64,000 nucleotides of DNA from a virus. The DNA lies in IMG/VR virus record IMGVR_UViG_3300027759_003961, positions 1-64,000 of that record. One strand, 5' to 3'. Both the position numbers and the translations under genes were made by a program. How positions within the stretch are numbered: the first letter of the stretch is position 1; each line of letters starts with the position of its first letter. Below the pieces are notes generated by a model. It did not search any database. It saw only the letters and a program-made list of their open reading frames with translations, and had not been told where the DNA came from. Below are positions 1 to 64,000 of this stretch, one piece after another.

Positions 1-633
1 TTCACTTTCGGTCGCTCGCATTATTTCTCTTGCGATGTCGTTACATAGTTCTTCTTGAAGTGTGCCACGACGAGCACACCACTGAGCGATCCTAGTATAT
101 TTAGACAAGCCAATAAGTTTGTTGGCAGCGATGATTCCGATGTAAGCGACACCAGACACAGGTTGATGATGATGACTGCACATAGAACGCAATTCGCTAC
201 GAACAATAAGCATACCTTCATATCTATCCGCTGAATCATTTGGAAAAGCTGTTGCATCTGGTGCTGGATCATATCGACCTCCCATAATTTCGTTGTAATA
301 CATTTTAGCAAGACGACGTGCCGTGCCTTTTGAGTTAGGATCGTTCTCACGATCAATTAATAAGGTATCTAATACTTTTTCAAAAGCTTCTGTTGCTTCG
401 TTGATTAGAATTTCCTTGTCACCTTCGTGCAAGTAGTCACTGATGTTATCGCCAGCCCAAAAGCGTTTACCTTCACGTTTCATATTAAATCGAATAGCAT
501 CCGCTAGGTTAGCTTCTTTGTAGTCTTTATTACCGATAACCGCATCTTCATATCCAGGATGGTATGGTGCGTCTTCCACTAATTTAGAATTAGTTATTGC
601 GTTTTTTAAATCTTCTGACGTAAATGTTGTCAA
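1..633 (-). CDS. folE: GTP cyclohydrolase I (FolE), 3' end cut by window edge
   Basis: FolE converts GTP to dihydroneopterin triphosphate, the first step to folate and to 7-deazaguanines (preQ0). The reading frame is open from 633 to base 1, so the C-terminus lies outside the window. It begins with TTG at 631-633, six bases after a clear GGAG ribosome-binding site; no in-frame ATG lies nearby upstream. The zinc and catalytic motif CSHHHQPVSG is visible near residue 150, followed by a segment IGLSKYTRIAQWCARR that matches the family block GLSKLARIVEIYSRR, and then the LQEELCNDIA helix. The N-terminal part is acidic and contains the family-type phrase GTARRLAKMYYNEIMGG. It has its own promoter at 680-708. 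With the DpdA-like and QueD-like genes to the right it probably feeds DNA-base modification. Identification is firm; the role is inferred. Confidence 0.9.
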   Translation of the reverse strand, partial: MTTFTSEDLKNAITNSKLVEDAPYHPGYEDAVIGNKDYKEANLADAIRFNMKREGKRFWAGDNISDYLHEGDKEILINEATEAFEKVLDTLLIDRENDPNSKGTARRLAKMYYNEIMGGRYDPAPDATAFPNDSADRYEGMLIVRSELRSMCSHHHQPVSGVAYIGIIAANKLIGLSKYTRIAQWCARRGTLQEELCNDIAREIMRATESE

Positions 634-679
634 TTTTTTCTCCGAGTTATTAAGGTCGTGGATGACCAGTCTTGTTACT

Positions 680-708
680 ATTATAAGGGATATTTAGATT
701 TTTGTCTA
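680..708 (-). promoter_or_regulatory. sigma70-type promoter of folE
   Basis: Read on the minus strand, TAGACA (703-708) and TATAAT (680-685) are separated by 17 bp. The spacer contains ATCTAAATA, a motif also present in the same place in the clamp promoter at 7525-7553. It lies about 45 bp upstream of the TTG start of folE. Confidence 0.7.
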
Positions 709-712
709 CGGC

Positions 713-1303
713 TTAATCAATTATTTTAATCTTTCGGCAATCAGGATATTCTACATATTTAGGAGCCTCATTAACCATTTGTAACAAATGGCTTCCTAAT
801 TCTGCTTCTTCGGTTGTGGGCTTGTAATGGTAACCTACATGAAATACTTCTTGTGCCTGCCAAGGCCGAATGCCAAGATCTCTACCATCGTAGCGTTGGG
901 CCAACATTGTTTTGTATGCCTGTGCATCATCCAATAGAATAGCGCCACCACGACCAATTTCTAAAGGTTTACTACGACCAAAACTTACGCAAGTTAATGT
1001 ACCTGTGCGATACATACCACGTTCTAATCTACGAGCACTATCCCAAATACGTGTGCCAAAGAATGGATATTCTCCTACCCAAGTCTGGTATTCTTCGTCT
1101 GTGTAATTGTAATCAATGCCTAATTTGTGCATGGTCATCGGTACCGACAAATAGGTAAATGGTGTAAAACAAGTTTCTTTTACCTGATCATACCGCATAC
1201 ACAACTCAATAGCATGAGTGCAACAATCGGTCATGACAGCGTATGGTGCGCCAGTGTATTCTGCTAATTCTTTTTCAAATTTTAATATGCTATCAAAGCT
1301 CAT
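713..1303 (-). CDS. DegT/DnrJ/EryC1-like PLP aminotransferase, shortened
   Basis: At 196 residues this is roughly half the usual DegT/DnrJ/EryC1 sugar aminotransferase (about 370). Recognisable parts are the N-terminal substrate/PLP segment (GAPYAVMTDCCTHAIEL, like the family GxxxAxxxxSGTxAL block), FTPFTYLSVPM (family TFxAT block) and SFGRSKPLEIGRGGAILL near residues 107-124, where the lysine would be the PLP-binding residue (family SFHxxKxxxxGEGG). The C-terminal domain is missing. It overlaps the epimerase gene by four bases (ATGA) and is the last gene of the glycan operon. It may make or bind an amino- or keto-sugar for the phage's neighbouring glycosyltransferase. Because of the shortening, catalysis is uncertain. 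Confidence 0.6.
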   Translation of the reverse strand: MSFDSILKFEKELAEYTGAPYAVMTDCCTHAIELCMRYDQVKETCFTPFTYLSVPMTMHKLGIDYNYTDEEYQTWVGEYPFFGTRIWDSARRLERGMYRTGTLTCVSFGRSKPLEIGRGGAILLDDAQAYKTMLAQRYDGRDLGIRPWQAQEVFHVGYHYKPTTEEAELGSHLLQMVNEAPKYVEYPDCRKIKIID

Positions 1304-2250
1304 CTATTATACCAGGTCCAGGCGTGGGTGATCATGTCTTCTAAATTAAACTGTGGTTTCCATGTACTTGTACCCATAAATTTTCCAGCATCAGCAGTAA
1401 GTATAGCAGGATCACCGTTACGTTGAGGTCCGTGTGCTACTGGAATATCTTGGCCAACTATCTGTGAAGCCAATTGTACAACTGCAAGATTACTGTTACC
1501 AGCGTTAGTGCCAAGATTGTAAACGTCACTTGGTATGGAAGAATCAATAGCTAAAATATGTGCTTCGGCAAGATCCTCTACATGGATATAATCTCGAATA
1601 CAGGTTCCGTCATCGGTAGGATAATTGGCACCATACAAGGTAAAGTCAGTATTATTTTTAACGCTTTCTAATACACGGGCAATAATATGAGTAGCACCCG
1701 GAGACTGGCCATGTCGAGCTTGGCTATCAGCACCACAGGCATTAAAGTAACGGAATGATACAAAGTCTAATCCGTAGGCTGTTTGATAGCTTTGTAACAT
1801 CCAGTCAATCATCAGTTTGCTTTGACCATATGGACTAATGGGCTCAGCTGGATCAATTTCTTGTACTGGAGTCATAATGGGATTACCGTAGGTTGCGGCA
1901 CTGGAACTAAAAATAAATCTAGGTCGTTTATCGTGATTTTTGACCAGGTAATCCAGCAAAATTTTGGTCTTGACAAAATTATTGTCGTAGTATTCTTCTG
2001 GATTTAATATACTAGGACCAACAAGGCTAGTACCAGCACAATGAATAATAGCATCTGGGCAAAATCTTTTAATGGCATCTAAGCCTAGCTCACCAGAAAA
2101 ATCACCGGTGTGCCACTGGCACGGAACAGGAATCAAATGGCCTGGTGGCATTTCTCGATCAATAGCTAAAACGTCGTGCCCGGCATCTACTAACTTTAGT
2201 AGTGTTTCACCACCGATATATCCAGCGGCTCCGGTTACTGTTACTTTCAT
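1300..2250 (-). CDS. NAD-dependent sugar-nucleotide epimerase (GalE-like)
   Basis: A 316-residue extended SDR enzyme, close to the normal length of UDP-glucose 4-epimerase. It has the N-terminal NAD-binding glycine motif GAAGYIGG (residues 7-14), DAIIHCAG near residue 66, the catalytic SSAATYG plus YGQSKLMID (YxxxK) pair near residues 115-147, and RYFNACGAD, typical of GalE. A downstream RDYIHVEDLAEAH block is also typical. It would interconvert UDP-sugar epimers in the cytoplasm. It overlaps both neighbours by four bases and so is translated with a glycosyltransferase and a DegT-like protein. The products could decorate phage DNA or virion proteins, or alter the host surface; the sequence does not decide which. 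Confidence 0.85.
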   Translation of the reverse strand: MKVTVTGAAGYIGGETLLKLVDAGHDVLAIDREMPPGHLIPVPCQWHTGDFSGELGLDAIKRFCPDAIIHCAGTSLVGPSILNPEEYYDNNFVKTKILLDYLVKNHDKRPRFIFSSSAATYGNPIMTPVQEIDPAEPISPYGQSKLMIDWMLQSYQTAYGLDFVSFRYFNACGADSQARHGQSPGATHIIARVLESVKNNTDFTLYGANYPTDDGTCIRDYIHVEDLAEAHILAIDSSIPSDVYNLGTNAGNSNLAVVQLASQIVGQDIPVAHGPQRNGDPAILTADAGKFMGTSTWKPQFNLEDMITHAWTWYNR

Positions 2251-3452
2251 TCTTCGATCTTTCTTACGTGATACTTGGCTTGGCTTACATGATCACGATA
2301 CCGATTACCTGCACGATTCCATTGTTCGCCGTTGCCTTCTAATATGTCCACAACACGATCAATAGTACCGTCGGTCCAATCACTAATTAAACCCATGTTG
2401 TGATGTGGTGCTTGTAGCAAGTTTTCTAACTTGTGATATGCATCGTCGATACTCCAAGGTACATATAAACGATTAGGATCATCAGCAAAAGTCTCGGGAA
2501 AACTTCTGTAAGCAGGATAAAGAACATTACAACCCAGAGTATCAGCTTCTGAGACGGTGTTAGAAACCCAGTCTTGTAATGCGCAATTAAACAATACACG
2601 AGTATCGTTAACAAGAGTATAGTAATCATTTTTCTTTAAGTTTTCATAAATGGTAAGTTTACCTTCTGCTTCTAACTGGCGAGCACGGTTGATATATTTT
2701 TCATTATTACTACGTAATGGGCCGCCTTGGAATATGGCAAACTCAATATCTTTGTGACGTCCTTGATTGTGATACATTTCAATCAAATCCATGTAGAAGT
2801 CCGGTTGCTTCTCTTGATCAAATCTGGCCGCAAATCCTACACGCATCTTACGCTGGTCAAACGGTTTGATATTTGCCGCCCCACCTATTCGTTCTAGAAC
2901 TTCCTGTTTGCCAAACGCTAGTCCACTAATATTGTAGATAGGAGCAGTCCAACCTGCAATACGCATATGGGCAACCATTTCTTCATTAGTAGCTAGTACA
3001 CCTGTTACAAATTGGTTAACCATCTTTTCATACGTTGACATCCACTCCGCCATACCCCAAACATGAACGAAGTCGTCAGGATCAATGGCTTGAGCAAGAC
3101 AACGAACATAAATGCGAGGACGCTGAGCAGGATCAACTTGATCGAGAATGTAAGGTAAGCTCTCAATACCGGGTTGAAACATGTCTTCAAAGTAGATAAC
3201 ATCTTCATTTGTGACTTCTCCATTTCGCATCATTTGAACTAGGTTCATCATCTGGCTCATACTAAAAAAACTACGCCCATGTGCGTCCAATACTTGACCT
3301 ACACTGATACTTTGTGTGTTGTCAATAGTAGTACCTGGAACATAAACTACATCTAAGCCGCGGTGATCAAATACACGACGATTCCATTCTGTGAGTTGTA
3401 GAGTGTAGCGGGCCTCATAACTTTCTAGGCCCATATAGAATAATTTACGCAC
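2247..3452 (-). CDS. glycosyltransferase (GT-B-like)
   Basis: About 400 residues. I place the start at GTG 3450-3452, preceded by AGGA at a good distance, because the frame upstream of it overlaps the 75-residue gene at 3445-3672; the frame could be extended to 3626. The protein opens MRKLFYMGLESYEARYTLQL. A block MRVGFAARFDQEKQPDFYMD near residue 205 resembles the linker and start of the nucleotide-sugar-binding domain of GT-B enzymes (family VGRLxxxKxxxxL), and AIFQGGP and NDTRVLFNCALQDWVSNTVSEADTLG look like the GT4 donor-binding region containing the E of the ExxxxG pattern. It is translationally coupled to GalE (four-base overlap). Donor and acceptor are not evident. Confidence 0.6.
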   Translation of the reverse strand: MRKLFYMGLESYEARYTLQLTEWNRRVFDHRGLDVVYVPGTTIDNTQSISVGQVLDAHGRSFFSMSQMMNLVQMMRNGEVTNEDVIYFEDMFQPGIESLPYILDQVDPAQRPRIYVRCLAQAIDPDDFVHVWGMAEWMSTYEKMVNQFVTGVLATNEEMVAHMRIAGWTAPIYNISGLAFGKQEVLERIGGAANIKPFDQRKMRVGFAARFDQEKQPDFYMDLIEMYHNQGRHKDIEFAIFQGGPLRSNNEKYINRARQLEAEGKLTIYENLKKNDYYTLVNDTRVLFNCALQDWVSNTVSEADTLGCNVLYPAYRSFPETFADDPNRLYVPWSIDDAYHKLENLLQAPHHNMGLISDWTDGTIDRVVDILEGNGEQWNRAGNRYRDHVSQAKYHVRKIEE

Positions 3453-3672
3453 GGCGATATCCTGAGAATCTGCGGCCGTCTTCGTCCCACATGTTCTTGG
3501 CGTTTTTGCCTTGAGTAAACTTGTTGTATTGTTGCCAAGCATAGCTCTTGAAGTTGTATAAATCTTCTTCTCTGTATCTGTAGCCATAATCAACACAGAA
3601 TTCCAAATAGAGTGATAAATCTTCAAATGCCTGAATGGCTCTAGGGTTTACACGATGTTGGGGCTTGCCCAT
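3445..3672 (-). CDS. small conserved phage protein, unknown function
   Basis: A 75-residue basic, aromatic-rich protein with no membrane segment or recognisable catalytic motif. Its middle part (LYLEFCVDYGYRYREEDLY, then AWQQYNKF) looks like a compact helical domain and resembles small proteins I recall from T4-like cyanophages. The start ATG at 3672 follows the motif AAAGGAAC on the minus strand, a good ribosome-binding site. Its last codons overlap the start of the glycosyltransferase gene by eight bases, which argues it is real and co-translated. No function can be assigned. Confidence 0.6.
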   Translation of the reverse strand: MGKPQHRVNPRAIQAFEDLSLYLEFCVDYGYRYREEDLYNFKSYAWQQYNKFTQGKNAKNMWDEDGRRFSGYRRA

Positions 3673-3682
3673 GATAGTTCCT

Positions 3683-4132
3683 TTAAATTACAATTGATTG
3701 CGTTGGACGAGTAAGGTTATAACTAATGCAGCATCCGTTCTCGCCGTCTTCGGATACTTCAATTACTACAGCACGATTGGGATAGCGGTCAGCTATCTGT
3801 ATATATAGGTCATCCGCCATCATCTCACAGGATTTAAAATCTAATTCTAAAACGGTATTCGCACCGTTATACAACGACTCGAGCCATCGTTTAAACTGTA
3901 TGAACTCAATGTCTCGGTCGTTTGAGAACACATCAATTGACACCCGGAAATGAAATATATGGCGATGAGGATTAGCAAGGAACGATACATCATATTCTCC
4001 TGCTGTATTTAACTTGGGATCCGTGGCAGCCGCTGGGTAGCAATGAATTCCTTCTTTTTGGAATGTTACCCAAATCTGCCGTTGTGCGGATGTTTTAATA
4101 CGTTCAATAGTTTCACGTTGTTCTTGTATCAT
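3683..4132 (-). CDS. queD: QueD-like / 6-pyruvoyl-tetrahydropterin synthase-like protein
   Basis: 149 residues. QueD (6-carboxy-tetrahydropterin synthase) acts on the FolE product in preQ0 synthesis. The T-fold signature is the string NPHRHIFHFRVSIDV (about residues 54-68), corresponding to the zinc-binding HGHxF beta-strand of the family. The SCEMMADDLY helix corresponds to the family NPTAENLA helix. The C-terminal strand VVIEVSEDGENG contains the glutamate expected at the substrate pocket (family VxVxET). The first zinc histidine may be at HCYPAA near residue 30. The gene overlaps the next one by four bases and lies in the same operon as the DpdA-like protein. The assignment is by motif only; another T-fold activity is possible. 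Confidence 0.55.
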   Translation of the reverse strand: MIQEQRETIERIKTSAQRQIWVTFQKEGIHCYPAAATDPKLNTAGEYDVSFLANPHRHIFHFRVSIDVFSNDRDIEFIQFKRWLESLYNGANTVLELDFKSCEMMADDLYIQIADRYPNRAVVIEVSEDGENGCCISYNLTRPTQSIVI

Positions 4133-4446
4133 TTCTGTAATAACTCCATGGTTACAATTTTACCAATTGATTCAGATAAGTTTTCTTTTTGTGTAATAAT
4201 ATGCAGTTTAATACGATTTTCGTCCTTCTTGTGGTCATACCACCTGGACTCTACTATTGTGCCGCCGCTTACTGCTTGTACCTTAAAGTTAATAGGATCT
4301 GGAAGGTCAATGTTACTTGGGCTGTCATCGCATATTTCGTTATCCATTAAGGAAACACTGATGTTTCCGCGACCTATCCTAGCAGGCCTGCTATCTTCAG
4401 CATCTATTAAAAAGTGAAGCAGTCGTTGTCTTAGCCAGTTTCTCAT
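4129..4446 (-). CDS. hypothetical protein in the 7-deazaguanine operon
   Basis: 105 residues, not recognised. It starts with a basic amphipathic stretch (MRNWLRQRLLHFLIDAED) followed by a predicted beta-rich domain with the phrase KVQAVSGGTIVESRWYD. There are no cysteines arranged for zinc or iron-sulfur binding and no transmembrane segment. It overlaps both neighbours by four bases (ATGA), so it is surely translated in the same operon as the QueD-like and DpdA-like proteins. A role as a partner in base modification is only suggested by position. Confidence 0.5.
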   Translation of the reverse strand: MRNWLRQRLLHFLIDAEDSRPARIGRGNISVSLMDNEICDDSPSNIDLPDPINFKVQAVSGGTIVESRWYDHKKDENRIKLHIITQKENLSESIGKIVTMELLQK

Positions 4447-4961
4447 TTTATTACTTCGTCCTTGGTATATTTAGACCAGTCAGTGAACACCTGGCGTTTT
4501 TGTAAGTCGTGTAGGCTGTGACACCAGACGCCCGGGTTTGTTGCTGCAAAGTCTCGGTCATCAATTTTAATAGTGGCATTGTATCCAAATTGTTGAATGT
4601 AAGGAAGTTTAACACTAATCATTGGAATAAAGTTGTGAAACTCAACTAAGCTGGATTCTAATAGTCCTTCTGCTTGTGCATGATCTAGGTCAAGGGTACA
4701 ATAGGTAGAGCGTTGTTCTAAACAACTACGAACCATGTATTCCCAATCACGCCAACCTTCACCATCGTTTTTATCTAAGGCTGGAAAACTTTGATTGGCA
4801 CCAAAATAAATGTGTTCGCAATCGTTGTTATCAAATTCTTGTAAAACAATTCGCGGATCCTGCACACCCACTACAAACAACGTCTTAAGACCAAATGCCG
4901 GCGTGTGTTCCACTTCGGTTCCTATAAAGAAACTTACTTCATTGTGTCCAGCTCTAATCAT
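4443..4961 (-). CDS. conserved phage protein of unknown function
   Basis: 172 residues. The opening (IRAGHNEVSFFIGTEVEHTP) and the later phrases HIYFGANQSFP and NPGVWCHSLHDLQ resemble a protein I recall from marine T4-like phages, always without an assigned function. It has repeated D/H/E-rich short motifs (YCTLDLDHAQ, KIDDRDFAATNPG) but no CxxxCxxC motif, so it is not QueE. It lies between the DpdA-like and QueD-like genes and overlaps its neighbours by four and eight bases. Because of the context I suspect a link to 7-deazaguanine synthesis or transfer, with low certainty. Confidence 0.55.
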   Translation of the reverse strand: MIRAGHNEVSFFIGTEVEHTPAFGLKTLFVVGVQDPRIVLQEFDNNDCEHIYFGANQSFPALDKNDGEGWRDWEYMVRSCLEQRSTYCTLDLDHAQAEGLLESSLVEFHNFIPMISVKLPYIQQFGYNATIKIDDRDFAATNPGVWCHSLHDLQKRQVFTDWSKYTKDEVIK

Positions 4962-5160
4962 TTTCTTTTGCGCCTAATTCATATGCAATATTAAGTCTAA
5001 GTTTAACAAGTTCGTCTTTGATATGCAACCTTTGCTTCTTCAAAACTTCTAAAGTAGCATCTTCAAACACTCCGGTACTTTCCATACCATCAATACGTTT
5101 ATCCAATTGAGCATGTTCTTCTTCCAAATGTCGTACTCGACTTTGTAAATGGTCAATCAT
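4954..5160 (-). CDS. DUF465/YdcH-like small coiled-coil protein
   Basis: 68 residues, almost entirely helical and charged. The pattern LEEEHAQLDKRIDGME and the C-terminal LKKQRLHIKDELVKLR match the YdcH/DUF465 family (H-x-x-L-D-x-x-I ... LKKxKLxLKDEI), a short antiparallel coiled coil. Such proteins are of unknown function in bacteria. The gene overlaps the DpdA-like gene by four bases and the following gene by eight. It may act as an oligomerisation partner for one of the operon enzymes. Confidence 0.6.
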   Translation of the reverse strand: MIDHLQSRVRHLEEEHAQLDKRIDGMESTGVFEDATLEVLKKQRLHIKDELVKLRLNIAYELGAKEND

Positions 5161-6785
5161 TGAGCCTCCAACTCGTTTAGTTTATTTTCATCCAACTCGA
5201 TATCGTCACTATCAACGCTATCGTCCTCTTCTACATCAAACAGGTTATTAAACATGCTCATGGCATTTTTGGCTTTTTTGCCTTTGAATCCACGTGTGCC
5301 CACAATGTCCATCCAGTAACGGTCATAGTGCTCGATAATAGCTTCAGCTTCTGCACGGTCGGGAGTGGCAAAAATAGCATCAACAATGTCTTTGAATCGA
5401 GCATGATCGCCATTTTGATTCCACATCATAGCAGGCCAACTTCCGTTGTCGTATTCACGATTGGCACGTTGTACTGCTTCTAAATGCATCCAAACATTAT
5501 GCCCCATTAGTAATGCGTAACTAAAACTGTCCCAGGATGTTTTGCCGTTCTTTCCAATCTTGTTTAGATCTGGAGCGGTATGAAAGTGTGCCATGTTGTT
5601 AGGATCGAATATTTCACCATTTAATTCAGCATCGGTTTTACGCACACCTGGTTTGTAGATGCAGATGTCCTTCATCTTTAAATGTTTGCTAATGGGACTT
5701 TCATCAAAATGTTTGACAAATCCTTCGGCTAATACACCATCACGATATGTTCGTGTATCGGTACTGAACTTTTTATCATCCACAATAGGACTCATACGAT
5801 AACACCACTTTTCATTGTGTGGCAGATCTATGTGATGATATACCTGTCCGTTGGCTGTGGCTAGGAACGGACTTGCACAATCAAAACTGATGGTAAATGC
5901 TGGATTTACATACTTGCGTACAGCACGTTGAATGTCGGTTAGCAACACTGCCCACTCTAGTTTACTTGTGCCCAGGAAGTGCATCCAATCGTGTATGCCT
6001 TCTTTGAGCAAACCATCGTGACGTAGTGCTACCAACCGACGCAACACAAGATGCACGTCACACATGTTTTGTCCACCCATTGACCAACCATTGAAGTGTG
6101 TATCTGGATACACCGCAGGATCGCAATAGTCCTTCATTAGTTCATACCAACGGTCTGCGTCGGCATGATTGGCACCTTGTAAAACATTAAGGAACTTGGC
6201 ACCACCGTTCTTAACACCCTTGCGGTGCTTCATGAAGTAGTCGTTGTTGTACTTGGTAGCGTCTACTGCTTCTTGTAGTGTGGTAATCTGGCAAGCTGCA
6301 CTGGCTTTCTTATCATGAATAACCCAGGTCGGGATATCAAGAATCATGCCGTAGTCGGCAACACCATCCAACCACTTTAACACAGCATCACGTTTCTTTT
6401 GTGCTTTAGGACAACCTGAACCAGCTTTCCAATCGCCTTCCCATAAGCCTTTGGCAATCTGGAATCCACCGGAGTCGCCTAACATGAGAGTATTAGGATC
6501 CCTATTACGAACCATATCTTCGGACCAGTCCTGCTTGTTGAGATCCAAGTTAGCATGCCCACCAGAGTACAGGCTCCACTTGTAAGGAAATAGGCCTTTT
6601 TGATCATTAAGCCAATTCATCATTTCCATATCTGGAATGCCTGCTGGCATACGAGCCGGGTCTACATAAGGACCATTAACTAGGTCTCTTTGTTTGCCTA
6701 TAAAAGTAGCGTAGAAGCCACTAATAGCTGGTAAGAATACAGCGTAATCTTTTTGTTTGGCTGTTAGGTTATCTTGTTCGATCAC
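5157..6785 (-). CDS. dpdA: DpdA/TGT-like DNA 7-deazaguanine transglycosylase
   Basis: 542 residues. TGT-fold enzymes exchange guanine in a nucleic acid for a 7-deazaguanine; the phage branch, DpdA, acts on DNA. The family blocks appear in order: LMLGDSGGFQIAKG (TGT DSGGFQ), YGMILDIPTW (substrate-binding aspartate region), LNVLQGANHADADRWYELM (TGT xxQGG block), FNGWSMGGQN (GxxxGG), HFLGTSKLEWAVLL (YLMGxGxP block) and FTISFDCASPFLATANG, whose aspartate matches the TGT nucleophile in DCVxPTRxARNG. The TGT zinc motif CxCxxC is not visible. The C-terminus is acidic. It is translated together with the sliding clamp just upstream (four-base overlap), which would place modification next to replication. 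With FolE and a QueD-like protein in the same region, modified genomic DNA is likely. QueC and QueE are not in the window. Confidence 0.75.
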   Translation of the reverse strand: MIEQDNLTAKQKDYAVFLPAISGFYATFIGKQRDLVNGPYVDPARMPAGIPDMEMMNWLNDQKGLFPYKWSLYSGGHANLDLNKQDWSEDMVRNRDPNTLMLGDSGGFQIAKGLWEGDWKAGSGCPKAQKKRDAVLKWLDGVADYGMILDIPTWVIHDKKASAACQITTLQEAVDATKYNNDYFMKHRKGVKNGGAKFLNVLQGANHADADRWYELMKDYCDPAVYPDTHFNGWSMGGQNMCDVHLVLRRLVALRHDGLLKEGIHDWMHFLGTSKLEWAVLLTDIQRAVRKYVNPAFTISFDCASPFLATANGQVYHHIDLPHNEKWCYRMSPIVDDKKFSTDTRTYRDGVLAEGFVKHFDESPISKHLKMKDICIYKPGVRKTDAELNGEIFDPNNMAHFHTAPDLNKIGKNGKTSWDSFSYALLMGHNVWMHLEAVQRANREYDNGSWPAMMWNQNGDHARFKDIVDAIFATPDRAEAEAIIEHYDRYWMDIVGTRGFKGKKAKNAMSMFNNLFDVEEDDSVDSDDIELDENKLNELEAQ

Positions 6786-7504
6786 TTGCTTTGTGCTGGA
6801 AGTTTAAAGCTATAAGTAGCCAATCCCGAATCTACAGTAATCTCAGCAATCCCATCATCACTAATACGCATGACTTTGTCCCCGGTTAGATCTAAAATAC
6901 TAATCACAGTCTTAACTGGCCAAGACCATTCACGTTTAAGTGTGCCACCTACATCGTGCTGGAATACAAAGTTACCGGCATGGGTTGAATGATCACCAAA
7001 GAAAAACTTTAAATCTTTGCCGTCTGTTCTTGCTTTAAAGTTAACTTCTTCGGCATTAGCAGCAGCTTGCATTTTTAATCGTTGAATAGAAGCCACAGAA
7101 GGTTCAAATTCAATGTGCCATGTAACTGGTTTCATTTTAACGTTTTTCAATTTCTCGTTAATGATCTCAGTAGCCATAAATCGATAGCTATTTTTAAAGT
7201 CGCCTTCGGCATTTTCAAATGTGAGTTGATCCAATGCACCTGTGTCTTTGCGTGTGATAGCAAGTTTGGCGTTTTCTTTGTAGGGTTGTAAATTTAACAA
7301 TACCTTGAGCTTGCTTAGATTTGGCATGCCAAATGTACCAATAAAATCTGCTACCGGATTGGCAAAAGTGCCGTCAACAATAACGCTACGGTCTTCGGCT
7401 AAGCCATTAATGGCTGTAGCTTTGGTGTCGCCGGTGATCTTAACTAGGTCAATGCAACCCAGGTCATAAGTGTGTTCTACTAAGTCTAGTAAGTGATCTT
7501 TCAT
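6782..7504 (-). CDS. 45: DNA polymerase sliding clamp (gp45-like)
   Basis: 240 residues, close to the 228 of T4 gp45, the trimeric processivity clamp. The protein shows the gp45 pattern of two related beta/alpha domains: NTVADFIG-type segment FANPVADFIGTFGMPNLSKLK near residues 47-67, a WHIEFEPSVASIQRLKMQAA helix in the middle, LKFFFGD, and a C-terminal strand GLATYSFKLPA. The ATG follows the strong site GAGGAG and a promoter at 7525-7553. It heads a long operon of overlapping genes that runs to the DegT-like gene at 713. The clamp loader gp44 homologue lies far away at 44746-45669. Coupling to the DpdA-like gene is unusual and of interest. Confidence 0.85.
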   Translation of the reverse strand: MKDHLLDLVEHTYDLGCIDLVKITGDTKATAINGLAEDRSVIVDGTFANPVADFIGTFGMPNLSKLKVLLNLQPYKENAKLAITRKDTGALDQLTFENAEGDFKNSYRFMATEIINEKLKNVKMKPVTWHIEFEPSVASIQRLKMQAAANAEEVNFKARTDGKDLKFFFGDHSTHAGNFVFQHDVGGTLKREWSWPVKTVISILDLTGDKVMRISDDGIAEITVDSGLATYSFKLPAQSK

Positions 7505-7524
7505 TTAATTCTCCTCGTTTGTTT

Positions 7525-7553
7525 ATTGTACAGTGTTTATTTAGATTTTGCAA
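7525..7553 (-). promoter_or_regulatory. sigma70-type promoter of the clamp operon
   Basis: On the minus strand TTGCAA (7548-7553) and TACAAT (7525-7530) are separated by 17 bp. The spacer holds ATCTAAATA, the same element as in the folE promoter, so the two units may share control. The clamp ATG lies about 20 bp downstream. Confidence 0.65.
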
Positions 7554-7564
7554 CAGGTTTTGAT

Positions 7565-8497
7565 TTATTTTGGAACTATTTTTGCCAAAGTTTGCCCACC
7601 CTTGAGACTAGTTAGTTCTCCGGGTTTTTTTAATTCTAACCAAGTGGTTGGGCCTGGATCATTCCAAGAGTACACAATTTCGTAGCCCATAGAGACAGCT
7701 AATTCTCGAACCAAGTATCCTGGAGTATAACAACAATAGTAATTTTCAACCAATCTGATAGCACTGGGTCTATCACAGTCGTTGAATGTAAATGCTAGTA
7801 TACCACCAGGTTTAAGTTTTTGATATATTTCTGCTAGATATTTTTTAAGAATTTCAAATGGTCTAAAATTAAAGTAATTGTAGGCTAAACACATGCCAAA
7901 TTGATCATTGGGGATTTTTGTTAAAATGTTTTGATCTAACTCTTCACTGACAACATATGGTCTTAGACGAGTTTGATACTGTTCATTAAATCGATTCATA
8001 GCCGGGGTTAAATAATCATGACTTAAATCTACCAAGTAGAGAGGATCATATGCTACCATGTTTTCAATAAATGTTTCTAACCCAGGACGAATGATCAACG
8101 CTGGATATTTCCAATTAGCATATTGACTTAATCTAATTTGGAATGGAGCAGTATCGAGGGTATTGGGTTTTCTTAACTCAAGTACAAACTCAGCAGACCG
8201 AATTAGCTCACCTTCATACAAGGTATAACTTTCTTGAAACCATGGTCGTTCTGCTGCTTCAATTTTTTGATTTAATTGCAATTTTAAATTATTTAAATCA
8301 TCTTCAAATTTAGCAAATACTTTTTGTATGTCAGCATATTGACTGTCAAGATCGTGAGTAAATGATGTCATCAACTCTGGTTGTGTGCCTACTAGATGTA
8401 AGATCTTATCCAACTCAAGATTGGCAGTTTGCAACGCAGGCACACTTGACAATGCATCTAGCTGATTACGATATGCAACAAGTTCGCTAAGTTTCAT
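7565..8497 (-). CDS. SAM-dependent methyltransferase-like protein
   Basis: About 310 residues from ATG 8495-8497, placed behind GAGTGG and one base after the polymerase stop; an upstream in-frame start at 8521 would overlap the polymerase gene. The N-terminal third is a long charged coiled coil (residues 20-95). The C-terminal part carries class I methyltransferase-like blocks: PLYLVDLSHDYLTPAMNRFN (strand ending in acidic residue), NDQFGMCLAYNYFNFRP (motif IV region) and LKPGGILAFTFNDCDR (post-motif, typical LKPGG). The classical glycine-rich motif I is not clear, so it could be catalytically weak. It follows DNA polymerase, but its substrate is unknown. Confidence 0.55.
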   Translation of the reverse strand: MKLSELVAYRNQLDALSSVPALQTANLELDKILHLVGTQPELMTSFTHDLDSQYADIQKVFAKFEDDLNNLKLQLNQKIEAAERPWFQESYTLYEGELIRSAEFVLELRKPNTLDTAPFQIRLSQYANWKYPALIIRPGLETFIENMVAYDPLYLVDLSHDYLTPAMNRFNEQYQTRLRPYVVSEELDQNILTKIPNDQFGMCLAYNYFNFRPFEILKKYLAEIYQKLKPGGILAFTFNDCDRPSAIRLVENYYCCYTPGYLVRELAVSMGYEIVYSWNDPGPTTWLELKKPGELTSLKGGQTLAKIVPK

Positions 8498-8498
8498 A

Positions 8499-11156
8499 TT
8501 ACCACTCAAACAAAGTTTCAAAAGTATTTTCTGTGTTGGTAGAACTAGCTAGGTCCCACTCCAACACACTTAACAAGTTGTCGATCTTTTGATCAACTAC
8601 TGTGGCTTCCATCTCGCTGTCATCAAACGGTAGTTCTTTGAACCATGCAGGTAATTGTTGTTCATCTGTAGGATATCCAATACTGGTCCATCCTAGAGGA
8701 TTGCTTTTGAGTTTGCACACAATAGTTTTCATACCATCAACAATTTGCAAACTATACTTGTCACCATTCATCCTACGCAAGTTATTCCAATTAAGTGCCG
8801 CACGAACATGCCCGGGCATGTTGGCTTTGCCCAGGCGTTCTTCTTCTTTGCCGTACTTGGTCAAGTTGTTTACACGTTTTGGACTGCCTTTTTCCCAACC
8901 TGGACGTTCTTTAAAAACGTATTTGAACTCGCGAATCTTAGCAATAATCTCATCACGGGTGGCACCAGTTAACACATCATTGAGAATCTCACTTAAGAAC
9001 TCTTGAATAACTTTGGGCGTGTCACTGCGTTTTAAATCTAAGCCCATGGCCTTGACCTTACCAGGCTGTCCAGCAACGTCTAAGCGTTTGCCTTCCTTGT
9101 CAATGATCATCACTGCATAACGCTTTTTGGTAATAAACAAGCCCTTGCTGGCTACTACCTCTCGCCCACCTTTAATCACTTCGCCCATCTCTCTAGGCAC
9201 ATGGAATGCAGTTTCCATAAAACCTGGAAAGCTGATGTTGACTTGATCCGCAATTGAATCATACAGTTGTATAGCCATGTCTTTTGACCAAGTCATACGT
9301 CCTTCTTCGACTTCTTTTTTCAGCACTGGCCACGCACTAAAATAACACGAGTCTGTGTCACCGTAGATAATAGTTTCACCCACATGATCATACTTGCCAG
9401 TGATACATTCGTTTACATAAGCATCCATGTGCTTGGCAATGGCACGACCAGTAAGGGTTGTAGACTGACCAATACGCTTATCAAAGAAACGGCAACCAGG
9501 ATTAAGAATAGCACCATAGAGACTGTTAAGGTTAATCTTTTTAACAAGCTGACGCTTGTCCCAGTATTCTTCATCTTCTGCATTTTTACATTCTTTCAAT
9601 TTGGACTGCATGTCTTTACGTTCGGCATACCAGCGTTTTAACAAGCCAGGAATAACACCCTCTTTTTCATAGGTAAAGATAGTACCATTGGCACTGATCA
9701 TCCAAGGTTGATTGCTGTCAAAGATCATGCGCCATACTTCTGCGGCACTATGTACTGACTCTTCACCACCTTGCCAGTCAATGGTGATCTCTGTGCCTTT
9801 TTCTAAATTCATTACTGCGGTATATTCCAATGAGGCAAACACGCCTTCCCAGGCTGCAGCAAAGCTGGAGCCAGAATTCATTTTATCTCGAATATACCGG
9901 TTAGTCATAGTGGGGCGCAGTTGTCCTACAATAGTTTCTGGACCCATATTCAACGCACGAATTGCACTTGGATATAGAGAGTTAATATCAATTGATCCAA
10001 TGTATTCGTGAATTCCTTTTTTGGGATATGCTACATAAGCACCGGCGGCTTGTGTATCCTCATCTGAGTAACGTTCCTTACGATTAGGAACTACCATGCC
10101 ACGCTCGTGAGCTTCGTTGATGATTGCTTGTTCTGTAACAGCCACAGCACCCATGGTGGTTTGTAGTAGCACAGTATTTTCATGTGCTAATGTATTAGCA
10201 AGATCAAGAAATTTTAATTTCTTGTCTAGCTTGGCCAGAATCATTGTGTCTTGTCGGTTGTACTCAATGAATGTTTTAAAGTTTTGATTGTACAGTTGAT
10301 CCAATGTGCCTTCAAACACTGTTTTAGTTTCACCAAGTTCATATTCGGCAATGGCATCCAAACTGTAACTGTGGCGCTCTTCGTATGTGTACTTGCGATA
10401 CAATTGCATATAGTCCATATGCACACGACCAATCAAGTCATAAGTTTCATTTTCTGCACCAAAGCGTTCAAATGTACGTTTCTTAGGATATTGGTTCCAC
10501 AAGCAAAATCTACGGGTATCATCTTTGCTGAGTACACGGGTCACACGATTCACAGTGTATGGAATATCAAAGCCTTCGCTGTTCCACCCAGACAAGGCAT
10601 CAGCATCTTCAATCAGATCCAAGAATGTGTTGAGTAGGTCTTCTTCAGTTTCAAATACAATGGTATTTTCAAAATCACCAGCAATGTCGCGGGCAGTAGC
10701 CGGGCTCATGTGCTTGGGCGGCATCACCAGTGTGACCATTTGATTGAGCCATTGCAAGTACACTGATATGGCGGTAATGGCGTTGAATGGATCTGCAGGA
10801 GGACTAAATCCACGCTCGGGGTCGAAGTCGACCTCAATGTCAAAGAACGCTACATTAAGTTTTGGGCCGTCTTGACCTTTGTAGTTTTCTTCAAGGCAAC
10901 GGAAGATGGGATTAATGTCTGATTCATACAGTTGTTTGTTTGACTGTATGCGAACTTCCTTGCGAAATTCTTTGCTGTTTCTAGTGCTGAATCTGCTGAC
11001 AGGTGTACCAAAAATACTTTGAAACTTGCCACGGGCATCATCATAGTATAGCACATAGTTGGCTGAATATTCTTGATAGCATCTCTTGCCATCACGCCGT
11101 TCAACTATGTGAATACGATCGTGTTCTCTATCAAATAAAGCGTCAATATAACTCAA
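8499..11156 (-). CDS. 43: family B DNA polymerase (gp43-like) with 3'-5' exonuclease
   Basis: 885 residues, like T4 gp43 (898). It replicates the phage genome together with the clamp and clamp loader found in this window. Exonuclease motifs: FFDIEVD at about 104-110 (Exo I, DIE), GWNSEGFDIPY at 190-200 (Exo II) and YNRQDT at about 299-304 (Exo III). Polymerase motifs: DINSLYPSAIR at 390-400 (motif A), KKINLNSLYGA at about 539-549 (motif B) and YGDTDS at 598-603 (motif C). All key residues are present, so both activities should be intact. The frame is uninterrupted, without intron or intein. The downstream methyltransferase-like gene starts one base after its stop. Confidence 0.97.
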   Translation of the reverse strand: MSYIDALFDREHDRIHIVERRDGKRCYQEYSANYVLYYDDARGKFQSIFGTPVSRFSTRNSKEFRKEVRIQSNKQLYESDINPIFRCLEENYKGQDGPKLNVAFFDIEVDFDPERGFSPPADPFNAITAISVYLQWLNQMVTLVMPPKHMSPATARDIAGDFENTIVFETEEDLLNTFLDLIEDADALSGWNSEGFDIPYTVNRVTRVLSKDDTRRFCLWNQYPKKRTFERFGAENETYDLIGRVHMDYMQLYRKYTYEERHSYSLDAIAEYELGETKTVFEGTLDQLYNQNFKTFIEYNRQDTMILAKLDKKLKFLDLANTLAHENTVLLQTTMGAVAVTEQAIINEAHERGMVVPNRKERYSDEDTQAAGAYVAYPKKGIHEYIGSIDINSLYPSAIRALNMGPETIVGQLRPTMTNRYIRDKMNSGSSFAAAWEGVFASLEYTAVMNLEKGTEITIDWQGGEESVHSAAEVWRMIFDSNQPWMISANGTIFTYEKEGVIPGLLKRWYAERKDMQSKLKECKNAEDEEYWDKRQLVKKINLNSLYGAILNPGCRFFDKRIGQSTTLTGRAIAKHMDAYVNECITGKYDHVGETIIYGDTDSCYFSAWPVLKKEVEEGRMTWSKDMAIQLYDSIADQVNISFPGFMETAFHVPREMGEVIKGGREVVASKGLFITKKRYAVMIIDKEGKRLDVAGQPGKVKAMGLDLKRSDTPKVIQEFLSEILNDVLTGATRDEIIAKIREFKYVFKERPGWEKGSPKRVNNLTKYGKEEERLGKANMPGHVRAALNWNNLRRMNGDKYSLQIVDGMKTIVCKLKSNPLGWTSIGYPTDEQQLPAWFKELPFDDSEMEATVVDQKIDNLLSVLEWDLASSTNTENTFETLFEW

Positions 11157-11232
11157 ATTTTTCTCCGTTTATGGCCGGTTAGCCATGATTCATGTTCCTT
11201 ACGGGAACGACTCGCTGTTGTTAAAACAGTAC

Positions 11233-11493
11233 TTATAATGTTTTGCCAACTTGAACTAAAATTTGTTCTAGCAATTCGTGGTCTTGTTGTTCACGACCAA
11301 ATTCAGATTTGTGTGCTAACTTGATAGCTTTCTTGAGAATGTTTGGTTTGATATCTAATTCTTCTGCAATGGCCTTGACTGTGTCATTGAGTCCACCGGT
11401 TAGGGTTTCAATTTCAGACATTACTGACATGCCTTCATTGATGATTTGTGTAAGTTTGTTTGTTTGGTCTGCTGTGAATACGCGATCTGACAT
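11233..11493 (-). CDS. DsbA-like small dsDNA-binding protein
   Basis: 86 residues, all helical and charged. T4 DsbA (89 residues) binds double-stranded DNA near late promoters. The middle part here (ETLTGGLNDTVKAIAEELDIKPNILKKAIKLAHK) has the same arrangement as T4 DsbA: a helix, then I-A-x-E-L-(D/G)-x-(K/D)-x-x-(L/F)-x-x-x-(I/L), then a basic helix. The likeness is moderate and was judged by eye. It stands alone behind a promoter at 11519-11546 that has a MotA-box-like -35 region (TTGCTT), fitting middle-period expression. Another small nucleoid or late-transcription accessory protein cannot be excluded. Confidence 0.55.
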   Translation of the reverse strand: MSDRVFTADQTNKLTQIINEGMSVMSEIETLTGGLNDTVKAIAEELDIKPNILKKAIKLAHKSEFGREQQDHELLEQILVQVGKTL

Positions 11494-11518
11494 TTGTTTC
11501 TCCTGAGTAAGTTTTACT

Positions 11519-11546
11519 ATTATACAGGGTTATTTAAAAAAAGCAA
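11519..11546 (-). promoter_or_regulatory. promoter of the DsbA-like gene, middle-type appearance
   Basis: On the minus strand TTGCTT (11541-11546) and TATAAT (11519-11524) are separated by 16 bp. CTTGCTTT resembles the T4 MotA box, and TAAATA sits six bases before the -10 box. The start codon at 11493 is about 25 bp downstream, with a CAGGAG ribosome-binding site between. Confidence 0.6.
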
Positions 11547-11583
11547 GAGTATTTTGGTAAAGCTCACTTAGCCAAACACGCGA

Positions 11584-11659
11584 TCGGGCACGACTCCGAA
11601 ATGTTTTGCAGGCAGCAGCCGCCTACACCAAACCGTAACTAAACGGTCCTAAGGGGTGT
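11584..11659. ncRNA. structured intergenic element with 23S rRNA helix-69-like hairpin
   Basis: The 253-bp gap 11494-11745 has no large frame but three consecutive inverted repeats: TCGG/CCGA (11584-11599), GCAGGC/GCCTAC (11608-11626, a G-U pair if read on the minus strand) and a nested pair ACACC/GGTGT around ACCGT/ACGGT (11625-11659). Plus-strand bases 11633-11654 read CCGTAACTA then AACGGTCCTAAGG. This equals the universally conserved helix 69-71 segment of bacterial 23S rRNA (also the I-CeuI site) except for one missing base. It may be a noncoding RNA; if transcribed in the direction of the neighbouring genes it would be antisense to 23S rRNA. Strand and function are unknown. Confidence 0.5.
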
Positions 11660-11660
11660 T

Positions 11661-11741
11661 CTATACAGGTGAGTAGGGAAGTACTGGTCGATCCTCTTCA
11701 CCGTTTTGTTCTGGATATACTGGGTATTGGGGTTTGTTCAT
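11661..11741 (-). CDS. possible 26-residue proline-rich mini-protein
   Basis: An ATG at 11739-11741, just after the stop codon of the deaminase-like gene, opens a 26-codon frame ending in TAG at 11661. The peptide is acidic and proline-rich (starts MNKPQYPVYPEQNGEE and ends PVLPYSPV). The ribosome-binding site is weak. It ends where the structured element begins. It could equally be noncoding leader sequence. Confidence 0.3.
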   Translation of the reverse strand: MNKPQYPVYPEQNGEEDRPVLPYSPV

Positions 11742-11745
11742 ATGT

Positions 11746-12378
11746 CTACTTACCATCCACATGCAGTTGACTGCCATTATTAAAACTGGGGCTAAATGGA
11801 CTTTGTGCTACACGGCCACCTTTGCTTTGACTCCAAGCATAGCCAGCACGATGACCTGAACAGTCTTTGGTACATGGTGATCCTAAGAATTCAAGTTCAT
11901 TCAAGTCATCTTTTAAAAATGTATCAGCAAATGCCTTGCATAGTTTTTCTAGTTTGAGATTACGTGTGATTTCTATGTGATACTTTTTACGTATCCGTCC
12001 CTGGCTAGGATCTTGATAGCCAGCATAGACTTTATGAACACCAACTTCGTCAATGAGATCAGAACAGTTAACTCCTTCACGTTCAGCCATGTATTGAGTG
12101 CATGGACTACAAGTTGTAATAATAATGCTACCATCAGGAATAGGACCAAAGCGAGCATAGTAACTGTCAATAGCGGCACGTTCACCGTGAACACGATGGC
12201 CGTCTCGAGTGGGGTAATTGATACCTACTACACAATTGTTATCGGGATCGAGCACAGCGGCTGCTACCATGCCTAGGCCTTGATCTTTTTGTTGACCTTG
12301 AATGACTAGAGAACATAACTCAGCTAGAATACGATCTAACTTGTCATGATTGCGGATTTCAAAGTCTGTGGCTCTCAT
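11746..12378 (-). CDS. cytidine deaminase-like zinc protein, probable virion-associated
   Basis: 210 residues. The zinc-dependent deaminase signature is complete: VHGERAAID (HxE, about residues 83-91) and TTCSPCTQYMAE (CxxC, about 108-119), with the strand AAAVLDPDNNCVVGIN before them. It could deaminate cytosine in nucleotides or nucleic acid. The C-terminal tail CTKDCSGHRAGYAWSQSKGG (about 166-185) is a separate basic Cys/His module that I recall in other phage proteins. The N-terminus MRATDFEIRN resembles the targeting peptides of its neighbours but lacks a clear cleavage site. It overlaps the HNH gene by four bases (ATGA). It is not close to the dCMP deaminases of T4 in length or tail, so a free-nucleotide role is not assured. 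Confidence 0.65.
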   Translation of the reverse strand: MRATDFEIRNHDKLDRILAELCSLVIQGQQKDQGLGMVAAAVLDPDNNCVVGINYPTRDGHRVHGERAAIDSYYARFGPIPDGSIIITTCSPCTQYMAEREGVNCSDLIDEVGVHKVYAGYQDPSQGRIRKKYHIEITRNLKLEKLCKAFADTFLKDDLNELEFLGSPCTKDCSGHRAGYAWSQSKGGRVAQSPFSPSFNNGSQLHVDGK

Positions 12379-12770
12379 TTGTTATATGTTGCTACTTGTT
12401 TACATAGTGTAATAAAGTCAGCATCACTTAAATCTCGTTTTGCTAAGTTTACTACTAATCTAACATATTGAACATTGCCTGGAATATAACCTTTGCTTGA
12501 ATCAATTCGATCTGCACTTGGACTATTTAGATCTTTAGCCGAGCCACTACGACTAAATGGAACTCCAGTTAATGCACATTTCCAACCTTGTTTATTAATA
12601 ATCTCCCATGCCTGCTCTTGGGTAATATTAAACTCTGTGCCAGATTTTGGTGCTGAGTGTTTTCTTCTACGAAAAGCAGCTGCCCATGGACCGTGCATTG
12701 AATTTTTTGAATCATATCCAGGCAACTGTGTTGCAGCATGAGCTTCATTTAGAATTTCTGTAGCTCTCAT
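12375..12770 (-). CDS. HNH-like endonuclease domain protein with capsid-targeting-like N-terminus
   Basis: 131 residues, starting at ATG 12768-12770, which overlaps the upstream stop codon (TGATG). The first nine residues MRATEILNE followed by A fit the T4 internal-protein targeting pattern with a cleavage site after L-N-E. The rest shows an HNH-family layout: a helix QAWEIINKQGWKCALTGVPF (C-x-x-T-G) and then SADRIDSSKGYIPGNVQYV (family SxDRIDxxKGYxxGNVxxV), followed by N-x-x-K (VNLAKRDL). In this family the S-x-D-R-I-D stretch replaces the central H. It could nick or cut DNA after injection. It is translated with the neighbouring probable head proteins. Confidence 0.6.
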   Translation of the reverse strand: MRATEILNEAHAATQLPGYDSKNSMHGPWAAAFRRRKHSAPKSGTEFNITQEQAWEIINKQGWKCALTGVPFSRSGSAKDLNSPSADRIDSSKGYIPGNVQYVRLVVNLAKRDLSDADFITLCKQVATYNK

Positions 12771-14776
12771 CAAGCACCAAGAATTTGTCGAACTTGATTA
12801 ACATAAGCACTGACATCGCTGGTGCCAATTTCGTCTACGTCACCTACATTGTAAGCAACTTCTTCTGCGGCCTGCATGACTTTGTCTGGACCAAACTTCA
12901 TCAACAGGTCTGTGTGGGCAGTCATGATACGATTAAGGATAGCACGTTCTACACCGCTAGTGTCTTGCTCTTCAACTATTTCGGATTTACGATTCACCGT
13001 TGTGTCTGGATTGACCTGTTTTAGTTTGCCCCAGGTTACAGTTTGTTGAATACGCTTGGCCAACTCTTTGGCCACGTCACCATCTTTGTCAACATCAATA
13101 GCCCGTTCAAGTTTTAGTAACAGTGGCTTAATCTGTTCAAGTGTACTACGGTCAACAGTAACACCTTTTTTCTGTAGGGCTGTAATTACATCCTCTGCAC
13201 GATATAATTTAATAGCATTCATAGCTTTATGCCAGGCCATTGCACCAAATGCCGCAACAGGAATTATCATAACACCTAACAATTCTTTATAGAACTGTAA
13301 ATCTGACATGTTGATTAAATCGAGCCCCTCTTCTAATTCTTCCTTAGCAAATGGCAAGTACCAGAACCAGTTTTGAAATCCACCTGGGTTGGTATCGTAG
13401 TCCATGTGCGCACGGTTACGGGCCCCGGACATCATACGAGTAAATTCTCTATGTGCATTGTGTTGTTCTGCAACAGCTTCCAGTGCGTCGTACAGTTGAC
13501 CGGCTTTGAAACTGTCTCTGTGGCGTTCAATACCAGGAGCCATGCGACTGTACACATCGGCCAAGTCGGCATGCAGGTTGCCCGTGTCACCTTCGGTTAC
13601 ACCTGACTTTTGAATCTTATCAGCATAGAACTCGCTACTTGCAACCTTGCCGCCATTCTTCTCAGCATAGACCTTGGCACCTGGATGTGTCTTAAACTTT
13701 ACAACCTTGTTACCGTTATATACTACCCATGAACCGGTAGGATCTGCCTTGGTTTCTTTTATATCTAGTCCGTGTTTTTGTTCTTCCTCTTTCATTACAG
13801 GATTTAGTGTAATCTTATCTGCCTTAGCCTTGTCGCCTTCGCGATACAACTTTTTCTTCCAGTTGTCATGGAAGCGACGGGCATCTTCATAGTAGTCAAA
13901 TGTTTTAACACACTTGCCGGCCAAGCAAACCTCATATGGTTCTACTTTGTCGAAGTCTTGATAACCTTCAAATGTGACTGTATTGGCCGGCAACGCAATC
14001 TTGCTTGTTGGGTGCATGATATATTTGTAAGCTGCGGCTTCGGCACTGTTGGCGCCTTTTTGCTTGGCAATGTTATATAGACCTTGTGGATTTTTAATGT
14101 AGTCAGCAATCAGCTGTCTAACTTGTATTCTCCACTGTTTTTCTGGTGGTAACGGAGCAACGTCTGGACCAATACTAGCAGCATAACCTTCTTCTACATC
14201 TTCATCGTACCAGTCGTCATTATTTTCATTATCAGCATTTTTTTTTTGATCAGCTTCGTAGTAGTTGCGGCCTCGGCCTTTGAGCAGATCTTCCTTGCCA
14301 GGAATCTTTTCTACAGGAACATTGCCGGGAATGCCGCCTTCGTCAACATCTAATCCGCCTTGGTATTTCTTTTGACGATCAAATTTGATACCCATAGCTT
14401 TTTCAAGACTATTAGTTGTGCCTTTGTCTAATTTAGCCAGTGGATCTTTTTCTTTTTCAAACCCACCATACACTCCAGGTTTGGCATGATGTTTAATACC
14501 TGTAGCAGTAGGAGTCACTTGACCTTCGCCAGTTAGTGCACCATAGCCCATGGTCTCGTTGCGTACCATATGATAGCTGTCACGCTCGGCCTTGCACTTT
14601 TGAAATTCTTTCATTAGTGCTTGCTTGGCTTCTGGTGTATCAGCTTTCTTGGCACGAGCAACCAAGTCATCCATCCGCATAGCCAAGTCATCAATACGTC
14701 GTTGTTCTAATTGATCTACTGCGCCTTCTGCAATTCTGCGTTCGTGGTCCGTGTTGAATAAGTCTAGTGCAAACAT
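12770..14776 (-). CDS. large probable virion-internal protein
   Basis: 668 residues, hydrophilic and highly charged, with one hydrophobic segment GVMIIPVAAFGAMAWHKAMN (about residue 510) that could be a membrane helix. The N-terminus (LDLFNTDHERRIAEGAVDQL, then two long helices to about residue 70) is a module I recall in other phage proteins of unknown function. Several (L/I/V)-x-E-G sequences (DVDEGG, DVEEGY, ELEEGLD, GVTEGD) resemble prohead-protease sites and could release several pieces. A small domain with KVEPYEVCLAGKCVKTFDYYEDARRFHDNWKKK occurs near residues 270-305. The frame is intact and sits between other likely head proteins. Function unknown. Confidence 0.6.
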   Translation of the reverse strand: MFALDLFNTDHERRIAEGAVDQLEQRRIDDLAMRMDDLVARAKKADTPEAKQALMKEFQKCKAERDSYHMVRNETMGYGALTGEGQVTPTATGIKHHAKPGVYGGFEKEKDPLAKLDKGTTNSLEKAMGIKFDRQKKYQGGLDVDEGGIPGNVPVEKIPGKEDLLKGRGRNYYEADQKKNADNENNDDWYDEDVEEGYAASIGPDVAPLPPEKQWRIQVRQLIADYIKNPQGLYNIAKQKGANSAEAAAYKYIMHPTSKIALPANTVTFEGYQDFDKVEPYEVCLAGKCVKTFDYYEDARRFHDNWKKKLYREGDKAKADKITLNPVMKEEEQKHGLDIKETKADPTGSWVVYNGNKVVKFKTHPGAKVYAEKNGGKVASSEFYADKIQKSGVTEGDTGNLHADLADVYSRMAPGIERHRDSFKAGQLYDALEAVAEQHNAHREFTRMMSGARNRAHMDYDTNPGGFQNWFWYLPFAKEELEEGLDLINMSDLQFYKELLGVMIIPVAAFGAMAWHKAMNAIKLYRAEDVITALQKKGVTVDRSTLEQIKPLLLKLERAIDVDKDGDVAKELAKRIQQTVTWGKLKQVNPDTTVNRKSEIVEEQDTSGVERAILNRIMTAHTDLLMKFGPDKVMQAAEEVAYNVGDVDEIGTSDVSAYVNQVRQILGA

Positions 14777-14789
14777 TTTTTTATTTTCC

Positions 14790-15458
14790 TTAAGCTTCGT
14801 CTATGTAATCCGCTGCTTCATCACGCCTACGTTGACGAGCGTTAAACATTTCCAAGGCCATCTCAGCCTCATCTAGTGTTTTAAATTTTGTGGGCAAACA
14901 ACGGCCTTTACGATGTATTTCAAAGCCATCTGGTTCATTGCCGTGTACTTCCCATAAGCCACATTCATTGGCAACAGTTTTAACTGTTGTATTTTCTTTC
15001 ATGCTTACACCAGGTTCACCCGCAGGTTGCTCTGAAGGAATCTCACCACTTAGAGCTGCGCCAATTTCGGTGTCTTCATTTTGTTTGGCAACGAGAGTTC
15101 TATCTTGTTTATCTTTGGCCTTGATATCAGTATCGTCGTGCTTCTTGTCTTTGAGATCTGTATCAGTTTTGATTTCATCTGCTATGTTGCTTAGATAATC
15201 AGCAAATGATTTTTTAACCTTGTCTAGAACATCTTCGGCTACAGCAGTTTCATCCAGCTCTTCTGACTCTTCGCACCCACCAACTAGTTTGCCGGCCATT
15301 GGATTCTTAGGATCAGTTTTGGCTGTGAGCACTGCTACTGTTTTGGGTTTAAAAGTAGCACCCAGTTGATTGACACTGCGTTGGTTTTTGTCGAGTCCTT
15401 CTTCAAGGATTCGTAGTCGTTCTACGATCGAATAAATGTCGTTATGGTCGTGCGCCAT
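14790..15458 (-). CDS. hypothetical virion-associated protein, lysine/aspartate-rich
   Basis: 222 residues. The first 40 residues form a helix (IYSIVERLRILEEGLDKNQ), the middle (about 65-150) is low-complexity and very charged with many D-K pairs, and the C-terminus is a compact domain LWEVHGNEPDGFEIHRKGR followed by PTKFKTLDEAEMALEMFNAR. This end domain resembles ones I have seen attached to various phage proteins. Sequences such as LEEGLD and ELDETA could be cleavage sites of a T4 gp21-type protease. It lies three bases after the Dps-like gene and 13 bases before the next gene. A scaffolding or internal-core role is plausible but unproven. Confidence 0.5.
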   Translation of the reverse strand: MAHDHNDIYSIVERLRILEEGLDKNQRSVNQLGATFKPKTVAVLTAKTDPKNPMAGKLVGGCEESEELDETAVAEDVLDKVKKSFADYLSNIADEIKTDTDLKDKKHDDTDIKAKDKQDRTLVAKQNEDTEIGAALSGEIPSEQPAGEPGVSMKENTTVKTVANECGLWEVHGNEPDGFEIHRKGRCLPTKFKTLDEAEMALEMFNARQRRRDEAADYIDEA

Positions 15459-15461
15459 TGA

Positions 15462-15902
15462 TCATGCCCTTGCGTCTTTCAAATAACTCTTCAATTGCCA
15501 TGAATATTTGCCATGACTGCTTTGGCGTTCCGCGGCAAAATTTGCAATGTCTTCACGACCTTCAGCAGTGGCAGCATCAAATACTTGCTTGCTCATGTCA
15601 ATCATGGTCTGTGTATCTGCGAGTAATTCTTGTAACATCAATCGGGCACGAGGAACCTTGATTTGGTCCTGTATTTGTGATAATTCTTGGAAGCGACTTA
15701 GGCTTCCTGGAGCATATTCTTCTGTAGTACGGATATATTCAGCAATGGGATCTACAGCTGAATATGCATCTTCGTAGATTTTTTGAAAAAATTTGTGCAA
15801 CTGTCCAAAGTCTGGACCCTCTACGTCCCAATGAAAATAGTGGGCTTTTAAGTAATAGGCAAATGTACTTGCAAGGTAAGTTTTTAACAAATCAGCTAAC
15901 AT
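15462..15902 (-). CDS. dps: Dps/ferritin-like protein
   Basis: 146 residues, a four-helix Dps-family protein (typical length 150-170). The ferroxidase signature is visible as LKAHYFHWDVEGPDFGQLHKFF (about 18-39, family HWxxxGxxFxxLHxxFxxxY) and DAYSAVDPIAEYIR (about 46-59, family DxxAERIRxLG). Dps oligomers oxidise and store iron and shield DNA. The start overlaps the end of the preceding small gene by one base. Its place inside a block of probable virion proteins raises the possibility that it is packaged, though it lacks a targeting-like N-terminus. It belongs with the superoxide dismutase and ErpA-like genes as iron and redox functions of this phage. Confidence 0.8.
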   Translation of the reverse strand: MLADLLKTYLASTFAYYLKAHYFHWDVEGPDFGQLHKFFQKIYEDAYSAVDPIAEYIRTTEEYAPGSLSRFQELSQIQDQIKVPRARLMLQELLADTQTMIDMSKQVFDAATAEGREDIANFAAERQSSHGKYSWQLKSYLKDARA

Positions 15903-16111
15903 TATTTCTTCCGTTTATATTTTTTGTACTCTGCAGGCGTGTTAGGCGTTGCGTCGTCCGTAGTGTATTTAGTGCCACTAAAGAAACTTCCGCCATTTCT
16001 GCTAATCATGCCGCCCAAGGGCATACTAACAGGCGCTATACTACCGCTACAAGTAGTGCCACTGCTAGCGCCACCATCTTCCGTTAAATTAACAAATTCA
16101 TGCAGTCTCAT
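15902..16111 (-). CDS. small Gly/Ser/Thr-rich protein with capsid-targeting-like N-terminus
   Basis: 69 residues. It begins MRLHEFVNLTED, which fits the T4 internal-protein targeting pattern with a possible cleavage after L-T-E. After that the chain is Gly/Ser/Thr-rich (GGASSGTTCSGSIAPVSMP) and ends in a basic tail YKKYKRKK that could bind DNA. No catalytic motif. It overlaps the upstream gene by 14 bases and the Dps-like gene by one base. A small packaged protein is the best guess. Confidence 0.5.
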   Translation of the reverse strand: MRLHEFVNLTEDGGASSGTTCSGSIAPVSMPLGGMISRNGGSFFSGTKYTTDDATPNTPAEYKKYKRKK

Positions 16112-16391
16112 TGCGAATCCTTAGTACGTTATCTTTTACTGTTCCAGGGCCATAATCAACTCTGATGTTTGTCACTTGCAACTGTGCCAAATGGGGTGGA
16201 ACCAACTCAAAACGAATACGGTATTCGCCTGGTTCAGCTTCGACCTGCATCATTTCTTCAAGACGTGAATCAGTCCATCTCCAGGTGCGTTCAGCAAACA
16301 GTTCGTCATCGAGATACAAGCGATACGTAGGGGCTAATCCTTCCCACTCGCAATCAACATCTGCTAGTACTCGTACGAACTGTTTAGTCAT
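16098..16391 (-). CDS. hypothetical beta-sandwich protein
   Basis: 97 residues with alternating hydrophobic strands (FVRVLADVDCEWEG, YRLYLDDELFAERTW, GEYRIRFELVPP, VTNIRVDYGPG). The layout resembles the carbohydrate-binding-module-like protein at 26744-27181, which has the same order of F-strand, (D/N)xx-F-x-D/E-R and EHELRF-type strands. No catalytic residues stand out. A CTAAATA late-promoter-like motif ends four bases before its ATG with no ribosome-binding site between. Possibly a minor virion protein. Confidence 0.5.
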   Translation of the reverse strand: MTKQFVRVLADVDCEWEGLAPTYRLYLDDELFAERTWRWTDSRLEEMMQVEAEPGEYRIRFELVPPHLAQLQVTNIRVDYGPGTVKDNVLRIRNETA

Positions 16392-16409
16392 ACTGTATTT
16401 AGCGGTTAA

Positions 16410-16598
16410 TTATTTGAGTTCTTTGGTTGATCCAATGTGCCAATCTTCTACTCCGTATTGGGCTTTCATTAGTCTGCGAGCATCTTGCATGTTGGCCGCT
16501 GTTACTGTAACATCGATATAGCCCACATAGTTGGGTTGTTGGATACGCACAGGTGCAGTCCAGAGTTTATATTTTGGGTATATGTCTCGAGCTCTCAT
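16410..16598 (-). CDS. small hypothetical protein, internal-protein-like N-terminus
   Basis: 62 residues from ATG 16596-16598, which overlaps the upstream stop codon (ATGA). The opening MRARDIYPKYK follows the M-R-x-x-(D/E)-(I/L/F) pattern of its neighbours but has no L/I-x-E cleavage site. The rest (GYIDVTVTAANMQDARRLM KAQYG) looks like a small beta-alpha-beta domain of the kind found in phage proteins with YxVxxxxxxARxL. Function unknown. Confidence 0.45.
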   Translation of the reverse strand: MRARDIYPKYKLWTAPVRIQQPNYVGYIDVTVTAANMQDARRLMKAQYGVEDWHIGSTKELK

Positions 16599-18052
16599 TG
16601 ACCTGTCCATTTAGCAAGCATACTGGCCATACTGGTATACATGCCGGTACCACGGCGGCCACTGCGCATACTGTGAACACCGGGTTTCACAGGAAATGTG
16701 TATCTTGTCCAGTCTTTGTCTTGATCTATAATTTCATCCGTCGGCCTAGGTTGATATTGAGAGGTACGTTCCATGTTGTAACCTTTAACTTCGACACCAG
16801 GGATACTGTTCAACATCAACCACATGCGTTGTCCGTGCCGGGTCTGGGTATCACCAGCTTCTATAGTAAGTTTCAATATGCTCAGGGCAATGCCATACAG
16901 GGCTTTGCCCAATCCACGACTGCGGTATTGAGGATTGACAGCCACGGTACTAATTCTCCAGGCATCAGTCTTATCGCGGGTATAAAATAAATCAAGTTCT
17001 GCGGCTAAGGTATCGCCATCAAAGATCATGATTTCCAACTCTTCTGGGCCTGTCTTGCCTACAGCATAGGTAAACCCTGCACCTCCGGGCAACTCTTTTT
17101 TCTTTACCGCATACTTGGGTGGAACAAGAGTATCGGCATCGCCAAAATCACCTTGTGGTATGCGGGCTATTTCTTTTACTAAATGTTTTGCAGGATCAAA
17201 CTTATTACCTGCCATGTAATCAATAATCTGTTGATACTTGTGATCACCGAGCCATCCAGGTTGATTTAATTTGCGTTTTACAATAGCCTTAAACTCAGGA
17301 CGCTCACGCCAATTCCACGAGTCACCGTTTAGTGGAGTGACAATGCTAAATCCTGGAGTATTTGGGTTGCCACTGTGGTCTGTAATTTTGAATGCTTTAC
17401 CATATAAAGAATCAAAATCTAAGTGTTGGCGTCGCTGACTTTCGTCCAGCTCTGTTTCCCATACATTTTGACTAGGACGATGCTTACTCCAAAACCCAGC
17501 ACCGGCATCAGTTTGTTGACCACTACGCCGTATTTGATATCCTAGACTTTTTACATAGTCATACATGATGGCAGCAATACCTTGCCCACGATAACGTTCA
17601 TCTACTTCTAAATCTTGTGGCAACAATGTATCGCCATCAATTGAAAACAACACATGCCCTAATTCTTTACCGTTGCTAGTAGCCGTAACCTGTGCTACTG
17701 TATTTTCGTCGTCATTGTCGTCAACATACTCATCATCTTTTACTTTTTCAAAAGATAAATCTATACCATCGCGGTTGGCCCGATGAATTCTAGGATTTTG
17801 GTATTCAAACAGGTCTGGATCAAAATCATCAGCACTGATAAAATATGTAGTGCCATCGCGGTGCTGTAGTTGCACAGCATCATCTTCGCTTTCAACTTGA
17901 GCAATACTCCACCCAAGGCTGTTTAACACATGCTCAATTTGTGGCTGTCGATCCGTGGCGTTCCACCAGCGATTGGCCAGAACTACTAACTGATCTGGAA
18001 CATCATCGTTGTCGTCACGATCCGGACTAGGAGCAAATTCTCGTAATCTCAT
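16595..18052 (-). CDS. double GNAT-like acetyltransferase, probable virion-associated
   Basis: 485 residues from ATG 18050-18052 (ATGA overlap with the upstream gene). GNAT enzymes move an acetyl group from acetyl-CoA to an amine. Two acetyl-CoA-binding blocks are visible: LEVDERYRGQGIAAIMYDYV (about residues 143-162, Q/R-x-x-G-x-G/A) and VAVNPQYRSRGLGKALYGIA (about 368-387). Between them is a linker with D/N-rich low complexity. The N-terminus MRLREFAPSPDRDD resembles the targeting peptides of neighbours without a clear cleavage site. Embedded among likely packaged proteins, it could acetylate a host target soon after infection, but substrate and packaging are inferred. Confidence 0.65.
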   Translation of the reverse strand: MRLREFAPSPDRDDNDDVPDQLVVLANRWWNATDRQPQIEHVLNSLGWSIAQVESEDDAVQLQHRDGTTYFISADDFDPDLFEYQNPRIHRANRDGIDLSFEKVKDDEYVDDNDDENTVAQVTATSNGKELGHVLFSIDGDTLLPQDLEVDERYRGQGIAAIMYDYVKSLGYQIRRSGQQTDAGAGFWSKHRPSQNVWETELDESQRRQHLDFDSLYGKAFKITDHSGNPNTPGFSIVTPLNGDSWNWRERPEFKAIVKRKLNQPGWLGDHKYQQIIDYMAGNKFDPAKHLVKEIARIPQGDFGDADTLVPPKYAVKKKELPGGAGFTYAVGKTGPEELEIMIFDGDTLAAELDLFYTRDKTDAWRISTVAVNPQYRSRGLGKALYGIALSILKLTIEAGDTQTRHGQRMWLMLNSIPGVEVKGYNMERTSQYQPRPTDEIIDQDKDWTRYTFPVKPGVHSMRSGRRGTGMYTSMASMLAKWTGQ

Positions 18053-18528
18053 AGGTATCCTACCCAAGCCGGCCCTGTATATCCTTGTGGGAATGCCTTT
18101 AGTGCTTGCGTGGTTCTATGCCCACCTTCCCATAACTCATAGCCATCGGGTTTTTTCACAACAATAATAGGCTCTCCACTAACACCTTGTTGTTGTATCT
18201 TGGCAGCCTGTGTGGCATGTCGTTCGGCATCCCTAGGCACCTGATTAGGATTTTTAGAGCCGCCTTCTCTTTTACGAATCTGTTCCTGTGTGCGAGGAGT
18301 AAAGACGTCTATGGTAATAGGCAAGCGTTCTAACCGCCATTGCCGGATTGGGTATTCTTGTAAAATATGCTGTACGTGAGCTTTTTTATCTTCAAGCTCC
18401 ATGTTATCAGGAATTTTACTGTAGAGAGCGTCTTTGACCACATAGTCAGGCCAGTGTTTTGGCACCATGCTTCTTATTAGTCGCCATGCACCACCTTGAT
18501 ACTCAACTAGTAATTCTTTAATTTTCAT
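18049..18528 (-). CDS. ParB/sulfiredoxin-like domain protein with capsid-targeting-like N-terminus
   Basis: 159 residues. The first nine residues MKIKELLVE followed by YQGG fit a capsid-targeting peptide with cleavage after L-V-E. The C-terminal 50 residues carry a ParB N-domain/Srx-like motif: GEPIIVVKKPDGYELWEGGHRTTQAL, where strand IIVV, strand YELWEG and G-H-R are the ParB nucleotide-binding (GxHR) signature. ParB-like domains hydrolyse CTP or act as nucleases or kinases in phage and toxin proteins. It overlaps both neighbours by four bases. A modest basic central part could bind DNA. Confidence 0.6.
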   Translation of the reverse strand: MKIKELLVEYQGGAWRLIRSMVPKHWPDYVVKDALYSKIPDNMELEDKKAHVQHILQEYPIRQWRLERLPITIDVFTPRTQEQIRKREGGSKNPNQVPRDAERHATQAAKIQQQGVSGEPIIVVKKPDGYELWEGGHRTTQALKAFPQGYTGPAWVGYL

Positions 18529-19235
18529 TTGTTGTCCAAGGCCTGAAATAGTTTGACAAGATCTTGAGCTTCTACACCAAATACCAACTTTAATTGAGAG
18601 CCAGCATACAAATATGCTCCAACTTCTTCTTCAACGTGGTCAGTATAATCTAGTTTGGTAGTCAAAATCTTTTTAATAGTTTTAACCGCAGGATCTTGTG
18701 CATGATCCGTTAGCAGTTGATCTGCGTTTGTTTTAAATTTGCTGTCTAAGTAATACTTAGCATGAAACATTTCGTGCTTTACTGTGTCTGCATCTTTGCT
18801 GCCGACACCAATGATACAAAACTTCTTCATACCTTTAGTAGCTTTTTCTACTGCTGTAACCATGACTTGTTCGGCTGTAGATAATTTGCCAGCAGACTTT
18901 AGCCAAGAACGAAAAGCACGATCGGGAATATTAAATCCATCCCAGAACTTAAAATAGTCTACGTCACCATTTTGATTCATCCACTGGTCTAAAAAATCAA
19001 CCAGTGTGACTTGTCCGCTTTTACCACTGTAGTGATTGCCGTCATAGTATTCGGCCACGCGAAAGAAACTGCGAGCCAGATTTGGAATAGTTTTATATTG
19101 TAGTAAGACACAGCCGTCAACAGGCCGACTGACCTTTATGTCACGACTAGTAAATTGAGGCTGTTTTTTATTATCAAAGTAACTCTTTACTGTTGCTTTG
19201 GTCCAGCGTTCAATAAGGAATTCTTCAGCTCTCAT
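18525..19235 (-). CDS. HExxH metallopeptidase-like protein with capsid-targeting-like N-terminus
   Basis: 236 residues. MRAEEFLIE followed by RWTK fits a T4-type capsid-targeting sequence with cleavage after L-I-E. The motif TVKHEMFHAKYYLD (about residues 152-165) contains HEMFH, a zinc-binding HExxH, and VEEEVGAYLY about 45 residues later offers a third ligand glutamate as in gluzincins. The N-terminal half has no recognised domain. It would be a small zinc protease carried in the head. The gene overlaps the next by four bases and starts one base after the preceding stop. Confidence 0.6.
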   Translation of the reverse strand: MRAEEFLIERWTKATVKSYFDNKKQPQFTSRDIKVSRPVDGCVLLQYKTIPNLARSFFRVAEYYDGNHYSGKSGQVTLVDFLDQWMNQNGDVDYFKFWDGFNIPDRAFRSWLKSAGKLSTAEQVMVTAVEKATKGMKKFCIIGVGSKDADTVKHEMFHAKYYLDSKFKTNADQLLTDHAQDPAVKTIKKILTTKLDYTDHVEEEVGAYLYAGSQLKLVFGVEAQDLVKLFQALDNK

Positions 19236-20684
19236 TTAGCAGTTCCAACGACGGCGTGCCTTGCAAATAGCCTTGTCTGGAGTTTTAGCACATGAAATGT
19301 TGTGCATTTTCATTTGTCCACGTGATCGTGAGCAATAGCTCTTGCGACGCTTGCTGGCCTTACTACCCTTCTTTAACTTGCTAGGCTTGGTAGTTACAGC
19401 AGTCTTTAACTTTGAACCTGGATTCTCTCTACGATAAGCGTTCACAGCTTTCTGACTCATGCCAGCAGTACGATCTTTCTTGTTGACCTTTTGCCAATCT
19501 TCGTTCAGTTGCGAAGTTACCGCAAATGCATACAGCTCGTCTTCTGTTAATGATTCTAAATCATCCCACACTACTTCGGAATCTACACCATTTTGAGCAG
19601 CAATTTGATCAATGATTGATTCAATAAGATCAAACTCTTCGGCTAGTTCGTTGGATTCGTGAACTGCAGGAGCATTAGGTTGTGCATTCCAAGTGTCGGC
19701 CCAATTACTGGCTTGAGCTTTTAACCATTTTTCAGTGCTTTGGCCTTCATCGCGAGCACTTAAACTAAATGCAAGCTGATCTTGGTCGTTGTAGTATTTG
19801 CGTATGCCACGATTGTCATCTGTTTGATAACCAAACCATTCTTCGTTGCCATTAGGATCAACCAACCAGGCTTCGCCTGAGTAGTAGTCGTTGGCAGTTT
19901 CGATAAATTGCCATCCTTTGTAACGATAAGTTTCAGTCTGATCATCGGAAGTTACTTCAACATCATTGCCATCACCTTGTTCATGTATAGTTTGCCCAGA
20001 CTTAGTTTTGTTTGGTCCCTGTCCTCGATTTTTTGTTTTTAGCAATGCTTCTACAGCACCAAGTTGGTGTGCATATAGGTCGCCAAGACGATCAATATCC
20101 ATGTCACCGCCGCCGTCCCATACCAATGGGTCCAAGAGGTTGACTTCAAACGAAGTTAACTTTACTCCTAGATTAGCAAACTTTTTAAGTTGGCCATATA
20201 TTTCTTGGACCCTTGCAGAATTTCTAATCATTTTAGAAAGATCTTGCCACTCTGGATCTCTGGTGTATTCATGAGTGTCTTGGATATCAGGGCTTAGAAA
20301 TACATCGTTAAACACATTTAACTCACGCAAGGCATTTTCCCAGTCAGCTCCGTCACGGATAAAACTTTCCGCCACACTTTCATTAGGCACACAGTTACGC
20401 ACCTGTCCACCATTCTTGCCTTTTTTAGTGCCTTCTGCATGTTTGCCTGGCCAGCAACGAGTATAACCGTTTGAGTCTTTTTGACCCTTTTTGATTTCAT
20501 TGATATTGCCGTGTGTTTTGCACATGCCGCAGTCTTCACACACCATTTCCATCTCTGTACTTTCATTGTGCTTTTTCCTACCAGCACAATGAGCCCGTTG
20601 ACTAAACCCTTTAGGATGGCTACAGTTGATACTGCTCTTGTATTTTTGACTCCACTTTTCAGTGATAAATTCATAGGCTTTCAT
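19236..20684 (-). CDS. Cys-rich basic virion-internal protein with capsid-targeting-like N-terminus
   Basis: 482 residues. It opens MKAYEFITE then KWSQKYKSS, an excellent match to the T4 internal-protein targeting peptide with cleavage after I-T-E. Residues 18-110 hold two Cys/His clusters (NCSHPKGFSQRAHCAGRKKH and CEDCGMCKTHG) that look like zinc modules. The last 50 residues are very basic and Cys-containing (KASKRRKSYCSRSRGQMKMH, ending ARRRWNC), similar to a short domain I recall at the C-termini of several phage proteins. Internal LAEEFDLIESI and QTETYRYKGWQFIE strands suggest further small domains. The basic ends suggest DNA binding inside the capsid. Confidence 0.6.
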   Translation of the reverse strand: MKAYEFITEKWSQKYKSSINCSHPKGFSQRAHCAGRKKHNESTEMEMVCEDCGMCKTHGNINEIKKGQKDSNGYTRCWPGKHAEGTKKGKNGGQVRNCVPNESVAESFIRDGADWENALRELNVFNDVFLSPDIQDTHEYTRDPEWQDLSKMIRNSARVQEIYGQLKKFANLGVKLTSFEVNLLDPLVWDGGGDMDIDRLGDLYAHQLGAVEALLKTKNRGQGPNKTKSGQTIHEQGDGNDVEVTSDDQTETYRYKGWQFIETANDYYSGEAWLVDPNGNEEWFGYQTDDNRGIRKYYNDQDQLAFSLSARDEGQSTEKWLKAQASNWADTWNAQPNAPAVHESNELAEEFDLIESIIDQIAAQNGVDSEVVWDDLESLTEDELYAFAVTSQLNEDWQKVNKKDRTAGMSQKAVNAYRRENPGSKLKTAVTTKPSKLKKGSKASKRRKSYCSRSRGQMKMHNISCAKTPDKAICKARRRWNC

Positions 20685-23600
20685 TCTTTGTGTTTCCTTT
20701 TCTGTCCTCTACGCATATTTAACTGCCAACGTGCCAGTTGTCCTTTACGACCTTTACTGTGTGATGCCTTTTCTAATTCTGCCATTGTGGCACCTTTGGG
20801 TATTCCGTGACGCTGACTATCGCCCGGACGTCCTGGCCCTTTGCCGTCAGCAAAGTTTTCTTCTAAACTGGATACGCTACGCAAATATATGTCTGCATCT
20901 GGATATCTAGTTTCAAGATTATCTTGCACTACATTGGCTTGGTTGTAACTGGCATGTGTCATTCTATGAATAACCTGACCAGTTATACGATTTACAAATT
21001 CCCAATCACGCGGAATGTCTGTAGCATCTTGTGGTGTGTCAAAGTTTTGAGCAACATCCGTTTCCACATCCTGCACACCTGGGGCATGGCCCGATGCGCG
21101 GTAGCCATAGTCTTCAGTTTCGTTAGGCAAGTTATTTTGTTTCAACCAACTTCCGTAAACCTGATCGGCTTCCTGCGGAGTCTGTGCATAGAATCGGTCT
21201 ACGACCTTGTAGGTGGTACGGCTCACTATGTCATAGTTGTAGTCTATTTTCTTGGTTGTGATACGCTTGGCCAACTTGGCTCTTGGAGTCATTGTAGCTG
21301 GATCTTCGTAAGGACGAACCTGGAATCCAATGCCTTGATCCACATACTTGTCATACACAGCATCAGCCACTTCGCCTTTGCTCTTGCCTTTGACTATTTC
21401 AAGTGTAGCACCGGTTTTAACATCATACACTTCCCAGTCTTGTTCACCCATATTGACCAACTGATATTCGCCTGTGTCTAATGCTTCACGACCGTACTTG
21501 GCCCATACTCGCATTTTAACTTCACTTTCTGGATAGCCATTCCATTCTGCTCCAGGAACTGGTTCCCATACACCGTCGACATTTTGATATAGTCTAAAAC
21601 GTTGATTCATTTTCTTTTCTGTGCCAATGGTCTTTTCAGCCCACTTTTTCTTGAGTTGTTCTGCTGTGAGCTCACCTGCGGCAAACTGACTGAACAGGGC
21701 CAACTGACTGTCACCTTCGGGCGCTACCAACTTGTACAGTTTCTTAGCATACTCTCTGCGTTCTTCATTGGGGTTGGCCGCAAGACTCATGGCTCTAGCA
21801 TAACGCAACATGGTGCTGGATAGTTTTTCAGGGTCAGCATTTTCCTCAGCCAACCAGTCACCGCCAGCACTACGGAATTCAATGTAGCCATTTTGTATAT
21901 GTGCTGATGTGTACTTGCCTTCGCCTACACCTTTTTGTATCTCTCTATGTGCCAGTTCGAGCAGGCCACTTTGCATCAATTTGATTGCACCCATAGGATC
22001 AGCACGGCCACCTTTGATGTTTTCACGGAACTTGCTCATGGCTGACTTGGTGTAGGTGTTGGCCTCACGACCAAACGATTGTAACACGTATTCGTCACCC
22101 AGGAACAGGATCAGTTTCAAGTAGTCAACGTCACCACCTTTGAACGGCACACTAACGCCCATGTGTAGACCGGTTGAGTTGTTGGTATAACAGTTGCCCT
22201 CGTCTGAATTGGCCCAGTCACATACCGCTTCTAGTTTTTCTAATGCTTGTTCTAGTGGTAAAGGCGGACTTACAATTTCCAAGCCAAAGTCTTCACTGTC
22301 GTCGGGTTGTAAACTAGAATCAGGCTCTAAAATCCACACGCCTTCCTTGCGTGTGGCACTGTGATAGTTGCTACTTACTTTAACCGGCATGTCTACAGCA
22401 CTTTGTAAACTGTCGCCAATTTCATCCCATTCACGACTTCCGCCGTTACTACCACTGCCAGTCATGTAGGGCCAGTCTAGATCATAATTGCTAGCGATAT
22501 CACTCATCCAGCGTAGGCCTGCATCATCAAAAAATCCTGAATCGTCATCTATCTGATAATTATCTCGGAAGTCATCTAGAGCGGCATCCCAGTTTGCACC
22601 TTGTTTACGAACTTCATCTTCTATTAGCTCGTCTAGCAGGCCTTCAGCTTCCTCTTGTGCATCTAAATACTGTTGATACTGTGGATTGGCTTCTGCGTAT
22701 GTTTGTTGTTCTTTACTTGACGTAAATTTAGGAGCCCGCTCACCGGCATTGATAATTGCATTTATTTTATCGTCGGTTAAATCCAATAATGCCAACTGTT
22801 TTTGTATTTCATTGTCAAGATCCCAATCACCTTCGTCAACCATAACTTTACGGATTAAATCTTCAGCTTCGTTGCTAAAGTCTTTGATCATTTGCTCATC
22901 GTACCACTCGTAATATTGTTCGTCTAGGCCTTCTTGCAAGGCACGTTCTTGACGTGGGCTCAAGCCACCATAGTCACCACCTTGGAAAAAGTCTATGATT
23001 TGTTGGATGCTACGGCAACGTTCGTCCATGTCATAGTCAGGTTCCATGTCGTAGTCACTGTCGTCACCGCTGTTGGTGTCACGGAAGATCATCTCTGCTT
23101 CAAAGCCGGCACGTATGCCCTGTGCTTCTGGACTCTGGGCCCACTTTTGCAAGGCCGACGGGCTCATTTTAACTTCGTCTAGTTGCGTAGACTCGGCTAC
23201 ATTGTAGGTAGGATCTGTCTTTTGACGTTTCATACTCTTGGGCTGATTAGGATCAACAGGGTCAATATCGGTAGTAGTGAGTCCTAAGTTTTCTAAATCG
23301 TTGATATACTGGTGTTCTGTATCTTCGTCGCCAAATGATATAATAGTACTAGGAGGACCTTTGCCAAATTGGCTTTTGTCTGCTGCTTTTAGATTACTAA
23401 TGTTCTTGCCTAACTTGTACCAGTCATACATGTCGCTGACATCTACACGTATAGTACCTTTAGGCATGGTAGGTTTAGTTTCTGGGCCTGGCGGATTATC
23501 TGGGCTGTAATCCTCGTCGGCTATACCTTTTTTAAATCGGGCCAATTCTAAATTTAATTTCTCAAACAGACCATTTGCTCGGGCAACCTGTGGAACGCCT

Positions 23601-24904
23601 TGCCGGTTGGTTTTTAAATTTAACTTGTTGGCTTCTTTGCCCAGTTGTCCGGGGCGAATGTCTTGTGTGAGTGCCATGCTGAATCGCGGATCTCGAGCCT
23701 GCTTCTTTGTGGGGATATATCCACTTGCGCCTTCCTCTAGTTCAGTTTGACTGGCATCAAACAATTCTGGGTGCAAGCGACCATAGTCACGCATGAGTAT
23801 GCCAGCACGGGCATTAGCTTCGTTTTCATATGGTGATCCAGTTTCTCCAGCATCACCAGGCACTGTTTCACGCTCGTGTTGATGTTTGTGTGTGAGTTCA
23901 TGTGCCACAGTACGGAGCACATCCATAATATGACGTTGGCCAAATGCTACCTCCAGCAAATGTGCATCATTGATATAACGACCAAAAGTCTTATTCACCA
24001 CTGACCACTGTGGGTCACGACGCAACTTGACTGTGGGCATTGATTTGATTTTTAATTCTGCTACACAAAATTTGATAAAGTCTTTTAGTATTTGTTCATC
24101 TGATAACGACGGGGTGTCAACTTCGGTTGTTTGTTCAACCACCGAGTTGGCTTCTTCGTGTTTGAATCCATATGTAAACACACTATGCGGTTGCCGACGT
24201 TCACGTAAACTCAGTTCTTGATCTTTGGCTGCATTACGAGCATCATATAGTTCTTTAATCTTGCCTTGACTGCGTAACATTTTAAATGCTAGGTTTTCAG
24301 GACCAAATTCGCCGTGCTGTTCAAGTCCAGTCTGTCGCATCCGTTTAATCTTTTCAGCCATACGGGTCATGCGAGTTAAACTGCCCGACGCAATGGCCTT
24401 TTCAATTTGATGCCCTACAGTTTTAAATTTATTCTCAGTGCTAGTATCATCCACCACTGACTTAACACGACGCGGAACTTGAATCCAATCATCGGTTAAT
24501 ACGCTGTAGATACCTTGACTAATGTGTGGTTGATCTGCAGATTGAACATATAGTTCAACATCGTAACCGCCAATTTTAATATTGTGTTGTTCGTTATACT
24601 GAAACTTCTTAGCATCAAATAACTCGCGATATACTTCATCCGTGGGCATTTTGACCACTAGGTGTAGATCAATATCTGAGTTGGGAGTATATGTGTAGGC
24701 TGCATTTGACCCACTGATGGTTATGTCTTGCAAGTCAAGATCTATCACGCCTAGAAACTCGCGAAAATCTTCAGCTATTAAAAGTAGCTGGGCCTTGACT
24801 TCCGGCTTTAAATGCTCAGTAGAGTCCCACAGTCTAGGATTCAAGCGATCATTGAACTTGACTGCGTCGTCAAGGTTGTAGGAATCTAGTTCTAAAATAT
24901 TCAT
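20681..24904 (-). CDS. giant multi-domain protein: nucleotidyltransferase, HExxH and amidoligase-like domains
   Basis: 1407 residues from ATG 24902-24904; the longer frame to 25069 would cross the terminator. Domains in order: a polymerase-beta-like nucleotidyltransferase (GSN at 65, SDIDLHLV at 76-83), a zinc-protease-like segment VAHELTHKHQHE (HExxH at 335-339) with ENEANA about 22 residues later, and an amidoligase-like region (GFEAEM at 600-605, EIVSPP at 876-881, GLHMGVS at 912-918, the family GxExE, E(L/I)VSPP and GxHxHxS blocks). A short tyrosine/aspartate-rich repeat region follows, and the tail FADGKGPGRPGDSQRHGIPK with basic residues resembles DNA-binding tails of other phage proteins. 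A CTAAATA motif lies seven bases before the ATG. It is probably a virion component processed into pieces. Confidence 0.7.
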   Translation of the reverse strand: MNILELDSYNLDDAVKFNDRLNPRLWDSTEHLKPEVKAQLLLIAEDFREFLGVIDLDLQDITISGSNAAYTYTPNSDIDLHLVVKMPTDEVYRELFDAKKFQYNEQHNIKIGGYDVELYVQSADQPHISQGIYSVLTDDWIQVPRRVKSVVDDTSTENKFKTVGHQIEKAIASGSLTRMTRMAEKIKRMRQTGLEQHGEFGPENLAFKMLRSQGKIKELYDARNAAKDQELSLRERRQPHSVFTYGFKHEEANSVVEQTTEVDTPSLSDEQILKDFIKFCVAELKIKSMPTVKLRRDPQWSVVNKTFGRYINDAHLLEVAFGQRHIMDVLRTVAHELTHKHQHERETVPGDAGETGSPYENEANARAGILMRDYGRLHPELFDASQTELEEGASGYIPTKKQARDPRFSMALTQDIRPGQLGKEANKLNLKTNRQGVPQVARANGLFEKLNLELARFKKGIADEDYSPDNPPGPETKPTMPKGTIRVDVSDMYDWYKLGKNISNLKAADKSQFGKGPPSTIISFGDEDTEHQYINDLENLGLTTTDIDPVDPNQPKSMKRQKTDPTYNVAESTQLDEVKMSPSALQKWAQSPEAQGIRAGFEAEMIFRDTNSGDDSDYDMEPDYDMDERCRSIQQIIDFFQGGDYGGLSPRQERALQEGLDEQYYEWYDEQMIKDFSNEAEDLIRKVMVDEGDWDLDNEIQKQLALLDLTDDKINAIINAGERAPKFTSSKEQQTYAEANPQYQQYLDAQEEAEGLLDELIEDEVRKQGANWDAALDDFRDNYQIDDDSGFFDDAGLRWMSDIASNYDLDWPYMTGSGSNGGSREWDEIGDSLQSAVDMPVKVSSNYHSATRKEGVWILEPDSSLQPDDSEDFGLEIVSPPLPLEQALEKLEAVCDWANSDEGNCYTNNSTGLHMGVSVPFKGGDVDYLKLILFLGDEYVLQSFGREANTYTKSAMSKFRENIKGGRADPMGAIKLMQSGLLELAHREIQKGVGEGKYTSAHIQNGYIEFRSAGGDWLAEENADPEKLSSTMLRYARAMSLAANPNEERREYAKKLYKLVAPEGDSQLALFSQFAAGELTAEQLKKKWAEKTIGTEKKMNQRFRLYQNVDGVWEPVPGAEWNGYPESEVKMRVWAKYGREALDTGEYQLVNMGEQDWEVYDVKTGATLEIVKGKSKGEVADAVYDKYVDQGIGFQVRPYEDPATMTPRAKLAKRITTKKIDYNYDIVSRTTYKVVDRFYAQTPQEADQVYGSWLKQNNLPNETEDYGYRASGHAPGVQDVETDVAQNFDTPQDATDIPRDWEFVNRITGQVIHRMTHASYNQANVVQDNLETRYPDADIYLRSVSSLEENFADGKGPGRPGDSQRHGIPKGATMAELEKASHSKGRKGQLARWQLNMRRGQKRKHKE

Positions 24905-24921
24905 TGTGTAATATTTAGCGC

Positions 24922-24956
24922 ACAACAAAAAGCCGCTGTCAAAGCGGCTCTTGTTA
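24922..24956 (-). terminator. rho-independent terminator
   Basis: On the minus strand GAGCCGCT-TTGAC-AGCGGCTT is followed by a run of T, giving a 7-8 bp G+C-rich stem and U-tract. It lies directly after the glycosyltransferase gene at 24972-25880 and before the giant protein gene, so it separates two transcription units. Confidence 0.85.
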
Positions 24957-24971
24957 TGTTGGGTTATTATG

Positions 24972-25880
24972 TTACTTCTTTTTCTTTTTACTACTGGCCA
25001 ATACTGTAGCTTCTGCTGGTTTAGCATCAACCGGTGCAGCCACTCCTGTTGGACCACCCAAAGCCACATTATTGGTTAGGGCTAGTGAATGCAGATCTTT
25101 GTACAGTTGATCTTGAGTCTGATAGTCAAACACATAAGTGCCGGTGTGCTTGAGTAGCACACGCTTGTCTACCCAAATCTTGCCGCCTAAGTCTCTGTAA
25201 TTTTCGCAGAATGTCCAGTCCTCTGAATAGTAACGATTTTCACGCACTGCTGTGTCAAAATAAGTTTTCATGTAAGGGTTTAATTCTGGCGGTAGACCAA
25301 TGTCGTTTGCAAATGGTTTTGTAGCAGGATGTGCGTTGAGCTTTTCAAATACCGCACGTTTGATCAACATAAAACCTGTGCCGGTTTTTGATACTTCCTG
25401 TAGGCCATCTGGGCCTTCTTCAGCACCATCAAAGCCGTTTACACACCATTTGACTGGCAGACTTTTCATTGGGTATAATCCACCAATAACGTCCACGTCA
25501 CGATTCAACATGACCAATAAATGCCAAGGTTCCCAACCAATGTCAGCATCAATAAACATCAAATGAGTTGATTCTTTATTGTTAAGGAATTTGGCAGTGA
25601 GCGTGTTTCTAGCTCTGCTAATAAGACTTTCATTGGTCATGGTTTCCATGGTCCAATCAATGCCCAACTGGCGGCAGGTGTTGGCCCATTTGATATAGCT
25701 CATAAAGCATGACTCTGTAAGCATACCACCGTAGCATGGCATACAAATATGCACACGAGTGGTCTTCAAAAAGTCAATGTTTACTTGGATTTGTTGTTGT
25801 CCTGGCTGTGGTTGCTCAGTAACGTCGTTTACCTTTGCACCAGGTGTTTGTGTTGTGGGTGTTGCTTGGTTTTCAGCCAT
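24972..25880 (-). CDS. family 2-like glycosyltransferase (GT-A fold)
   Basis: 302 residues. The nucleotide-sugar-binding region shows MTNESLISRARNTLTAKFLN (about 84-103) and then HLMFIDADIGWEPWHLL (about 109-125), where I-D-A-D is the metal-binding DxD of GT-A enzymes. DVDVIGGLYPMKSLPVKW and TGTGFMLIKRAVFEKL are further blocks seen in phage and bacterial transferases of this type. The N-terminal 30 residues are proline/glutamine-rich and the C-terminus is alanine/lysine-rich. It ends in a strong terminator at 24922-24956 and its start follows AGAGGAATCC. Acceptor unknown; DNA, virion protein or surface glycan are all possible. Confidence 0.7.
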   Translation of the reverse strand: MAENQATPTTQTPGAKVNDVTEQPQPGQQQIQVNIDFLKTTRVHICMPCYGGMLTESCFMSYIKWANTCRQLGIDWTMETMTNESLISRARNTLTAKFLNNKESTHLMFIDADIGWEPWHLLVMLNRDVDVIGGLYPMKSLPVKWCVNGFDGAEEGPDGLQEVSKTGTGFMLIKRAVFEKLNAHPATKPFANDIGLPPELNPYMKTYFDTAVRENRYYSEDWTFCENYRDLGGKIWVDKRVLLKHTGTYVFDYQTQDQLYKDLHSLALTNNVALGGPTGVAAPVDAKPAEATVLASSKKKKK

Positions 25881-25917
25881 GGATTCCTCTATTAAAGTGT
25901 CTGATATTTAATAGAGT

Positions 25918-26727
25918 TTAACACACTGGCTTATTTTTTCCTAGTCTTTTTTCGTCAAGATAATCAACAACAACAGGATCTTGCAAGTTTGGAACGGCCT
26001 GGCGTACTTGTGCCAGTTGTTCGCGTAGATATGTGATTTTTGCCAGCAAGTGTTCCTTGCGTTCACGCATCACGTTCACAGGATTATCACCAGCAAATAC
26101 TGCTTCTTGCCCGTAAATGATGCCTTCTGCAGGATCATTTACACCTAAGCGTTGGTCAAATACAGCCTTTAACTCTGGGTCCGGTGTGCCATATAAGTCT
26201 GTGATAATTGCCAGACGATCATTATCATTGCCATCGCGATACAGTTTACGGATGTCACTGGCACTGTTGGCATCTGCACCTTTGACTCGAAATTTTACAG
26301 TCGGAGTTATAGCAACGTAGCCATGTTTGGTCATTGGCTTCATGCCTTTTTTGTTCTCTGGCACAGGTTGTAAATAACCAGGTGATCCATCTTTCTTTGG
26401 AGCAAAATTAAATCTTTCAGCATCCTTGGCACTAACAGCAAATACCAAGACTGTGTTGGCTTTTTCTTCGTCTGACAAAGTTGATGTAATTTCTGTTGCC
26501 TGATAAGGATTTTTTACATTAACAACATGGCCGGCAGGAACACCTAATTTAGTAGCCATTTTTACTTTGTCGCTGAACTCAAAGGGACTGGTCACAGGAT
26601 CTTGAACATTGCTACTAGCAATATACACGTTGTTTTCACCAAATTGATTGGCCAACCAATCATAGCTGGCTTTGTGTCCTAGATGGAAGGGATGGAATCT
26701 GCCGGGATATATTACAAGATAGTTCAT
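25918..26727 (-). CDS. cytidylyltransferase-like nucleotidyltransferase
   Basis: 269 residues. The HxGH nucleotidyltransferase signature is clear: IYPGRFHPFHLGHKASYDWL (residues 6-25, GRFxPxHxGH). The second signature (ISSTxxR) is represented by ANSASDIRKLYRDG near residues 170-183. Members of the superfamily transfer NMP to sugar phosphates, pantetheine phosphate or nicotinamide mononucleotide. The inserted lysine-rich loop (APKKDGSPGYLQPVPENKKG) is common in T4-like phage members. A CATAAATA late-type motif ends seven bases before the ATG. Substrate unknown; the adjacent glycosyltransferase would fit a sugar-nucleotide pathway. Confidence 0.75.
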   Translation of the reverse strand: MNYLVIYPGRFHPFHLGHKASYDWLANQFGENNVYIASSNVQDPVTSPFEFSDKVKMATKLGVPAGHVVNVKNPYQATEITSTLSDEEKANTVLVFAVSAKDAERFNFAPKKDGSPGYLQPVPENKKGMKPMTKHGYVAITPTVKFRVKGADANSASDIRKLYRDGNDNDRLAIITDLYGTPDPELKAVFDQRLGVNDPAEGIIYGQEAVFAGDNPVNVMRERKEHLLAKITYLREQLAQVRQAVPNLQDPVVVDYLDEKRLGKNKPVC

Positions 26728-26743
26728 TGTAATATATTTATGG

Positions 26744-27181
26744 TTACATGTGCTCTAGGAGCCACAGGTATATAGGTGTAGAGAATTTAAGACTCACAGT
26801 GCCGTTGCACCCCATTTCACTGTAAAACTTATCATGGGCAACAACGCTGGTTCCATTAAAATCGTGTGTATATACTGCTTGTTCTGTGACCATATGTCCA
26901 AGTTTGATTTCATCAAATGCCAGGTCTGTGATAATTAGCCTAGCATCGGTAACAATACTACCAGCCTCATCCACCCGAGTGTGGTCAGAGGTTTTGTTTT
27001 TTAATACAAATCTAAGCTCGTGTTCACCATCGTCATCGGTAATTTCTAAAACAATCTGTTGTTGAGTTTGTACATGATCGGTGTCAAAAAACTTTTGATT
27101 GTCAACCCAGGCCTCAAATCCCAGTGTAGCTTCTGTGTTAGTTGTATCTAGGGTACAAGAAATTGTTACAGTGTTAGACAT
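26744..27181 (-). CDS. hypothetical beta-sandwich, carbohydrate-binding-like protein
   Basis: 145 residues predicted all-beta. Strands VTISCTLDTTN, ATLGFEAWVDNQKFFDTD, QIVLEITDDDGEHELRFVLK and ARLIITDLAFDEIKLGHM follow the order seen in small carbohydrate-binding modules, and the smaller protein at 16098-16391 shares the layout. The C-terminus (GCNGTVSLKFSTPIYLWLLE) is typical of a terminal strand. It lies one base from the gene at 27183 in a run of small genes near probable virion genes. A minor structural or adhesion role is a guess. Confidence 0.5.
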   Translation of the reverse strand: MSNTVTISCTLDTTNTEATLGFEAWVDNQKFFDTDHVQTQQQIVLEITDDDGEHELRFVLKNKTSDHTRVDEAGSIVTDARLIITDLAFDEIKLGHMVTEQAVYTHDFNGTSVVAHDKFYSEMGCNGTVSLKFSTPIYLWLLEHM

Positions 27182-27182
27182 T

Positions 27183-27548
27183 TTAGTATGCTGCAGTAAT
27201 GGTTATAGTTCCACTTGAAAATTCAGTAATTTCTGCTCTAAGCCAAGTAAAGTTACCTACAACATTTACAGGAATAGTTCCGGTATCAACGGTACTACCA
27301 TCACCATATGTGGCCACTTCAAACCAAGGAGCAGATTCTTTAAGATCGTTCAAAGTCGCTTGGATGCTTATAACACCCACAAAATCTTGCAAACGATATG
27401 TGATGGTTTGTAGTGCGCCTTGCCCACCATAGTAGTTGGCCGCGGGTACAGCATTGCTGTACCAATCTTGGCTGCTACCATCGTAGTTACCTGATGCACT
27501 GCCATAAGTCACATCATCTACTAGAGTTTGTGTGGTGTAAATGGTCAT
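27183..27548 (-). CDS. hypothetical virion-like beta protein
   Basis: 121 residues, not recognised by name but built like tail or fibre accessory proteins: Tyr/Ser/Gly-rich start (DDVTYGSASGNYDGSSQDWY), then strands TITYRLQDFVGVISIQATL, a spacer APWFEVATYGDGS, and VNVVGNFTWLRAEITEFSSG, a pattern I recall from phage proteins that end in F-x-W-(L/V)-R-(A/V)-x-(I/V). Its ATG overlaps the stop codon of the 54-residue gene upstream (ATGA). Probably structural. Confidence 0.5.
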   Translation of the reverse strand: MTIYTTQTLVDDVTYGSASGNYDGSSQDWYSNAVPAANYYGGQGALQTITYRLQDFVGVISIQATLNDLKESAPWFEVATYGDGSTVDTGTIPVNVVGNFTWLRAEITEFSSGTITITAAY

Positions 27549-27709
27549 GCCTGTTTAATTTCTACTAGAGTGCCAGCACCAGCCAATTCAGTTACCACTG
27601 CTTCTAATTGAGCCACAACATCGGCATCTAATAAAACGTGGGCAGGAGTGTCGTCTTTGACCAATTGGCTGACAGTGATTACAAGGGTTTGTTCGTTAAT
27701 TTTTGCCAT
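27545..27709 (-). CDS. 54-residue conserved small phage protein
   Basis: A short frame from ATG 27707-27709 to TGA 27545-27547, overlapping the next start by four bases, which argues that it is real. The peptide (MAKINEQTLVITVSQLVKDD, then helix VVAQLEAVVTELAGA) is acidic with one strand and one helix. A CTAAATA late-promoter-like motif (27717-27723) ends seven bases before the ATG, and there is no room for a ribosome-binding site between a late start point and the ATG. Function unknown. Confidence 0.6.
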   Translation of the reverse strand: MAKINEQTLVITVSQLVKDDTPAHVLLDADVVAQLEAVVTELAGAGTLVEIKQA

Positions 27710-27715
27710 AGTGTA

Positions 27716-28384
27716 CTATTTAGCCTGGATTATCTGCTGAGTTTTTCTTATTATTCCAGGATGTACCAGTGCCAGCATAGTCAACCACGACATTTCATCG
27801 TGATCTACAAAAAAATAGTCTTGTGTGCGATAGAATGTACTAGTAATCCAGGTTGCTAGTGCTGGGCTAATTCTAATACTGGATTGTTGATTGTTTAAAA
27901 AATTAATCAACGTGTTTTTTTGCTGATTGGTAATTTTGGTTATTTTAAAATAACTGCGGAATTGATGCCGGGGATTCTTTAATAAAATAGTATTTTTAGG
28001 ACGATCGATCACAGCCTTGGAGTATTTTTTTCCTGTCAACATAGGCATGGGTTTTAATTGACTGATCAACTCTAAGCTATTGGTATACACCCATCCACAG
28101 TTGGAACTGACTACTAATTTTAAATCCACTCCGCTGTTGCGTAGAACGGCAGCAAAATCATACAAGTTTTGCTCAACTTCTTCGGTGATTTCATTCCACA
28201 GACGTGATTGTTGGGCATTGGGTTTCTGACCAAGGGTGTTCCATCGTTGGTGTGCAACTTCGCGCCACTGTTTTCGACGCTCAAGCATGTGGCTGATACG
28301 GGTGCAATCAAGTTCTTGTTCTCGCAGACAACTGATTTCTGCCAAGCCAAAACTGATACAGTATTGAAAACGATCGTAAAACAA
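27716..28384 (-). CDS. hypothetical phage protein, 222 residues
   Basis: I place the start at TTG 28382-28384, just after the clpA stop codon, because AAAGGA lies a few bases upstream and the resulting protein opens with FYDRFQYCISFGLAEISCLR, a plausible natural start; an upstream TTG at 28420 would overlap clpA by 17 bases. The chain is mixed alpha/beta and rich in W, Y and R (RRKQWREVAHQRWN), with FFVDHDEMSWLTMLALVHPG near the end. I recall similar proteins of unknown function in T4-like phages. No catalytic motif is evident. Confidence 0.55.
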   Translation of the reverse strand: MFYDRFQYCISFGLAEISCLREQELDCTRISHMLERRKQWREVAHQRWNTLGQKPNAQQSRLWNEITEEVEQNLYDFAAVLRNSGVDLKLVVSSNCGWVYTNSLELISQLKPMPMLTGKKYSKAVIDRPKNTILLKNPRHQFRSYFKITKITNQQKNTLINFLNNQQSSIRISPALATWITSTFYRTQDYFFVDHDEMSWLTMLALVHPGIIRKTQQIIQAK

Positions 28385-28403
28385 CCGATCCTTTACAACG
28401 GAT

Positions 28404-30671
28404 TTAAACTTCAGGGTCAAGGACTATGTATCCATCTTCAGTCACCACGGCTGTACTGGTTGAAAGTTCTGTTACAAACTCAACTGCATCATCTTTCATT
28501 ACAGCATGCATTGTACAATTCTCCAAACGATCAAACAAAATACGCTTACTCAATGGCACACGAATTAGTTCATCAATCTTGCGTCCTAGGGGTCTAGCAC
28601 CCATCTTTGAATCGTAGCCCTTGTCGGCCAGCATGTCAATCACTGGTTCTGATAATGTTAATTGAATATGCTTATTCATAAGACTGACCTTGAGTTCATC
28701 TACAAATTTCAGCACCACTTTCTTGATGGCTAGGGTATCTAACTTGTTGAACTTGCACACACAGTCAATACGATTGCGTAGTTCAGGTTTAAAAAACTCT
28801 TTCATGGCCTTATCTTCGCTACCAGTTTTTTCTAAACTCTGTCCAAAGCCAATGTTGTTGTTTTCGTTGTCTCTAGCACCCAAGTTACTAGTCATGATAA
28901 TGATGCAGTTCTTGAGATCTACTGTTTTACCATTGCTTGATGTAATGCGGGCTTCATCTAACATCTGTAACATGATGTTGATTACATCGGGATGAGCCTT
29001 TTCAATTTCATCAAACAACAAGATACTAAATGGATGTTTGCTGACATCGCTAATTAACTTGCCGCCACCAAGATTGCCATCTTCGAATCCAACATAGCCT
29101 GGAGGCGCACCAATCAAGCCTGACACTGTATGACGCTCTTGATACTCACTCATATCATACTTGAGCAGTTTCATATCCAGGTGCTCGCTGAGCAATTTGG
29201 CCAACTCTGTTTTGCCTGTGCCCGTAGGTCCTAGGAACAAAAAGCTAGCAATAGGACGTTTAGCATTGCCAATACCCGAGAAGTTGATGTACACTCTCTC
29301 CAATACGCGATCCACGGCGGCATCTTGTCCATACAACTTCTGTTTAATGTTGCTTTCCAGTTCTATAATCTTGGCACTGCTTTCATTTTCTAATCGATCC
29401 ATAGGAACATCTGTAACACGGCTTAGTTGAGCCATGATCATGTCCTTGGTAATGGTCACATTACCTGCATCTTTTACACGTTCCTTGGCACAAGCACCAT
29501 CTAGCAAGTCAATTGATTTGTCGGGGTTCTTACGATCGTGTATGTAGCGACCGCTTAGTTCCACTGCAGATGTGATTGCATCTGTGTCGATCAACACGTT
29601 ATGGAAGGATTCAAGTCTAGGACTGAGCCCAATCAGGATCTGTTCTGTGGTGCCAGCATCTGGTTCATCAATCCCTACTCTATGGAAACGACGCATGAGT
29701 GCGCGATCCTTTTCAAAACTTTCGTAGTATTCTTCCCAGGTGGTTGATGCTATTACTTTTAAACTGCCCTTGGTTATGCTGGGCTTCAACATATTGGCCA
29801 TGTCTAAACTGCTTTGACTACTTGCACCAGCACCCTTCATGGTGTGAGCTTCGTCCACAAACAAGATGCAATTTTTCTTAGTTTCCAGTGCGGTAATAAC
29901 TGCCTTGAACTTTTCTTCAAATTCACCACGATACTTACTGCCAGCTAATAGACTTCCTACTTCTAGGCCCCATAGTTCATGTCCTTTAAGAAATTCAGGC
30001 ACACGACCGGCTGTAATTTCTTGAGCCAAGCCTTCTACAATGGCAGTTTTTCCTACTCCAGGATCTCCGACCATGAGCACATTGGCTTTGAACTTGCGAG
30101 CCAACACTGTGATCATTTCGTCCAGTTCTTCTGCACGACCAATCATGGGCTCTAATCTATTTTGTTGCGCTAAGGCTGTTAAATCAGTACAGTGTTCTGT
30201 GAGTATTTCTGTGGCTTGTTGATTTGTAAGTTTAACATCGCTTTGCTTGTAGTTGGCCTGATAGAACTCGGCAAACTCGGCTTTTTTGATTCCGTACTTG
30301 AGTAAAAAGTAATGAGCATGGCTGTTGTTCTCACTCATCATGGCCAGGTACAGATCTAATGTACTAATAGTTCTACGGCCAGTAAACAGAACCTGTGTCA
30401 GGGCACGGTTAAACACACGCTCTAAGGCATTGGTTTTTTTGGGTTGCACATCTTTAGTAGTGACCAGATTGGCTAGACTAGCCAAGTAAGCTTCAATCTC
30501 TTGTTCCATGCGGACAACATCAGTACCAAATTTTTCTAGTACCTGGCGGAATGGTGCGTGACGTAGCAAAGCCACCAGCATATGTTCGGTTAGCACATAT
30601 TCATGTTTACAATCACGTGCTATCTTGACTGCGGCGTCAACTATCTGTTCAATTTCAGGATTGTTTTGCAT
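28404..30671 (-). CDS. clpA: ClpA-like AAA+ unfoldase with ClpP-binding loop
   Basis: 755 residues, the length of E. coli ClpA (758). ClpA unfolds proteins and feeds them to the ClpP peptidase. The N-domain (1-140) contains LTEHMLVALLRHAP. First AAA module: Walker A GDPGVGKT (202-209) and Walker B CILFVDEAH (268-276). Second: Walker A GPTGTGKT (481-488) and Walker B ILLFDEIEKAH (550-560). The loop DNENNNIGFGQS contains I-G-F at 607-609, where ClpA carries I-G-L for docking to ClpP, so it could use host ClpP. No ClpP gene is in the window. Transcription starts from a strong promoter (30704-30732) and the ATG follows AAAAGGA. Strong identification. Confidence 0.93.
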   Translation of the reverse strand: MQNNPEIEQIVDAAVKIARDCKHEYVLTEHMLVALLRHAPFRQVLEKFGTDVVRMEQEIEAYLASLANLVTTKDVQPKKTNALERVFNRALTQVLFTGRRTISTLDLYLAMMSENNSHAHYFLLKYGIKKAEFAEFYQANYKQSDVKLTNQQATEILTEHCTDLTALAQQNRLEPMIGRAEELDEMITVLARKFKANVLMVGDPGVGKTAIVEGLAQEITAGRVPEFLKGHELWGLEVGSLLAGSKYRGEFEEKFKAVITALETKKNCILFVDEAHTMKGAGASSQSSLDMANMLKPSITKGSLKVIASTTWEEYYESFEKDRALMRRFHRVGIDEPDAGTTEQILIGLSPRLESFHNVLIDTDAITSAVELSGRYIHDRKNPDKSIDLLDGACAKERVKDAGNVTITKDMIMAQLSRVTDVPMDRLENESSAKIIELESNIKQKLYGQDAAVDRVLERVYINFSGIGNAKRPIASFLFLGPTGTGKTELAKLLSEHLDMKLLKYDMSEYQERHTVSGLIGAPPGYVGFEDGNLGGGKLISDVSKHPFSILLFDEIEKAHPDVINIMLQMLDEARITSSNGKTVDLKNCIIIMTSNLGARDNENNNIGFGQSLEKTGSEDKAMKEFFKPELRNRIDCVCKFNKLDTLAIKKVVLKFVDELKVSLMNKHIQLTLSEPVIDMLADKGYDSKMGARPLGRKIDELIRVPLSKRILFDRLENCTMHAVMKDDAVEFVTELSTSTAVVTEDGYIVLDPEV

Positions 30672-30703
30672 GGATTCCTTTTAAATATATATCCGTATGT
30701 TTC

Positions 30704-30732
30704 ATTATACTATAACTTGAATAAAAATGCAA
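30704..30732 (-). promoter_or_regulatory. sigma70-type promoter of clpA
   Basis: On the minus strand TTGCAT (30727-30732), 17 bp spacer, TATAAT (30704-30709). The transcript would have a short leader with a good ribosome-binding site before ATG 30671. Confidence 0.8.
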
Positions 30733-30745
30733 TCTATATGGTTAT

Positions 30746-31525
30746 TTATTGGTTGCGGGTTTGAGTAATAGCGTCTAAAATAGGTTGGGGAATATTGTCT
30801 GGAATACGGGCTTGTACACGCACCAATAAATCACCTGCGGCGCCGGATCTTTGGGCTAGACCACGTTCACGCAATCTAAATGTGGTACCGGGTTGTGTTC
30901 TAGCAGGAACAGTTAAACTGAGTGTGGCGCCTAAGATGTCTTGTACAGTAATTTCTGTGCCGGTGATTAGGTCCCAAACATCAATTGGGTGATCTGTTAT
31001 CAAGTTTGGTCCTTGCCGTTCCCAACGCGGATTAGGATGTATTCTAAATGTAATCACTAGATCCATGCCTCCGGGTCCAATACCTGGATACTGTACACTG
31101 GCTCCATCGTCAATGCCAGGCGGAATTTCTATTTCCACGGTTATTGTGCCTTGATGTGTGCCTACACTGATGGTTTTTGGACCACCGCGAGCCACATCCG
31201 GCAAGGTGATCCACAAGGTCATCATGGCTCGTTGATGCTGACGTTGTTGTTGAGGGTGTTGAAATCTGGTACCAAAAACATCAAAGATAGATTCAAAATT
31301 AAATCCTTGTCCGCCCATATTACCAAACGGGCTTTGTGGACTGTCATGCATGGATCGTTTTTGTGGATTACTCAAGGTGTCATAGGCACTTTGTATTTCT
31401 TGAAACTTGGTTTTGTCCCCGCCTTTGTCGGGATGATGCTGGCTGGCCAACTTACGATAAGCCCGTTTAATTTCGTCTGGAGTTGCGTTGCGATCAACGC
31501 CTAGAGTTTGGTAGTGATTTGACAT
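30746..31525 (-). CDS. DnaJ/CbpA-like co-chaperone without zinc fingers
   Basis: 259 residues. The J domain fills residues 1-62: YQTLGVDRNATPDEIKRAYR, then HHPDKGGDKTKF with the essential HPD at about 32-34, which stimulates DnaK ATPase. A Gly/Phe-like segment NMGGQGFNFESIFDVFG follows. The C-terminal substrate-binding domains show the DnaJ_C strands LWITLPDVARGGPKTI, VEIEIPPGIDDGASVQYPG and LRERGLAQRSGAAGDLLVRV (family LxGxGxPxxxGxxGDLxV). The CxxCxGxG zinc domain is absent, as in CbpA. It could recruit host DnaK, working with the ClpA-like protein next door. It has a perfect consensus promoter but no recognisable ribosome-binding site before ATG 31525. Confidence 0.9.
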   Translation of the reverse strand: MSNHYQTLGVDRNATPDEIKRAYRKLASQHHPDKGGDKTKFQEIQSAYDTLSNPQKRSMHDSPQSPFGNMGGQGFNFESIFDVFGTRFQHPQQQRQHQRAMMTLWITLPDVARGGPKTISVGTHQGTITVEIEIPPGIDDGASVQYPGIGPGGMDLVITFRIHPNPRWERQGPNLITDHPIDVWDLITGTEITVQDILGATLSLTVPARTQPGTTFRLRERGLAQRSGAAGDLLVRVQARIPDNIPQPILDAITQTRNQ

Positions 31526-31534
31526 AGTAATGAA

Positions 31535-31567
31535 AAGTAGACAGCATAGTAATTATACTGTCTACTT
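31535..31567 (-). repeat. 10-bp inverted repeat around the dnaJ -10 box
   Basis: AAGTAGACAG (31535-31544) and CTGTCTACTT (31558-31567) are perfect inverted arms with a 13-bp centre that contains the -10 box. A repressor binding there would block the promoter. A similar 13-bp-centred inverted repeat lies at 56916-56961. Confidence 0.7.
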
Positions 31568-31580
31568 GGGGTGATGTCAA
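31552..31580 (-). promoter_or_regulatory. perfect consensus sigma70 promoter of the dnaJ-like gene
   Basis: On the minus strand TTGACA (31575-31580), 17 bp, TATAAT (31552-31557): both hexamers match the bacterial consensus at every base. An inverted repeat (31535-31567) surrounds the -10 box. Confidence 0.9.
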
Positions 31581-31748
31581 TTACTTCTTGGTTGCTTTTT
31601 CTGGAACTTTGATTCCTTCAACTTTTTTGTGCTTTTTGACTTCTTTTTTCTGTGCCGCAGGTTTTTTAGCAGGTTCGGCATAGGCAGTGGTTTGGTAACC
31701 TACAAATGACCAAATTACAATGTTTGCGGCAATTAAAAACTTTTTCAT
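31581..31748 (-). CDS. small secreted lysine-rich protein
   Basis: 55 residues from ATG 31746-31748, which follows GGAAAG; upstream in-frame codons are less likely starts. The first 24 residues form a signal peptide (MKKFLIAANIVIWSFVGYQT, cleavage likely after AYA), leaving a very basic, proline-containing tail with alternating K and P (EPAKKPAAQKKEVKKHKKVE). It would be periplasmic. It is the last gene of the lysis region and may assist envelope disruption or be unrelated; no family is recognised. Confidence 0.55.
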   Translation of the reverse strand: MKKFLIAANIVIWSFVGYQTTAYAEPAKKPAAQKKEVKKHKKVEGIKVPEKATKK

Positions 31749-31788
31749 TTTTATCTTTCCTTTTTTCATACAGTTAATGTTGCCATGA

Positions 31789-32169
31789 TTACTTTTTCCC
31801 GTTACCATTGTTGGATTGTTTCTCTTTGTGCTTTTCCAACTCTTGCACACGCCATATCAATGTGTCCAGCACTGCTTTGTTGGCACCGCTTCTTGCTAGT
31901 GCTTCTGTGTTGGATTGCATAAAGTCTTGGCGCAGTTTTTCACGAGCCAGTTCAGCACCCATGTTTGGTGCTTGTTTGTTGTCTGATGTCACTACCAACT
32001 GCATCTTGCTTTCAAGAATGGTCAAGCTATGATTAACATTACTCAGCGCATTCATCAAGTACACCACACAGGCAAACATGATGGGCAACACTGCAAATGT
32101 TACCTTTTCAATCAGTGCGCCTTTGCTGGCGTTAGCACTCATCTGTTCCTTTATTTGTTCCAATTCCAT
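31789..32169 (-). CDS. membrane protein in the lysis cassette
   Basis: 126 residues with one transmembrane helix (VTFAVLPIMFACVVYLMNAL, about 24-43) and a charged, coiled-coil C-terminus (AREKLRQDFMQ, RVQELEKHKEKQ). The N-terminal 22 residues are polar, so the topology may be N-in, C-out. The ATG follows AAAGGAAAATAA. Position near holin-like, spanin and endolysin genes suggests a role as holin partner or antiholin, but no family match is claimed. Confidence 0.55.
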   Translation of the reverse strand: MELEQIKEQMSANASKGALIEKVTFAVLPIMFACVVYLMNALSNVNHSLTILESKMQLVVTSDNKQAPNMGAELAREKLRQDFMQSNTEALARSGANKAVLDTLIWRVQELEKHKEKQSNNGNGKK

Positions 32170-32170
32170 T

Positions 32171-32290
32171 TTATTTTCCTTTGGCTATCATAGCCTGGAT
32201 TTTTTCTTGAACGATTTTAGCCCAAAATGGTTGTGGAAAATTCCAACCTACAAATGCTCCTACTGCGATCCAAAATAATGTGTCTAACAT
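32171..32290 (-). CDS. 39-residue membrane peptide in the lysis cassette
   Basis: Starts at ATG 32288-32290 behind AAGGAG; the frame upstream of this lacks a site. The peptide MLDTLFWIAVGAFVGWNFPQ has one hydrophobic helix (4-20) and a short basic amphipathic tail (AKIVQEKIQAMIAKGK). Similar one-helix peptides occur near phage holins. Function unknown, possibly lysis timing. Confidence 0.5.
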   Translation of the reverse strand: MLDTLFWIAVGAFVGWNFPQPFWAKIVQEKIQAMIAKGK

Positions 32291-32303
32291 GATGAGTCTC
32301 CTT

Positions 32304-32759
32304 TTATAGTTCTGGTTGCTGAGCCACGGCTGGCCCAGTGGGTTTTGTACTGCCAAACGCCGGCGCTGGTGCTGGTGTAAATGCTGAAGCAGTACTCGCA
32401 GTGTTGTTGCCTAGCGGAGTACTACCAAAGTTGGGTGTGGGTGTGCTTGTAGGTGCAGGCATTGTTGCACCAGCTTTATCACCTAACTTTTCTTGTGTAC
32501 GACCGTAGGCCGCAATACCTAGAATAGCGCCCATGGCCATGTGAAACAAGCCTGCACCTTGTAGGGTGATTGGACTCCATTGTGTTTCCACTTTGCCGCC
32601 ACCCACTACTTGGACTAAACTCCATAAGATAGGAAATATAACAAAGTCAGAAGTACATACCAACATGTACATCCAACCCATAGCTGGACGCCATTTTGAA
32701 TTCATCCAGTCTTCTTGTTTTGTTGCGCTTTCTGATTTTGCGCATGTTTCTTCGGACAT
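32304..32759 (-). CDS. holin-like membrane protein
   Basis: 151 residues. Two hydrophobic helices, MGWMYMLVCTSDFVIFPILW (about 28-47) and GAGLFHMAMGAILGIAAYG (about 67-85), are joined by a short segment with Q-W-S-P-I-T, then a Pro/Thr/Ala-rich tail (residues 95-150). The phrase N-S-K-W-R-P-A-M-G-W-M-Y resembles the start of holins of the 3TM gene-transfer-release type (W-R-P-x-x-x-Y). A holin would permit passage of the GH19 endolysin. The start follows AAGGAG, with a TAATAAATA late-type motif at 32792-32799 upstream. Assignment rests on topology and neighbours. Confidence 0.6.
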   Translation of the reverse strand: MSEETCAKSESATKQEDWMNSKWRPAMGWMYMLVCTSDFVIFPILWSLVQVVGGGKVETQWSPITLQGAGLFHMAMGAILGIAAYGRTQEKLGDKAGATMPAPTSTPTPNFGSTPLGNNTASTASAFTPAPAPAFGSTKPTGPAVAQQPEL

Positions 32760-32800
32760 ACCTGCTCCTTATTATTATTTTTATATACTGCTATTTATTA

Positions 32801-33061
32801 CTAAACTACTGCGCTGGCAATGGTGATCAACCCAGTTAATACTGTGTTTAACTTTTCTTTAAACGCCAGCTGACTCATGTCTTCTAATATAACCAATTGA
32901 CGTTGTGCATCCTCAAGTATTTCTTTTACTTCTGCATTGCTCAGTTGTCCTACTTTGGCCTGCTCAACAATCATGTTTATATCATGTGCAAATTGACTAA
33001 AAGTAGGATCGTTGACATTAACCATATCAGCCAATTGTTGTTGTATTTCGTTTAAGGTCAT
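32801..33061 (-). CDS. hypothetical small helical protein
   Basis: 86 residues, largely helical and acidic (EIQQQLADMVNVNDPTFSQF, NAEVKEILEDAQRQLVILED), ending in a short hydrophobic stretch (LTGLITIASAVV) that could be a membrane anchor. It overlaps the lipoprotein gene by four bases, so it is co-translated within the lysis cassette. No known family; a role in lysis control is only suggested by location. Confidence 0.5.
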   Translation of the reverse strand: MTLNEIQQQLADMVNVNDPTFSQFAHDINMIVEQAKVGQLSNAEVKEILEDAQRQLVILEDMSQLAFKEKLNTVLTGLITIASAVV

Positions 33062-33462
33062 CTTGGTCTCCTGGCTACTACGTGTTGTATAACTGCGGCA
33101 GAGTTTTCAATACTTGCAAACTTTAATTTACAAAATAATGGTGATACTGATGTGTTGTGTTGATATTGAGTTTTTAAACCCTGAGCTATTGCATTTAAAT
33201 TTTTACTGGAGTTAATTACGTTATCATTTTTAGGAATTTGCTCGCTGTAAAATTCAAACAGTTGTGTTTTGTCTGCAATTAAAATAACATTAGATTCAGA
33301 CATAAGTTTGTTGGCACACTGTTGTTTATAATTATAAGCATCTGTGCGAATCTCAGTAATAATACGATATTCGTTGGGGTCGTAGCCGGTCATCATGTAG
33401 GCATCCCATACTGCACAGCCGTTTAATGTTAATGTTGCTAATATAACAAATAGTTTTTTCAT
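33058..33462 (-). CDS. outer-membrane lipoprotein of unknown function
   Basis: 134 residues. The N-terminus MKKLFVILATLTLNGCAVWD is a lipoprotein signal peptide with lipobox L-N-G-C at 13-16, so the mature protein starts with a lipidated cysteine. The body (RTDAYNYKQQCANKLMSESN, then LKTQYQHNTSVSP) has two further cysteines. It overlaps the spanin lipoprotein gene upstream by four bases. It might support lysis or exclude superinfecting phages; neither can be shown here. Confidence 0.6.
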   Translation of the reverse strand: MKKLFVILATLTLNGCAVWDAYMMTGYDPNEYRIITEIRTDAYNYKQQCANKLMSESNVILIADKTQLFEFYSEQIPKNDNVINSSKNLNAIAQGLKTQYQHNTSVSPLFCKLKFASIENSAAVIQHVVARRPR

Positions 33463-33758
33463 TTAACACTCTCGTATATCTTTTTATGAGCATCATACCA
33501 TTGTTGCCAAGCTTCGTATCGTTCCTTCAACTGATAATACATGCCACTGTTCTCGTTGGCATTTTCAATAAGATCAGTCAAGGTCTTTTTGTTGTCGGCT
33601 AAGGGTGTTAGATTACTTGCTGGTTGTTGTAGTTCTGCTGGTGCTTCCGGCCACTTCATTTTTAACGGCACGGTTGTAGAGCACCCAAGCAGTGTCAGAC
33701 AACTTACACTCAGCATTGATAGCACCACGACTCGCTTCAATTGCTTGATTATTGGCAT
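33459..33758 (-). CDS. o-spanin (Rz1-like lipoprotein)
   Basis: 99 residues. Signal peptide MPIIKQLKRVVVLSMLSVSC with lipobox L-L-G-C-S at about 23-27 and a following proline-containing stretch KMKWPEAPAELQQPA, as in Rz1 lipoproteins. The C-terminus is helical (YYQLKERYEAWQQWYDAH). Its first 146 bases overlap the 3' end of the i-spanin gene in another frame, the classical Rz/Rz1 arrangement. O- and i-spanins bridge and fuse the inner and outer membrane at the end of lysis. Good confidence from architecture. Confidence 0.8.
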   Translation of the reverse strand: MPIIKQLKRVVVLSMLSVSCLTLLGCSTTVPLKMKWPEAPAELQQPASNLTPLADNKKTLTDLIENANENSGMYYQLKERYEAWQQWYDAHKKIYESVK

Positions 33759-34101
33759 TGACCTTCTCCTTGACTATTTCAATTTTTGTTATTACTTTTT
33801 CTTTGATTGCGGCATTGGCATCTGCGGCTTTTTTCTCTGCAATTACCACTTGTTCATTGGCCCGTTTAATTTCAGCTTGCCATACAGCAGTGACTCCGGC
33901 ACCACCACACATAAAGACTCCAAACACCACAGCAACCAGGCCTGAATATTTCACAGTAACCGACAACATTTTAAGTTGGGGACTTGGAAAGCGAGCAATG
34001 AATCCACTAACAAAATAAGCGGCCACGCCAGCACCTGCGACAAACGTCCAAACCCATACAGGCAAGTTACCAATGATATTTTGTATAATCCAGCTGAACA
34101 T
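33613..34101 (-). CDS. i-spanin (Rz-like inner-membrane protein)
   Basis: 162 residues. Hydrophobic helices at about 16-34 (VWTFVAGAGVAAYFVSGF) and about 49-71 (KYSGLVAVVFGVFMCGGAG) are followed by a long periplasmic coiled coil (AEIKRANEQVVIAEKKAADA to about 125) as in Rz. Having two rather than one N-terminal helix is unusual. The ATG overlaps the endolysin stop codon (TAATG). The gene's 3' part encodes the o-spanin N-terminus in another frame. Confidence 0.7.
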   Translation of the reverse strand: MFSWIIQNIIGNLPVWVWTFVAGAGVAAYFVSGFIARFPSPQLKMLSVTVKYSGLVAVVFGVFMCGGAGVTAVWQAEIKRANEQVVIAEKKAADANAAIKEKVITKIEIVKEKVNANNQAIEASRGAINAECKLSDTAWVLYNRAVKNEVAGSTSRTTTTSK

Positions 34102-34727
34102 TAGGCAGTTCCAAATACTTCAAGTGCGTGTTCATAATGTCGCTTACGATCTTCAAGGCCAATGGTTCCACCGTTGATGCGTTTGGTCATTGTCAGTATG
34201 TCTCCTGAATCAGCATATTGATTGAGATTGTTGGTTTCCCAGAACCAGCAGGCGCTTTGTATAGCACCCTCAAACGTTGCTAGGAATTCTGGAATTTGAT
34301 CAACTGGAGTGTCAATGCTTTCGGCAAACTTGGTATAGTTCTGTTTGCCTGTTAACTGGATTAGTCCACGCCCACAGTAACGGAATCCGTCTCCACTTGC
34401 TTCATCACCGTTGCCCATGCGGTTGGCATAGACTCTGTTGGCAATTAATTCTTGTTTGTTGGGTTGACTGGCATACTGTTGAGCAGTAGCGTCATCTGGA
34501 AAATACTTAGGAAATACCTTGCGTAGTGTTTCTGCACGGTAGTTTAAATTTTCGTGTAGGGCTGTGAAGTTTCCACTTTCGTGTGCAGACTGAGCAATGA
34601 AAGCGGCAACACGTTCAGGCGTGTTAATATCATAATCTGGTAGTATTTTGTTTAAGGCTTCGGCCCAATGTTCTAGGTATGGGTTATTGCCGATACACTG
34701 CCCTAATTTTTGTTGTGTAATTTCCAT
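34101..34727 (-). CDS. GH19 endolysin (chitinase-like muramidase)
   Basis: 208 residues starting at ATG 34725-34727 behind GCGGAG; an extra in-frame start at 34742 precedes it. The glycoside hydrolase 19 fold is shown by RVAAFIAQSAHESGNFTALH (about 38-57, catalytic glutamate in AHES), ANRMGNGDEASGDGFRYCGR (family NxxxGNGxxxxGDGxxYRGRG) and GLIQLTGKQNYTKF. The enzyme cleaves cell-wall glycan. No signal peptide is present, so export depends on the holin-like protein. A CTAAATA late-type motif at 34757-34763 lies about 30 bases upstream. Confidence 0.92.
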   Translation of the reverse strand: MEITQQKLGQCIGNNPYLEHWAEALNKILPDYDINTPERVAAFIAQSAHESGNFTALHENLNYRAETLRKVFPKYFPDDATAQQYASQPNKQELIANRVYANRMGNGDEASGDGFRYCGRGLIQLTGKQNYTKFAESIDTPVDQIPEFLATFEGAIQSACWFWETNNLNQYADSGDILTMTKRINGGTIGLEDRKRHYEHALEVFGTA

Positions 34728-34756
34728 TATTTTGCTCCGCAATATTGTGATGCTAA

Positions 34757-34763
34757 TATTTAG
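34757..34763 (-). promoter_or_regulatory. late-promoter-like motif before the lysis cassette
   Basis: CTAAATA on the minus strand, followed by T-T-A-G-C-A-T-C, lies 29 bases before the endolysin ATG, leaving room for a leader with GCGGAG. T4 late promoters read TATAAATA, so this is a plausible late start, in line with lysis timing. Confidence 0.4.
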
Positions 34764-34781
34764 CTGAATAAGTAGTAGAAT

Positions 34782-36014
34782 ATGAATGTGCTTATTCTGA
34801 CCCCAGATCGTGTGGGTTCTACTCTTTTACAGCGGCTAATTACAGTTTACATGATACGCAAAGGTTTTGATCGTCCTGTAATCAATCTGCACGAGCTGTC
34901 AAACGGATTAGAAAAGTACTTTAACAGCTCGTTGCAACAGGAAGTATTGGGCAAGCCACAAGGTGTTGGCTGGGGTTACTTTCAGACTTTGCCCGAAGTT
35001 GTTGACTTATTAGATAGTGTTGACCATTATAAAACCAGCAGACTAGCACATTACCATTTGGTTAATCGTCAAGATAGTATAGGCGATCAAATCAAATTTT
35101 ATGAATACCTTAATAAGAATTTTTTTATTATTAGTTGTCAACGAGAAAATCTATTAGAACATGCACTGAGTTGGTTAATTAATTCGCACAGTAAAAGATT
35201 AAATGTCTATAGTCCTGCTGAAAAAGTTGATGTTTTTGCCAATTTGTATCAAGACGGAATTACTGCCACTCAACAAAGTTTAGAAAAACATCTGGATAAC
35301 TATGTAAAATACGATCAGTGGGTCAAACAGTATTTCAATGTACAATCTTACTTTAACTATGATCACGATATAATTGCAATTGAAGATTATATTTTAAATT
35401 TAGATTTCATGCAAAATTCTACAGCCAATACCTGGAAGGATATGTTTGGGCAATCGTTTACTGATTGGAATGCGTGTCACAGACTTTTGCCCAATCTTTT
35501 ACTAAGAGACCCGCCTGCGCAGTCAGATACAAAGACGTTAACCTTTGCTTCACAAAACATAACAGATCAAAAATGGAAAGAATTGCGTGGACCAGACTGG
35601 CCCGCAGATTGGCGCGAATTGTCAACTGCCAATTTACCTGCAGTTATTCAACAAGAAATTGATCAACTGTTCAATACTGTATCAATTGCTGTTACACAAA
35701 ATGAATATAATTTTTTAGCAGAACATATAGCAACATACAAAAATACAGTAAATGAAATAGAAACACTAAAGGAGCATGGACACCTAGTAACTGGGGTTCC
35801 ATTAAAGTTGCAATCACTGACAGAAAAAAAACACATCATCAAAAACTTTGATCAATGTGTTGGATGGTATAACCAGTGGGTAGAAAAAAATAACTTTGGT
35901 AAACTTTATACCCAGGATGAATTAAACACCCTGGCTATTGCTGAGGAAGAAAAGCTAACTGCTCCCGTCGGCCAACAACTTGCGTACACTGGACACAAAC
36001 GCCTGAGCAGTTAA
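34782..36014 (+). CDS. sulfotransferase-like protein with C-terminal GPDWP module
   Basis: 410 residues on the plus strand. The N-terminus VLILTPDRVGSTLLQRLITV (3-22) matches the 5'-phosphosulfate-binding loop of sulfotransferases (P-x-R-x-G-S/T-T), and FFIISCQRENLLEHALSWL (114-132) matches the 3'-phosphate-binding block (R-x-x-x-x-x-x-x-S). The C-terminal part holds WKELRGPDWPADW (GPDWP at 270-274), shared with the SGNH protein opposite and the radical SAM protein at 56967. It is A+T-rich and has no good ribosome-binding site. Its last 60 bases overlap the SGNH gene on the other strand. Acceptor unknown. A transferred accessory gene is likely. Confidence 0.6.
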   Translation: MNVLILTPDRVGSTLLQRLITVYMIRKGFDRPVINLHELSNGLEKYFNSSLQQEVLGKPQGVGWGYFQTLPEVVDLLDSVDHYKTSRLAHYHLVNRQDSIGDQIKFYEYLNKNFFIISCQRENLLEHALSWLINSHSKRLNVYSPAEKVDVFANLYQDGITATQQSLEKHLDNYVKYDQWVKQYFNVQSYFNYDHDIIAIEDYILNLDFMQNSTANTWKDMFGQSFTDWNACHRLLPNLLLRDPPAQSDTKTLTFASQNITDQKWKELRGPDWPADWRELSTANLPAVIQQEIDQLFNTVSIAVTQNEYNFLAEHIATYKNTVNEIETLKEHGHLVTGVPLKLQSLTEKKHIIKNFDQCVGWYNQWVEKNNFGKLYTQDELNTLAIAEEEKLTAPVGQQLAYTGHKRLSS

Positions 36015-36752
36015 CAAATCGTAGTGAAAATTGTCTCTGGCTCGGTCAAGACGTGCTATTTCCGGCACATGTTCGATACGATTTAATAGTTCTACATACA
36101 CTTTAAAAAATTTATCTAATTTAAATTCTGCAAGTTCTAGTTCAACTTGCGGAGTCCAGGTACCCATTGGTGTAGTAGGCCAGTCTGGGCCACAAAGTTT
36201 ATCCCACTCAGCTTGTACACTATCGCCAATTGCCCACCCGGGTATAAAAGAGTGTATGACTCTAGTTGATTGACCAGCAGATTCAACTTGCTCAACTAAC
36301 TTGATAAAATTTTCCAGTAAATCTGCGTGTGAAAGGGCAAGGTCGTAATATTGTAATCGACGGGCCTCGTCACTTAAATTACAATTAGTATTTTCTCCTC
36401 GCCAAATGAAACTCCACTGTATTACTATTGTTTTAGGGCATATTTCTTCTAATACTTTGATGGCTTTTCTTGCAATCCAATAATTACTGGCGCCGTCTAG
36501 ACTAACATTAACAGTATTGTCCAACAGGTACGGCCAAGTGTGCTCGCGTGGACATCCTATGCCCACAGTAAAACTATCTCCAAAACACCAAATTTTATCA
36601 GTTAGATCGTCTGGCCATGGGTCATCACGAAATCCACGATTGTTATATTGATAGGTGATTGGATGTGGATAATTATTGTGCTTGGAGTCTATTCCACTGT
36701 AGTTGCACTGTTGATTGATTCGGCCAGGTAATACAAAATCCGGAAGTATCAT
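35955..36752 (-). CDS. SGNH/GDSL-like hydrolase with GPDWP module
   Basis: 265 residues. SGNH block I is CFGDSFTVGIG (56-66, catalytic Ser in GDSF), and DNFHYDLLTAQAF near residue 240 supplies the D-x-x-H pair. Such enzymes remove acyl groups from sugars or peptides. The segment AEWDKLCGPDWPTTP (GPDWP at 188-192) is the same module found in the sulfotransferase-like and radical SAM proteins. No signal peptide. Its end overlaps the convergent plus-strand gene by 60 bases, so the two transcripts are partly antisense. It may act on a glycan made by nearby enzymes. Confidence 0.65.
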   Translation of the reverse strand: MILPDFVLPGRINQQCNYSGIDSKHNNYPHPITYQYNNRGFRDDPWPDDLTDKIWCFGDSFTVGIGCPREHTWPYLLDNTVNVSLDGASNYWIARKAIKVLEEICPKTIVIQWSFIWRGENTNCNLSDEARRLQYYDLALSHADLLENFIKLVEQVESAGQSTRVIHSFIPGWAIGDSVQAEWDKLCGPDWPTTPMGTWTPQVELELAEFKLDKFFKVYVELLNRIEHVPEIARLDRARDNFHYDLLTAQAFVSSVRKLLADGSS

Positions 36753-36755
36753 ACT

Positions 36756-36968
36756 CTATCTAATTGTGGCCACTTCGTTGGCAATGGTCATATAACCGTA
36801 ACAACACACATTCCATTTGGTAACACCATCTTCTACTGTAACTTCATCAAACATGGGTGCAGTTATTTTAAAACTTTTTACCAAGTGTTCTTGTCCGTTT
36901 TCAAACACACGCCAAACTAGATCAGATCCGTTATGCCCTGTATTAAAACGTATATGATACTTGTTCAC
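36756..36968 (-). CDS. small conserved phage protein
   Basis: 70 residues, beginning with GTG 36966-36968 that overlaps the upstream stop (GTGA). The phrase HIRFNTGHNGSDLVWRVFEN and then HLVKSFKI with a C-terminal CCYGYMTIANEVATIR resembles a short protein I recall in marine T4-like phages. It is mostly beta-strand. No catalytic motif; function unknown. Confidence 0.6.
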   Translation of the reverse strand: MNKYHIRFNTGHNGSDLVWRVFENGQEHLVKSFKITAPMFDEVTVEDGVTKWNVCCYGYMTIANEVATIR

Positions 36969-37804
36969 TTTAATCCCAGCTCTTTACGAATCTTTGTAGC
37001 ACTAATATCCGCAGTTGCTTCGTCAAACAACTCTTCTCCGCTGGTGTAGCCTACTCCACGACCCCAACCAATGTGTACAATGTTAGGTACTACTTGTATT
37101 TCGTATTGTCCTTGGTAGATGGGATCTAAGTCATGTTTGATAAAGCTCTTGACTTTTTCTACTTCAAACGGATTGCTATCTTGCCATCCTTGCACATCAC
37201 GTATTTGGATAACTACCTGTCCTGTCCGTGCTATTAGTCTTTCAAACAAGGCTCGATGACCATCGTGCCAAGGTTGCCAACGTCCTAACATCTGCACTGT
37301 TTCTTTTTTCCAATCAAATACAGGACGACGACGATTTTCAATAATGTGTGAGCCAATAAATTCTGCCCACTTTTCACAATCTTGTTCTGTGATACGGAAA
37401 TCATATTGTTCGGGTTCAACAAAGGCCGCGTTGGTATCTGCGTAACGTCCTTCGCGAATAGTGTCTACCCAGATGGTCCAGTCTGCTTTGAAGTTGTTAC
37501 GCTGTTCTACCAACGGTGCAACAAAGTCGCAAATAACATAGTCGCCACCTGCTTCCATACTGAACTGAAACATGCGGATACTTTGACGTATACGTCCGTC
37601 TTGGCTAAAATCCCAGTCGTTGTATTTGCGGCGGATGTCATCGGCGTTGAACCAATTTACCGTGGCATTTAAACTGCCAATGTGTTCGTTAAGAGCACGA
37701 CCATAACTGATGTCTCCGTGTTCTTCAAGATACTTTTTAAGAGCGCCTGCTAACATTGTTTTGCCAGCACCCGGTAAGCCCATAATTAAAATTCGTTGTG
37801 TCAT
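36965..37804 (-). CDS. APS-kinase-like / cytidylyltransferase-like fusion
   Basis: 279 residues, two domains. Residues 1-150 resemble adenylylsulfate kinase: Walker A GLPGAGKT (9-16), then NWFNADDIRRKYNDWDFSQD (50-69; family LDGDxxRxxLxxDxGFS) and a basic IRQSIRMFQ helix. APS kinase makes PAPS, the sulfate donor. Residues 170-279 are a nucleotidyltransferase: MLGRWQPWHDGHRALFERLI (GRxxPxHxGH) and DISATKIRKEL (ISxTxxR). The second domain looks more like cytidylyl- or NMN-adenylyltransferases than ATP sulfurylase. The neighbouring sulfotransferase-like gene fits a PAPS-dependent sulfation module. It ends in a GTGA overlap with the next gene. Confidence 0.75.
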   Translation of the reverse strand: MTQRILIMGLPGAGKTMLAGALKKYLEEHGDISYGRALNEHIGSLNATVNWFNADDIRRKYNDWDFSQDGRIRQSIRMFQFSMEAGGDYVICDFVAPLVEQRNNFKADWTIWVDTIREGRYADTNAAFVEPEQYDFRITEQDCEKWAEFIGSHIIENRRRPVFDWKKETVQMLGRWQPWHDGHRALFERLIARTGQVVIQIRDVQGWQDSNPFEVEKVKSFIKHDLDPIYQGQYEIQVVPNIVHIGWGRGVGYTSGEELFDEATADISATKIRKELGLK

Positions 37805-37812
37805 TGTGTTCC

Positions 37813-38427
37813 TTAATAAACTTTTACTCTTACTTTGTGATCTGCATAGTTTTGTTCATACTCTGCAGGAGGATGTGCTATCTTTAACCAATCGCATAAT
37901 TCATGATTGTTATATACAAAACTGCCTAAATCCCAATAAGGTCTCATGGCTGTATTTTGTCTAGTAATTTCTGCGGCCATAAAATCTAAATCTTTGTAAT
38001 ATTTAGTATAGTCCGGATAGCTGATATTAAAACCGCCACAACGCACCCACCAGCCTAAACTGGCATCATCACCACGGTGTACCAACACAATCGGGCAGTC
38101 TGGCCAGTGTTGCTTTAAGAATCCTACATGATACATGAACATATGGCTTTTGATTATTCTTACACCTAATCCAGAAAACGGTTGGTCAAATTCCTTCTCG
38201 CAATCTTCTTTAGAGTATTCATTTAATCGATCAAACCAAGAACCAAACTCCATACCAGGATCATAATAACTGCCCAGATGCATAGGCGTACCATTGTAGG
38301 CCACAGAGCTTGCGTATACTCTATCAGCATTGTCATCAGTTTGATCAATGTCAGGACTATAATAAATGTTTTTTGCTACACTGCTCCATTTTGAACCAGG
38401 AGCTCCGGCCATAAAAATATACTTCAT
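37813..38427 (-). CDS. sulfotransferase-like protein
   Basis: 204 residues. The N-terminus YIFMAGAPGSKWSSVAKNIY (3-22) matches a PAPS-binding 5'-phosphosulfate loop, and CPIVLVHRGDDASLGWWVR (about 118-136) matches the 3'-phosphate loop (R-x-x-x-x-x-S-x-x-x). KSHMFMYHVGFLKQHW lies between as the KxH pair. No signal peptide. It precedes the APS-kinase-like gene by eight bases and overlaps the TctC-like gene by four, so all three are co-transcribed. Acceptor substrate unknown. Confidence 0.65.
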   Translation of the reverse strand: MKYIFMAGAPGSKWSSVAKNIYYSPDIDQTDDNADRVYASSVAYNGTPMHLGSYYDPGMEFGSWFDRLNEYSKEDCEKEFDQPFSGLGVRIIKSHMFMYHVGFLKQHWPDCPIVLVHRGDDASLGWWVRCGGFNISYPDYTKYYKDLDFMAAEITRQNTAMRPYWDLGSFVYNNHELCDWLKIAHPPAEYEQNYADHKVRVKVY

Positions 38428-39380
38428 TCAGATTTTATCTTTTTAGCAATTGGTTGCCATACTTGACGTAGTCTTACCATACTGGCTCTAACACCTTCTG
38501 GTGTGTGCTCTGCTGGAGTAATAAACATCATGTTCTCTACAAATTTTTCATTGGATTCTTTGCTGTTAATAGCTGGAATAAAATTAGCACGATACCAGGC
38601 TTGTACATCTGCTGGAGTGCCCTTGGGCAGTACCATGTTCCAACAGCCGTGTATGTTAAGTCCGGGCACATAGGTCTTCATTAGTGGATACTTTTCAAGT
38701 CCTTTAATAGCAGTTTCATTGGCAATACCGATCAATTTTAATTTACCTGCCTGCACATGAGGCCAGCCCACAGCAATAGGAGTAACAGCAAATTCAGCAT
38801 GCCCACCCATGACGTCTAGCAAGGCTTGTGCTGGACCCTTATACATAGCAGTGATAACTTCATCGTTGCCTTGAATTTTTAAACGATCTATTAAGTATTC
38901 AACTGCAAGTTTGTGCCCACCACCGCCAATAGCAAATGTGATTGGGCGTTTTTTAGCTTTGATGTCTCTGATTAACTCTTCAGGATTGTTAACTGTACTA
39001 GCGGGTTTGGCAAAAAATGCCAAGGGACTACGAGCAATGTTAGCCACTGGGTCAAATTCCATAGCATTGTATTTTACCGCATGAGGATACCATATTTCCG
39101 CTGTAACCCAGTTGCTTTGACAAGCCGGCACAGCTACAGTATATCCATCAGCAGGCACAGTATTAAAATGGTTCATAGCTACGTTACCATCAACTCCAGG
39201 GCGGTGTTCGCTAACAAAACTGGCCCCAGTTTTCTTTTCTACCTGCGCGGCTACAATACGAAAACTAATTTCATTACCTGCTCCAGGACCATTTGGGAAA
39301 ATAACTGTAATAGGCTTAGTAGGTTGCCAAGCAAATGCCAAAAGAGGTGCCATGAGAATGGCCAGTAATAATTTTTTCAT
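38424..39380 (-). CDS. Bug/TctC-type tripartite tricarboxylate transporter binding protein
   Basis: 318 residues from ATG 39378-39380, which follows AAAGGAAC; a longer frame to 39461 has no site. A signal peptide MKKLLLAILMAPLLAFA is followed by the family start WQPTKPITVIFPNGPGAGNE (Bug proteins: PxxPIxxVVPFxxGGxxD). Further family blocks are HRPGVDGNVAMNHF (PGAGGxxGxxxV), GGGGHKLAVEYL, KGPAQALLDVMGGHAEF (GxxPAxxdlxgGqvd) and IGWP-like ITIAVGWPHVQAGKLKLIGI (about 203-222). Such proteins bind small carboxylates in the periplasm and work with a membrane permease that is not in the window. This is a rare phage cargo gene, probably host-derived. Confidence 0.88.
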   Translation of the reverse strand: MKKLLLAILMAPLLAFAWQPTKPITVIFPNGPGAGNEISFRIVAAQVEKKTGASFVSEHRPGVDGNVAMNHFNTVPADGYTVAVPACQSNWVTAEIWYPHAVKYNAMEFDPVANIARSPLAFFAKPASTVNNPEELIRDIKAKKRPITFAIGGGGHKLAVEYLIDRLKIQGNDEVITAMYKGPAQALLDVMGGHAEFAVTPIAVGWPHVQAGKLKLIGIANETAIKGLEKYPLMKTYVPGLNIHGCWNMVLPKGTPADVQAWYRANFIPAINSKESNEKFVENMMFITPAEHTPEGVRASMVRLRQVWQPIAKKIKSE

Positions 39381-39475
39381 AAAAGTTCCTTTGTGTAAAT
39401 AGTTATAGAAAATTACAGAGAGAGGTAAAATTTTTAATCCCTTTGTAAAATTATTTACCATAATAGGAAATTTTT

Positions 39476-39499
39476 AATGAATACCAAAATTTTTAAACT
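39476..39499. repeat. 24-bp direct repeat, copy 1
   Basis: The sequence AATGAATACCAAAATTTTTA plus four more bases is identical at 39476-39499 and 40376-40399, exactly 900 bp apart, and similarity continues a few bases further with changes (ATTA in both). The second copy is the start of the methyltransferase gene. The repeat flanks the 39515-40396 gene, as expected from insertion by recombination within a duplicated start. Confidence 0.9.
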
Positions 39500-39515
39500 A
39501 ATTAGAAAAATATAA
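39477..39515 (+). pseudogene. 12-codon remnant of a duplicated methyltransferase start, now a leader ORF
   Basis: ATG at 39477 follows AGGAAA, the best ribosome-binding site of this unit, and encodes MNTKIFKLIRKI before TAA at 39513-39515. Its first nine residues equal the start of the methyltransferase at 40377. The stop overlaps the next ATG as TAATG, so ribosomes ending here can restart on the sulfotransferase-like gene. Confidence 0.65.
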
Positions 39516-40396
39516 TGATAATAGTATTATTTCCGTGCGGCGGATTTGGTAGTACTGTTGAATACTGTCTGAGACAGTTTAGCAATGAATTGACAAAGAT
39601 ATCAGCCAATGTGCTCGACAATGGCAGTATGCATTCGTATACTAAAGAGTTTCATCCTACTACAATTAACGAATTTTTAAAACTTAAAGATTCCAAATTT
39701 GAAATTGTTACTCCTATTTACCCTGGAAAAGATTATCAATCGCCTGCAGAAACAATAACAGAATTTAAAAAAGTTATTAATCCAACCCAAAAAGTATTGT
39801 TAATTTGTTTAACTGACATGTGCATGGCCGAAAAAAATTGTCTATTTGCTTATCATAAAGTTCCTGTATTTTTAGACCTTATTTTAAAAGACAAACAAAC
39901 CGCATGGAACACAAGTTATAGTTCGTGGCATGATATGCAACTGTATGAGCAAAGAGAAGCCTTAAGTTTTTATGTAGATTCAGAAATTGAAAAATTGGAA
40001 ATTGGCCAAGTCATTGATAATAACTGGCTGTGCATTACCCCAGACGATTTATTATACAATTTTAAAAATACAATTTTAAGAATAATTGACTATTTTGGGT
40101 TGACTGTTGATTTAACCCAACACATTGAAGAATTTTACAATATTTGGTTCAATAAACAACAATACATTATTAATGAATTTAAAAAAATTAATAGTATAAT
40201 AGATAGTGTTAATTCTAATCACACAATAATGTGGGATAAATTATCAATAGTCGGAGAAGCAATTATTCAATCAAGATTAAGAAAACAAGGAATAGAACTT
40301 GCTTGCTATAATCTTAACAAATTCCCAAGCAACACAGATGATTTAAAAAGTTTTACTTACCAACCGGAAGCCAAAAATGAATACCAAAATTTTTAA
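39515..40396 (+). CDS. sulfotransferase-like protein, inserted accessory gene
   Basis: 293 residues, A+T-rich. The N-terminus IIVLFPCGGFGSTVEYCLRQ (2-21) resembles a PAPS-binding loop with G-S-T. Later LYEQREALSFYVDSE and ITPDDLLYNFKNTILRIIDY (about 168-187) follow the C-terminal layout of sulfotransferase-like proteins (R-x-x-x-x-S; DLLxNxxxTLxxI). The canonical lysine of the first loop is absent, so activity is uncertain. The gene lacks its own ribosome-binding site and is coupled to the 12-codon leader by TAATG. Its final codons (NEYQNF) are read from repeat copy 2, so its current end was created by the insertion. Confidence 0.5.
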   Translation: MIIVLFPCGGFGSTVEYCLRQFSNELTKISANVLDNGSMHSYTKEFHPTTINEFLKLKDSKFEIVTPIYPGKDYQSPAETITEFKKVINPTQKVLLICLTDMCMAEKNCLFAYHKVPVFLDLILKDKQTAWNTSYSSWHDMQLYEQREALSFYVDSEIEKLEIGQVIDNNWLCITPDDLLYNFKNTILRIIDYFGLTVDLTQHIEEFYNIWFNKQQYIINEFKKINSIIDSVNSNHTIMWDKLSIVGEAIIQSRLRKQGIELACYNLNKFPSNTDDLKSFTYQPEAKNEYQNF

Positions 40397-40399
40397 ACT
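40376..40399. repeat. 24-bp direct repeat, copy 2
   Basis: Identical to 39476-39499. In this copy one frame closes the sulfotransferase-like gene (TAA at 40394-40396) and another opens the methyltransferase gene (ATG 40377). Confidence 0.9.
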
Positions 40400-41111
40400 G
40401 ATTACAGAAAATTTAACAGAAGCTTTTGATTTGCCCAAATATCAAGACATTGTTATTGATCAAAGCACTCAAGTGGATCTATTGCCATGGACCCCGGCTC
40501 GTTACAAGAAGTTTAAGGATGCGGTATGGGACGAACTGCAATTAACGTCTGACTATGTTGGCACAGTTAAAACTATTGTGGCTGAACTAAGTGAAACCTA
40601 CACACATAGATTTTTTGCGGAAATTTGGAAACCCAGAACAGGCGAGTATGATCATTCTGGTTGGGCATTGGCCGAAGAAATTGCCAAACAAAATCCTAAG
40701 AATGTTTTAGATGTAGGTTGCGGATACCATCCTTTTAAAGGGCGTATTCCTAACTTGGTTGGTATTGATCCTTACAACAATTGTGCTGACTACGAAGTTG
40801 ACATTTTAGAATATCAAGTTAAACCAGAAAGCCATGACCATATTATTGCTCTAGGATCAATTAACTTTAACAGTCGAGACGAAATTGAACAACGGTTTGC
40901 TCATTGTGTTAGTTTACTTGAAAAAGGTGGTAAATTTTATCTGCGAGCCAACCCAGGACTGTCACATAAAACTGGACCATATGTGGATATCTTTCCGTGG
41001 ACTTTTAAAGTTGTAAATGAATTTGCCGAAACATACAACCTTAAATTATTAGAATTTAAGAAAGAGCCCACTGAGCTCGGTCGTTTGTACTTTGTTTATA
41101 TTAAATTATAA
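40377..41111 (+). CDS. SAM-dependent methyltransferase (class I)
   Basis: 244 residues. Motif I is VLDVGCGYHPFKG (about 109-121; E/DxGxGxG type), motif II LVGIDPY, and a post-motif region LLEKGGKFYLRANPG (about 180-194). The substrate is not evident; the closest feel is to small-molecule or glycan methyltransferases. The first residues MNTKIFKLITE then NLTEA fit the capsid-targeting pattern with cleavage after I-T-E, as in the 18-20 kb proteins. Its start lies in the second copy of the 24-bp repeat and overlaps the previous gene by 20 bases. The last 16 bases overlap the convergent SGNH gene. Confidence 0.8.
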   Translation: MNTKIFKLITENLTEAFDLPKYQDIVIDQSTQVDLLPWTPARYKKFKDAVWDELQLTSDYVGTVKTIVAELSETYTHRFFAEIWKPRTGEYDHSGWALAEEIAKQNPKNVLDVGCGYHPFKGRIPNLVGIDPYNNCADYEVDILEYQVKPESHDHIIALGSINFNSRDEIEQRFAHCVSLLEKGGKFYLRANPGLSHKTGPYVDIFPWTFKVVNEFAETYNLKLLEFKKEPTELGRLYFVYIKL

Positions 41112-41776
41112 GATTTAATTAATTCAAAAGCTGCTTGATGGGCAGGTTCTAAAGGATGCAGGGTTTCTGAAATTGGAAACCCTTTTTCTTTGCTATATTC
41201 TAAAAACGTTTTTCCATCGAATGTAGTTATGTAAGGAAAAATACCCTCTTGTAAATGTTTTACTGCATCTGTACATTGCCATTGTGTTTCAAAAAGAATA
41301 TTATCTATACAAGTCATAATAAATGAAATATTTTTTTGTTTTAAGGCATCAACGGCGGTTTTAATATAAATTAAATTAGTGAGTTTGTCGCGGTATTGAC
41401 TGTGTAAATCATGATAGTAATTACGTGCTCTTGAATCAGTATCAATGGGCATGACTGTTTTCCATATTTCATTTTCTATGTATTCGCAAGGAACAGTGTG
41501 TTTAGTGGGTACTGTAGTATAGTCAAAACGGTCCAACCATGTCCACCCAATGACAAAAATAGCAGGATCTTCTACTGCGGTTTGTGTTAATATTTTTTCA
41601 AGTATGCGTAAATTACCGGCACCGGCACCGGCATAGCATTCATAATCGTAACTTTTACCTTTTGCCAACAATGCCGGCCAGGTCAGTTGACTTGGCTTTG
41701 CACTTAAAAAACCTCGGCCATCATCGGCCAAGTCGCTTCCGTAGATAAAACTACAACCAAAACTTTTTATTTTCAT
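41096..41776 (-). CDS. SGNH hydrolase-like protein
   Basis: 226 residues. FGCSFIYGSDLADDGRG (5-21) is a G-(C/D)-S-x-x-x-G block like the nucleophile motif of SGNH hydrolases. CYAGAGAGNLRILEKIL (52-68) supplies the glycine and N of block II-III, and SETLHPLEPAHQAAFELI near the C-terminus provides the histidine. Phage genomes often carry such predicted esterases without known substrate. A -10 box (41782-41787) lies only six bases before the ATG, inside an inverted repeat, so the mRNA may be leaderless. It converges on the methyltransferase gene with a 16-base overlap. Confidence 0.6.
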   Translation of the reverse strand: MKIKSFGCSFIYGSDLADDGRGFLSAKPSQLTWPALLAKGKSYDYECYAGAGAGNLRILEKILTQTAVEDPAIFVIGWTWLDRFDYTTVPTKHTVPCEYIENEIWKTVMPIDTDSRARNYYHDLHSQYRDKLTNLIYIKTAVDALKQKNISFIMTCIDNILFETQWQCTDAVKHLQEGIFPYITTFDGKTFLEYSKEKGFPISETLHPLEPAHQAAFELIKSYNLI

Positions 41777-41793
41777 AGGTAATTATATACCTA
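41776..41793 (-). promoter_or_regulatory. -10 box centred in a palindrome
   Basis: On the minus strand TAGGTA-TATAAT-TACCTA: six-base inverted arms exactly flank TATAAT, and the ATG overlaps the end of the second arm. No good -35 box was found. Confidence 0.45.
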
Positions 41794-41807
41794 CTGTTAG
41801 AATACGA

Positions 41808-42368
41808 TTAAATTAATCCGGCTGCGGATTGAATTGCTTGTAGTGCTGGATCTTTTCGATCATATGTAGTGACCACTGGCATGCCTGCGGCTGTGCGCAT
41901 TTCGTTTAGATCTTTTTCGTAACGCTCACGATACGCTCTAGGAGTAAGTGGAACAGTACTGTCAAATGCATCACGGCTAAATGGAATTTCTTTGCCGCGA
42001 TAATGCATGGTCCAATCCGAGCTGTCTTCAAATTCGGTCAGGGTATTTAGGTCGTTTAATAAAGTTTCTACATGCCCGCCGGCTGTGCTACGACGACGTA
42101 TTTCCACATATACCAAATAACGACTGGGCTTGATTTCGCCTGGACTACGATCAGCATCTAGAACAAAGTCATAGCCTTTTTCAAACCACATCATGAGATC
42201 CTTGGCTGCTTGAGCATCACGCACAAAGAAACTCACAACAATAACGTCATCGTCGTCGCCCATTTTACTAGAGAATTCGTCCACGTGAACAGTGGGCTTT
42301 AACAAGCCTTCCATGTCCTTAAAACTTAGGCTTTCAAATAGTGGGCTGTTGGAGTTGTTGTTGTGCAT
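41808..42368 (-). CDS. conserved phage protein, unknown function
   Basis: 186 residues from ATG 42366-42368 behind an AGG; a longer frame begins at 42386 inside the upstream gene. The sequence (DDDDVIVVSFFVRDAQAAKD, then MMWFEKGYDFVLDADRSPGE and SRYLVYVEIRRR) suggests an alpha/beta domain with an acidic patch, similar to a protein I recall in cyanophages. TPRAYRERYEKDLNEMRTAAG forms a C-terminal helix. It overlaps the next gene by about 35 bases. Position among core genes suggests a structural or packaging role; none is proven. Confidence 0.55.
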   Translation of the reverse strand: MHNNNSNSPLFESLSFKDMEGLLKPTVHVDEFSSKMGDDDDVIVVSFFVRDAQAAKDLMMWFEKGYDFVLDADRSPGEIKPSRYLVYVEIRRRSTAGGHVETLLNDLNTLTEFEDSSDWTMHYRGKEIPFSRDAFDSTVPLTPRAYRERYEKDLNEMRTAAGMPVVTTYDRKDPALQAIQSAAGLI

Positions 42369-42918
42369 TTTGTGCCTGTTCATCATTTTGGTAACTTTCT
42401 TGATCTAACCCTTGTTCGTAAGCATCATCTAGGTCTGCTAGATCGATATCCTGATCTTCTAATTCTACTGAGCCTGTGCGTATGTCGCTCATCAAGCTCT
42501 TGGGCATGGTTATTTCTACCAACCATACTTTCTTTTCTATCAACCGAGCTTTTTTTGTGCCAGGACGATAATCACTAGGATCTTCAATCTTCATTGGCAC
42601 TTTCATGTTGGTCTTTTTGTATTTTACATCGCAATCAAATGGCAATAATCTACGGCCGCCTCTTGGGTCTGGCATGAGCTTTTCGGGCCACATAAAAATA
42701 CAGCTCACACGGTATTTGCCAATGGTTGGTCCTTGTACTAGTTCACCAATTTGCCAGTTTTTAAACGCATACAGATCTAGTTCATCCAACACTCTTTCAA
42801 AATCCAACAGGGTCAACAAGCTACCTTCGCTGAGATAGATATCCTGGATGTTCTGGGCCACTTGCCAGTAGTCTTCCCCATTCTTGAATATAGCTTGATC
42901 TATAGTTTTATGTGTCAT
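42334..42918 (-). CDS. conserved phage protein, unknown function
   Basis: 194 residues. The N-terminal 60 residues are helical and polar (GEDYWQVAQNIQDIYLSEGS, LLDFERVLDELDLY), the middle is beta-rich with a basic proline segment (PEKLMPDPRGGRRLLPFDCD) and the tail is acidic and glutamine-rich (EQAQNAQQQLQQP). A CATAAATA late-type motif (42924-42931) ends five bases before ATG. It resembles T4-like phage hypothetical proteins next to phoH. No catalytic motif. Confidence 0.55.
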   Translation of the reverse strand: MTHKTIDQAIFKNGEDYWQVAQNIQDIYLSEGSLLTLLDFERVLDELDLYAFKNWQIGELVQGPTIGKYRVSCIFMWPEKLMPDPRGGRRLLPFDCDVKYKKTNMKVPMKIEDPSDYRPGTKKARLIEKKVWLVEITMPKSLMSDIRTGSVELEDQDIDLADLDDAYEQGLDQESYQNDEQAQNAQQQLQQPTI

Positions 42919-42973
42919 ACGATTATTTATGGTGATTTGATAAGTGCTAGTAGTTTGAAGATTTTGTGAACAG

Positions 42974-43067
42974 TATAATACTTAGCAAGTTTTTATCTAA
43001 ATTAGTACCCACATTAAATGATTTTGCATTGTTCTGTAAATATTTCTAACAGCATGTCGCTGTTAGA
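42974..43067 (+). promoter_or_regulatory. phoH leader: -10 box and perfect 9-bp hairpin
   Basis: TATAAT at 42974-42979 is followed about 65 bases later by a perfect stem TCTAACAGC (43045-43053) / GCTGTTAGA (43059-43067) with a five-base loop and no T-tract. The hairpin ends 29 bases before the phoH ATG. It may stabilise the mRNA or regulate translation. No clear -35 box. Confidence 0.45.
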
Positions 43068-43096
43068 AGTAACCTAACCCACTACACGGAGTATTA

Positions 43097-43837
43097 ATGA
43101 GTAGACAAAAAGCAGTTAGTAAATCACAAAAGCGTCAACAAATGACACAACAAGAAAACACCATAAGATTTGATCAGGTAAAACCAGTAAAGCAACGGCC
43201 TATTGATATCGTGCCTCGTTCACGCAATCAAGAACGCTTGGTTTTGGCTTTACAAAGTGCAGATCAACATATTGTGGTCACAGCAGGGCCAGCAGGAACA
43301 GGAAAAACTTATCTCTGTATGTTGGCCGCTGTTAAAGCACTAAGAAACGGAGATTGTAAAAAAATAGTACTGACTAGACCAGCAGTTGAGGTAGAAGAAG
43401 AAAAACACGGATTCCTGCCCGGCGATTTAAATCAAAAAATGATGCCTTGGTGTATTCCTTTGTTAGATGTATTAAAAGAGTATTATCGAGAGCAAGATGT
43501 TGTTGCCATGATTGATGATGGTACTATTGAAATTGCTCCGTTGGCATTTATGCGTGGAAGGACGCTGAAAGATGCTTGGATCATAGCTGACGAATCTCAA
43601 AATATGACTCCAAAACAAATGGTAATGTTGTTGACTCGCATTGGCGAAAACAGCAAAATCACTGTGACCGGTGATGTGGAACAAACTGACCGTATTAAAG
43701 GCAACAATGGCCTCGTAGACTTATGCGAAAGATTGAAGAAAGGGGGTGTAAAAGGAATTGCTGTGTGTCATTTGGATAACAAAGACATTCAGCGGCATAC
43801 TATCATTGATAGTGTGCTTCGACTTTACGCTGACTGA
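43097..43837 (+). CDS. phoH: PhoH-like ATPase
   Basis: 246 residues on the plus strand. Walker A GPAGTGKTYLCMLAAVKAL (59-77), the PhoH-specific LTRPAVEVEEEKHGFLPGDL (about 94-113), Walker B DAWIIADESQNMTPKQM (about 157-173) and LLTRIGENSKITVTGDVEQT. PhoH proteins are P-loop ATPases with proposed helicase and RNA-related roles; the gene is frequent in aquatic T4-like phages. A 50-residue basic Gln/Lys-rich N-terminus precedes the domain. ATG follows CGGAG. It converges with the HAD gene, overlapping by 13 bases. Confidence 0.92.
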   Translation: MSRQKAVSKSQKRQQMTQQENTIRFDQVKPVKQRPIDIVPRSRNQERLVLALQSADQHIVVTAGPAGTGKTYLCMLAAVKALRNGDCKKIVLTRPAVEVEEEKHGFLPGDLNQKMMPWCIPLLDVLKEYYREQDVVAMIDDGTIEIAPLAFMRGRTLKDAWIIADESQNMTPKQMVMLLTRIGENSKITVTGDVEQTDRIKGNNGLVDLCERLKKGGVKGIAVCHLDNKDIQRHTIIDSVLRLYAD

Positions 43838-44433
43838 CCGGTTATCACCTCGTAAATGTGCTTCCAATTTTTTACGATGGTGATGCCTTCATGATAATAG
43901 TGCATGTTGTGGCCGTGCTCTACGAGCAAACATTTTAGTCCTGCTCTATAGCCGGCCTCGGCATTCTCGGGCTTGTCCTCAATCCAATAGAGTCCAGTGC
44001 CTTCGTATTCTTCTAAGGCTTCGTCTTTGTGAGCACCAGTATCCAAGCATACAATTCTTTCAAACGCCGTTTCGCCAAACAATTTATGAATGTTCATTTC
44101 ACGTAGTTTGATTGCATTAGGGTCTAAGCTCACACTAGTGATTGCATGAAACCAATAACCATGTTCTTCGTGCAAGCGTTTGATATAATACATGGCATCA
44201 CGTTGTGCCGGAAGGAATCCAATTGCGGCACTTTCATTGAACACCTTGATCAATTTGACCACTTGTTCTCTGCTGATACCATATCGTAGGCCCATATCGT
44301 AGCTGAGTTTGCTACCGGGCACTTCTTCAAAACCGTGCTCTTGCATCCAAACGTTAAAGGCCCACTCCCAGTCAAGGCATACACCATCGCAGTCAGTTAG
44401 GATGATTTTTTTGTTCTTAAATTTTGATTTCAT
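43825..44433 (-). CDS. HAD-superfamily 5'-nucleotidase-like phosphatase
   Basis: 202 residues. The HAD catalytic motif is IILTDCDGVCLDWEWAFNVW (D-x-D at 15-17, DxDGVxxD/N), motif II lies in HAITSVSLD (about 96-104), and WIEDKPENAEAGYRAGLKCL (about 150-169) is the motif IV-type D-K-P. Resembles deoxyribonucleotidases of phages. It could release nucleosides or degrade host nucleotides. A near-consensus promoter at 44440-44468 places the predicted start of transcription at the A of the ATG, so translation would be leaderless. Its end overlaps the convergent phoH gene. Confidence 0.75.
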   Translation of the reverse strand: MKSKFKNKKIILTDCDGVCLDWEWAFNVWMQEHGFEEVPGSKLSYDMGLRYGISREQVVKLIKVFNESAAIGFLPAQRDAMYYIKRLHEEHGYWFHAITSVSLDPNAIKLREMNIHKLFGETAFERIVCLDTGAHKDEALEEYEGTGLYWIEDKPENAEAGYRAGLKCLLVEHGHNMHYYHEGITIVKNWKHIYEVITGQSA

Positions 44434-44468
44434 AGTACCATTATACTATGAAATGACTTTTTGGTCAA
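44431..44468 (-). promoter_or_regulatory. promoter giving leaderless HAD mRNA
   Basis: On the minus strand TTGACC (44463-44468), 17 bp, TATAAT (44440-44445). ATG begins at 44433, seven bases after the -10 box. The 20-base segment 44431-44450 is an inverted repeat CATAGTA/TACTATG with a six-base centre. Confidence 0.75.
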
Positions 44469-44749
44469 CCGGCTGGAATTTCGGCTTTTATATCAACAGG
44501 GTGCCCGTTTTCTTTAAATAGGCGTTCCATGATAGCAGGATAAAATGGGTAGTAATATCCAACAATCCGATCCCAGTCTTTAGGAATGGTTGTATCACGC
44601 AAAGCGGCTTTGATAACTTTGAGTTCTTTGAAGTCCAGAATTACGCTGGCAGTTTGCGAATCTTTGGTTCTAACTCGAGTGGTCACAGTCATACCTTCAT
44701 CAATTTTACCATTGGCTTGGTAGTAGTAGGTTAGTATTAAATATCTCAT
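44465..44749 (-). CDS. conserved small phage protein next to clamp loader
   Basis: 94 residues from ATG 44747-44749, which overlaps the clamp-loader stop codon (ATGA). RYLILTYYYQANGKIDEGMT followed by VILDFKELKVIKAALRD and a C-terminal YYYPFYPAIMERLFKENGHP is a pattern I recall from T4-like phages without known function. It sits where T4 has gp62, the small clamp-loader subunit, but is half its length and shows no similarity I can see. Confidence 0.6.
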   Translation of the reverse strand: MRYLILTYYYQANGKIDEGMTVTTRVRTKDSQTASVILDFKELKVIKAALRDTTIPKDWDRIVGYYYPFYPAIMERLFKENGHPVDIKAEIPAG

Positions 44750-45669
44750 AGTTGACATAATTCCGTAATTGTTGCTGATAAATTTATCTCTTGATCGGCT
44801 ACTAATGGCACGTTGACTAAGCCATTGCGAATAATAACAATTGCTTGATCTTGTTTGTGCGGATCAGTTGACCACAAATCTAAGTTGTCGTACATCCAAC
44901 GAAATATTTCATCAGCTTCTTCTGGAGTACTTTGCTGACACATTAAAGTACGAGCTTCACGAATCTTGCCATCTTTAAATAACTGTACACAATCTAACTT
45001 CCAATCACCAACGCTTCGATCTGTGCTATTTGGCGCACTTAATTGACCATTCTGACTGTTTTGTTGTACAAGATTTAAACATTTACGCAGGTCTGGATAG
45101 GTGGCACGAACATAACTGTCCAAGGTATCAATGTCAAAATCAATTTCTTCTGTGACTAGGACTGTGGCCACCCGAGCTGTGAATTCTGTGTGATCTGTTT
45201 TAAGGATATGCAACTGTTGTAGTCTGCTATGTATCGGTGGAATAATCTTGTTAGGGTAGTTACAGGTCAGAATAAATCTCACACTGTGACTGTAGTCTTC
45301 CATTAAGTTACGCATAGCTGGCTGTACACTCTGCGGATTCATGTAATCCGCTTCGTCAATTAGGACTACTTTGAATTTGCCAAATGGCATAGTTTGACAA
45401 AATGTAATTAGTTTATCAACCCATTCGATTTTTCTAGCTTCTTTACTTCCATTAGCAAACATCACATCATATTCATCTACTCCTAGTTCATTGATCAACA
45501 ACTTGGCCAACGTAGTTTTGCCTGTGCCCGGACTACCGCTGAATAACAAGTGCGGAATAGTTCCGTCCCGAATCCACGATTCGACTTGTTGACGTTGGCT
45601 GTCATCTACAAACACATAACCATCCACTGTGTTTGGCCTATATTTTTCTACCCATAATTCTTTCATCAA
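44746..45669 (-). CDS. 44: clamp loader ATPase subunit (gp44-like)
   Basis: 307 residues (T4 gp44: 319). The AAA+ motifs are EKYRPNTVDGYVFVDDSQRQ (7-26), Walker A FSGSPGTGKTTLAKLLI (43-59), Walker B VVLIDEADYM (about 99-108), the sensor 1 FILTCNYPNKIIPPIHSRLQ (about 130-149, S-R-(L/C) arginine finger) and a C-terminal DLRKCLNLVQQ block. It loads the gp45-like clamp onto DNA. A four-base overlap couples it with the next gene. The gp62 partner is not obvious in the window. Confidence 0.93.
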   Translation of the reverse strand: MMKELWVEKYRPNTVDGYVFVDDSQRQQVESWIRDGTIPHLLFSGSPGTGKTTLAKLLINELGVDEYDVMFANGSKEARKIEWVDKLITFCQTMPFGKFKVVLIDEADYMNPQSVQPAMRNLMEDYSHSVRFILTCNYPNKIIPPIHSRLQQLHILKTDHTEFTARVATVLVTEEIDFDIDTLDSYVRATYPDLRKCLNLVQQNSQNGQLSAPNSTDRSVGDWKLDCVQLFKDGKIREARTLMCQQSTPEEADEIFRWMYDNLDLWSTDPHKQDQAIVIIRNGLVNVPLVADQEINLSATITELCQL

Positions 45670-46022
45670 TTGCCCTTTGCTTTACAGTTTGGATCTTGAG
45701 GACGTTCACGGCACCAACGAGCTCGGCCGTTGTCATCCCATATTTGTTGGCGTAATTCTTGTTTTTTATTTGTAAACCATGTGCGTTGTTCTTGTTCCTT
45801 AAGATCCATATATTCATTATATGTTATAGTTCGTTCAGGATCAGTACCGCAATGATCACAGTTGAGAATAATTATTCGTTGTCTAGGACGTTCGCTGGGC
45901 ACATGTGTAATCCACATGCCCATGGCCGTTATAACGACCACAACGCCAATTATAACCAACACTTGTTGTATGCGATTTAATCCGCGATACCACGGGGTCA
46001 GTCGACATACCAAGTAATACAT
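45666..46022 (-). CDS. hypothetical membrane protein
   Basis: 118 residues. One transmembrane helix (QQVLVIIGVVVVITAMGMWI, about 19-38) follows a basic N-terminus; the rest is a charged domain with CDHCGTDPERTITYNEYMDL (CxxC) and CRERPQDPNC near the end. The cysteine pairs could bind metal. It overlaps the clamp loader gene by four bases and the next gene by one. Function unknown. Confidence 0.5.
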   Translation of the reverse strand: MYYLVCRLTPWYRGLNRIQQVLVIIGVVVVITAMGMWITHVPSERPRQRIIILNCDHCGTDPERTITYNEYMDLKEQEQRTWFTNKKQELRQQIWDDNGRARWCRERPQDPNCKAKGN

Positions 46023-46225
46023 TACACTATTTCTTCTATGATGCCAAATACTTCAGCAACCACAATTAGGAGGCCACTGTACATAAGGTATGGATTTCTT
46101 TCAAGCCATCCACCCCCAGCTAGGCCTAGGCCTGCGGCAATTCTAACAGCACTTTTTGCAAAGCTGATATACTTGTGCTTGCGTGGATCTGGAAGTTGTG
46201 ATTTGGTTGGTCTAGTTAATGCCAT
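46022..46225 (-). CDS. small membrane protein
   Basis: 67 residues with two short hydrophobic segments (AVRIAAGLGLAGGGWLE and LMYSGLLIVVAEVFGIIEEI). The N-terminal 25 residues are basic and soluble. ATG follows AAAGGAAA. The end overlaps the next gene's start by one base. Similar two-helix peptides occur in phage genomes as superinfection or lysis modulators, but no assignment is possible. Confidence 0.5.
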   Translation of the reverse strand: MALTRPTKSQLPDPRKHKYISFAKSAVRIAAGLGLAGGGWLERNPYLMYSGLLIVVAEVFGIIEEIV

Positions 46226-46226
46226 T

Positions 46227-46379
46227 TTATTTTCCTTTAAAAAAATTAATCAAGTTTGTAAATCTTGTTTTAAATTGCAAGCTATCCATCCAAGCCGTAT
46301 GATGCGGACAACGACCTTGCATGTAGTCGCACATGGGCGAATACTCTCGACCGCAAGTTTTACAAATTATTTGTTTCAT
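46227..46379 (-). CDS. 50-residue zinc-ribbon-like protein, probably leaderless
   Basis: ATG at 46377-46379 (an adjacent ATG at 46382 is also possible) to TAA at 46227. The peptide IICKTCGREYSPMCDYMQGR then CPHH has C-x2-C, C and C-P-H-H, suggesting one zinc site, followed by a basic amphipathic helix. A promoter (46386-46414) places the start of transcription at 46379, exactly the A of the second ATG, so the mRNA may be leaderless. Possibly a regulator that binds nucleic acid or RNA polymerase. Confidence 0.55.
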   Translation of the reverse strand: MKQIICKTCGREYSPMCDYMQGRCPHHTAWMDSLQFKTRFTNLINFFKGK

Positions 46380-46385
46380 CATAAT

Positions 46386-46414
46386 AGTATAAACGATTTT
46401 ACTAAATTTAGCAA
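46386..46414 (-). promoter_or_regulatory. sigma70-type promoter of the zinc-ribbon gene
   Basis: On the minus strand TTGCTA (46409-46414), 17 bp, TATACT (46386-46391). The predicted start point seven bases after the -10 box is the A of ATG 46379. Confidence 0.6.
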
Positions 46415-46427
46415 TAACGTTTGGAAG

Positions 46428-46826
46428 TTATTGAGTTTGTTTTGGTATATGTACTGCGTCGCTCATGGTATCGTCTTGTGGGCGATCTGCACTGTCAGAA
46501 ATCAACAGGATATCTTTAGGATCAATTTTACGAATAGTTCTTTTATGTGCAGTTTGACCATCTTCAATATCAATACCACGTGTCCAACGTCCATGGGCTA
46601 CACAGATCCACTGCCCTACTTGAACATCCTTTTGATCTTTGCCTATAGCATACACACGACCCCACCGTGGACGAATACCTAGGCTAGTACCGTTGTCGTT
46701 GGGCAGAATTAATCCTGATTGTGTGATGCGAGTATCAAATTCCATATCTGCTACCAACACGTTATCGTGTAGAGCTTTGATCTGTTCTTGAGTAATTTGG
46801 TGTGGTGCAAATGCTGCTTTGGTCAT
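46428..46826 (-). CDS. GroES/gp31-like co-chaperonin
   Basis: 132 residues. Co-chaperonins cap GroEL; T4 gp31 does this for folding the major capsid protein. The chain shows LHDNVLVADMEFDTRITQSG (about 18-37, family xDRVLVxxxxxxxxT-x-GGI), LILPNDNGTSLGIRPRWGRV (mobile-loop-to-barrel region) and VYAIGKDQKDVQVGQWICVA (GxVxAVGxGxxxxVxVGDxV). The C-terminus ADRPQDDT is extended and acidic. It is surrounded by other core phage genes, fitting a gp31 role with the host GroEL. The first 15 residues are extra compared with GroES. Confidence 0.75.
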   Translation of the reverse strand: MTKAAFAPHQITQEQIKALHDNVLVADMEFDTRITQSGLILPNDNGTSLGIRPRWGRVYAIGKDQKDVQVGQWICVAHGRWTRGIDIEDGQTAHKRTIRKIDPKDILLISDSADRPQDDTMSDAVHIPKQTQ

Positions 46827-46834
46827 AGTTCCTC

Positions 46835-47302
46835 TTAAATTTTTCTTAGGCCTTGGCCTTGTTGTTGTTGACGACGTGTTTTTTCTAATTCTTGCTTGAC
46901 TTCTCGCTGACGTGCAATCGCTGCTGCTAGTCCGCCTTCGGGAATTTTACCAGGAGTGGCAATATTTTGTACTGGTGGTGAGACTACAGCCACCGGGGTT
47001 TGTTCCTCCACCGGGACTTGTTCCTCTACTACTGGAGTTTGTACTTCAGCATGTGCTCTTCTGGCTTTTTTGGATTTGGTAGCACTGGTCTGTACCGGTT
47101 CGGCCGACACATTGGTAATACGGGCATTCTGACGTTGGATCTGTCGTGGTTTAGTTTCAATCACACGATTGTTTTGATCTAACTTGTCACCGCGAGCATT
47201 TACATTCATATTGCCAACAGCACGAACATGTTCGTTTTGCAACATAATTGTTCCTAGATCAACGGCCTTGCCTTGTGCAGTTCTATAAACTTTACTGGTC
47301 AT
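46835..47302 (-). CDS. conserved phage protein with proline/glutamine-rich tail
   Basis: 155 residues. The N-terminal block VYRTAQGKAVDLGTIMLQNE followed by VRAVGNMNVNARGDKLDQNN is a sequence I recall in many T4-like phages as a protein of unknown function near the capsid genes. The middle is Glu/Val/Pro-rich (VPVEEQTPVAVVSPPVQN) and the C-terminus GGLAAAIARQREVKQELEKT is helical and glutamine-rich. The ATG follows AAAGGAAT, with a TATAAT-like box just upstream. Probably a virion-associated protein. Confidence 0.6.
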   Translation of the reverse strand: MTSKVYRTAQGKAVDLGTIMLQNEHVRAVGNMNVNARGDKLDQNNRVIETKPRQIQRQNARITNVSAEPVQTSATKSKKARRAHAEVQTPVVEEQVPVEEQTPVAVVSPPVQNIATPGKIPEGGLAAAIARQREVKQELEKTRRQQQQGQGLRKI

Positions 47303-47328
47303 GATTATTCCTTTGGATTATAGTCTAT

Positions 47329-47850
47329 TTAACGTAAAAACTCATGTACGTCTAAATTATAGAAAATGCTATCTATACGGTGTACACCTAATTTATACAG
47401 CACATAACTGGCCACACTACTTCCTCGTCCTACTCCCCAAATTATTTTGTTTTCGGTCATAATATCTACCAGATACTTTAGATATTTTAGCAAGTTAAAC
47501 AGGGCACGTTCTTGATACAACAGTAATTCTTCGCCACACCGTTGTAATTCAGCTTCGGATTCACATAAACCTAATACATGTGCCGCTATGTCCAACTGCT
47601 TGTATTCCTTGGGCATGTGCCAATTCATCTGTTGCGTTAAATGAAACTCTGGCACCAATGTGCCTTGGTGGTAAGGAAATGCCCAAGTTAGTAATGAGTC
47701 TGGTCGTTCAATGTACATAACCAGTTCTTCAAGATTTACAGTTTGATCAACAACAACATGTTTCAATGAGTCAATGTTGTGCCCTTGCATGAGCAAATCG
47801 CACATGTCGTTTTCTGAAAAAACTAGTTCACCAAAGTTATTTTGCTTCAT
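47329..47850 (-). CDS. DnaE-like DNA polymerase III alpha fragment
   Basis: 173 residues from ATG 47848-47850. The C-terminal stretch IIWGVGRGSSVASYVLYKLG then HRIDSIFYNLDVHEFL is the conserved DnaE block GRGSxxGSLVAYxLGIxxxxPxxxxLxFERFL, which lies just before the catalytic DxD of bacterial replicative polymerases. The protein ends there, so the catalytic aspartates and the fingers are missing. Similar short DnaE-like proteins occur in other T4-like phages. It may bind DNA or nucleotide, or be a reduced relic with a new role. It overlaps the upstream gene by 14 bases. Confidence 0.7.
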   Translation of the reverse strand: MKQNNFGELVFSENDMCDLLMQGHNIDSLKHVVVDQTVNLEELVMYIERPDSLLTWAFPYHQGTLVPEFHLTQQMNWHMPKEYKQLDIAAHVLGLCESEAELQRCGEELLLYQERALFNLLKYLKYLVDIMTENKIIWGVGRGSSVASYVLYKLGVHRIDSIFYNLDVHEFLR

Positions 47851-48445
47851 CGGGTTTTTTAAAATCAGCAAATACTACAACATTGCCAGATTCTTCGCCG
47901 GCAATATCATCTGTCCACGCCATATCTAACTCTCCCCAGGCTGTGGCTTGTAGTATAGCAACCACATTGTCTGAGTTTGCCGGCGCAACCTCGCTGTGAT
48001 TTAGATCCGCAGTGTCCCACCATTCGGGTTGTACATACCCTACAGTGTGTTCTTCTTCACTGTGTAGATAAACCATGTATTCGCCCACAGCACTGGACAA
48101 TTCAGTTTCAAACACAATCATGCGATTTTCCATCACAGCATTTAGTTTATGGTACAGCATGATTCCAATCAGCTGATCAACCGGAGCTCCGGGCATGGTT
48201 GTAATGCGTAGTCCTGCTTGTACATATTGATCGCATTGTTCCGTTTCAGCAGCATCAATAAAAATAGTACTTTCCATGCAGGTGTAGATAAAATATTTGA
48301 GTCGTTCAAATGCTGTGGTTTGATCGTCGGGATCCTCACTCACCGTGGCCATTAATACCCTAAGGGTATAGTTGTTCATGTAAAAATTGCCATTATGATA
48401 AATGCCAGCAGTAAAAGGAAAGTCGTATTTGAGTCGCACGTTCAT
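47837..48445 (-). CDS. conserved phage protein, unknown function
   Basis: 202 residues, acidic. The sequence FPFTAGIYHNGNFYMNNYTL suggests a beta-rich start, then ERLKYFIYTCMESTIFIDAA and PGAPVDQLIGIMLYHKLNAV. C-terminal acidic region (TDDIAGEESGNVVVFADF). I recall a similar protein upstream of the DnaE-like gene in other T4-like phages. No enzyme motif. It overlaps the small gene upstream by four bases. Confidence 0.55.
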   Translation of the reverse strand: MNVRLKYDFPFTAGIYHNGNFYMNNYTLRVLMATVSEDPDDQTTAFERLKYFIYTCMESTIFIDAAETEQCDQYVQAGLRITTMPGAPVDQLIGIMLYHKLNAVMENRMIVFETELSSAVGEYMVYLHSEEEHTVGYVQPEWWDTADLNHSEVAPANSDNVVAILQATAWGELDMAWTDDIAGEESGNVVVFADFKKPDEAK

Positions 48446-48663
48446 GATATGTCGATCACATTGTTAAATTCATTATCGGGATTCTTGCGAATTTTTTCTT
48501 GGTACTTGGTTTGATGACTTTCAATGGCCATTCTGATTTGATTACAAAGGTCAGCATTGCCCATGCGGTAGGCTATGCCCAATTTGCGATTGAGTTCGGT
48601 AATTTTTTCTTGCAGTTGCTCTGGAGTAAAATCTTCCAGACTGCCAATTAAAGGGTGTTCCAT
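48442..48663 (-). CDS. small conserved helical phage protein
   Basis: 73 residues. EDFTPEQLQEKITELNRKLG then AYRMGNADLCNQIRMAIESH is a helical hairpin, with a polar tail. It is coupled to the next gene by a four-base overlap. Short helical proteins of this type sit before the DnaE-like cluster in related phages as far as I recall. No function assigned. Confidence 0.55.
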   Translation of the reverse strand: MEHPLIGSLEDFTPEQLQEKITELNRKLGIAYRMGNADLCNQIRMAIESHQTKYQEKIRKNPDNEFNNVIDIS

Positions 48664-48708
48664 ATACCTATTGTATATGATCGCTACAACAAAGTCAATG
48701 GGGTTTGG

Positions 48709-49587
48709 TTAAGCGAATGCGGCACCGTTGTTGCCAATACAGAACCATTTGGCATTGACATATTGTAAGGTACAAGCTTCACCGGTGGCATTAAATGTAA
48801 TAGTTCCTGCGCCACCCCACCCTGGATTGGCCACGGTGATTACCATGTTTCCAGATTGTTGGTACATGACAAAAGTTTTGATCTGACCATTTACCCCTGC
48901 CGCTAAAGTTGCTGTGGTGGAGGTGACTGTACTAAAATAACTAGTAGTCAATGCCAAATTGGCTGCCGCTGTATCAGCTAAGTCCTCACTGCTGTTGTTA
49001 AAAGGTTGAAGTTGCTTGTTAACTTCGCTGATAGTTATTGTAGAGCCACCGTTGCTGGTAACAAATTGGAAACTGTACACACCGGTTGAAACAAACGTAA
49101 TAGTGTTAGTTGATGTATTCAATCCTTGGATACCAAGGCCGTTAACTGAAACAGCGGCAGGAATTTGTAAGGTGTGGGCAACGTTGGACACTGTAACTTG
49201 TACCACTACCGTGCTTGCTGTTCCTGCTACAGAAAAATTACTAAATGCCAAGCTGACTGAGCCGTTAGTGGTCAATGTTTGATAACTGCCTAGTGCATAG
49301 TTAATCGTAACCGAGCCACTTAATGTGCCTAGTACTACTACAGTTTCGCTCATGTCTTGTAATTGCGCATTACTCAACAGGCTGCCTTGCATGTCGTTGT
49401 TTAAGACTGTACCAGCCAGGGCACTTTTAAGCACGGCATTATTTTGCAAATCCGTTATTTCATCAGCTGCGTATTGAAAATTAGTAGATGTATTGGTAAA
49501 ATTATCGCGAAATCCTTGCGAGTTATTGTCCTGCCCGGCTACTGGATACGCACCGTCAATGTTGTTTGGATTAATATTTGAAGTCAT
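48709..49587 (-). CDS. tail fibre or virion decoration-like protein
   Basis: 292 residues, rich in Thr, Ser, Asn and Val, as in fibre proteins. The start NINPNNIDGAYPVAGQDNNS and FRDNFTNTSTNFQYAADEIT is typical of T4-like fibre subunits (NxxxxFxxNFxxxxxxxxxAxxEI). After a helix the chain is beta-rich with repeated short strands (VTVSNVAHTLQIPAAVSVNG, ITFVSTGVYSFQFVTSNGG). The end CTLQYVNAKWFCIGNNGAAF is a C-terminal cap often found in phage fibre and capsid-decoration proteins. CTAAATA (49613-49619) and AATAAATA (49600-49607) motifs lie upstream with AGGAA between the latter and ATG. Confidence 0.6.
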   Translation of the reverse strand: MTSNINPNNIDGAYPVAGQDNNSQGFRDNFTNTSTNFQYAADEITDLQNNAVLKSALAGTVLNNDMQGSLLSNAQLQDMSETVVVLGTLSGSVTINYALGSYQTLTTNGSVSLAFSNFSVAGTASTVVVQVTVSNVAHTLQIPAAVSVNGLGIQGLNTSTNTITFVSTGVYSFQFVTSNGGSTITISEVNKQLQPFNNSSEDLADTAAANLALTTSYFSTVTSTTATLAAGVNGQIKTFVMYQQSGNMVITVANPGWGGAGTITFNATGEACTLQYVNAKWFCIGNNGAAFA

Positions 49588-49615
49588 GTGTATAATTCCT
49601 ATTTATTGCTGTTAT

Positions 49616-52219
49616 TTAGCTAGTTTGAGGTACACTATCAATTATGTTATACTTAGGGAACAACAGGTATTTGTCATACTCTGTAGTATTGTTATTAGTA
49701 TACATATCAACAGGTGCAGTAAATTGTAGGCTGTTACCATCAAATACCGTAGGCACCCCAGGTACTGTTTTAATATCCCAAGTGGCACCAGTGCCTGTGC
49801 CGGTGATATTTGTTCCTACTATGTTATAATAAAAAACACCTGCGGTATTAAACGTAGCAACTCCGTAGCAAAATGCACTTTGTATAGTGCCTAATTCATC
49901 TACGGTATTTACAGTGAGCACAATATTGTTTACGTTGTCTAGCCCTCCAACTTGAGATCCTAAGATTAATATACGATCGCCGGCATAAACAATGTCTCCA
50001 TTTTGTGCTCGTTCAACCCCACGATATCCTGTGCCTCCATTAAATGCCAAACTACTGTCGTTTGGAATGGGCAACTGGTAATGGCTGTTCACGTCAAATG
50101 TTTCTAACTCTGGAGGTTGTGGTACCCAATGTTGTCCAGCGCGGTCCCAATTCTTGGTTAAGAAGTTGTCTAGCTCATATCGATCTGCTTTAAAGTCTAC
50201 CAAGTTAAGTTGTGTACCAAATTGTGTTTGGATGTTGTAGGCGATTTGTCCGCTTTGCCCAGGAGCGGTATAGGCTATTACCCAAGCTGGCGTAAACCCT
50301 AATACCCTACCATTGGCTTGGCGACTCAGCATCCATCTAGGCAACACATTACTAACTTGTCCTACAACATCAATTACTTGATCTCGCATGTTTTGTAGGC
50401 TATTAGGATATACCGAATCAATTTCAGTGCTGTCGTTGGCATTAATTGGGAAGGCCAGTACTACTTGTTTGTCCACACTTTCACCAGCATTGTTTACCAA
50501 GTCGTCTATGACTTCGCTATAAACTACTTCGTAAATCACATTGCCTGCGTCATCCAAGGCTTGCGCTGTTTTGATGTTGCCCAGCACCAAGTTTTTCCAA
50601 TAATGATTGAGATTTAGACTGGCCAAATAATCATCCAAAGTAGCAGCTGTAAGACCGTAAGCATGATTATACACCACGTTACGAGCCACACCAAAGTTAG
50701 GATCATCTGCGCGATAAATCAAGTTGGGTGTAAAAATTGTTGGATTTTGTAACAGGCTGGCTACCAGGTCGCGATCATCCTGTGGTGGCATGGCCTGTAT
50801 GTACAGATTATCGTAGGGTTCTTGGTAACGACGTACCACAGTGATTGAGAATGTTTTGTTCACGTTAACCAAGCCATTTACACTAAATGCGTTGACTGTA
50901 AACGTGGCCATCATGTCAAATGTGGTTGGTTGACGCACAGTATTAAGATTCACGTCAAACACTGTGGTGCCGCCATCTAAACAAAATGTATCAAAGCTGA
51001 CACGCCCTGCAATATGTCCGGATGTTAACAGTTGTAGGCCCTGTGGTAGTCGGCTGTCGCTGCCAGACAACAGTCGATACTGTAGTGAAATGCCAGATAC
51101 ATTAACTGCTTCAACATAAAAGGTACTGGTTGCACCGTTGTCAATAAATCCTAAACTGCTAGGAACTCTGGCTCTCTCAGCTTCGTCTGTGGGTGTTAAC
51201 CAAACTACATCTGAGTTTACCGGGCCGTTTATAGTCAAACTAAATGTGTAGGGATAGCTGTAGTTTGCAGGATTGTTGACTTCTCTTACTATAAGATCAA
51301 ATGAATATTCGTTGGACAATATGCCCTCATATGGGATATACCCATAAATCCACCCTGAAATAGGATCAAGCGTTAGACCGGGTGGTAGAGCGGTAATGTT
51401 AATAAACTCAAATGGATTATTAGCAAAATCCAATCCAGTAAATTCAAAAGCATAGAAGTTGTCACTGCGAGTGGATCCAATACTTCCAACGGGTGTGGTA
51501 ATAATAGGTGGTTGTACAGGAGCCGTATCGGCTGTGATGAATGTGTTGTCTGCGGTTACATGAGTGTTATCCGCAGTCATGGTACTTCTAGCATACACTA
51601 GTATGTTAAAACTTCTTGTATCACTGGAGACACCATTGCTGACTCTGAGAGTAAATGAATACGTGGTTGAGGTTACAGTAACATCGGTGTTGGGTGTGAT
51701 ATATCCTGAGATTACACCAGCAGTAGATACAGTAAGTCCAGTAGGCAGTGCCCCAGCAATTAAGGTCACTATGTTGACAGCAGAGATATTAGGATCTGTA
51801 TAACTTACTGTAAGGTCAGTAATCTGAGACCCGTCAAAATAAGTACCTATAGTACCAGCTGGAGTAGTCCAAGACACTGTGCTAGCGCCTGCTATGGTCA
51901 AAGAGAAGGTGCGATCTGCTAGTTTATCAATTACCGGCACACCGTTGACTACAAGTTCAGTATATGCTCGTACTGCAAATTGACTGGTGGTATCCACAAC
52001 CACATCCGCAGGAACTCCTTGTACTGTGCTGACAGCCGAAGGATTGCCGGATAATACTCCAGTTTCATTGATTTGTATGCCTGGTGGCAACCGGCCAGCA
52101 ATTACACGATAACGTACTGTGTTGTCGGATGTGGCCACTAAAGGGACACGATAAAACACCCCTTCGGGTATGGTTCCTAGTGTGCCTGCAGGAGTGACCC
52201 AATTTGGTATGGTAGACAT
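49616..52219 (-). CDS. large adhesin-like fibre protein with Ig-like repeats
   Basis: 867 residues. At least four putative-Ig (He_PIG-like) repeats are visible by their signatures (A)-G-x-L-P-x-G-(I/L)-x-(I/L)...G-x-(L/I)-x-G: GRLPPGIQINETGVLSGNP, GALPTGLTVSTAGVISGYI, ALPPGLTLDPISGWIYGYI and SRLPQGLQLLTSGHIAGRV. Strand motifs such as FTLRVSNG and FDLIVREVN follow each. The C-terminal 400 residues have a different fold (YRADDPNFGVARNVVYNHAY, ALNLNHYWKNLVLGNIKTA-like region) shared with no known family I can name. It is probably a tail-fibre or surface adhesin; the repeats suggest elongated binding of host receptors or glycans. Confidence 0.7.
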   Translation of the reverse strand: MSTIPNWVTPAGTLGTIPEGVFYRVPLVATSDNTVRYRVIAGRLPPGIQINETGVLSGNPSAVSTVQGVPADVVVDTTSQFAVRAYTELVVNGVPVIDKLADRTFSLTIAGASTVSWTTPAGTIGTYFDGSQITDLTVSYTDPNISAVNIVTLIAGALPTGLTVSTAGVISGYITPNTDVTVTSTTYSFTLRVSNGVSSDTRSFNILVYARSTMTADNTHVTADNTFITADTAPVQPPIITTPVGSIGSTRSDNFYAFEFTGLDFANNPFEFINITALPPGLTLDPISGWIYGYIPYEGILSNEYSFDLIVREVNNPANYSYPYTFSLTINGPVNSDVVWLTPTDEAERARVPSSLGFIDNGATSTFYVEAVNVSGISLQYRLLSGSDSRLPQGLQLLTSGHIAGRVSFDTFCLDGGTTVFDVNLNTVRQPTTFDMMATFTVNAFSVNGLVNVNKTFSITVVRRYQEPYDNLYIQAMPPQDDRDLVASLLQNPTIFTPNLIYRADDPNFGVARNVVYNHAYGLTAATLDDYLASLNLNHYWKNLVLGNIKTAQALDDAGNVIYEVVYSEVIDDLVNNAGESVDKQVVLAFPINANDSTEIDSVYPNSLQNMRDQVIDVVGQVSNVLPRWMLSRQANGRVLGFTPAWVIAYTAPGQSGQIAYNIQTQFGTQLNLVDFKADRYELDNFLTKNWDRAGQHWVPQPPELETFDVNSHYQLPIPNDSSLAFNGGTGYRGVERAQNGDIVYAGDRILILGSQVGGLDNVNNIVLTVNTVDELGTIQSAFCYGVATFNTAGVFYYNIVGTNITGTGTGATWDIKTVPGVPTVFDGNSLQFTAPVDMYTNNNTTEYDKYLLFPKYNIIDSVPQTS

Positions 52220-52220
52220 A

Positions 52221-54323
52221 TTATACGATTACAGCTAGAATAACTTTCTCACCATCGCTATTGTTGGACTCTAGCGATTTGGCAAATACGGCTTGACCGT
52301 ACACTCGCTCTCGGCCGATACTGAATGCCACACCTGGAGTAGTTGAAGTGACTAAACTATCGCCTTTGGTCACTGGGCCAATTAATCGTACAGGTACCTT
52401 ACCGCGTAGTGCTACTGGAAGTCCCGGTTCACCAGAGTTCATCAAGTATGCAGGATTGGTACTGATTACTCCAGCTACACGTTCATCAGCTGCTTCTGTA
52501 GTGACAGTAATTTCTTGTTCGCCGCCAAATATAACCACTGTACCAGGCGCATAGTTTGCATCGGCTAGATAGTTTTCAGCCAAGTCAGCATATTGAGCAC
52601 TTGTTGCTTGGGCAAACACAGTATTAAAATAAAGTGTGTCACTACCAATATTTCCAACACCATTACCATTAGCATTGACAATATTGCCAACGGTCAATGC
52701 ATCGCTGGTAATGTTGCCTGTGGTTGATATGGTGTTTGATCCAAATGCAGACAACAATGTGGTTACATTGCTGTTGCCGTAGGATGCTGATAGTCCTGTG
52801 AGTTGACTACCATTACCAAGAATATAATTGCCGGTAATATTGCCAGTAGCACTAACTGTGCCACCTGTGGCTACATTGCCAGCTGTAACAGTACCAGTTG
52901 CTGAAATTATACCTGTTGTAGTTTGCCCAAGCGGTGTAAAAATTACAAGAGGAGAGATACCATTCACATTGATTGACACATTACCTGCGCTGGTACCAAC
53001 CAACACGTTTGAATTGCCATTTTGGATAGTGTTAGTTGAAGGTAATGCCCCGTTGGCAAATGATATGTTACCTAAAATATAATTTCCAGTAACATTACCG
53101 GTGGCACTAACTTGTCCGACGGTGCGAATATTTCCACCAGTAATGTTGCCACTTAGACTGGCGCCGGTTCCTGTATAACTTGTAGCTGTAATATCTCCGC
53201 TGACATTGATATCTTGTCCGACAAACAGATAGTTAGAAGTTCTAATGTTGCCGGTGGCACTTACTTGGCCCCCAACTGTTGCATTACCAGCTATTCTGGT
53301 GGTACTGTTTGCGTTAGCAATATAAACATTGCTGGAATCGCCGCCAAGCCATATCGTGGTAGGATATGTGTTTCCTAAAAACAAGGTAGTGACTCCTGAT
53401 GGTACACCAATTTGACCACTGCTGGCGTGTATTGTGGTACCAGTTATTGTTGCACTAGAATTAATATTCCCAGTGGCGCTGACTCGTCCAGCCGTGCGTA
53501 AATTGCCAGCTTGAACATTACCTTGGCTACTGATAGTGCCCAATACAGTTAACAAATTTGGTCCACCAGTATCAAAAGTGAATCCAGCTACCGCATCTGC
53601 ATTTCCACTGGTGTTGAATATAACCTGTGTGGTACTACCAGGAACTACAAAGTTTCCAGTAATATTGCCAAAAAAGTTTCCAACAAAATATTGATCTGTG
53701 ATAATATTTCCGGTAGCACTTACTTGCGCACCTGTGGTTAAATTTCCACCCGAGACATTACCGGTGGCACTAACTTGTCCACCGGTAACGTTACCAGTAG
53801 TTGAAATAACATTGGATCCAAATGCAGACAATAATGTAACTACGTTAGCATTGGTATAGGTTGCTGGCAGTCCTGTGAGTTGGCTGCCATTGCCTAAAAT
53901 ATAACTACCACGTATATTGCCGGTGGCGCTGACCAGTCCAGCAACGTATTGCCCTGTGCTGGCCACCACTACCACGTTTGAAGTTCCACCTATACTAGTA
54001 GTAGCATTTCCATTGACACCGGCAATTTTTACATTACTGGTACCGTTGTTGATTGAGCTTACCGATATATTACCTACCTGCGTTACTTGCCCCCATATGG
54101 TACTGTTGCCAGTATAGTTGGCAAAACAATAGTAAAAATAAGTTGAATCCACTGCATACATTCCAGGAATATCACCAGTTGACCCTGTTAAAGATGCTGG
54201 CGGCGTAACTTGGTACCGAGCATACAGCTCGTTAAAATTGCTGTTGCAATAGTTAAATGCAGTTGCTAATGGTGTACCATCACCAGAATTAGTAGGTGTA
54301 GTAACAATGGTCAGTTGAGTCAT
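52221..54323 (-). CDS. repetitive tail-fibre protein with conserved C-terminal domain
   Basis: 700 residues. The body is built from recurring G-x-V-S-A-T-G-N-(I/V) units (GGQVSATGN, TGAQVSATGN, GRVSATGN, VGQVSATGN and others) separated by I-x-G-N-Y-I-L-G-N-type strands: a beta-helical shaft. The C-terminal 140 residues are a domain I recall from marine T4-like fibres: QYADLAENYLADANYAPGTV, EQEITVTTEAADERVAGVIS and VALRGKVPVRLIGPVTKGDS, which may be a chaperone or trimerisation end. The gene lies one base upstream of the Ig-like fibre gene. A GTAAATA motif at 54345-54351 precedes it, with AGAGGA before the ATG. Confidence 0.8.
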   Translation of the reverse strand: MTQLTIVTTPTNSGDGTPLATAFNYCNSNFNELYARYQVTPPASLTGSTGDIPGMYAVDSTYFYYCFANYTGNSTIWGQVTQVGNISVSSINNGTSNVKIAGVNGNATTSIGGTSNVVVVASTGQYVAGLVSATGNIRGSYILGNGSQLTGLPATYTNANVVTLLSAFGSNVISTTGNVTGGQVSATGNVSGGNLTTGAQVSATGNIITDQYFVGNFFGNITGNFVVPGSTTQVIFNTSGNADAVAGFTFDTGGPNLLTVLGTISSQGNVQAGNLRTAGRVSATGNINSSATITGTTIHASSGQIGVPSGVTTLFLGNTYPTTIWLGGDSSNVYIANANSTTRIAGNATVGGQVSATGNIRTSNYLFVGQDINVSGDITATSYTGTGASLSGNITGGNIRTVGQVSATGNVTGNYILGNISFANGALPSTNTIQNGNSNVLVGTSAGNVSINVNGISPLVIFTPLGQTTTGIISATGTVTAGNVATGGTVSATGNITGNYILGNGSQLTGLSASYGNSNVTTLLSAFGSNTISTTGNITSDALTVGNIVNANGNGVGNIGSDTLYFNTVFAQATSAQYADLAENYLADANYAPGTVVIFGGEQEITVTTEAADERVAGVISTNPAYLMNSGEPGLPVALRGKVPVRLIGPVTKGDSLVTSTTPGVAFSIGRERVYGQAVFAKSLESNNSDGEKVILAVIV

Positions 54324-54386
54324 AGATCGGCGTCCTCTTGGTAGTATTTACCAGAGTTTACCGCTGTTGGTCTTTGGGTGTTTTGT

Positions 54387-54713
54387 TTATTCTGGACTAA
54401 AACTACTGCCGCAACCGCAGGTGGTTACAGCCTGGGGATTTTTAATACTAAAAGTAGCACCGTATTGGTCTTCTTTATAGTCTACTTCTGCACCTTGAAG
54501 ATAGCCGCCACTCATTGAATCAACTAAAACTTGGACTCCGTTATAGTCTAAATCCCAATCATCTTCGTTTTTCACTTCATCTAAGGTAAACCCGTAGCTC
54601 ATTCCGCTACACCCGCCACCCTGAACAAAAACACGGAGTTTAATATTAGGGTTATTTTCTTCGGCAATAATATCTTTAATTTTTGCTACTGCGTTTTCTG
54701 TAATTGTAATCAT
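54387..54713 (-). CDS. erpA: ErpA/IscA-type A-type iron-sulfur carrier
   Basis: 108 residues. A-type carriers hold and insert iron-sulfur clusters. The three conserved cysteines are present: [16 protein letters not shown] (C about 35) and TTCGCGSSF (C-G-C near the C-terminus, at about 99-101), with the family hinge [15 protein letters not shown]. Family length is 107-115. The ATG overlaps the superoxide dismutase stop (four bases), so both are made together. It may help mature phage-encoded or host iron-sulfur enzymes such as the radical SAM protein at 56967 or support the host during infection. Identification is firm. Confidence 0.93.
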
Positions 54714-55249
54714 ATTCTCTCCGAGCAGACATTCCAGTTAATAATTTTCCACATATTATCTAAATATTGTTCTTTTTCCCACTGATAATCCGACCATGCA
54801 TGTTCCCACCAGTCCACGAGCACACAGATATCTGTTCTAACTGCATGGTTCTTGATTGTTTTAATCGTGCCCGATGTGCTAAGATATACCCAGCCTGACC
54901 CCTGGACAGCCATGGCCACCTTTTTAAATTCTGCTTTAAAGTCTTCATAAGTTTTAAAATTACTTTCGATAAGTTCTAATACAGCGCCTTTAGGACGATT
55001 AGCACCTTTGGGTGGTTGTAATTGTGGGAAAAACTTGTTGTGTAAAAAGCTGCCGGCGCGGTTAAATTCTGGATCACCCTCACCTGCATTGTAGCGTTTT
55101 GCATAGCCTTTGGCTAGATGTTCGTAGTGATAGATAATATTATTTTTGCTCAGTACTGGATCTAAACCGTCTTCTGCATAGGACAGAGGTGTGGTTTCCA
55201 ACTTGGCCGGTCGTGTAGTTTGTTCTATTAGATTGATTTGTTCACGCAT
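54710..55249 (-). CDS. sodA/B: Fe/Mn superoxide dismutase
   Basis: 179 residues (family 190-205). Metal ligands: H in [15 protein letters not shown] (about 41-55), H in [14 protein letters not shown] (about 65-78), and D-W-W-E-H-A-W near residue 145-151, the D-x-W-x-x-H signature. [11 protein letters not shown] (about 117-127) is the strand before it. The N-terminal alpha-hairpin is shorter than usual. Whether it uses iron or manganese cannot be decided here. CTAAATA ends four bases before the ATG. It dismutates superoxide, probably to protect infected cells or the phage's own iron-sulfur enzymes. Confidence 0.88.
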
Positions 55250-55256
55250 AGGGTAT

Positions 55257-56264
55257 TTAGTTTAATGCAGAGCTAAAGCCAATCATTTTTGACTTGTAAG
55301 TGTTGTCAGGCCGATACAATACAAAGTCCCAGTCCTGATCAATAAAAGTAGTGTGTTCTAAATCTACCCATATTAAAAATTCACTTAGATCAATGTCTCT
55401 TGGATGTTTGACATAGAGTACATGTTGTTTGTTTTCTGCTCCGTAGTGATTTCTTGCTAGTCTTTCTAGATGTCCTGGAAGGAACAACTGATGTGCAAGA
55501 TGGCTAATGTCTCCGGCTACACGATAGTCCCAAACAGCTAGACTATCTGAAATTAACTCTGGCCAATCTGTATAAATTTCTAACTGTGGACGTGGGTATC
55601 TTATTTTCCATTGCTGTAGTTTGTTTAGCGTGTCCAAATTTGATAGCTCTTGAGAGTTTTGATACCCTTCTAACTCTTCATCAATTACACCGTGCAAAAA
55701 TAAACGAGTATGATTGTTTATTTGTTTCAACACAGCAGAAAGTTGTATCGCTGGACTTTGTCTAGGATTATATGCTAACCCAAGTACAGTATGCAGTTGT
55801 TGGTCTGAGGTTACTTCGACAGGATTATCAATCCACTGAGAAATATCTGAGCCTGCTTGATCAAAAAACAGTGCTGTAAGTTGTTCTGGATCCTTTTTAG
55901 TTAGGCCACTAGCAAGTATTCGGCCGCCGCCTGTTGCCCACTCGGGCTCATTGTCTATCATATTAACACATGCTGGCCATTTCCACTCAGTAGTAAGAGC
56001 AAGTCTAGTCATACGCAATCTAAAATCTGAAAATTTTTCTGTAGCAGCTGTGGGTGCATTTAATTGTTCAAGAAACTGTTGTTTACGTTCTTGGAATAGT
56101 TGATTAAAATATATTTTATTAATGGTGCCATGATATAATCGTCCAAATACATGTAATAACGGCAAGAGCTTGTGGTCGCCTGAGTTTTCAACAGTGACAC
56201 GAAGAGCTATACTACCTGCTTGTAATGGAATCGCATGATAAAATCCATGCTGATCTTTTATCAT
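55257..56264 (-). CDS. hypothetical protein, 335 residues
   Basis: Not recognised. The chain is a mixed alpha/beta protein with many W, H and R residues. Visible phrases include LPLLHVFGRLYHGTINKIYF (about 33-52), TGGGRILASGLTKKDPEQLT (about 111-130), HTRLFLHGVIDEELEGYQ and WDYRVAGDISHLAHQLFLPG near the end. The ATG overlaps the IF-1 stop codon by four bases, and the stop is eight bases before the superoxide dismutase start, so it is part of the ErpA/SOD/IF-1 operon. No signal peptide or membrane segment. Confidence 0.5.
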   Translation of the reverse strand: MIKDQHGFYHAIPLQAGSIALRVTVENSGDHKLLPLLHVFGRLYHGTINKIYFNQLFQERKQQFLEQLNAPTAATEKFSDFRLRMTRLALTTEWKWPACVNMIDNEPEWATGGGRILASGLTKKDPEQLTALFFDQAGSDISQWIDNPVEVTSDQQLHTVLGLAYNPRQSPAIQLSAVLKQINNHTRLFLHGVIDEELEGYQNSQELSNLDTLNKLQQWKIRYPRPQLEIYTDWPELISDSLAVWDYRVAGDISHLAHQLFLPGHLERLARNHYGAENKQHVLYVKHPRDIDLSEFLIWVDLEHTTFIDQDWDFVLYRPDNTYKSKMIGFSSALN

Positions 56265-56479
56265 CTGCGCCTTGTGATGCGTCCACGATTTAAATCATAC
56301 GGGCTAAATTCTAGCTCTACTGTGTCGCCGGCTAGCACTTTGATATTGTTTTGTCTCATTCTACCACTGAGATTGGCAAGCACTAGTCGTTCAAACCCTT
56401 CCATTTGGACTCGGTACATGGTGTTGGGTAATACTTCTGCAATAACACCTTCCATTTTTATAACATCTTCTTTGCTCAA
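56261..56479 (-). CDS. infA: translation initiation factor IF-1
   Basis: 72 residues, exactly the length of bacterial IF-1. IF-1 is an OB-fold protein that binds the ribosomal A site during initiation. The sequence reads SKEDVIKMEGVIAEVLPNTM at the start (E. coli: [20 protein letters not shown]) and ends GDTVELEFSPYDLNRGRITRR (E. coli: [21 protein letters not shown]). The start codon is TTG at 56477-56479, preceded by AAGGAG at 11 bases. All family landmarks including SGRMR are present, so it should be functional. Phage-encoded IF-1 is uncommon and suggests control of host translation. Confidence 0.97.
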   Translation of the reverse strand: MSKEDVIKMEGVIAEVLPNTMYRVQMEGFERLVLANLSGRMRQNNIKVLAGDTVELEFSPYDLNRGRITRRR

Positions 56480-56513
56480 TTGTGTGCTAATCTCCTTAGT
56501 GTTTTACTTATGA

Positions 56514-56903
56514 TTAACGACGCATAGAACTAATATCTATAGCTTCTTGATCGGTAAACACCGGAACACCATTAGATTTATGAAGAGTAGCTATGCCCTT
56601 TACCTTGGTTCCGGTATATTCGTTATCTTTGACTTTTACACAGGGCACCCAGCCAGTGTCTTGGCTAGCAACATGAGGAGTTTCTCTCCCAGGCGGAGTC
56701 TTGGGCATAAAGTCCTGTATAGTCTTTTTGGGTGCATTATAAGGGCCAGTACTAAATCGAGGCGCCATCTTATCAAACTTCACCAGCTTGCTATCCCATT
56801 CGGCTTGGCGTTGTTGAGCTAGCTTTTTGGCTTCGGCGCTGGCCCATCGTTTAGGACCTTTTTTCTTGCCTGTTGTGCTTAACCAAGGGCCTTCAAGATG
56901 CAT
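56514..56903 (-). CDS. conserved phage protein with WLSTTGKKKG signature
   Basis: 129 residues starting at ATG 56901-56903 (an upstream ATG at 56909 is possible). The start MHLEGPWLSTTGKKKGPKRW is a phrase I recall in T4-like phages. The body is basic and helical (EAKKLAQQRQAEWDSKLVKF), with a second part VPCVKVKDNEYTGTKVKGIA at the C-terminus. Function unknown; probably a DNA- or RNA-associated protein made early, since it has a strong promoter with an operator-like inverted repeat. A leaderless 9-codon frame precedes it from ATG 56935. Confidence 0.6.
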   Translation of the reverse strand: MHLEGPWLSTTGKKKGPKRWASAEAKKLAQQRQAEWDSKLVKFDKMAPRFSTGPYNAPKKTIQDFMPKTPPGRETPHVASQDTGWVPCVKVKDNEYTGTKVKGIATLHKSNGVPVFTDQEAIDISSMRR

Positions 56904-56915
56904 GGTCATAAAAAG

Positions 56916-56970
56916 AACTCGCAAGTGTTATTCATACTACTATTATAACACTTGACGAGTTTTGAGTCAA
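56916..56970 (-). promoter_or_regulatory. sigma70 promoter inside a 16-bp inverted repeat
   Basis: On the minus strand TTGACT (56965-56970), 17 bp, TATAAT (56942-56947). Arms AACTCGCAAGTGTTAT (56916-56931) and ATAACACTTGACGAGTT (56945-56961) match over 16 bp with one extra base and a 13-bp centre. Strong operator-like structure. An ATG (56935) lies seven bases after the -10 box. Confidence 0.8.
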
Positions 56971-58172
56971 CCTAATAATTTGTATAATTCGGGCAGATAA
57001 TCATGCAGTCTAATACCTTTCCAACCGTCCTGTTTAGTTATGCTTACTTGGAATTTTTTATAGTTAATCTCATCTTGATCTGTGTGTTTAGATAATAACG
57101 CTGTTATAGATGAATCATTTATTTTTTCTAATATTATTTTTTTAACTGAATACGGCAACGAGTTTGGACTAAATTGTTCTGGAGTGTAAACTGGATTTAC
57201 AATATATTTGAGTTGGTTTTGCTCAAACCATTTAATAGTATCAGTAAAATACAATATATTAAGATTACTCACGGTATAACTCACACTAGGTATAATTCCA
57301 TGAGTTTTACAATAATTAATATTTTTTAATAATAATTCCCACTTGAGCGGATACCTAAGATACTCAAACACCGGTCCAACCCCATCAATACTAAAACACA
57401 TATTAGTATTTGTAAATTTTGATAGAATGTTTTTTTGTTGTTGAGTAAGTTTAACGCCGCCGTTTGTGGTAAAATTTATAAAACAATCAGTATTACCGTG
57501 CTCTATTAATTTCTCTAAAATTTTAAAATTAGTAGCACTGAGTAATGGCTCACCACCACGAAACCCAACAGACTTTGCTTTTTTAAAATCTATATCTGGC
57601 ATCACTTGGTCTAAGGTCAATGACCAATTTTTACTTGTTTTAATTCCGTTGCGACTTTCAAGTTGTCCCCACAAACTACTACTCTTACTATTACAGGTTA
57701 TGCAAGTTGAATTACAGGTATTACTAGTATCAATTTTGTAGTGAACTGTTGCATTTTTACCTTGCTGGCATTCTTCAAATAATTGTGCTAGGTCTCGATC
57801 AAAATAAAAATCCAAAGTTTCATTTTTAATAATGCGATCACTTTTAAAGCCAGCACCTTCTAAATTCCAACATTTTTGACAAGCTGTAGGACGTTGCCCA
57901 TCAAGCATGTTGCGTTTAATTAAATCAATATCGTAATCTTTTGCTAACAAACAACATGGTGTCTGCGACGGTAACTCTATACCAAAAAACGGTAATACAC
58001 AATACGCAATATTATTAAGGTTGCGGGGACCGGTTAGCATCTCGTCAATTTCTGCGTACACAAATGATTCCACAGATTGATTTAACTGAAAATCAGCATA
58101 ACTGGGCCAGTCTGGTCCAGCTACAGCTTCGTAATCGCGTTGAGTAATGCTTTTATATTTTTCTAAATTCAT
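56967..58172 (-). CDS. radical SAM protein with GPDWP module and twitch-like Cys pair
   Basis: 401 residues. The 4Fe-4S motif CNSTCITC (C153, C157, C160) is the C-x3-C-x2-C signature of radical SAM enzymes; SVGFRGGEPLL (GGEP, near 198) and FTTNGG follow in the order usual for the family. The N-terminus contains DYEAVAGPDWPSYADF (GPDWP at 19-23), the same module seen in the 34782 and 35955 proteins. Cysteines in TPCCLLAKDY and CQKCWN (near 72-101) could bind a second cluster. The ErpA-like protein could help build the cluster. Substrate unknown. Its end overlaps the next promoter. Confidence 0.8.
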   Translation of the reverse strand: MNLEKYKSITQRDYEAVAGPDWPSYADFQLNQSVESFVYAEIDEMLTGPRNLNNIAYCVLPFFGIELPSQTPCCLLAKDYDIDLIKRNMLDGQRPTACQKCWNLEGAGFKSDRIIKNETLDFYFDRDLAQLFEECQQGKNATVHYKIDTSNTCNSTCITCNSKSSSLWGQLESRNGIKTSKNWSLTLDQVMPDIDFKKAKSVGFRGGEPLLSATNFKILEKLIEHGNTDCFINFTTNGGVKLTQQQKNILSKFTNTNMCFSIDGVGPVFEYLRYPLKWELLLKNINYCKTHGIIPSVSYTVSNLNILYFTDTIKWFEQNQLKYIVNPVYTPEQFSPNSLPYSVKKIILEKINDSSITALLSKHTDQDEINYKKFQVSITKQDGWKGIRLHDYLPELYKLLG

Positions 58173-58193
58173 CTTGTGGCTAGGATCCTACGT

Positions 58194-58508
58194 TTATTTA
58201 AATAGGATCATAGCCATCAATACAGCTTGGGTAATAAACCCTGCACCAATGGTGATAATGTTAAGTGCGTCTTTGAGCACTACTGCCCGCATGAACAATA
58301 GTACCAGTCCGGCCCACATGAACAAAACAATGTCTAGGTTTGGCACGTTATCACTTAGACCTGTGAGCAAGGCCAACAAGGTTGGTATTGTAGCACAATG
58401 TATAAGAACTACTGCTAACCAACCTAGGGTATCAGCACTTACCTTGGGCAAGTGTTGTTCTAACCAAGTTCTTAATGAATTCAATAAATTTTCTAATTTG
58501 ATTATCAT
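58194..58508 (-). CDS. small membrane protein upstream of SleB-like hydrolase
   Basis: 104 residues with three hydrophobic helices: LGWLAVVLIHCATIPTLLAL (about 28-47), DIVLFMWAGLVLLFMRAVVL (about 57-76) and LNIITIGAGFITQAVLMAMI (about 81-100). The first 25 residues are a soluble helix. It overlaps the SleB-like gene by four bases. The topology fits a holin or another lysis membrane protein for that enzyme, although it is not similar to the 32304-32759 protein. Confidence 0.6.
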   Translation of the reverse strand: MIIKLENLLNSLRTWLEQHLPKVSADTLGWLAVVLIHCATIPTLLALLTGLSDNVPNLDIVLFMWAGLVLLFMRAVVLKDALNIITIGAGFITQAVLMAMILFK

Positions 58509-59065
58509 ATTTTGTCCGCATAAAAAATGTGTCTCCCAAATTTACCTACTTGTGGTTTACCCCATTGTGGTGTTACATAGTCCGCATGGAAATACAATGC
58601 ATTCTTCATGCTAGGCAATCGGAAACCTTCTAGTAGGACCTTTTTTGCTACTTCTTCTGATTCTTTCCAGTGTGCTGGATAGATTGGTCGTATCTTGCTA
58701 GAACCGTCGCACATCCAACTAAACTGGCAAACGACTTTCTCAGCAACGACATTCTTTTGATAAACTACACCGCAAATATCAGATGCAAATTTGCCTGAGG
58801 CTACACGATTAATAGTAACCTGGGCCACTGCTACTTTGCCTTCAAATGGCTCAGTTGCACTTTCCCAATAGATGTTGCGTGTAAGGCACTCTAATTGGCG
58901 AGTGCGATCTGCTGCACTAACAAACCCTTGTCGTTGAACTTCATTAGAAGCTCTAAGGGTGTCTAGCTTGTTTGTGGTTACCGTGGTTACAGCAAATACT
59001 ACGGCAACAAAACTAAACAATTTAAAAACTTTACTACCTAAATTGGACTTTGAAATTGACTTCAA
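58505..59065 (-). CDS. SleB-like cell wall hydrolase (HLYPII)
   Basis: 186 residues. SleB/CwlJ-type hydrolases are lytic transglycosylases or amidases. The family pattern is LTRNIYWESATEPFEGKVAV (about 60-79), AQVTINRVASGKFASDICGV, CQFSWMCDGSSK (near 120) and FHADYVTPQWGK. The N-terminus FKLFSFVAVVFAVTTVTT (about 13-30) is a single hydrophobic segment, either a signal peptide or a signal anchor (SAR type). It starts with TTG at 59063-59065 behind AAAGGAG and overlaps the upstream stop. This is a second wall hydrolase besides the GH19 endolysin. Confidence 0.85.
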   Translation of the reverse strand: MKSISKSNLGSKVFKLFSFVAVVFAVTTVTTNKLDTLRASNEVQRQGFVSAADRTRQLECLTRNIYWESATEPFEGKVAVAQVTINRVASGKFASDICGVVYQKNVVAEKVVCQFSWMCDGSSKIRPIYPAHWKESEEVAKKVLLEGFRLPSMKNALYFHADYVTPQWGKPQVGKFGRHIFYADKI

Positions 59066-59412
59066 TGTCTTCTCCTTTCAGCTATAGTGAGCTGTTCACC
59101 GGAGTTGCCCAGGATGGGCGCATTGACATTGTCGCAGGACAGAATAAGACCTCGGGCCTCAGTGCCATACTCTCTAAGCGCGGTTTTGTTTCTCACCGGG
59201 CTCATACCATTTGTCAATGAAGAGGATTTCCGAAGTCCTCTTTGATACTGGACCAGCTTTGCGGCACTGGCCATCCGTTTTGGAGTAGATCTAAGATTAT
59301 AATCCTCCGCTAAACATAAGTTAGCCTGGTTTGTTTTTCTACTCTCTAAAATACTTAGCTCTGGAGTAGGGTCCTGGGCTAATAACTCCAAATTTTGATA
59401 TGTTTTTACCAT
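59062..59412 (-). CDS. hypothetical protein with promoter-proximal start
   Basis: 116 residues from ATG 59410-59412; an alternative ATG at 59421 lies upstream of the expected start of transcription. The chain is basic and low in recognised motifs (RKTNQANLCLAEDYNLRSTP, KLVQYQRGLRKSSSLTNGM). Its end overlaps the SleB-like gene, and the promoter at 59424-59452 is only a few bases upstream, so the mRNA would have almost no leader. It may be a genuine small regulator or a leader frame for the hydrolase. Confidence 0.45.
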   Translation of the reverse strand: MVKTYQNLELLAQDPTPELSILESRKTNQANLCLAEDYNLRSTPKRMASAAKLVQYQRGLRKSSSLTNGMSPVRNKTALREYGTEARGLILSCDNVNAPILGNSGEQLTIAERRRH

Positions 59413-59423
59413 AATATACATAC

Positions 59424-59452
59424 ATTATAGTATAAATTCTATTATTAGTCAA
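59424..59452 (-). promoter_or_regulatory. sigma70-type promoter upstream of the SleB operon
   Basis: On the minus strand TTGACT (59447-59452), 17 bp, TATAAT (59424-59429). It overlaps the end of the preceding gene. The -10 box is flanked by ATAC and GTAT. Confidence 0.75.
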
Positions 59453-59900
59453 TCACCGGCGGTGGCATGGCCTTTAAACGGTCCCATGTGGCCTGTTTAT
59501 CTTTGATCTGTTGCTCAAGTTCTCTATACTTCTTGCCCAATGCATAAAGTTCTTCCCATTCTGCTTCCAGGGCGGTGTTTGGTTGCAGTAAGTTAAGTCT
59601 GTTTTGTATTTCTTGCATGGTTTTGAGCAGACTAATTCCATTGATCTCAATGTCAGCATCCGCACCATCTAGCTTAATTTTAGAACTGGTTGTATTAGCC
59701 CACGGACTAGTATTAATTCCTGTGCCGGCGCTGAAGGTATATGGGCTGGTATAAGTTGCACCTATTCCTGCGGTAAGACTAACATTTGGCACAGCGTATG
59801 TTCCGCTAGCACTCATAGTATCTGAGTAATTAAGCACAGACAACGTAATAGTGTCGCCACCTAGTATCGTAATACCGGATAAATCTAATTTGGGTTCCAT
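59445..59900 (-). CDS. hypothetical virion-like protein
   Basis: 151 residues starting at ATG 59898-59900 behind AAAGGA. The N-terminal half is Thr/Ser/Gly-rich and beta-like (LDLSGITILGGDTITLSVLN, AGTGINTSPWANTTSSKIKL), suggestive of a fibre or baseplate component; the C-terminal half is a helical coiled coil (LLKTMQEIQNRLNLL, LGKKYRELEQQIKDK). A short hairpin at 59919-59939 lies upstream. No enzymatic motif. Confidence 0.55.
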   Translation of the reverse strand: MEPKLDLSGITILGGDTITLSVLNYSDTMSASGTYAVPNVSLTAGIGATYTSPYTFSAGTGINTSPWANTTSSKIKLDGADADIEINGISLLKTMQEIQNRLNLLQPNTALEAEWEELYALGKKYRELEQQIKDKQATWDRLKAMPPPVID

Positions 59901-59918
59901 AGTATTCCTTTGAGAAAT

Positions 59919-59939
59919 AGAGTGGGCAAAACCCACTCT
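59919..59939 (-). terminator. hairpin after the histone-like gene
   Basis: On the minus strand AGAGTGGG-TTTTG-CCCACTCT, an eight-base G+C-containing stem without a long T-tract, lies in the short gap between the histone-like gene and the next gene. It could end or attenuate transcription or protect the mRNA. Confidence 0.55.
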
Positions 59940-59944
59940 CCTTA

Positions 59945-60136
59945 TTACTTGGCTGTGGCCAATGCTTCTTTTTCTGCGGTGATTTCTTTGCGGCGCTCTT
60001 TGATTGCTTTGCTCATTTCCTGTAGGGCTTTTCTAGCACGGGCGGCACTGGCTTTAACGCCTTTGCCTGTGAACTTTTCGTTCTCTGCAATGTATGAGTC
60101 AAATGCTGTTTTGATTGCGTCATGATTTACTGACAT
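59945..60136 (-). CDS. histone H1/Hc1-like small basic protein
   Basis: 63 residues, helical and basic: AIKTAFDSYIAENEKFTGKG then KASAARARKALQEMSKAIKE. The A-x-R-A-R-K-A-L-x-E pattern matches the core of bacterial H1/Hc1-type DNA-binding proteins. It could coat phage or host DNA. ATG follows AAAGGAAA, and a promoter at 60175-60202 with a small GTGC/GCAC hairpin in the leader lies upstream. Confidence 0.65.
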   Translation of the reverse strand: MSVNHDAIKTAFDSYIAENEKFTGKGVKASAARARKALQEMSKAIKERRKEITAEKEALATAK

Positions 60137-60174
60137 TTTATTTCCTTTATTGTAAAGTGCCTGAGCACCAGTTA

Positions 60175-60202
60175 ATTATACACTATAAAGGTGGTTTGTC
60201 AA
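60175..60202 (-). promoter_or_regulatory. sigma70-type promoter of the histone-like gene
   Basis: On the minus strand TTGACA (60197-60202), 16 bp, TATAAT (60175-60180), both consensus. It overlaps the stop codon of the preceding gene. Confidence 0.8.
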
Positions 60203-60441
60203 ATATTCACGTGCCGTTTTGCCCAAGGGTCCCATACAACCACATGGTCCCAACCGTGTGTCCAGGTCATTAAGAACAAGCTAAAAGTATTGTGATCGTA
60301 TATGTGCATACGGTTATCTTCTACACGGCACTGAATTGATCGGCTGGTCTTGGACCATTTGTTAAGACGGTCGTTGGCCGCAGAGTCACGATGTACGACT
60401 GTAAAAATTGGTTCAGAAGAACGGTGGTTTGATAATGACAT
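60199..60441 (-). CDS. small conserved phage protein
   Basis: 80 residues. EPIFTVVHRDSAANDRLNKW then DHNTFSLFLMTWTHGWDHVV suggests a compact alpha/beta protein rich in W and H. I recall similar short proteins in T4-like phages. The start directly follows the stop codon of the gene at 60442. No function is known. Confidence 0.5.
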   Translation of the reverse strand: MSLSNHRSSEPIFTVVHRDSAANDRLNKWSKTSRSIQCRVEDNRMHIYDHNTFSLFLMTWTHGWDHVVVWDPWAKRHVNI

Positions 60442-60678
60442 TTAATGTAGAGGTTGATCAACAGGACGAGGCGTGTTGATTTGCTCCACATATTTAACAA
60501 ATTCTTCATCTAATACCAATCGTTCATTGTCGTGCTTTTGAGCCGTACTGTCGGACACTCCAAGAATACGCATGACTCCACCTATGTGTACTTCGGTGAT
60601 GCCACAGTCGTACAGGACCACCATGAGGTTTAGTATGGACAAGCGTATGGATTGGTCTAATTCAATATCATCAAGCAT
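60442..60678 (-). CDS. small conserved phage protein
   Basis: 78 residues, helical: LDQSIRLSILNLMVVLYDCG then ITEVHIGGVMRILGVSDSTA, and a polar tail with PRPVDQPLH. The phrase HIGGVMRILG-(V/I) is one I recall from other T4-like phages. It could be a small regulator, perhaps with a helix-turn-helix-like arrangement, but this is not certain. Confidence 0.55.
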   Translation of the reverse strand: MLDDIELDQSIRLSILNLMVVLYDCGITEVHIGGVMRILGVSDSTAQKHDNERLVLDEEFVKYVEQINTPRPVDQPLH

Positions 60679-60691
60679 GCAAATACTTATA

Positions 60692-60976
60692 TCACTTGTA
60701 TTTGGATTCGATTTCTTCTACTGTGGATGGCTTGACGCCTGTGGTGGTTACTGTAAGTTTAAACTCAGTCTGTTTGTCTTGGCAGACAACTTCATCTCGG
60801 AGCATTCGCGTCATTCTACAGTCCTGGCTAGTCACTGTACTGAACACATGATCTGTGATACTTTTGCCAGTGGTTTCTTGAGTGGCAACACTGCCTACAC
60901 TGACTCCTGTTAACAATAAAGGAGCGGCACACCCAGATAATAATAATAGAAAAGATACCGCAAGTATCTTGTACAT
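60692..60976 (-). CDS. lipoprotein with TTGKSITDH domain
   Basis: 94 residues from ATG 60974-60976. MYKILAVSFLLLLSGCAAPL is a lipoprotein signal peptide with lipobox L-S-G-C at 13-16. The mature domain contains TTGKSITDHVFSTVTSQDCR then EVVCQDK, a pattern seen in small lipoproteins of proteobacteria, with two cysteines that could form a disulfide. The frame continues upstream to 61015 but this start gives the signal peptide. It may have come from a bacterial host and would be exported to the envelope. Confidence 0.65.
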   Translation of the reverse strand: MYKILAVSFLLLLSGCAAPLLLTGVSVGSVATQETTGKSITDHVFSTVTSQDCRMTRMLRDEVVCQDKQTEFKLTVTTTGVKPSTVEEIESKYK

Positions 60977-61018
60977 AATAAATTTGGAGGACTTACGGAT
61001 TGCTCCGGCCTCCATTTA

Positions 61019-61342
61019 TTAAACTGCTACTTTTTCTGCAGATTTAGCAGAAGTCTTAACAGCCTTGACCTTTACTTCACCGCGTTTAGCAATCTTGGAC
61101 TTTTCGGCCAATTTGTTTGCTACAGCATACCCAGCATCACCTGCGACACCTTGCTCGGTCAAATACTGAAGAGCTTGGAGTTTGGTCATTGGGGTTGGCA
61201 ATTCTACCAAGTTGATTGCTGTACAACCAGCCTTGTTCAAAATCTTAATACGAGCCACCAAGTCGTTTGCAAAACGAGCTTTAGTAGTACCATTAGGATT
61301 TGTTGCTGTACCTGCTACTGTAAATAATTTATCTTGTGACAT
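61019..61342 (-). CDS. conserved phage protein, unknown function
   Basis: 107 residues. KLFTVAGTATNPNGTTKARF and ANDLVARIKILNKAGCTAIN, followed by LVELPTPMTKLQALQYL, is a sequence I recall in many T4-like cyanophages and pelagiphages, where it has no assigned function. The C-terminus is Ala/Lys/Ser-rich (VKAVKTSAKSAEK) and may bind nucleic acid. A strong promoter lies at 61403-61431, with an AGAAAGG site before ATG. Confidence 0.65.
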   Translation of the reverse strand: MSQDKLFTVAGTATNPNGTTKARFANDLVARIKILNKAGCTAINLVELPTPMTKLQALQYLTEQGVAGDAGYAVANKLAEKSKIAKRGEVKVKAVKTSAKSAEKVAV

Positions 61343-61402
61343 GATGTTGCCTTTCTAAGTTGCCTATTAAGTTGATTTAAACTACTACTCACTACAATAA
61401 CA

Positions 61403-61431
61403 ATTATACTTGAATTCGGTATTAAAGTCAA
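61403..61431 (-). promoter_or_regulatory. sigma70-type promoter of the 107-residue gene
   Basis: On the minus strand TTGACT (61426-61431), 17 bp, TATAAT (61403-61408). The leader to ATG 61342 is about 55 bases and carries AGAAAGG before the start. Confidence 0.8.
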
Positions 61432-61465
61432 CCATAATTGCTATATTTGGTTATCCAAAACTGCC

Positions 61466-61594
61466 TTATTTGGCAGCCTCTTTGGATACTTCTTGGACTT
61501 TGGCTACCCCGTTGTCTAGGATCTTGGCGATTCCGGATAGACCAACAGTGCAGATCAAAATACCAAAAACGGTTCCTAGCACGAATGCTTTCAT
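61466..61594 (-). CDS. 42-residue membrane peptide
   Basis: ATG 61592-61594 overlaps the upstream stop codon (ATGA) and the frame ends with TAA at 61466. The peptide MKAFVLGTVFGILICTVGLS has one hydrophobic helix and then a basic/acidic tail (KILDNGVAKVQEVSKEAAK). I recall similar one-helix peptides in T4-like phages. The stop codon lies within a weak hairpin CTGCC/GGCAG (61461-61476) followed by four T, possibly a terminator. Confidence 0.65.
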   Translation of the reverse strand: MKAFVLGTVFGILICTVGLSGIAKILDNGVAKVQEVSKEAAK

Positions 61595-62244
61595 ACTGCC
61601 TCCTGTACGAGTTTGACACGGTTGAGTTGAGTGCTACGGTCGTTGTGTCGTTTGACCGTACCACGAATAGTTGCATGAGTTTCTGACTTGATTTCCTCAC
61701 GGTATGCAAAGTAAACCGAATAGTTATCTTTGGTGATAGCACTTACAAACCAAGTATTGTACTTGGCACTGTAGTTGCTACGCAAGATCTCCACAGCTAG
61801 TTCAACCTTGTCGCCAAGTTTACCAATGGTTCCTTGGCAACGGGCTAATCTAGCATCCACAGATTCTTTACGTAGTTGCTTGACATAGCTCTGTGGCATG
61901 GCTGTGATTACAGAAAGGTCATAGTTGCTGGCAATTGTATCCAGCTCGCATACTCGAGCAGTAATCTTTGACCATTCACCTAATTCGGTTTTAAGAGCTT
62001 GCATGGTTACGGCACTGGCCATATACCTACGACAATCACGAGCCTGCTCACGGTCAACATCAGTAATCAGCGAAAGATTTTCCAAACATCTGCGAACAAG
62101 CTCACGGTTAGTTGGGCGAATTACTTGATCACCAATGACCTCTGGTTCTTTAAGATAACCCGAGTTCAAGCGATACGCTGTGCAAGCCGCGGACCATACT
62201 AGGTCGGCATCTACAGCATCGATTGTATCGTATTTCTTTTTCAT
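61591..62244 (-). CDS. conserved phage protein, unknown function
   Basis: 217 residues. AVDADLVWSAACTAYRLNSG, NRELVRRCLENLSLITDVDR and ARDCRRYMASAVTMQALKTE form an all-alpha N-terminal domain with paired R/C residues. The C-terminal part YFAYREEIKSETHATIRGTV followed by KRHNDRSTQLNRVKLV suggests an OB-like nucleic-acid-binding barrel; I recall the phrase T-x-x-R-G-x-V-K-x-H from other T4-like phages. A strong promoter (62280-62308) precedes it. Probably DNA- or RNA-related. Confidence 0.6.
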   Translation of the reverse strand: MKKKYDTIDAVDADLVWSAACTAYRLNSGYLKEPEVIGDQVIRPTNRELVRRCLENLSLITDVDREQARDCRRYMASAVTMQALKTELGEWSKITARVCELDTIASNYDLSVITAMPQSYVKQLRKESVDARLARCQGTIGKLGDKVELAVEILRSNYSAKYNTWFVSAITKDNYSVYFAYREEIKSETHATIRGTVKRHNDRSTQLNRVKLVQEAV

Positions 62245-62279
62245 AAATGTATAATGTTCTTTTTATTAACTATACAACT

Positions 62280-62308
62280 ATTATAACAAATTGGTAATTT
62301 TTGGTCAA
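62280..62308 (-). promoter_or_regulatory. sigma70-type promoter of the 217-residue gene
   Basis: On the minus strand TTGACC (62303-62308), 17 bp, TATAAT (62280-62285). The start codon at 62244 is about 30 bases downstream of the expected start of transcription. Confidence 0.8.
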
Positions 62309-62324
62309 CCTTTTGGTAAACTAT

Positions 62325-62352
62325 TAATCTGTTGTTTTTAGGCAACAGATTA
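62325..62352. terminator. 10-bp hairpin at the end of the FG-GAP gene
   Basis: TAATCTGTTG (62325-62334) and CAACAGATTA (62343-62352) are perfect inverted arms with an eight-base loop that overlaps the gene's stop codon. There is no long T-tract in the minus direction, so it may be a bidirectional or rho-assisted terminator or protect the mRNA end. Confidence 0.55.
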
Positions 62353-64000
62353 TCCTATCCACTCTTGATAAACAATTCCGCCGCCAATTAATCCGATAGT
62401 GTTAGCATTATTTTCAAGTGATTCTGAGAATCCTACTAGTACTGCCTCGCGACTGGTACCGTTTGACAAGGCTTGGTTCCAAAATTCATATCCAACTGCA
62501 TCAGGATTACGGTCTAATACATTGTGGTACAATGCCGTGACAAATGTGGCATTAGAACCATCGCCATAAAAATTGTTGCGAAATTCTGTGCTGTTTACAA
62601 ACCCACCGGCAACATCCTGTAAGGATACGCCGCGGTCTAGTGCGTTGATCCAATGACCCAATCCTTCTGCGTCAGGTACTCGATCCAAGGCTGCTTTATA
62701 CAAGCGATAGGCCTGACCAGCATTGCCGTTGATGTCAATGGCAATTACACCATCATCAAATTTGAACCTTTCTACATTGACAAAACTATCTTGGCCATCA
62801 CGTCCGATCACCTTGTCAGTGGTGGTTATTTGTCCAAGGCTATTGGTTGTAATTTTGTAGTCGCTAAACTTGCCTGAAAAAATAGCAGTATCCACGCCTG
62901 CTCCGCCATCCCAAGTCTTGTCTGCTAACGCAGTAACAAATTTATTATTGTCATTGATATTGAAAGCTGGACTGTCAGATAAAAAAGTTCGTACTTCTTC
63001 ACCTATTGTACGAGTAGGAGGATTTGGATATACACCTCGTGTAGCTACAACATCAACGGCTCCATCATTATTGGCATCAAAAAAGAAAGGACTTAGTGTG
63101 TACCAGTCTGGAAAAGATTCTTTAGTGTTAAACATAGGCGTTTTAGGATGCGTAAAATGCCCAGTTCCGTCATTGATAAAAACATACTGATCAAAATTAG
63201 TAGGGCGAGCAAACATACTAGAGATCCAAAAATCTACATAGCCGTCCAAATTGAAATCTTCAAAAAATAAAGGAGCTCCGGCTGTGTTGTCTCCGTTGTA
63301 AAAAGTATTATCTGCAACTAGCTTTCCCGAAGCATCTTGAAAGTACACGGAAAAAACACTATTACCTAAATCGCCATATCTAGCTGTTTGTGGGGTACCC
63401 GACATATTGGACATGCCATCATCGATTCCACCACTTTGTTCGGTTTCCCAAACTACTAATAGATCTTCACGACCATCGCCATTGAGATCCATATTAAACA
63501 TGTCACTTGCGCCATAATTGCGCTCACGAGCAGATCCTAAGTTTGGTCGCGCTAGGGTATAGGACTCTACAAATTGACCGTTTTGTTGGGTTAGGACTGA
63601 CAATGGGAGCGTTTTCATATCGCCCGGCCATGTCCTATATGCACCAGCCACAATGGCGTATTGCCCGTTTAGCTCTATAAAAGTAGTACCAGAAACACTG
63701 TATTCATAATTATTAAATTTTGCTGGCAACGTATCTTCACGCCAAGTGAATTTAGCTGAGCCAGAATTTTGATAAATTCTAAAATCAAAAAAACAAGCGA
63801 CCACAATATCAAGATCACCATCACGATCATAGTCGGCAGCATCAGCAATATGATTAAATGTCCTTACACCATTTGTATTGGTGAGCCAGCTGTCTAAATT
63901 CTGCCATGTGAGACCATTTTTACCACCCAATAACAATGCAGGATCACCTTTGTTGGGTGTGGTTCTGTTGTTCAGCTCCCATCCTTGATCAACTTGAAAG
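62350..64000 (-). CDS. FG-GAP/VCBS-repeat and DUF4214 protein, 5' end outside window
   Basis: At least 550 residues; the frame is open to base 64000, so the start is beyond the edge. The N-terminal part carries repeated calcium-loop FG-GAP motifs (AADYDRDGDLDIVVACF, MDLNGDGREDLLVVWE, EDFNLDGYVDFWISS, FDANNDGAVDVVATR) typical of integrin-alpha-like beta-propellers. After a RTX-like segment GGAGVDTAIFSGKFSDYKIT come DUF4214 repeats: RLYKAALDRVPDAEGLGHWI and LYHNVLDRNPDAVGYEFWNQ. Such proteins are secreted or surface bound in bacteria. In a phage it may be a tail-tip or receptor-binding protein. Confidence 0.75.
   Translation of the reverse strand, partial: FQVDQGWELNNRTTPNKGDPALLLGGKNGLTWQNLDSWLTNTNGVRTFNHIADAADYDRDGDLDIVVACFFDFRIYQNSGSAKFTWREDTLPAKFNNYEYSVSGTTFIELNGQYAIVAGAYRTWPGDMKTLPLSVLTQQNGQFVESYTLARPNLGSARERNYGASDMFNMDLNGDGREDLLVVWETEQSGGIDDGMSNMSGTPQTARYGDLGNSVFSVYFQDASGKLVADNTFYNGDNTAGAPLFFEDFNLDGYVDFWISSMFARPTNFDQYVFINDGTGHFTHPKTPMFNTKESFPDWYTLSPFFFDANNDGAVDVVATRGVYPNPPTRTIGEEVRTFLSDSPAFNINDNNKFVTALADKTWDGGAGVDTAIFSGKFSDYKITTNSLGQITTTDKVIGRDGQDSFVNVERFKFDDGVIAIDINGNAGQAYRLYKAALDRVPDAEGLGHWINALDRGVSLQDVAGGFVNSTEFRNNFYGDGSNATFVTALYHNVLDRNPDAVGYEFWNQALSNGTSREAVLVGFSESLENNANTIGLIGGGIVYQEWIG

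Follow-up and report, generated by a model that had tools for sequence, protein, structure and literature searches.

Few enzymes are known to be injected into the host by phages of the T4 type. In the part of PMC5694885 that describes T4 Alt, gp21 cuts this protein at ITE-6 and LTE-619 and 63 C-terminal residues are lost, and the passage on IPIII in PMC9026906 states that only its first 10 residues are needed for packaging. Polyvalent proteins, in the partial account taken from PMC5512222, are multi-domain phage proteins that are packed in the head and injected, and they are processed by MPTase domains (P1 DdrB). The phage deaminase described here resembles the T4 internal proteins and Alt in its short M-[KR]-x-x-[DE]-F start, in its L-x-E site and in the occurrence of a gp21-type protease and gp23 in the long records of its relatives. 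The loss of a C-terminal piece, which that portion of PMC5694885 places at LTE-619 in Alt, is predicted for the deaminase as well. It differs from the T4 proteins in that the cargo is a deaminase and the piece removed is a portable domain common to many proteins, and its packaging and cleavage are read here from sequence. The notion of a multi-domain protein carried in the head is common to it and the polyvalent proteins: our polypeptide has a deaminase and a tail domain that may be a second effector, and one relative (L284) has a third module. Its seams, however, look prohead-protease-like. In the titles and abstract openings of open-licence papers, among the matches listed, we found no report of a virion-packaged deaminase or of a prohead-protease polyprotein.

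The window, a stretch of 64,000 nucleotides, is one part of an IMG/VR virus record of 83,058 bases (~83 kb). Its zinc deaminase gene occupies 11746-12378 on the minus strand and encodes 210 residues from an ATG, comprising a targeting-like start, a deaminase domain, a seam and a tail domain. Pfam recognizes the cytidine/deoxycytidylate deaminase domain PF00383 (9.7e-09, 35.5 bits against a cut-off of 25), and the protein carries H64-G-E66, C90-S-P-C93 and C105 followed by the tail, CTKDCSGHRAGYAW...SFNNGSQLHVDGK; a preliminary description of this DNA, which had called the frame a zinc deaminase from its HGE and CSPC, was right on that point. Nor is this a chance frame, since relatives are encoded on 104 IMG/VR stretches by a whole-protein query and on 157 by a profile of the deaminase core (80 stretches were retained from each search). 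The family had no match, and so no cultured member, among 50,697 phage records at E up to 0.01, and two short patterns of the core returned 382 stretches and 0 relatives from a prokaryote genome collection. A divergent query from L080 recovered only itself. Within the collections searched, the family is found on viral contigs only. Five loci from the whole-protein IMG/VR search lie on contigs of 317-347 kb, and the phage group is that of giant, or jumbo, T4-like phages known from environmental DNA only. By fold, BFVD holds three members from uncultured Caudovirales (A0A6J5L023, A0A6J7WI66 and A0A6J5KPZ7; 31-49% identity), named merely as RibD or cytidine/deoxycytidylate deaminase domain proteins. 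One of them lies inside an 840-aa model and another is 153 aa long, and the latter points to relatives that may be tail-less.

In an alignment of 28 deaminases, the window copy and 27 relatives, H64, E66, C93 and C105 are invariant and C90 varies, so the zinc cysteine pair is probably C93/C105 and not that of the CSPC motif. The AlphaFold2 model has a deaminase fold across residues 11-155 (11914-12348, minus strand), with H64, C93 and C105 as predicted zinc ligands and E66 as the predicted proton shuttle; pLDDT falls below 50 at residues 1-6, 156-167 and 170-172. PADLOC, run on three proteins, returned no match.

The first eight residues of the deaminase, MRATDFEI (12355-12378, minus strand), match a capsid-targeting-like motif and may direct the protein to the head. 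The preliminary description made no mention of this start. T4 IPIII begins MKTYQEFIAE and IPI begins MKTFKEF. We counted the targeting motif, a short one, at in-frame methionines up to residue 60 of each open frame, in distinct contexts and with frames open at the 5' end left out. In 37 of 50 deaminase ORFs (48 of 50 in a relaxed form) M[KR]xx[DE][FIL] lies near the start, as it does in 31 of 49 other ORFs with the tail domain, against 173 of the 1332 remaining ORFs of the same loci. A looser form applied to the whole genome of one relative was found in only 15/425 ORFs and at 9/1740 internal methionines, and some of the ORF matches are due to chance. Several deaminase members begin MLLSDF, MILADF or MQ[LI]SDF, with no K/R, and at the N-terminus of the family the targeting-like segment is not followed by a conserved L-x-E.

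The tail mini-domain (residues 162-210, CTxDCSGHxAGYxW...SFxxG; 11749-11895, minus strand) recurs in other proteins of phage contigs and in bacterial proteins. A zinc ribbon was considered for it and is ruled out, the only conserved Cys/His in the 28-row alignment being C169, C173 and H176 and the domain being portable. A DNA pattern of its motif, made so that no arginine may follow the His, drew 70 further IMG/VR stretches; some encode tiny proteins, with little beyond MKAEEILKE/GLMYKGYPCTKDCSGH... (a slash marks the predicted cut here and below), others multi-domain proteins and others export-like ones. Prokaryote genomes gave 86 matching stretches, 80 of which were examined, and one of these (L349) resembles a phage copy. 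These bacterial copies (L301-L380) belong to export-like proteins of Alphaproteobacteria, xanthomonads, Patescibacteria and others. A hydrophobic 15-mer, scored from the first Met by crude hydropathy and not by signal-peptide prediction, lies upstream of the domain in 70/80 bacterial copies, in 1/50 deaminases and, among other viral-contig copies, in 1/33 with a seam and 9/22 without one; the same 80 bacterial copies have the seam in 4 cases and a targeting-like start in none (0/80). Bacterial copies thus stand mostly behind a hydrophobic, export-like segment, and most phage copies behind L-x-E-type sites. Modelled alone, the domain reaches a pLDDT of 96. Against solved structures its best sequence match was at E 0.91 and no fold match reached a VIA Z of 2 among 10 chains, and five tail-domain proteins had no Pfam match at E up to 0.01. 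The chimeric L026 copy is absent from the tail alignment, as is L281, and L002 is represented there by the window copy.

Between the two domains lies a predicted prohead-protease seam, L159-N160-E161/L162 (11896-11904, minus strand), in which L159, E161 and L162 are invariant in 28/28 sequences; L159-x-E161 sits in the stretch of low pLDDT, a linker predicted to be disordered. The tail is present in all 81 deaminase loci inspected and in 16/16 further ones viewed (of the 80 kept). Counted over distinct contexts, as were the starts and the hydropathy, and with deaminase contexts chosen by their carrying the tail motif, [LIVM]xE directly precedes the tail in 50/50 deaminase contexts (5.7 expected) and in 33/55 others (5.5 expected), one of which, L081, is a truncated deaminase. 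A test that located seams at BLAST ends was set aside as proof: a small bacterial control gave 4/81 at the same offset, which makes the signal partly an alignment-end artefact, and dividing the proteins by targeting-like start failed to separate it. We used instead a test in which motif anchors were placed in eleven modules and [LIVF]xE was sought 0-4 residues upstream. It was found in 124 of 149 distinct phage contexts (15.7 expected), a result that is biased apart from the tail motif because the other anchors were picked after examples had been seen. For the tail motif itself, phage loci gave 39/53 (5.8 expected) against 2/47 in bacterial loci (4.7 expected), the seam being absent in 14/53 phage contexts. 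In L284, an extra module of ~100 residues is placed exactly between deaminase and tail, with LDE before it and LNE after it. A 584-aa ORF (L119) has two similar repeat domains after the tail domain, each behind an LDE/LTGVKKYHDL seam.

The major capsid protein of these phages calibrates L-x-E as a seam, since in 12/12 gp23 sequences it is followed at once by [NAS]A[ST]xG[SA]T, at the point at which the propeptide is expected to stop (for example KKYLKE/NASSGST) and at which the cut itself is inferred; for 11 of the 12 the pattern was also seen in a separate inspection. With partial matches counted, an S77 (gp21-type) protease is present in 12 and gp23 in 13 of 20 records searched, and both occur together in 7/12 deaminase-bearing records (G000-G011), which are all seven of those of at least 197 kb. 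Neither the protease nor gp23 was seen in the 83-kb record of the window. Further PF07068 matches in two records (G014 and G018) are ORFs of ~137 aa that cover only the first ~40 positions of the gp23 model.

The surroundings of the gene were counted over 78 loci (L004-L081), many of them truncated. A DNA polymerase lies within eight genes downstream of the deaminase in 74 of these and a small gene, g86, within the same distance in 69; a Dps-like gene is found within six genes upstream in 35/78. Of the 72 loci that show an upstream gene, 35 have a large mosaic gene in the directly adjoining upstream position. In the window the upstream mosaic protein, g668 (12770-14776, minus strand), has homologues of greatly varying length, up to 1,978 aa. 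Farther upstream come g222 (14790-15458, minus strand), whose homologues adjoin Dps and g668 in relatives, and a Dps/ferritin-like protein (15462-15902, minus strand; PF00210, 1.6e-20). A small protein at 15902-16111 (minus strand), MRLHEFVNLTE/DGG..., resembles capsid-targeted proteins by its N-terminus and its relatives. It and the latter (L067, L033 and L075) are proteins of 62-70 aa with a targeting-like start, which in the relatives is followed by E/NASxGxT; this resembles the post-seam sequence of gp23, YLKE/NASSGST, in the same phage group. Three genes within 18049-20684 (minus strand) have N-termini of the same look, MKIKELLVE, MRAEEFLIE and MKAYEFITE/KWSQKYK, with DUF6321 in the third. 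GNAT acetyltransferase domains and DUF6321 are encoded in the same block (16595-18067, 19236-20684 and 20681-25069, minus strand), as is a protein that combines an amidoligase with a nucleotidyltransferase. The interval between deaminase and g86 varies in relatives (L010, L016 and L020), its ~350-aa occupant in L010 being a SPASM/radical-SAM protein. A bS21 gene is present in 5/10 records searched and was considered as a link to the lake phages treated in the relevant portion of PMC9723584.

The slot directly upstream of the deaminase is held in the window by an HNH/EndoVII-like protein (12375-12770, minus strand) of 131 aa from an ATG, with the start MRATEILNE/A; the program's ORF list begins it at a TTG, at 12773, and the ATG gives 12770. 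It overlaps the deaminase gene in the bases ATGA, which contain its stop and the deaminase start codon; both genes and the four-base overlap given in the preliminary description are real, as are the HNH-like character of the neighbour and its MRATEILNEA start. The protein goes on to read ADRIDSSKGY...NVQ...N, matches PHROG endonuclease families (phrog_3322 at 3.2e-21 and a second family at 7.3e-18) and has matches in 206 phage records. The proposal that deaminase and nuclease are coupled did not survive comparison: BLASTP at E up to 1e-5 found 0 homologues of the HNH protein in the 78 other loci, and an HNH-deaminase module is thereby rejected. Among 16 loci viewed, the ORF that directly precedes the deaminase begins in a targeting-like way in 8; in 4 it is the mosaic gene, and in the other 4 something else; five of the eight targeting-like cases begin MR[YF]xEILE/ACWxGY. 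Because the upstream neighbour differs across loci and is an HNH homologue in none, the pairing is local, and we infer that the HNH protein fills a variable slot as cargo in its own right and is not an obligate partner of the deaminase.

We propose, with a probability of roughly 55%, that the protein is carried inside the head of a T4-type jumbo phage, as cargo comparable to the T4 internal proteins and Alt, is processed by the prohead protease and enters the host with the DNA. Docking of the deaminase in the prohead core would be the task of its N-terminal segment, M-[KR]-x-x-[DE]-F. The gp21-type protease would then cut after E161 in L-N-E/L, as the invariance of this site in a linker predicted to be disordered suggests, to leave a 161-residue zinc deaminase and a 49-residue mini-domain, and both pieces would be ejected into the host along with the DNA. 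In the cell, the enzyme would hydrolytically deaminate an amino-substituted base, a chemistry indicated by the deaminase fold and by an H-x-E / C / C site that is intact in 28/28 aligned sequences. Our first guess at the substrate would be a free nucleotide or related small molecule, since RibD, guanosine deaminases and nucleoside deaminases, which are among the nearest relatives, use such compounds and the domain is not basic. The head-borne deaminase of the preliminary description gains indirect support from the targeting-like start, from an invariant L-x-E seam ahead of a portable domain of other targeting-like phage proteins, and from the gp21-type protease and gp23 in the long records of relatives. 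Such a deaminase is a reasonable and now better grounded proposal, which the coupled nuclease is not.

Alternatively, the protein could be a nucleotide enzyme of the ordinary intracellular kind, of the dCMP type or similar, that is made after infection and carries its N-terminal and linker motifs incidentally; we consider this reading rather unlikely. It draws on an unrooted tree of 24 rows, in which the family, a single clade (100/100) on a very long branch (3.6), falls on the dCMP side of a split at 93/92 (not starred), and on the DNA polymerase downstream in most loci. A second, canonical deaminase was found in only one (G001) of ten deaminase-bearing records searched (G000-G009), so the family could be the sole deaminase elsewhere. 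The dCMP rows, however, do not form one group in that tree. Phage dCMP deaminases (T4 cd, 1vq2; S-TIM5, 4p9c) share the superfamily and fold (Foldseek 3.7e-04 and 2.1e-04) but carry PCxxC, where the nine family rows compared have PC-x11-C (the spacing is longer in member L059), and the T4 enzyme scores only 0.064 in the PDB profile search against 3.4e-07 for RibD. Canonical deaminases from two jumbo records, L195 and L197, join a phage dCMP enzyme in the tree, unlike the family. Clustering with dCMP deaminases, which the preliminary description named among the findings that would count against it, receives a mixed answer: the family falls on the dCMP side of the split, but as a clade of its own, and profile and fold rank RibD first. 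With so long a branch, any affinity read from the tree is tentative. An incidental origin of the motifs would also leave the invariant LxE seam and the portable tail without explanation.

RibD is, distantly, the nearest described family: profile and fold rank it first (2hxv; Foldseek 1.9e-07, VIA Z 15.8), although the tree does not unite them. A riboflavin-pathway role, in which the protein would act as the deaminase half of RibD on flavin precursors during infection, would fit the match of 27/28 members to TIGR00326 at E up to 0.01 and the long zinc-cysteine spacing (PC-x11-C here, PC-x8-C in RibD), yet we regard it as very improbable. On that model the window copy reaches 25.2 bits against a curated equivalog cut-off of 156.35; the H-x-G-[KR]-[TQ]-P-P-C stretch between the zinc cysteines of four RibD rows is missing from the family; a constrained clade with RibD has a p-AU of 0.04; and the RibD reductase domain (PF01872), fused or separate, was found in 0/12 records searched, some of them fragments. 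An anti-phage dCTP deaminase model is matched by 3/28 members. Head cargo aimed at nucleic acid, whether host RNA/DNA or the DNA of a competing phage, was the proposal of the preliminary description and appears distinctly unlikely to us. In fold the protein lies about equally near to RibD and to TadA, the latter with TadA-derived enzymes in ssDNA-bound structures included, VIA placing TadA and guanosine deaminase in a tie with RibD at Z ~15, with a difference of less than 1 Z unit. A clade with TadA is nevertheless disfavoured (p-AU 0.018), there is no recognised nucleic-acid-binding domain, the tail being a separate module, and the composition of residues 1-161 (20 K+R against 24 D+E) implies no basic surface and gives no sign of nucleic-acid binding.

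Beyond this one gene, it is possible, at somewhat less than even odds, that T4-like jumbo phages have a general cargo system, in which interchangeable effector modules follow one another behind a capsid-targeting start, each opening at an [LIVF]-x-E/ seam, in polyproteins that the prohead protease would divide into single effectors for injection. This wider pattern of protease seams is a more interesting lead than the verdict on the deaminase itself. Under such a system the tail domain would be an effector common to these phages and to bacterial exported proteins, and the protease that clears the scaffold would double as a polyprotein-processing enzyme. If head cargo is the right reading of the gene, a base-deaminating enzyme would join the injected enzymes of T4-type phages, and it would be, to our knowledge, the first virion-injected deaminase. 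Most genes of uncultured jumbo phages have no assigned function, and a targeting-like start together with L-x-E seams would, if true, provide a readable rule by which their injected effectors could be spotted.
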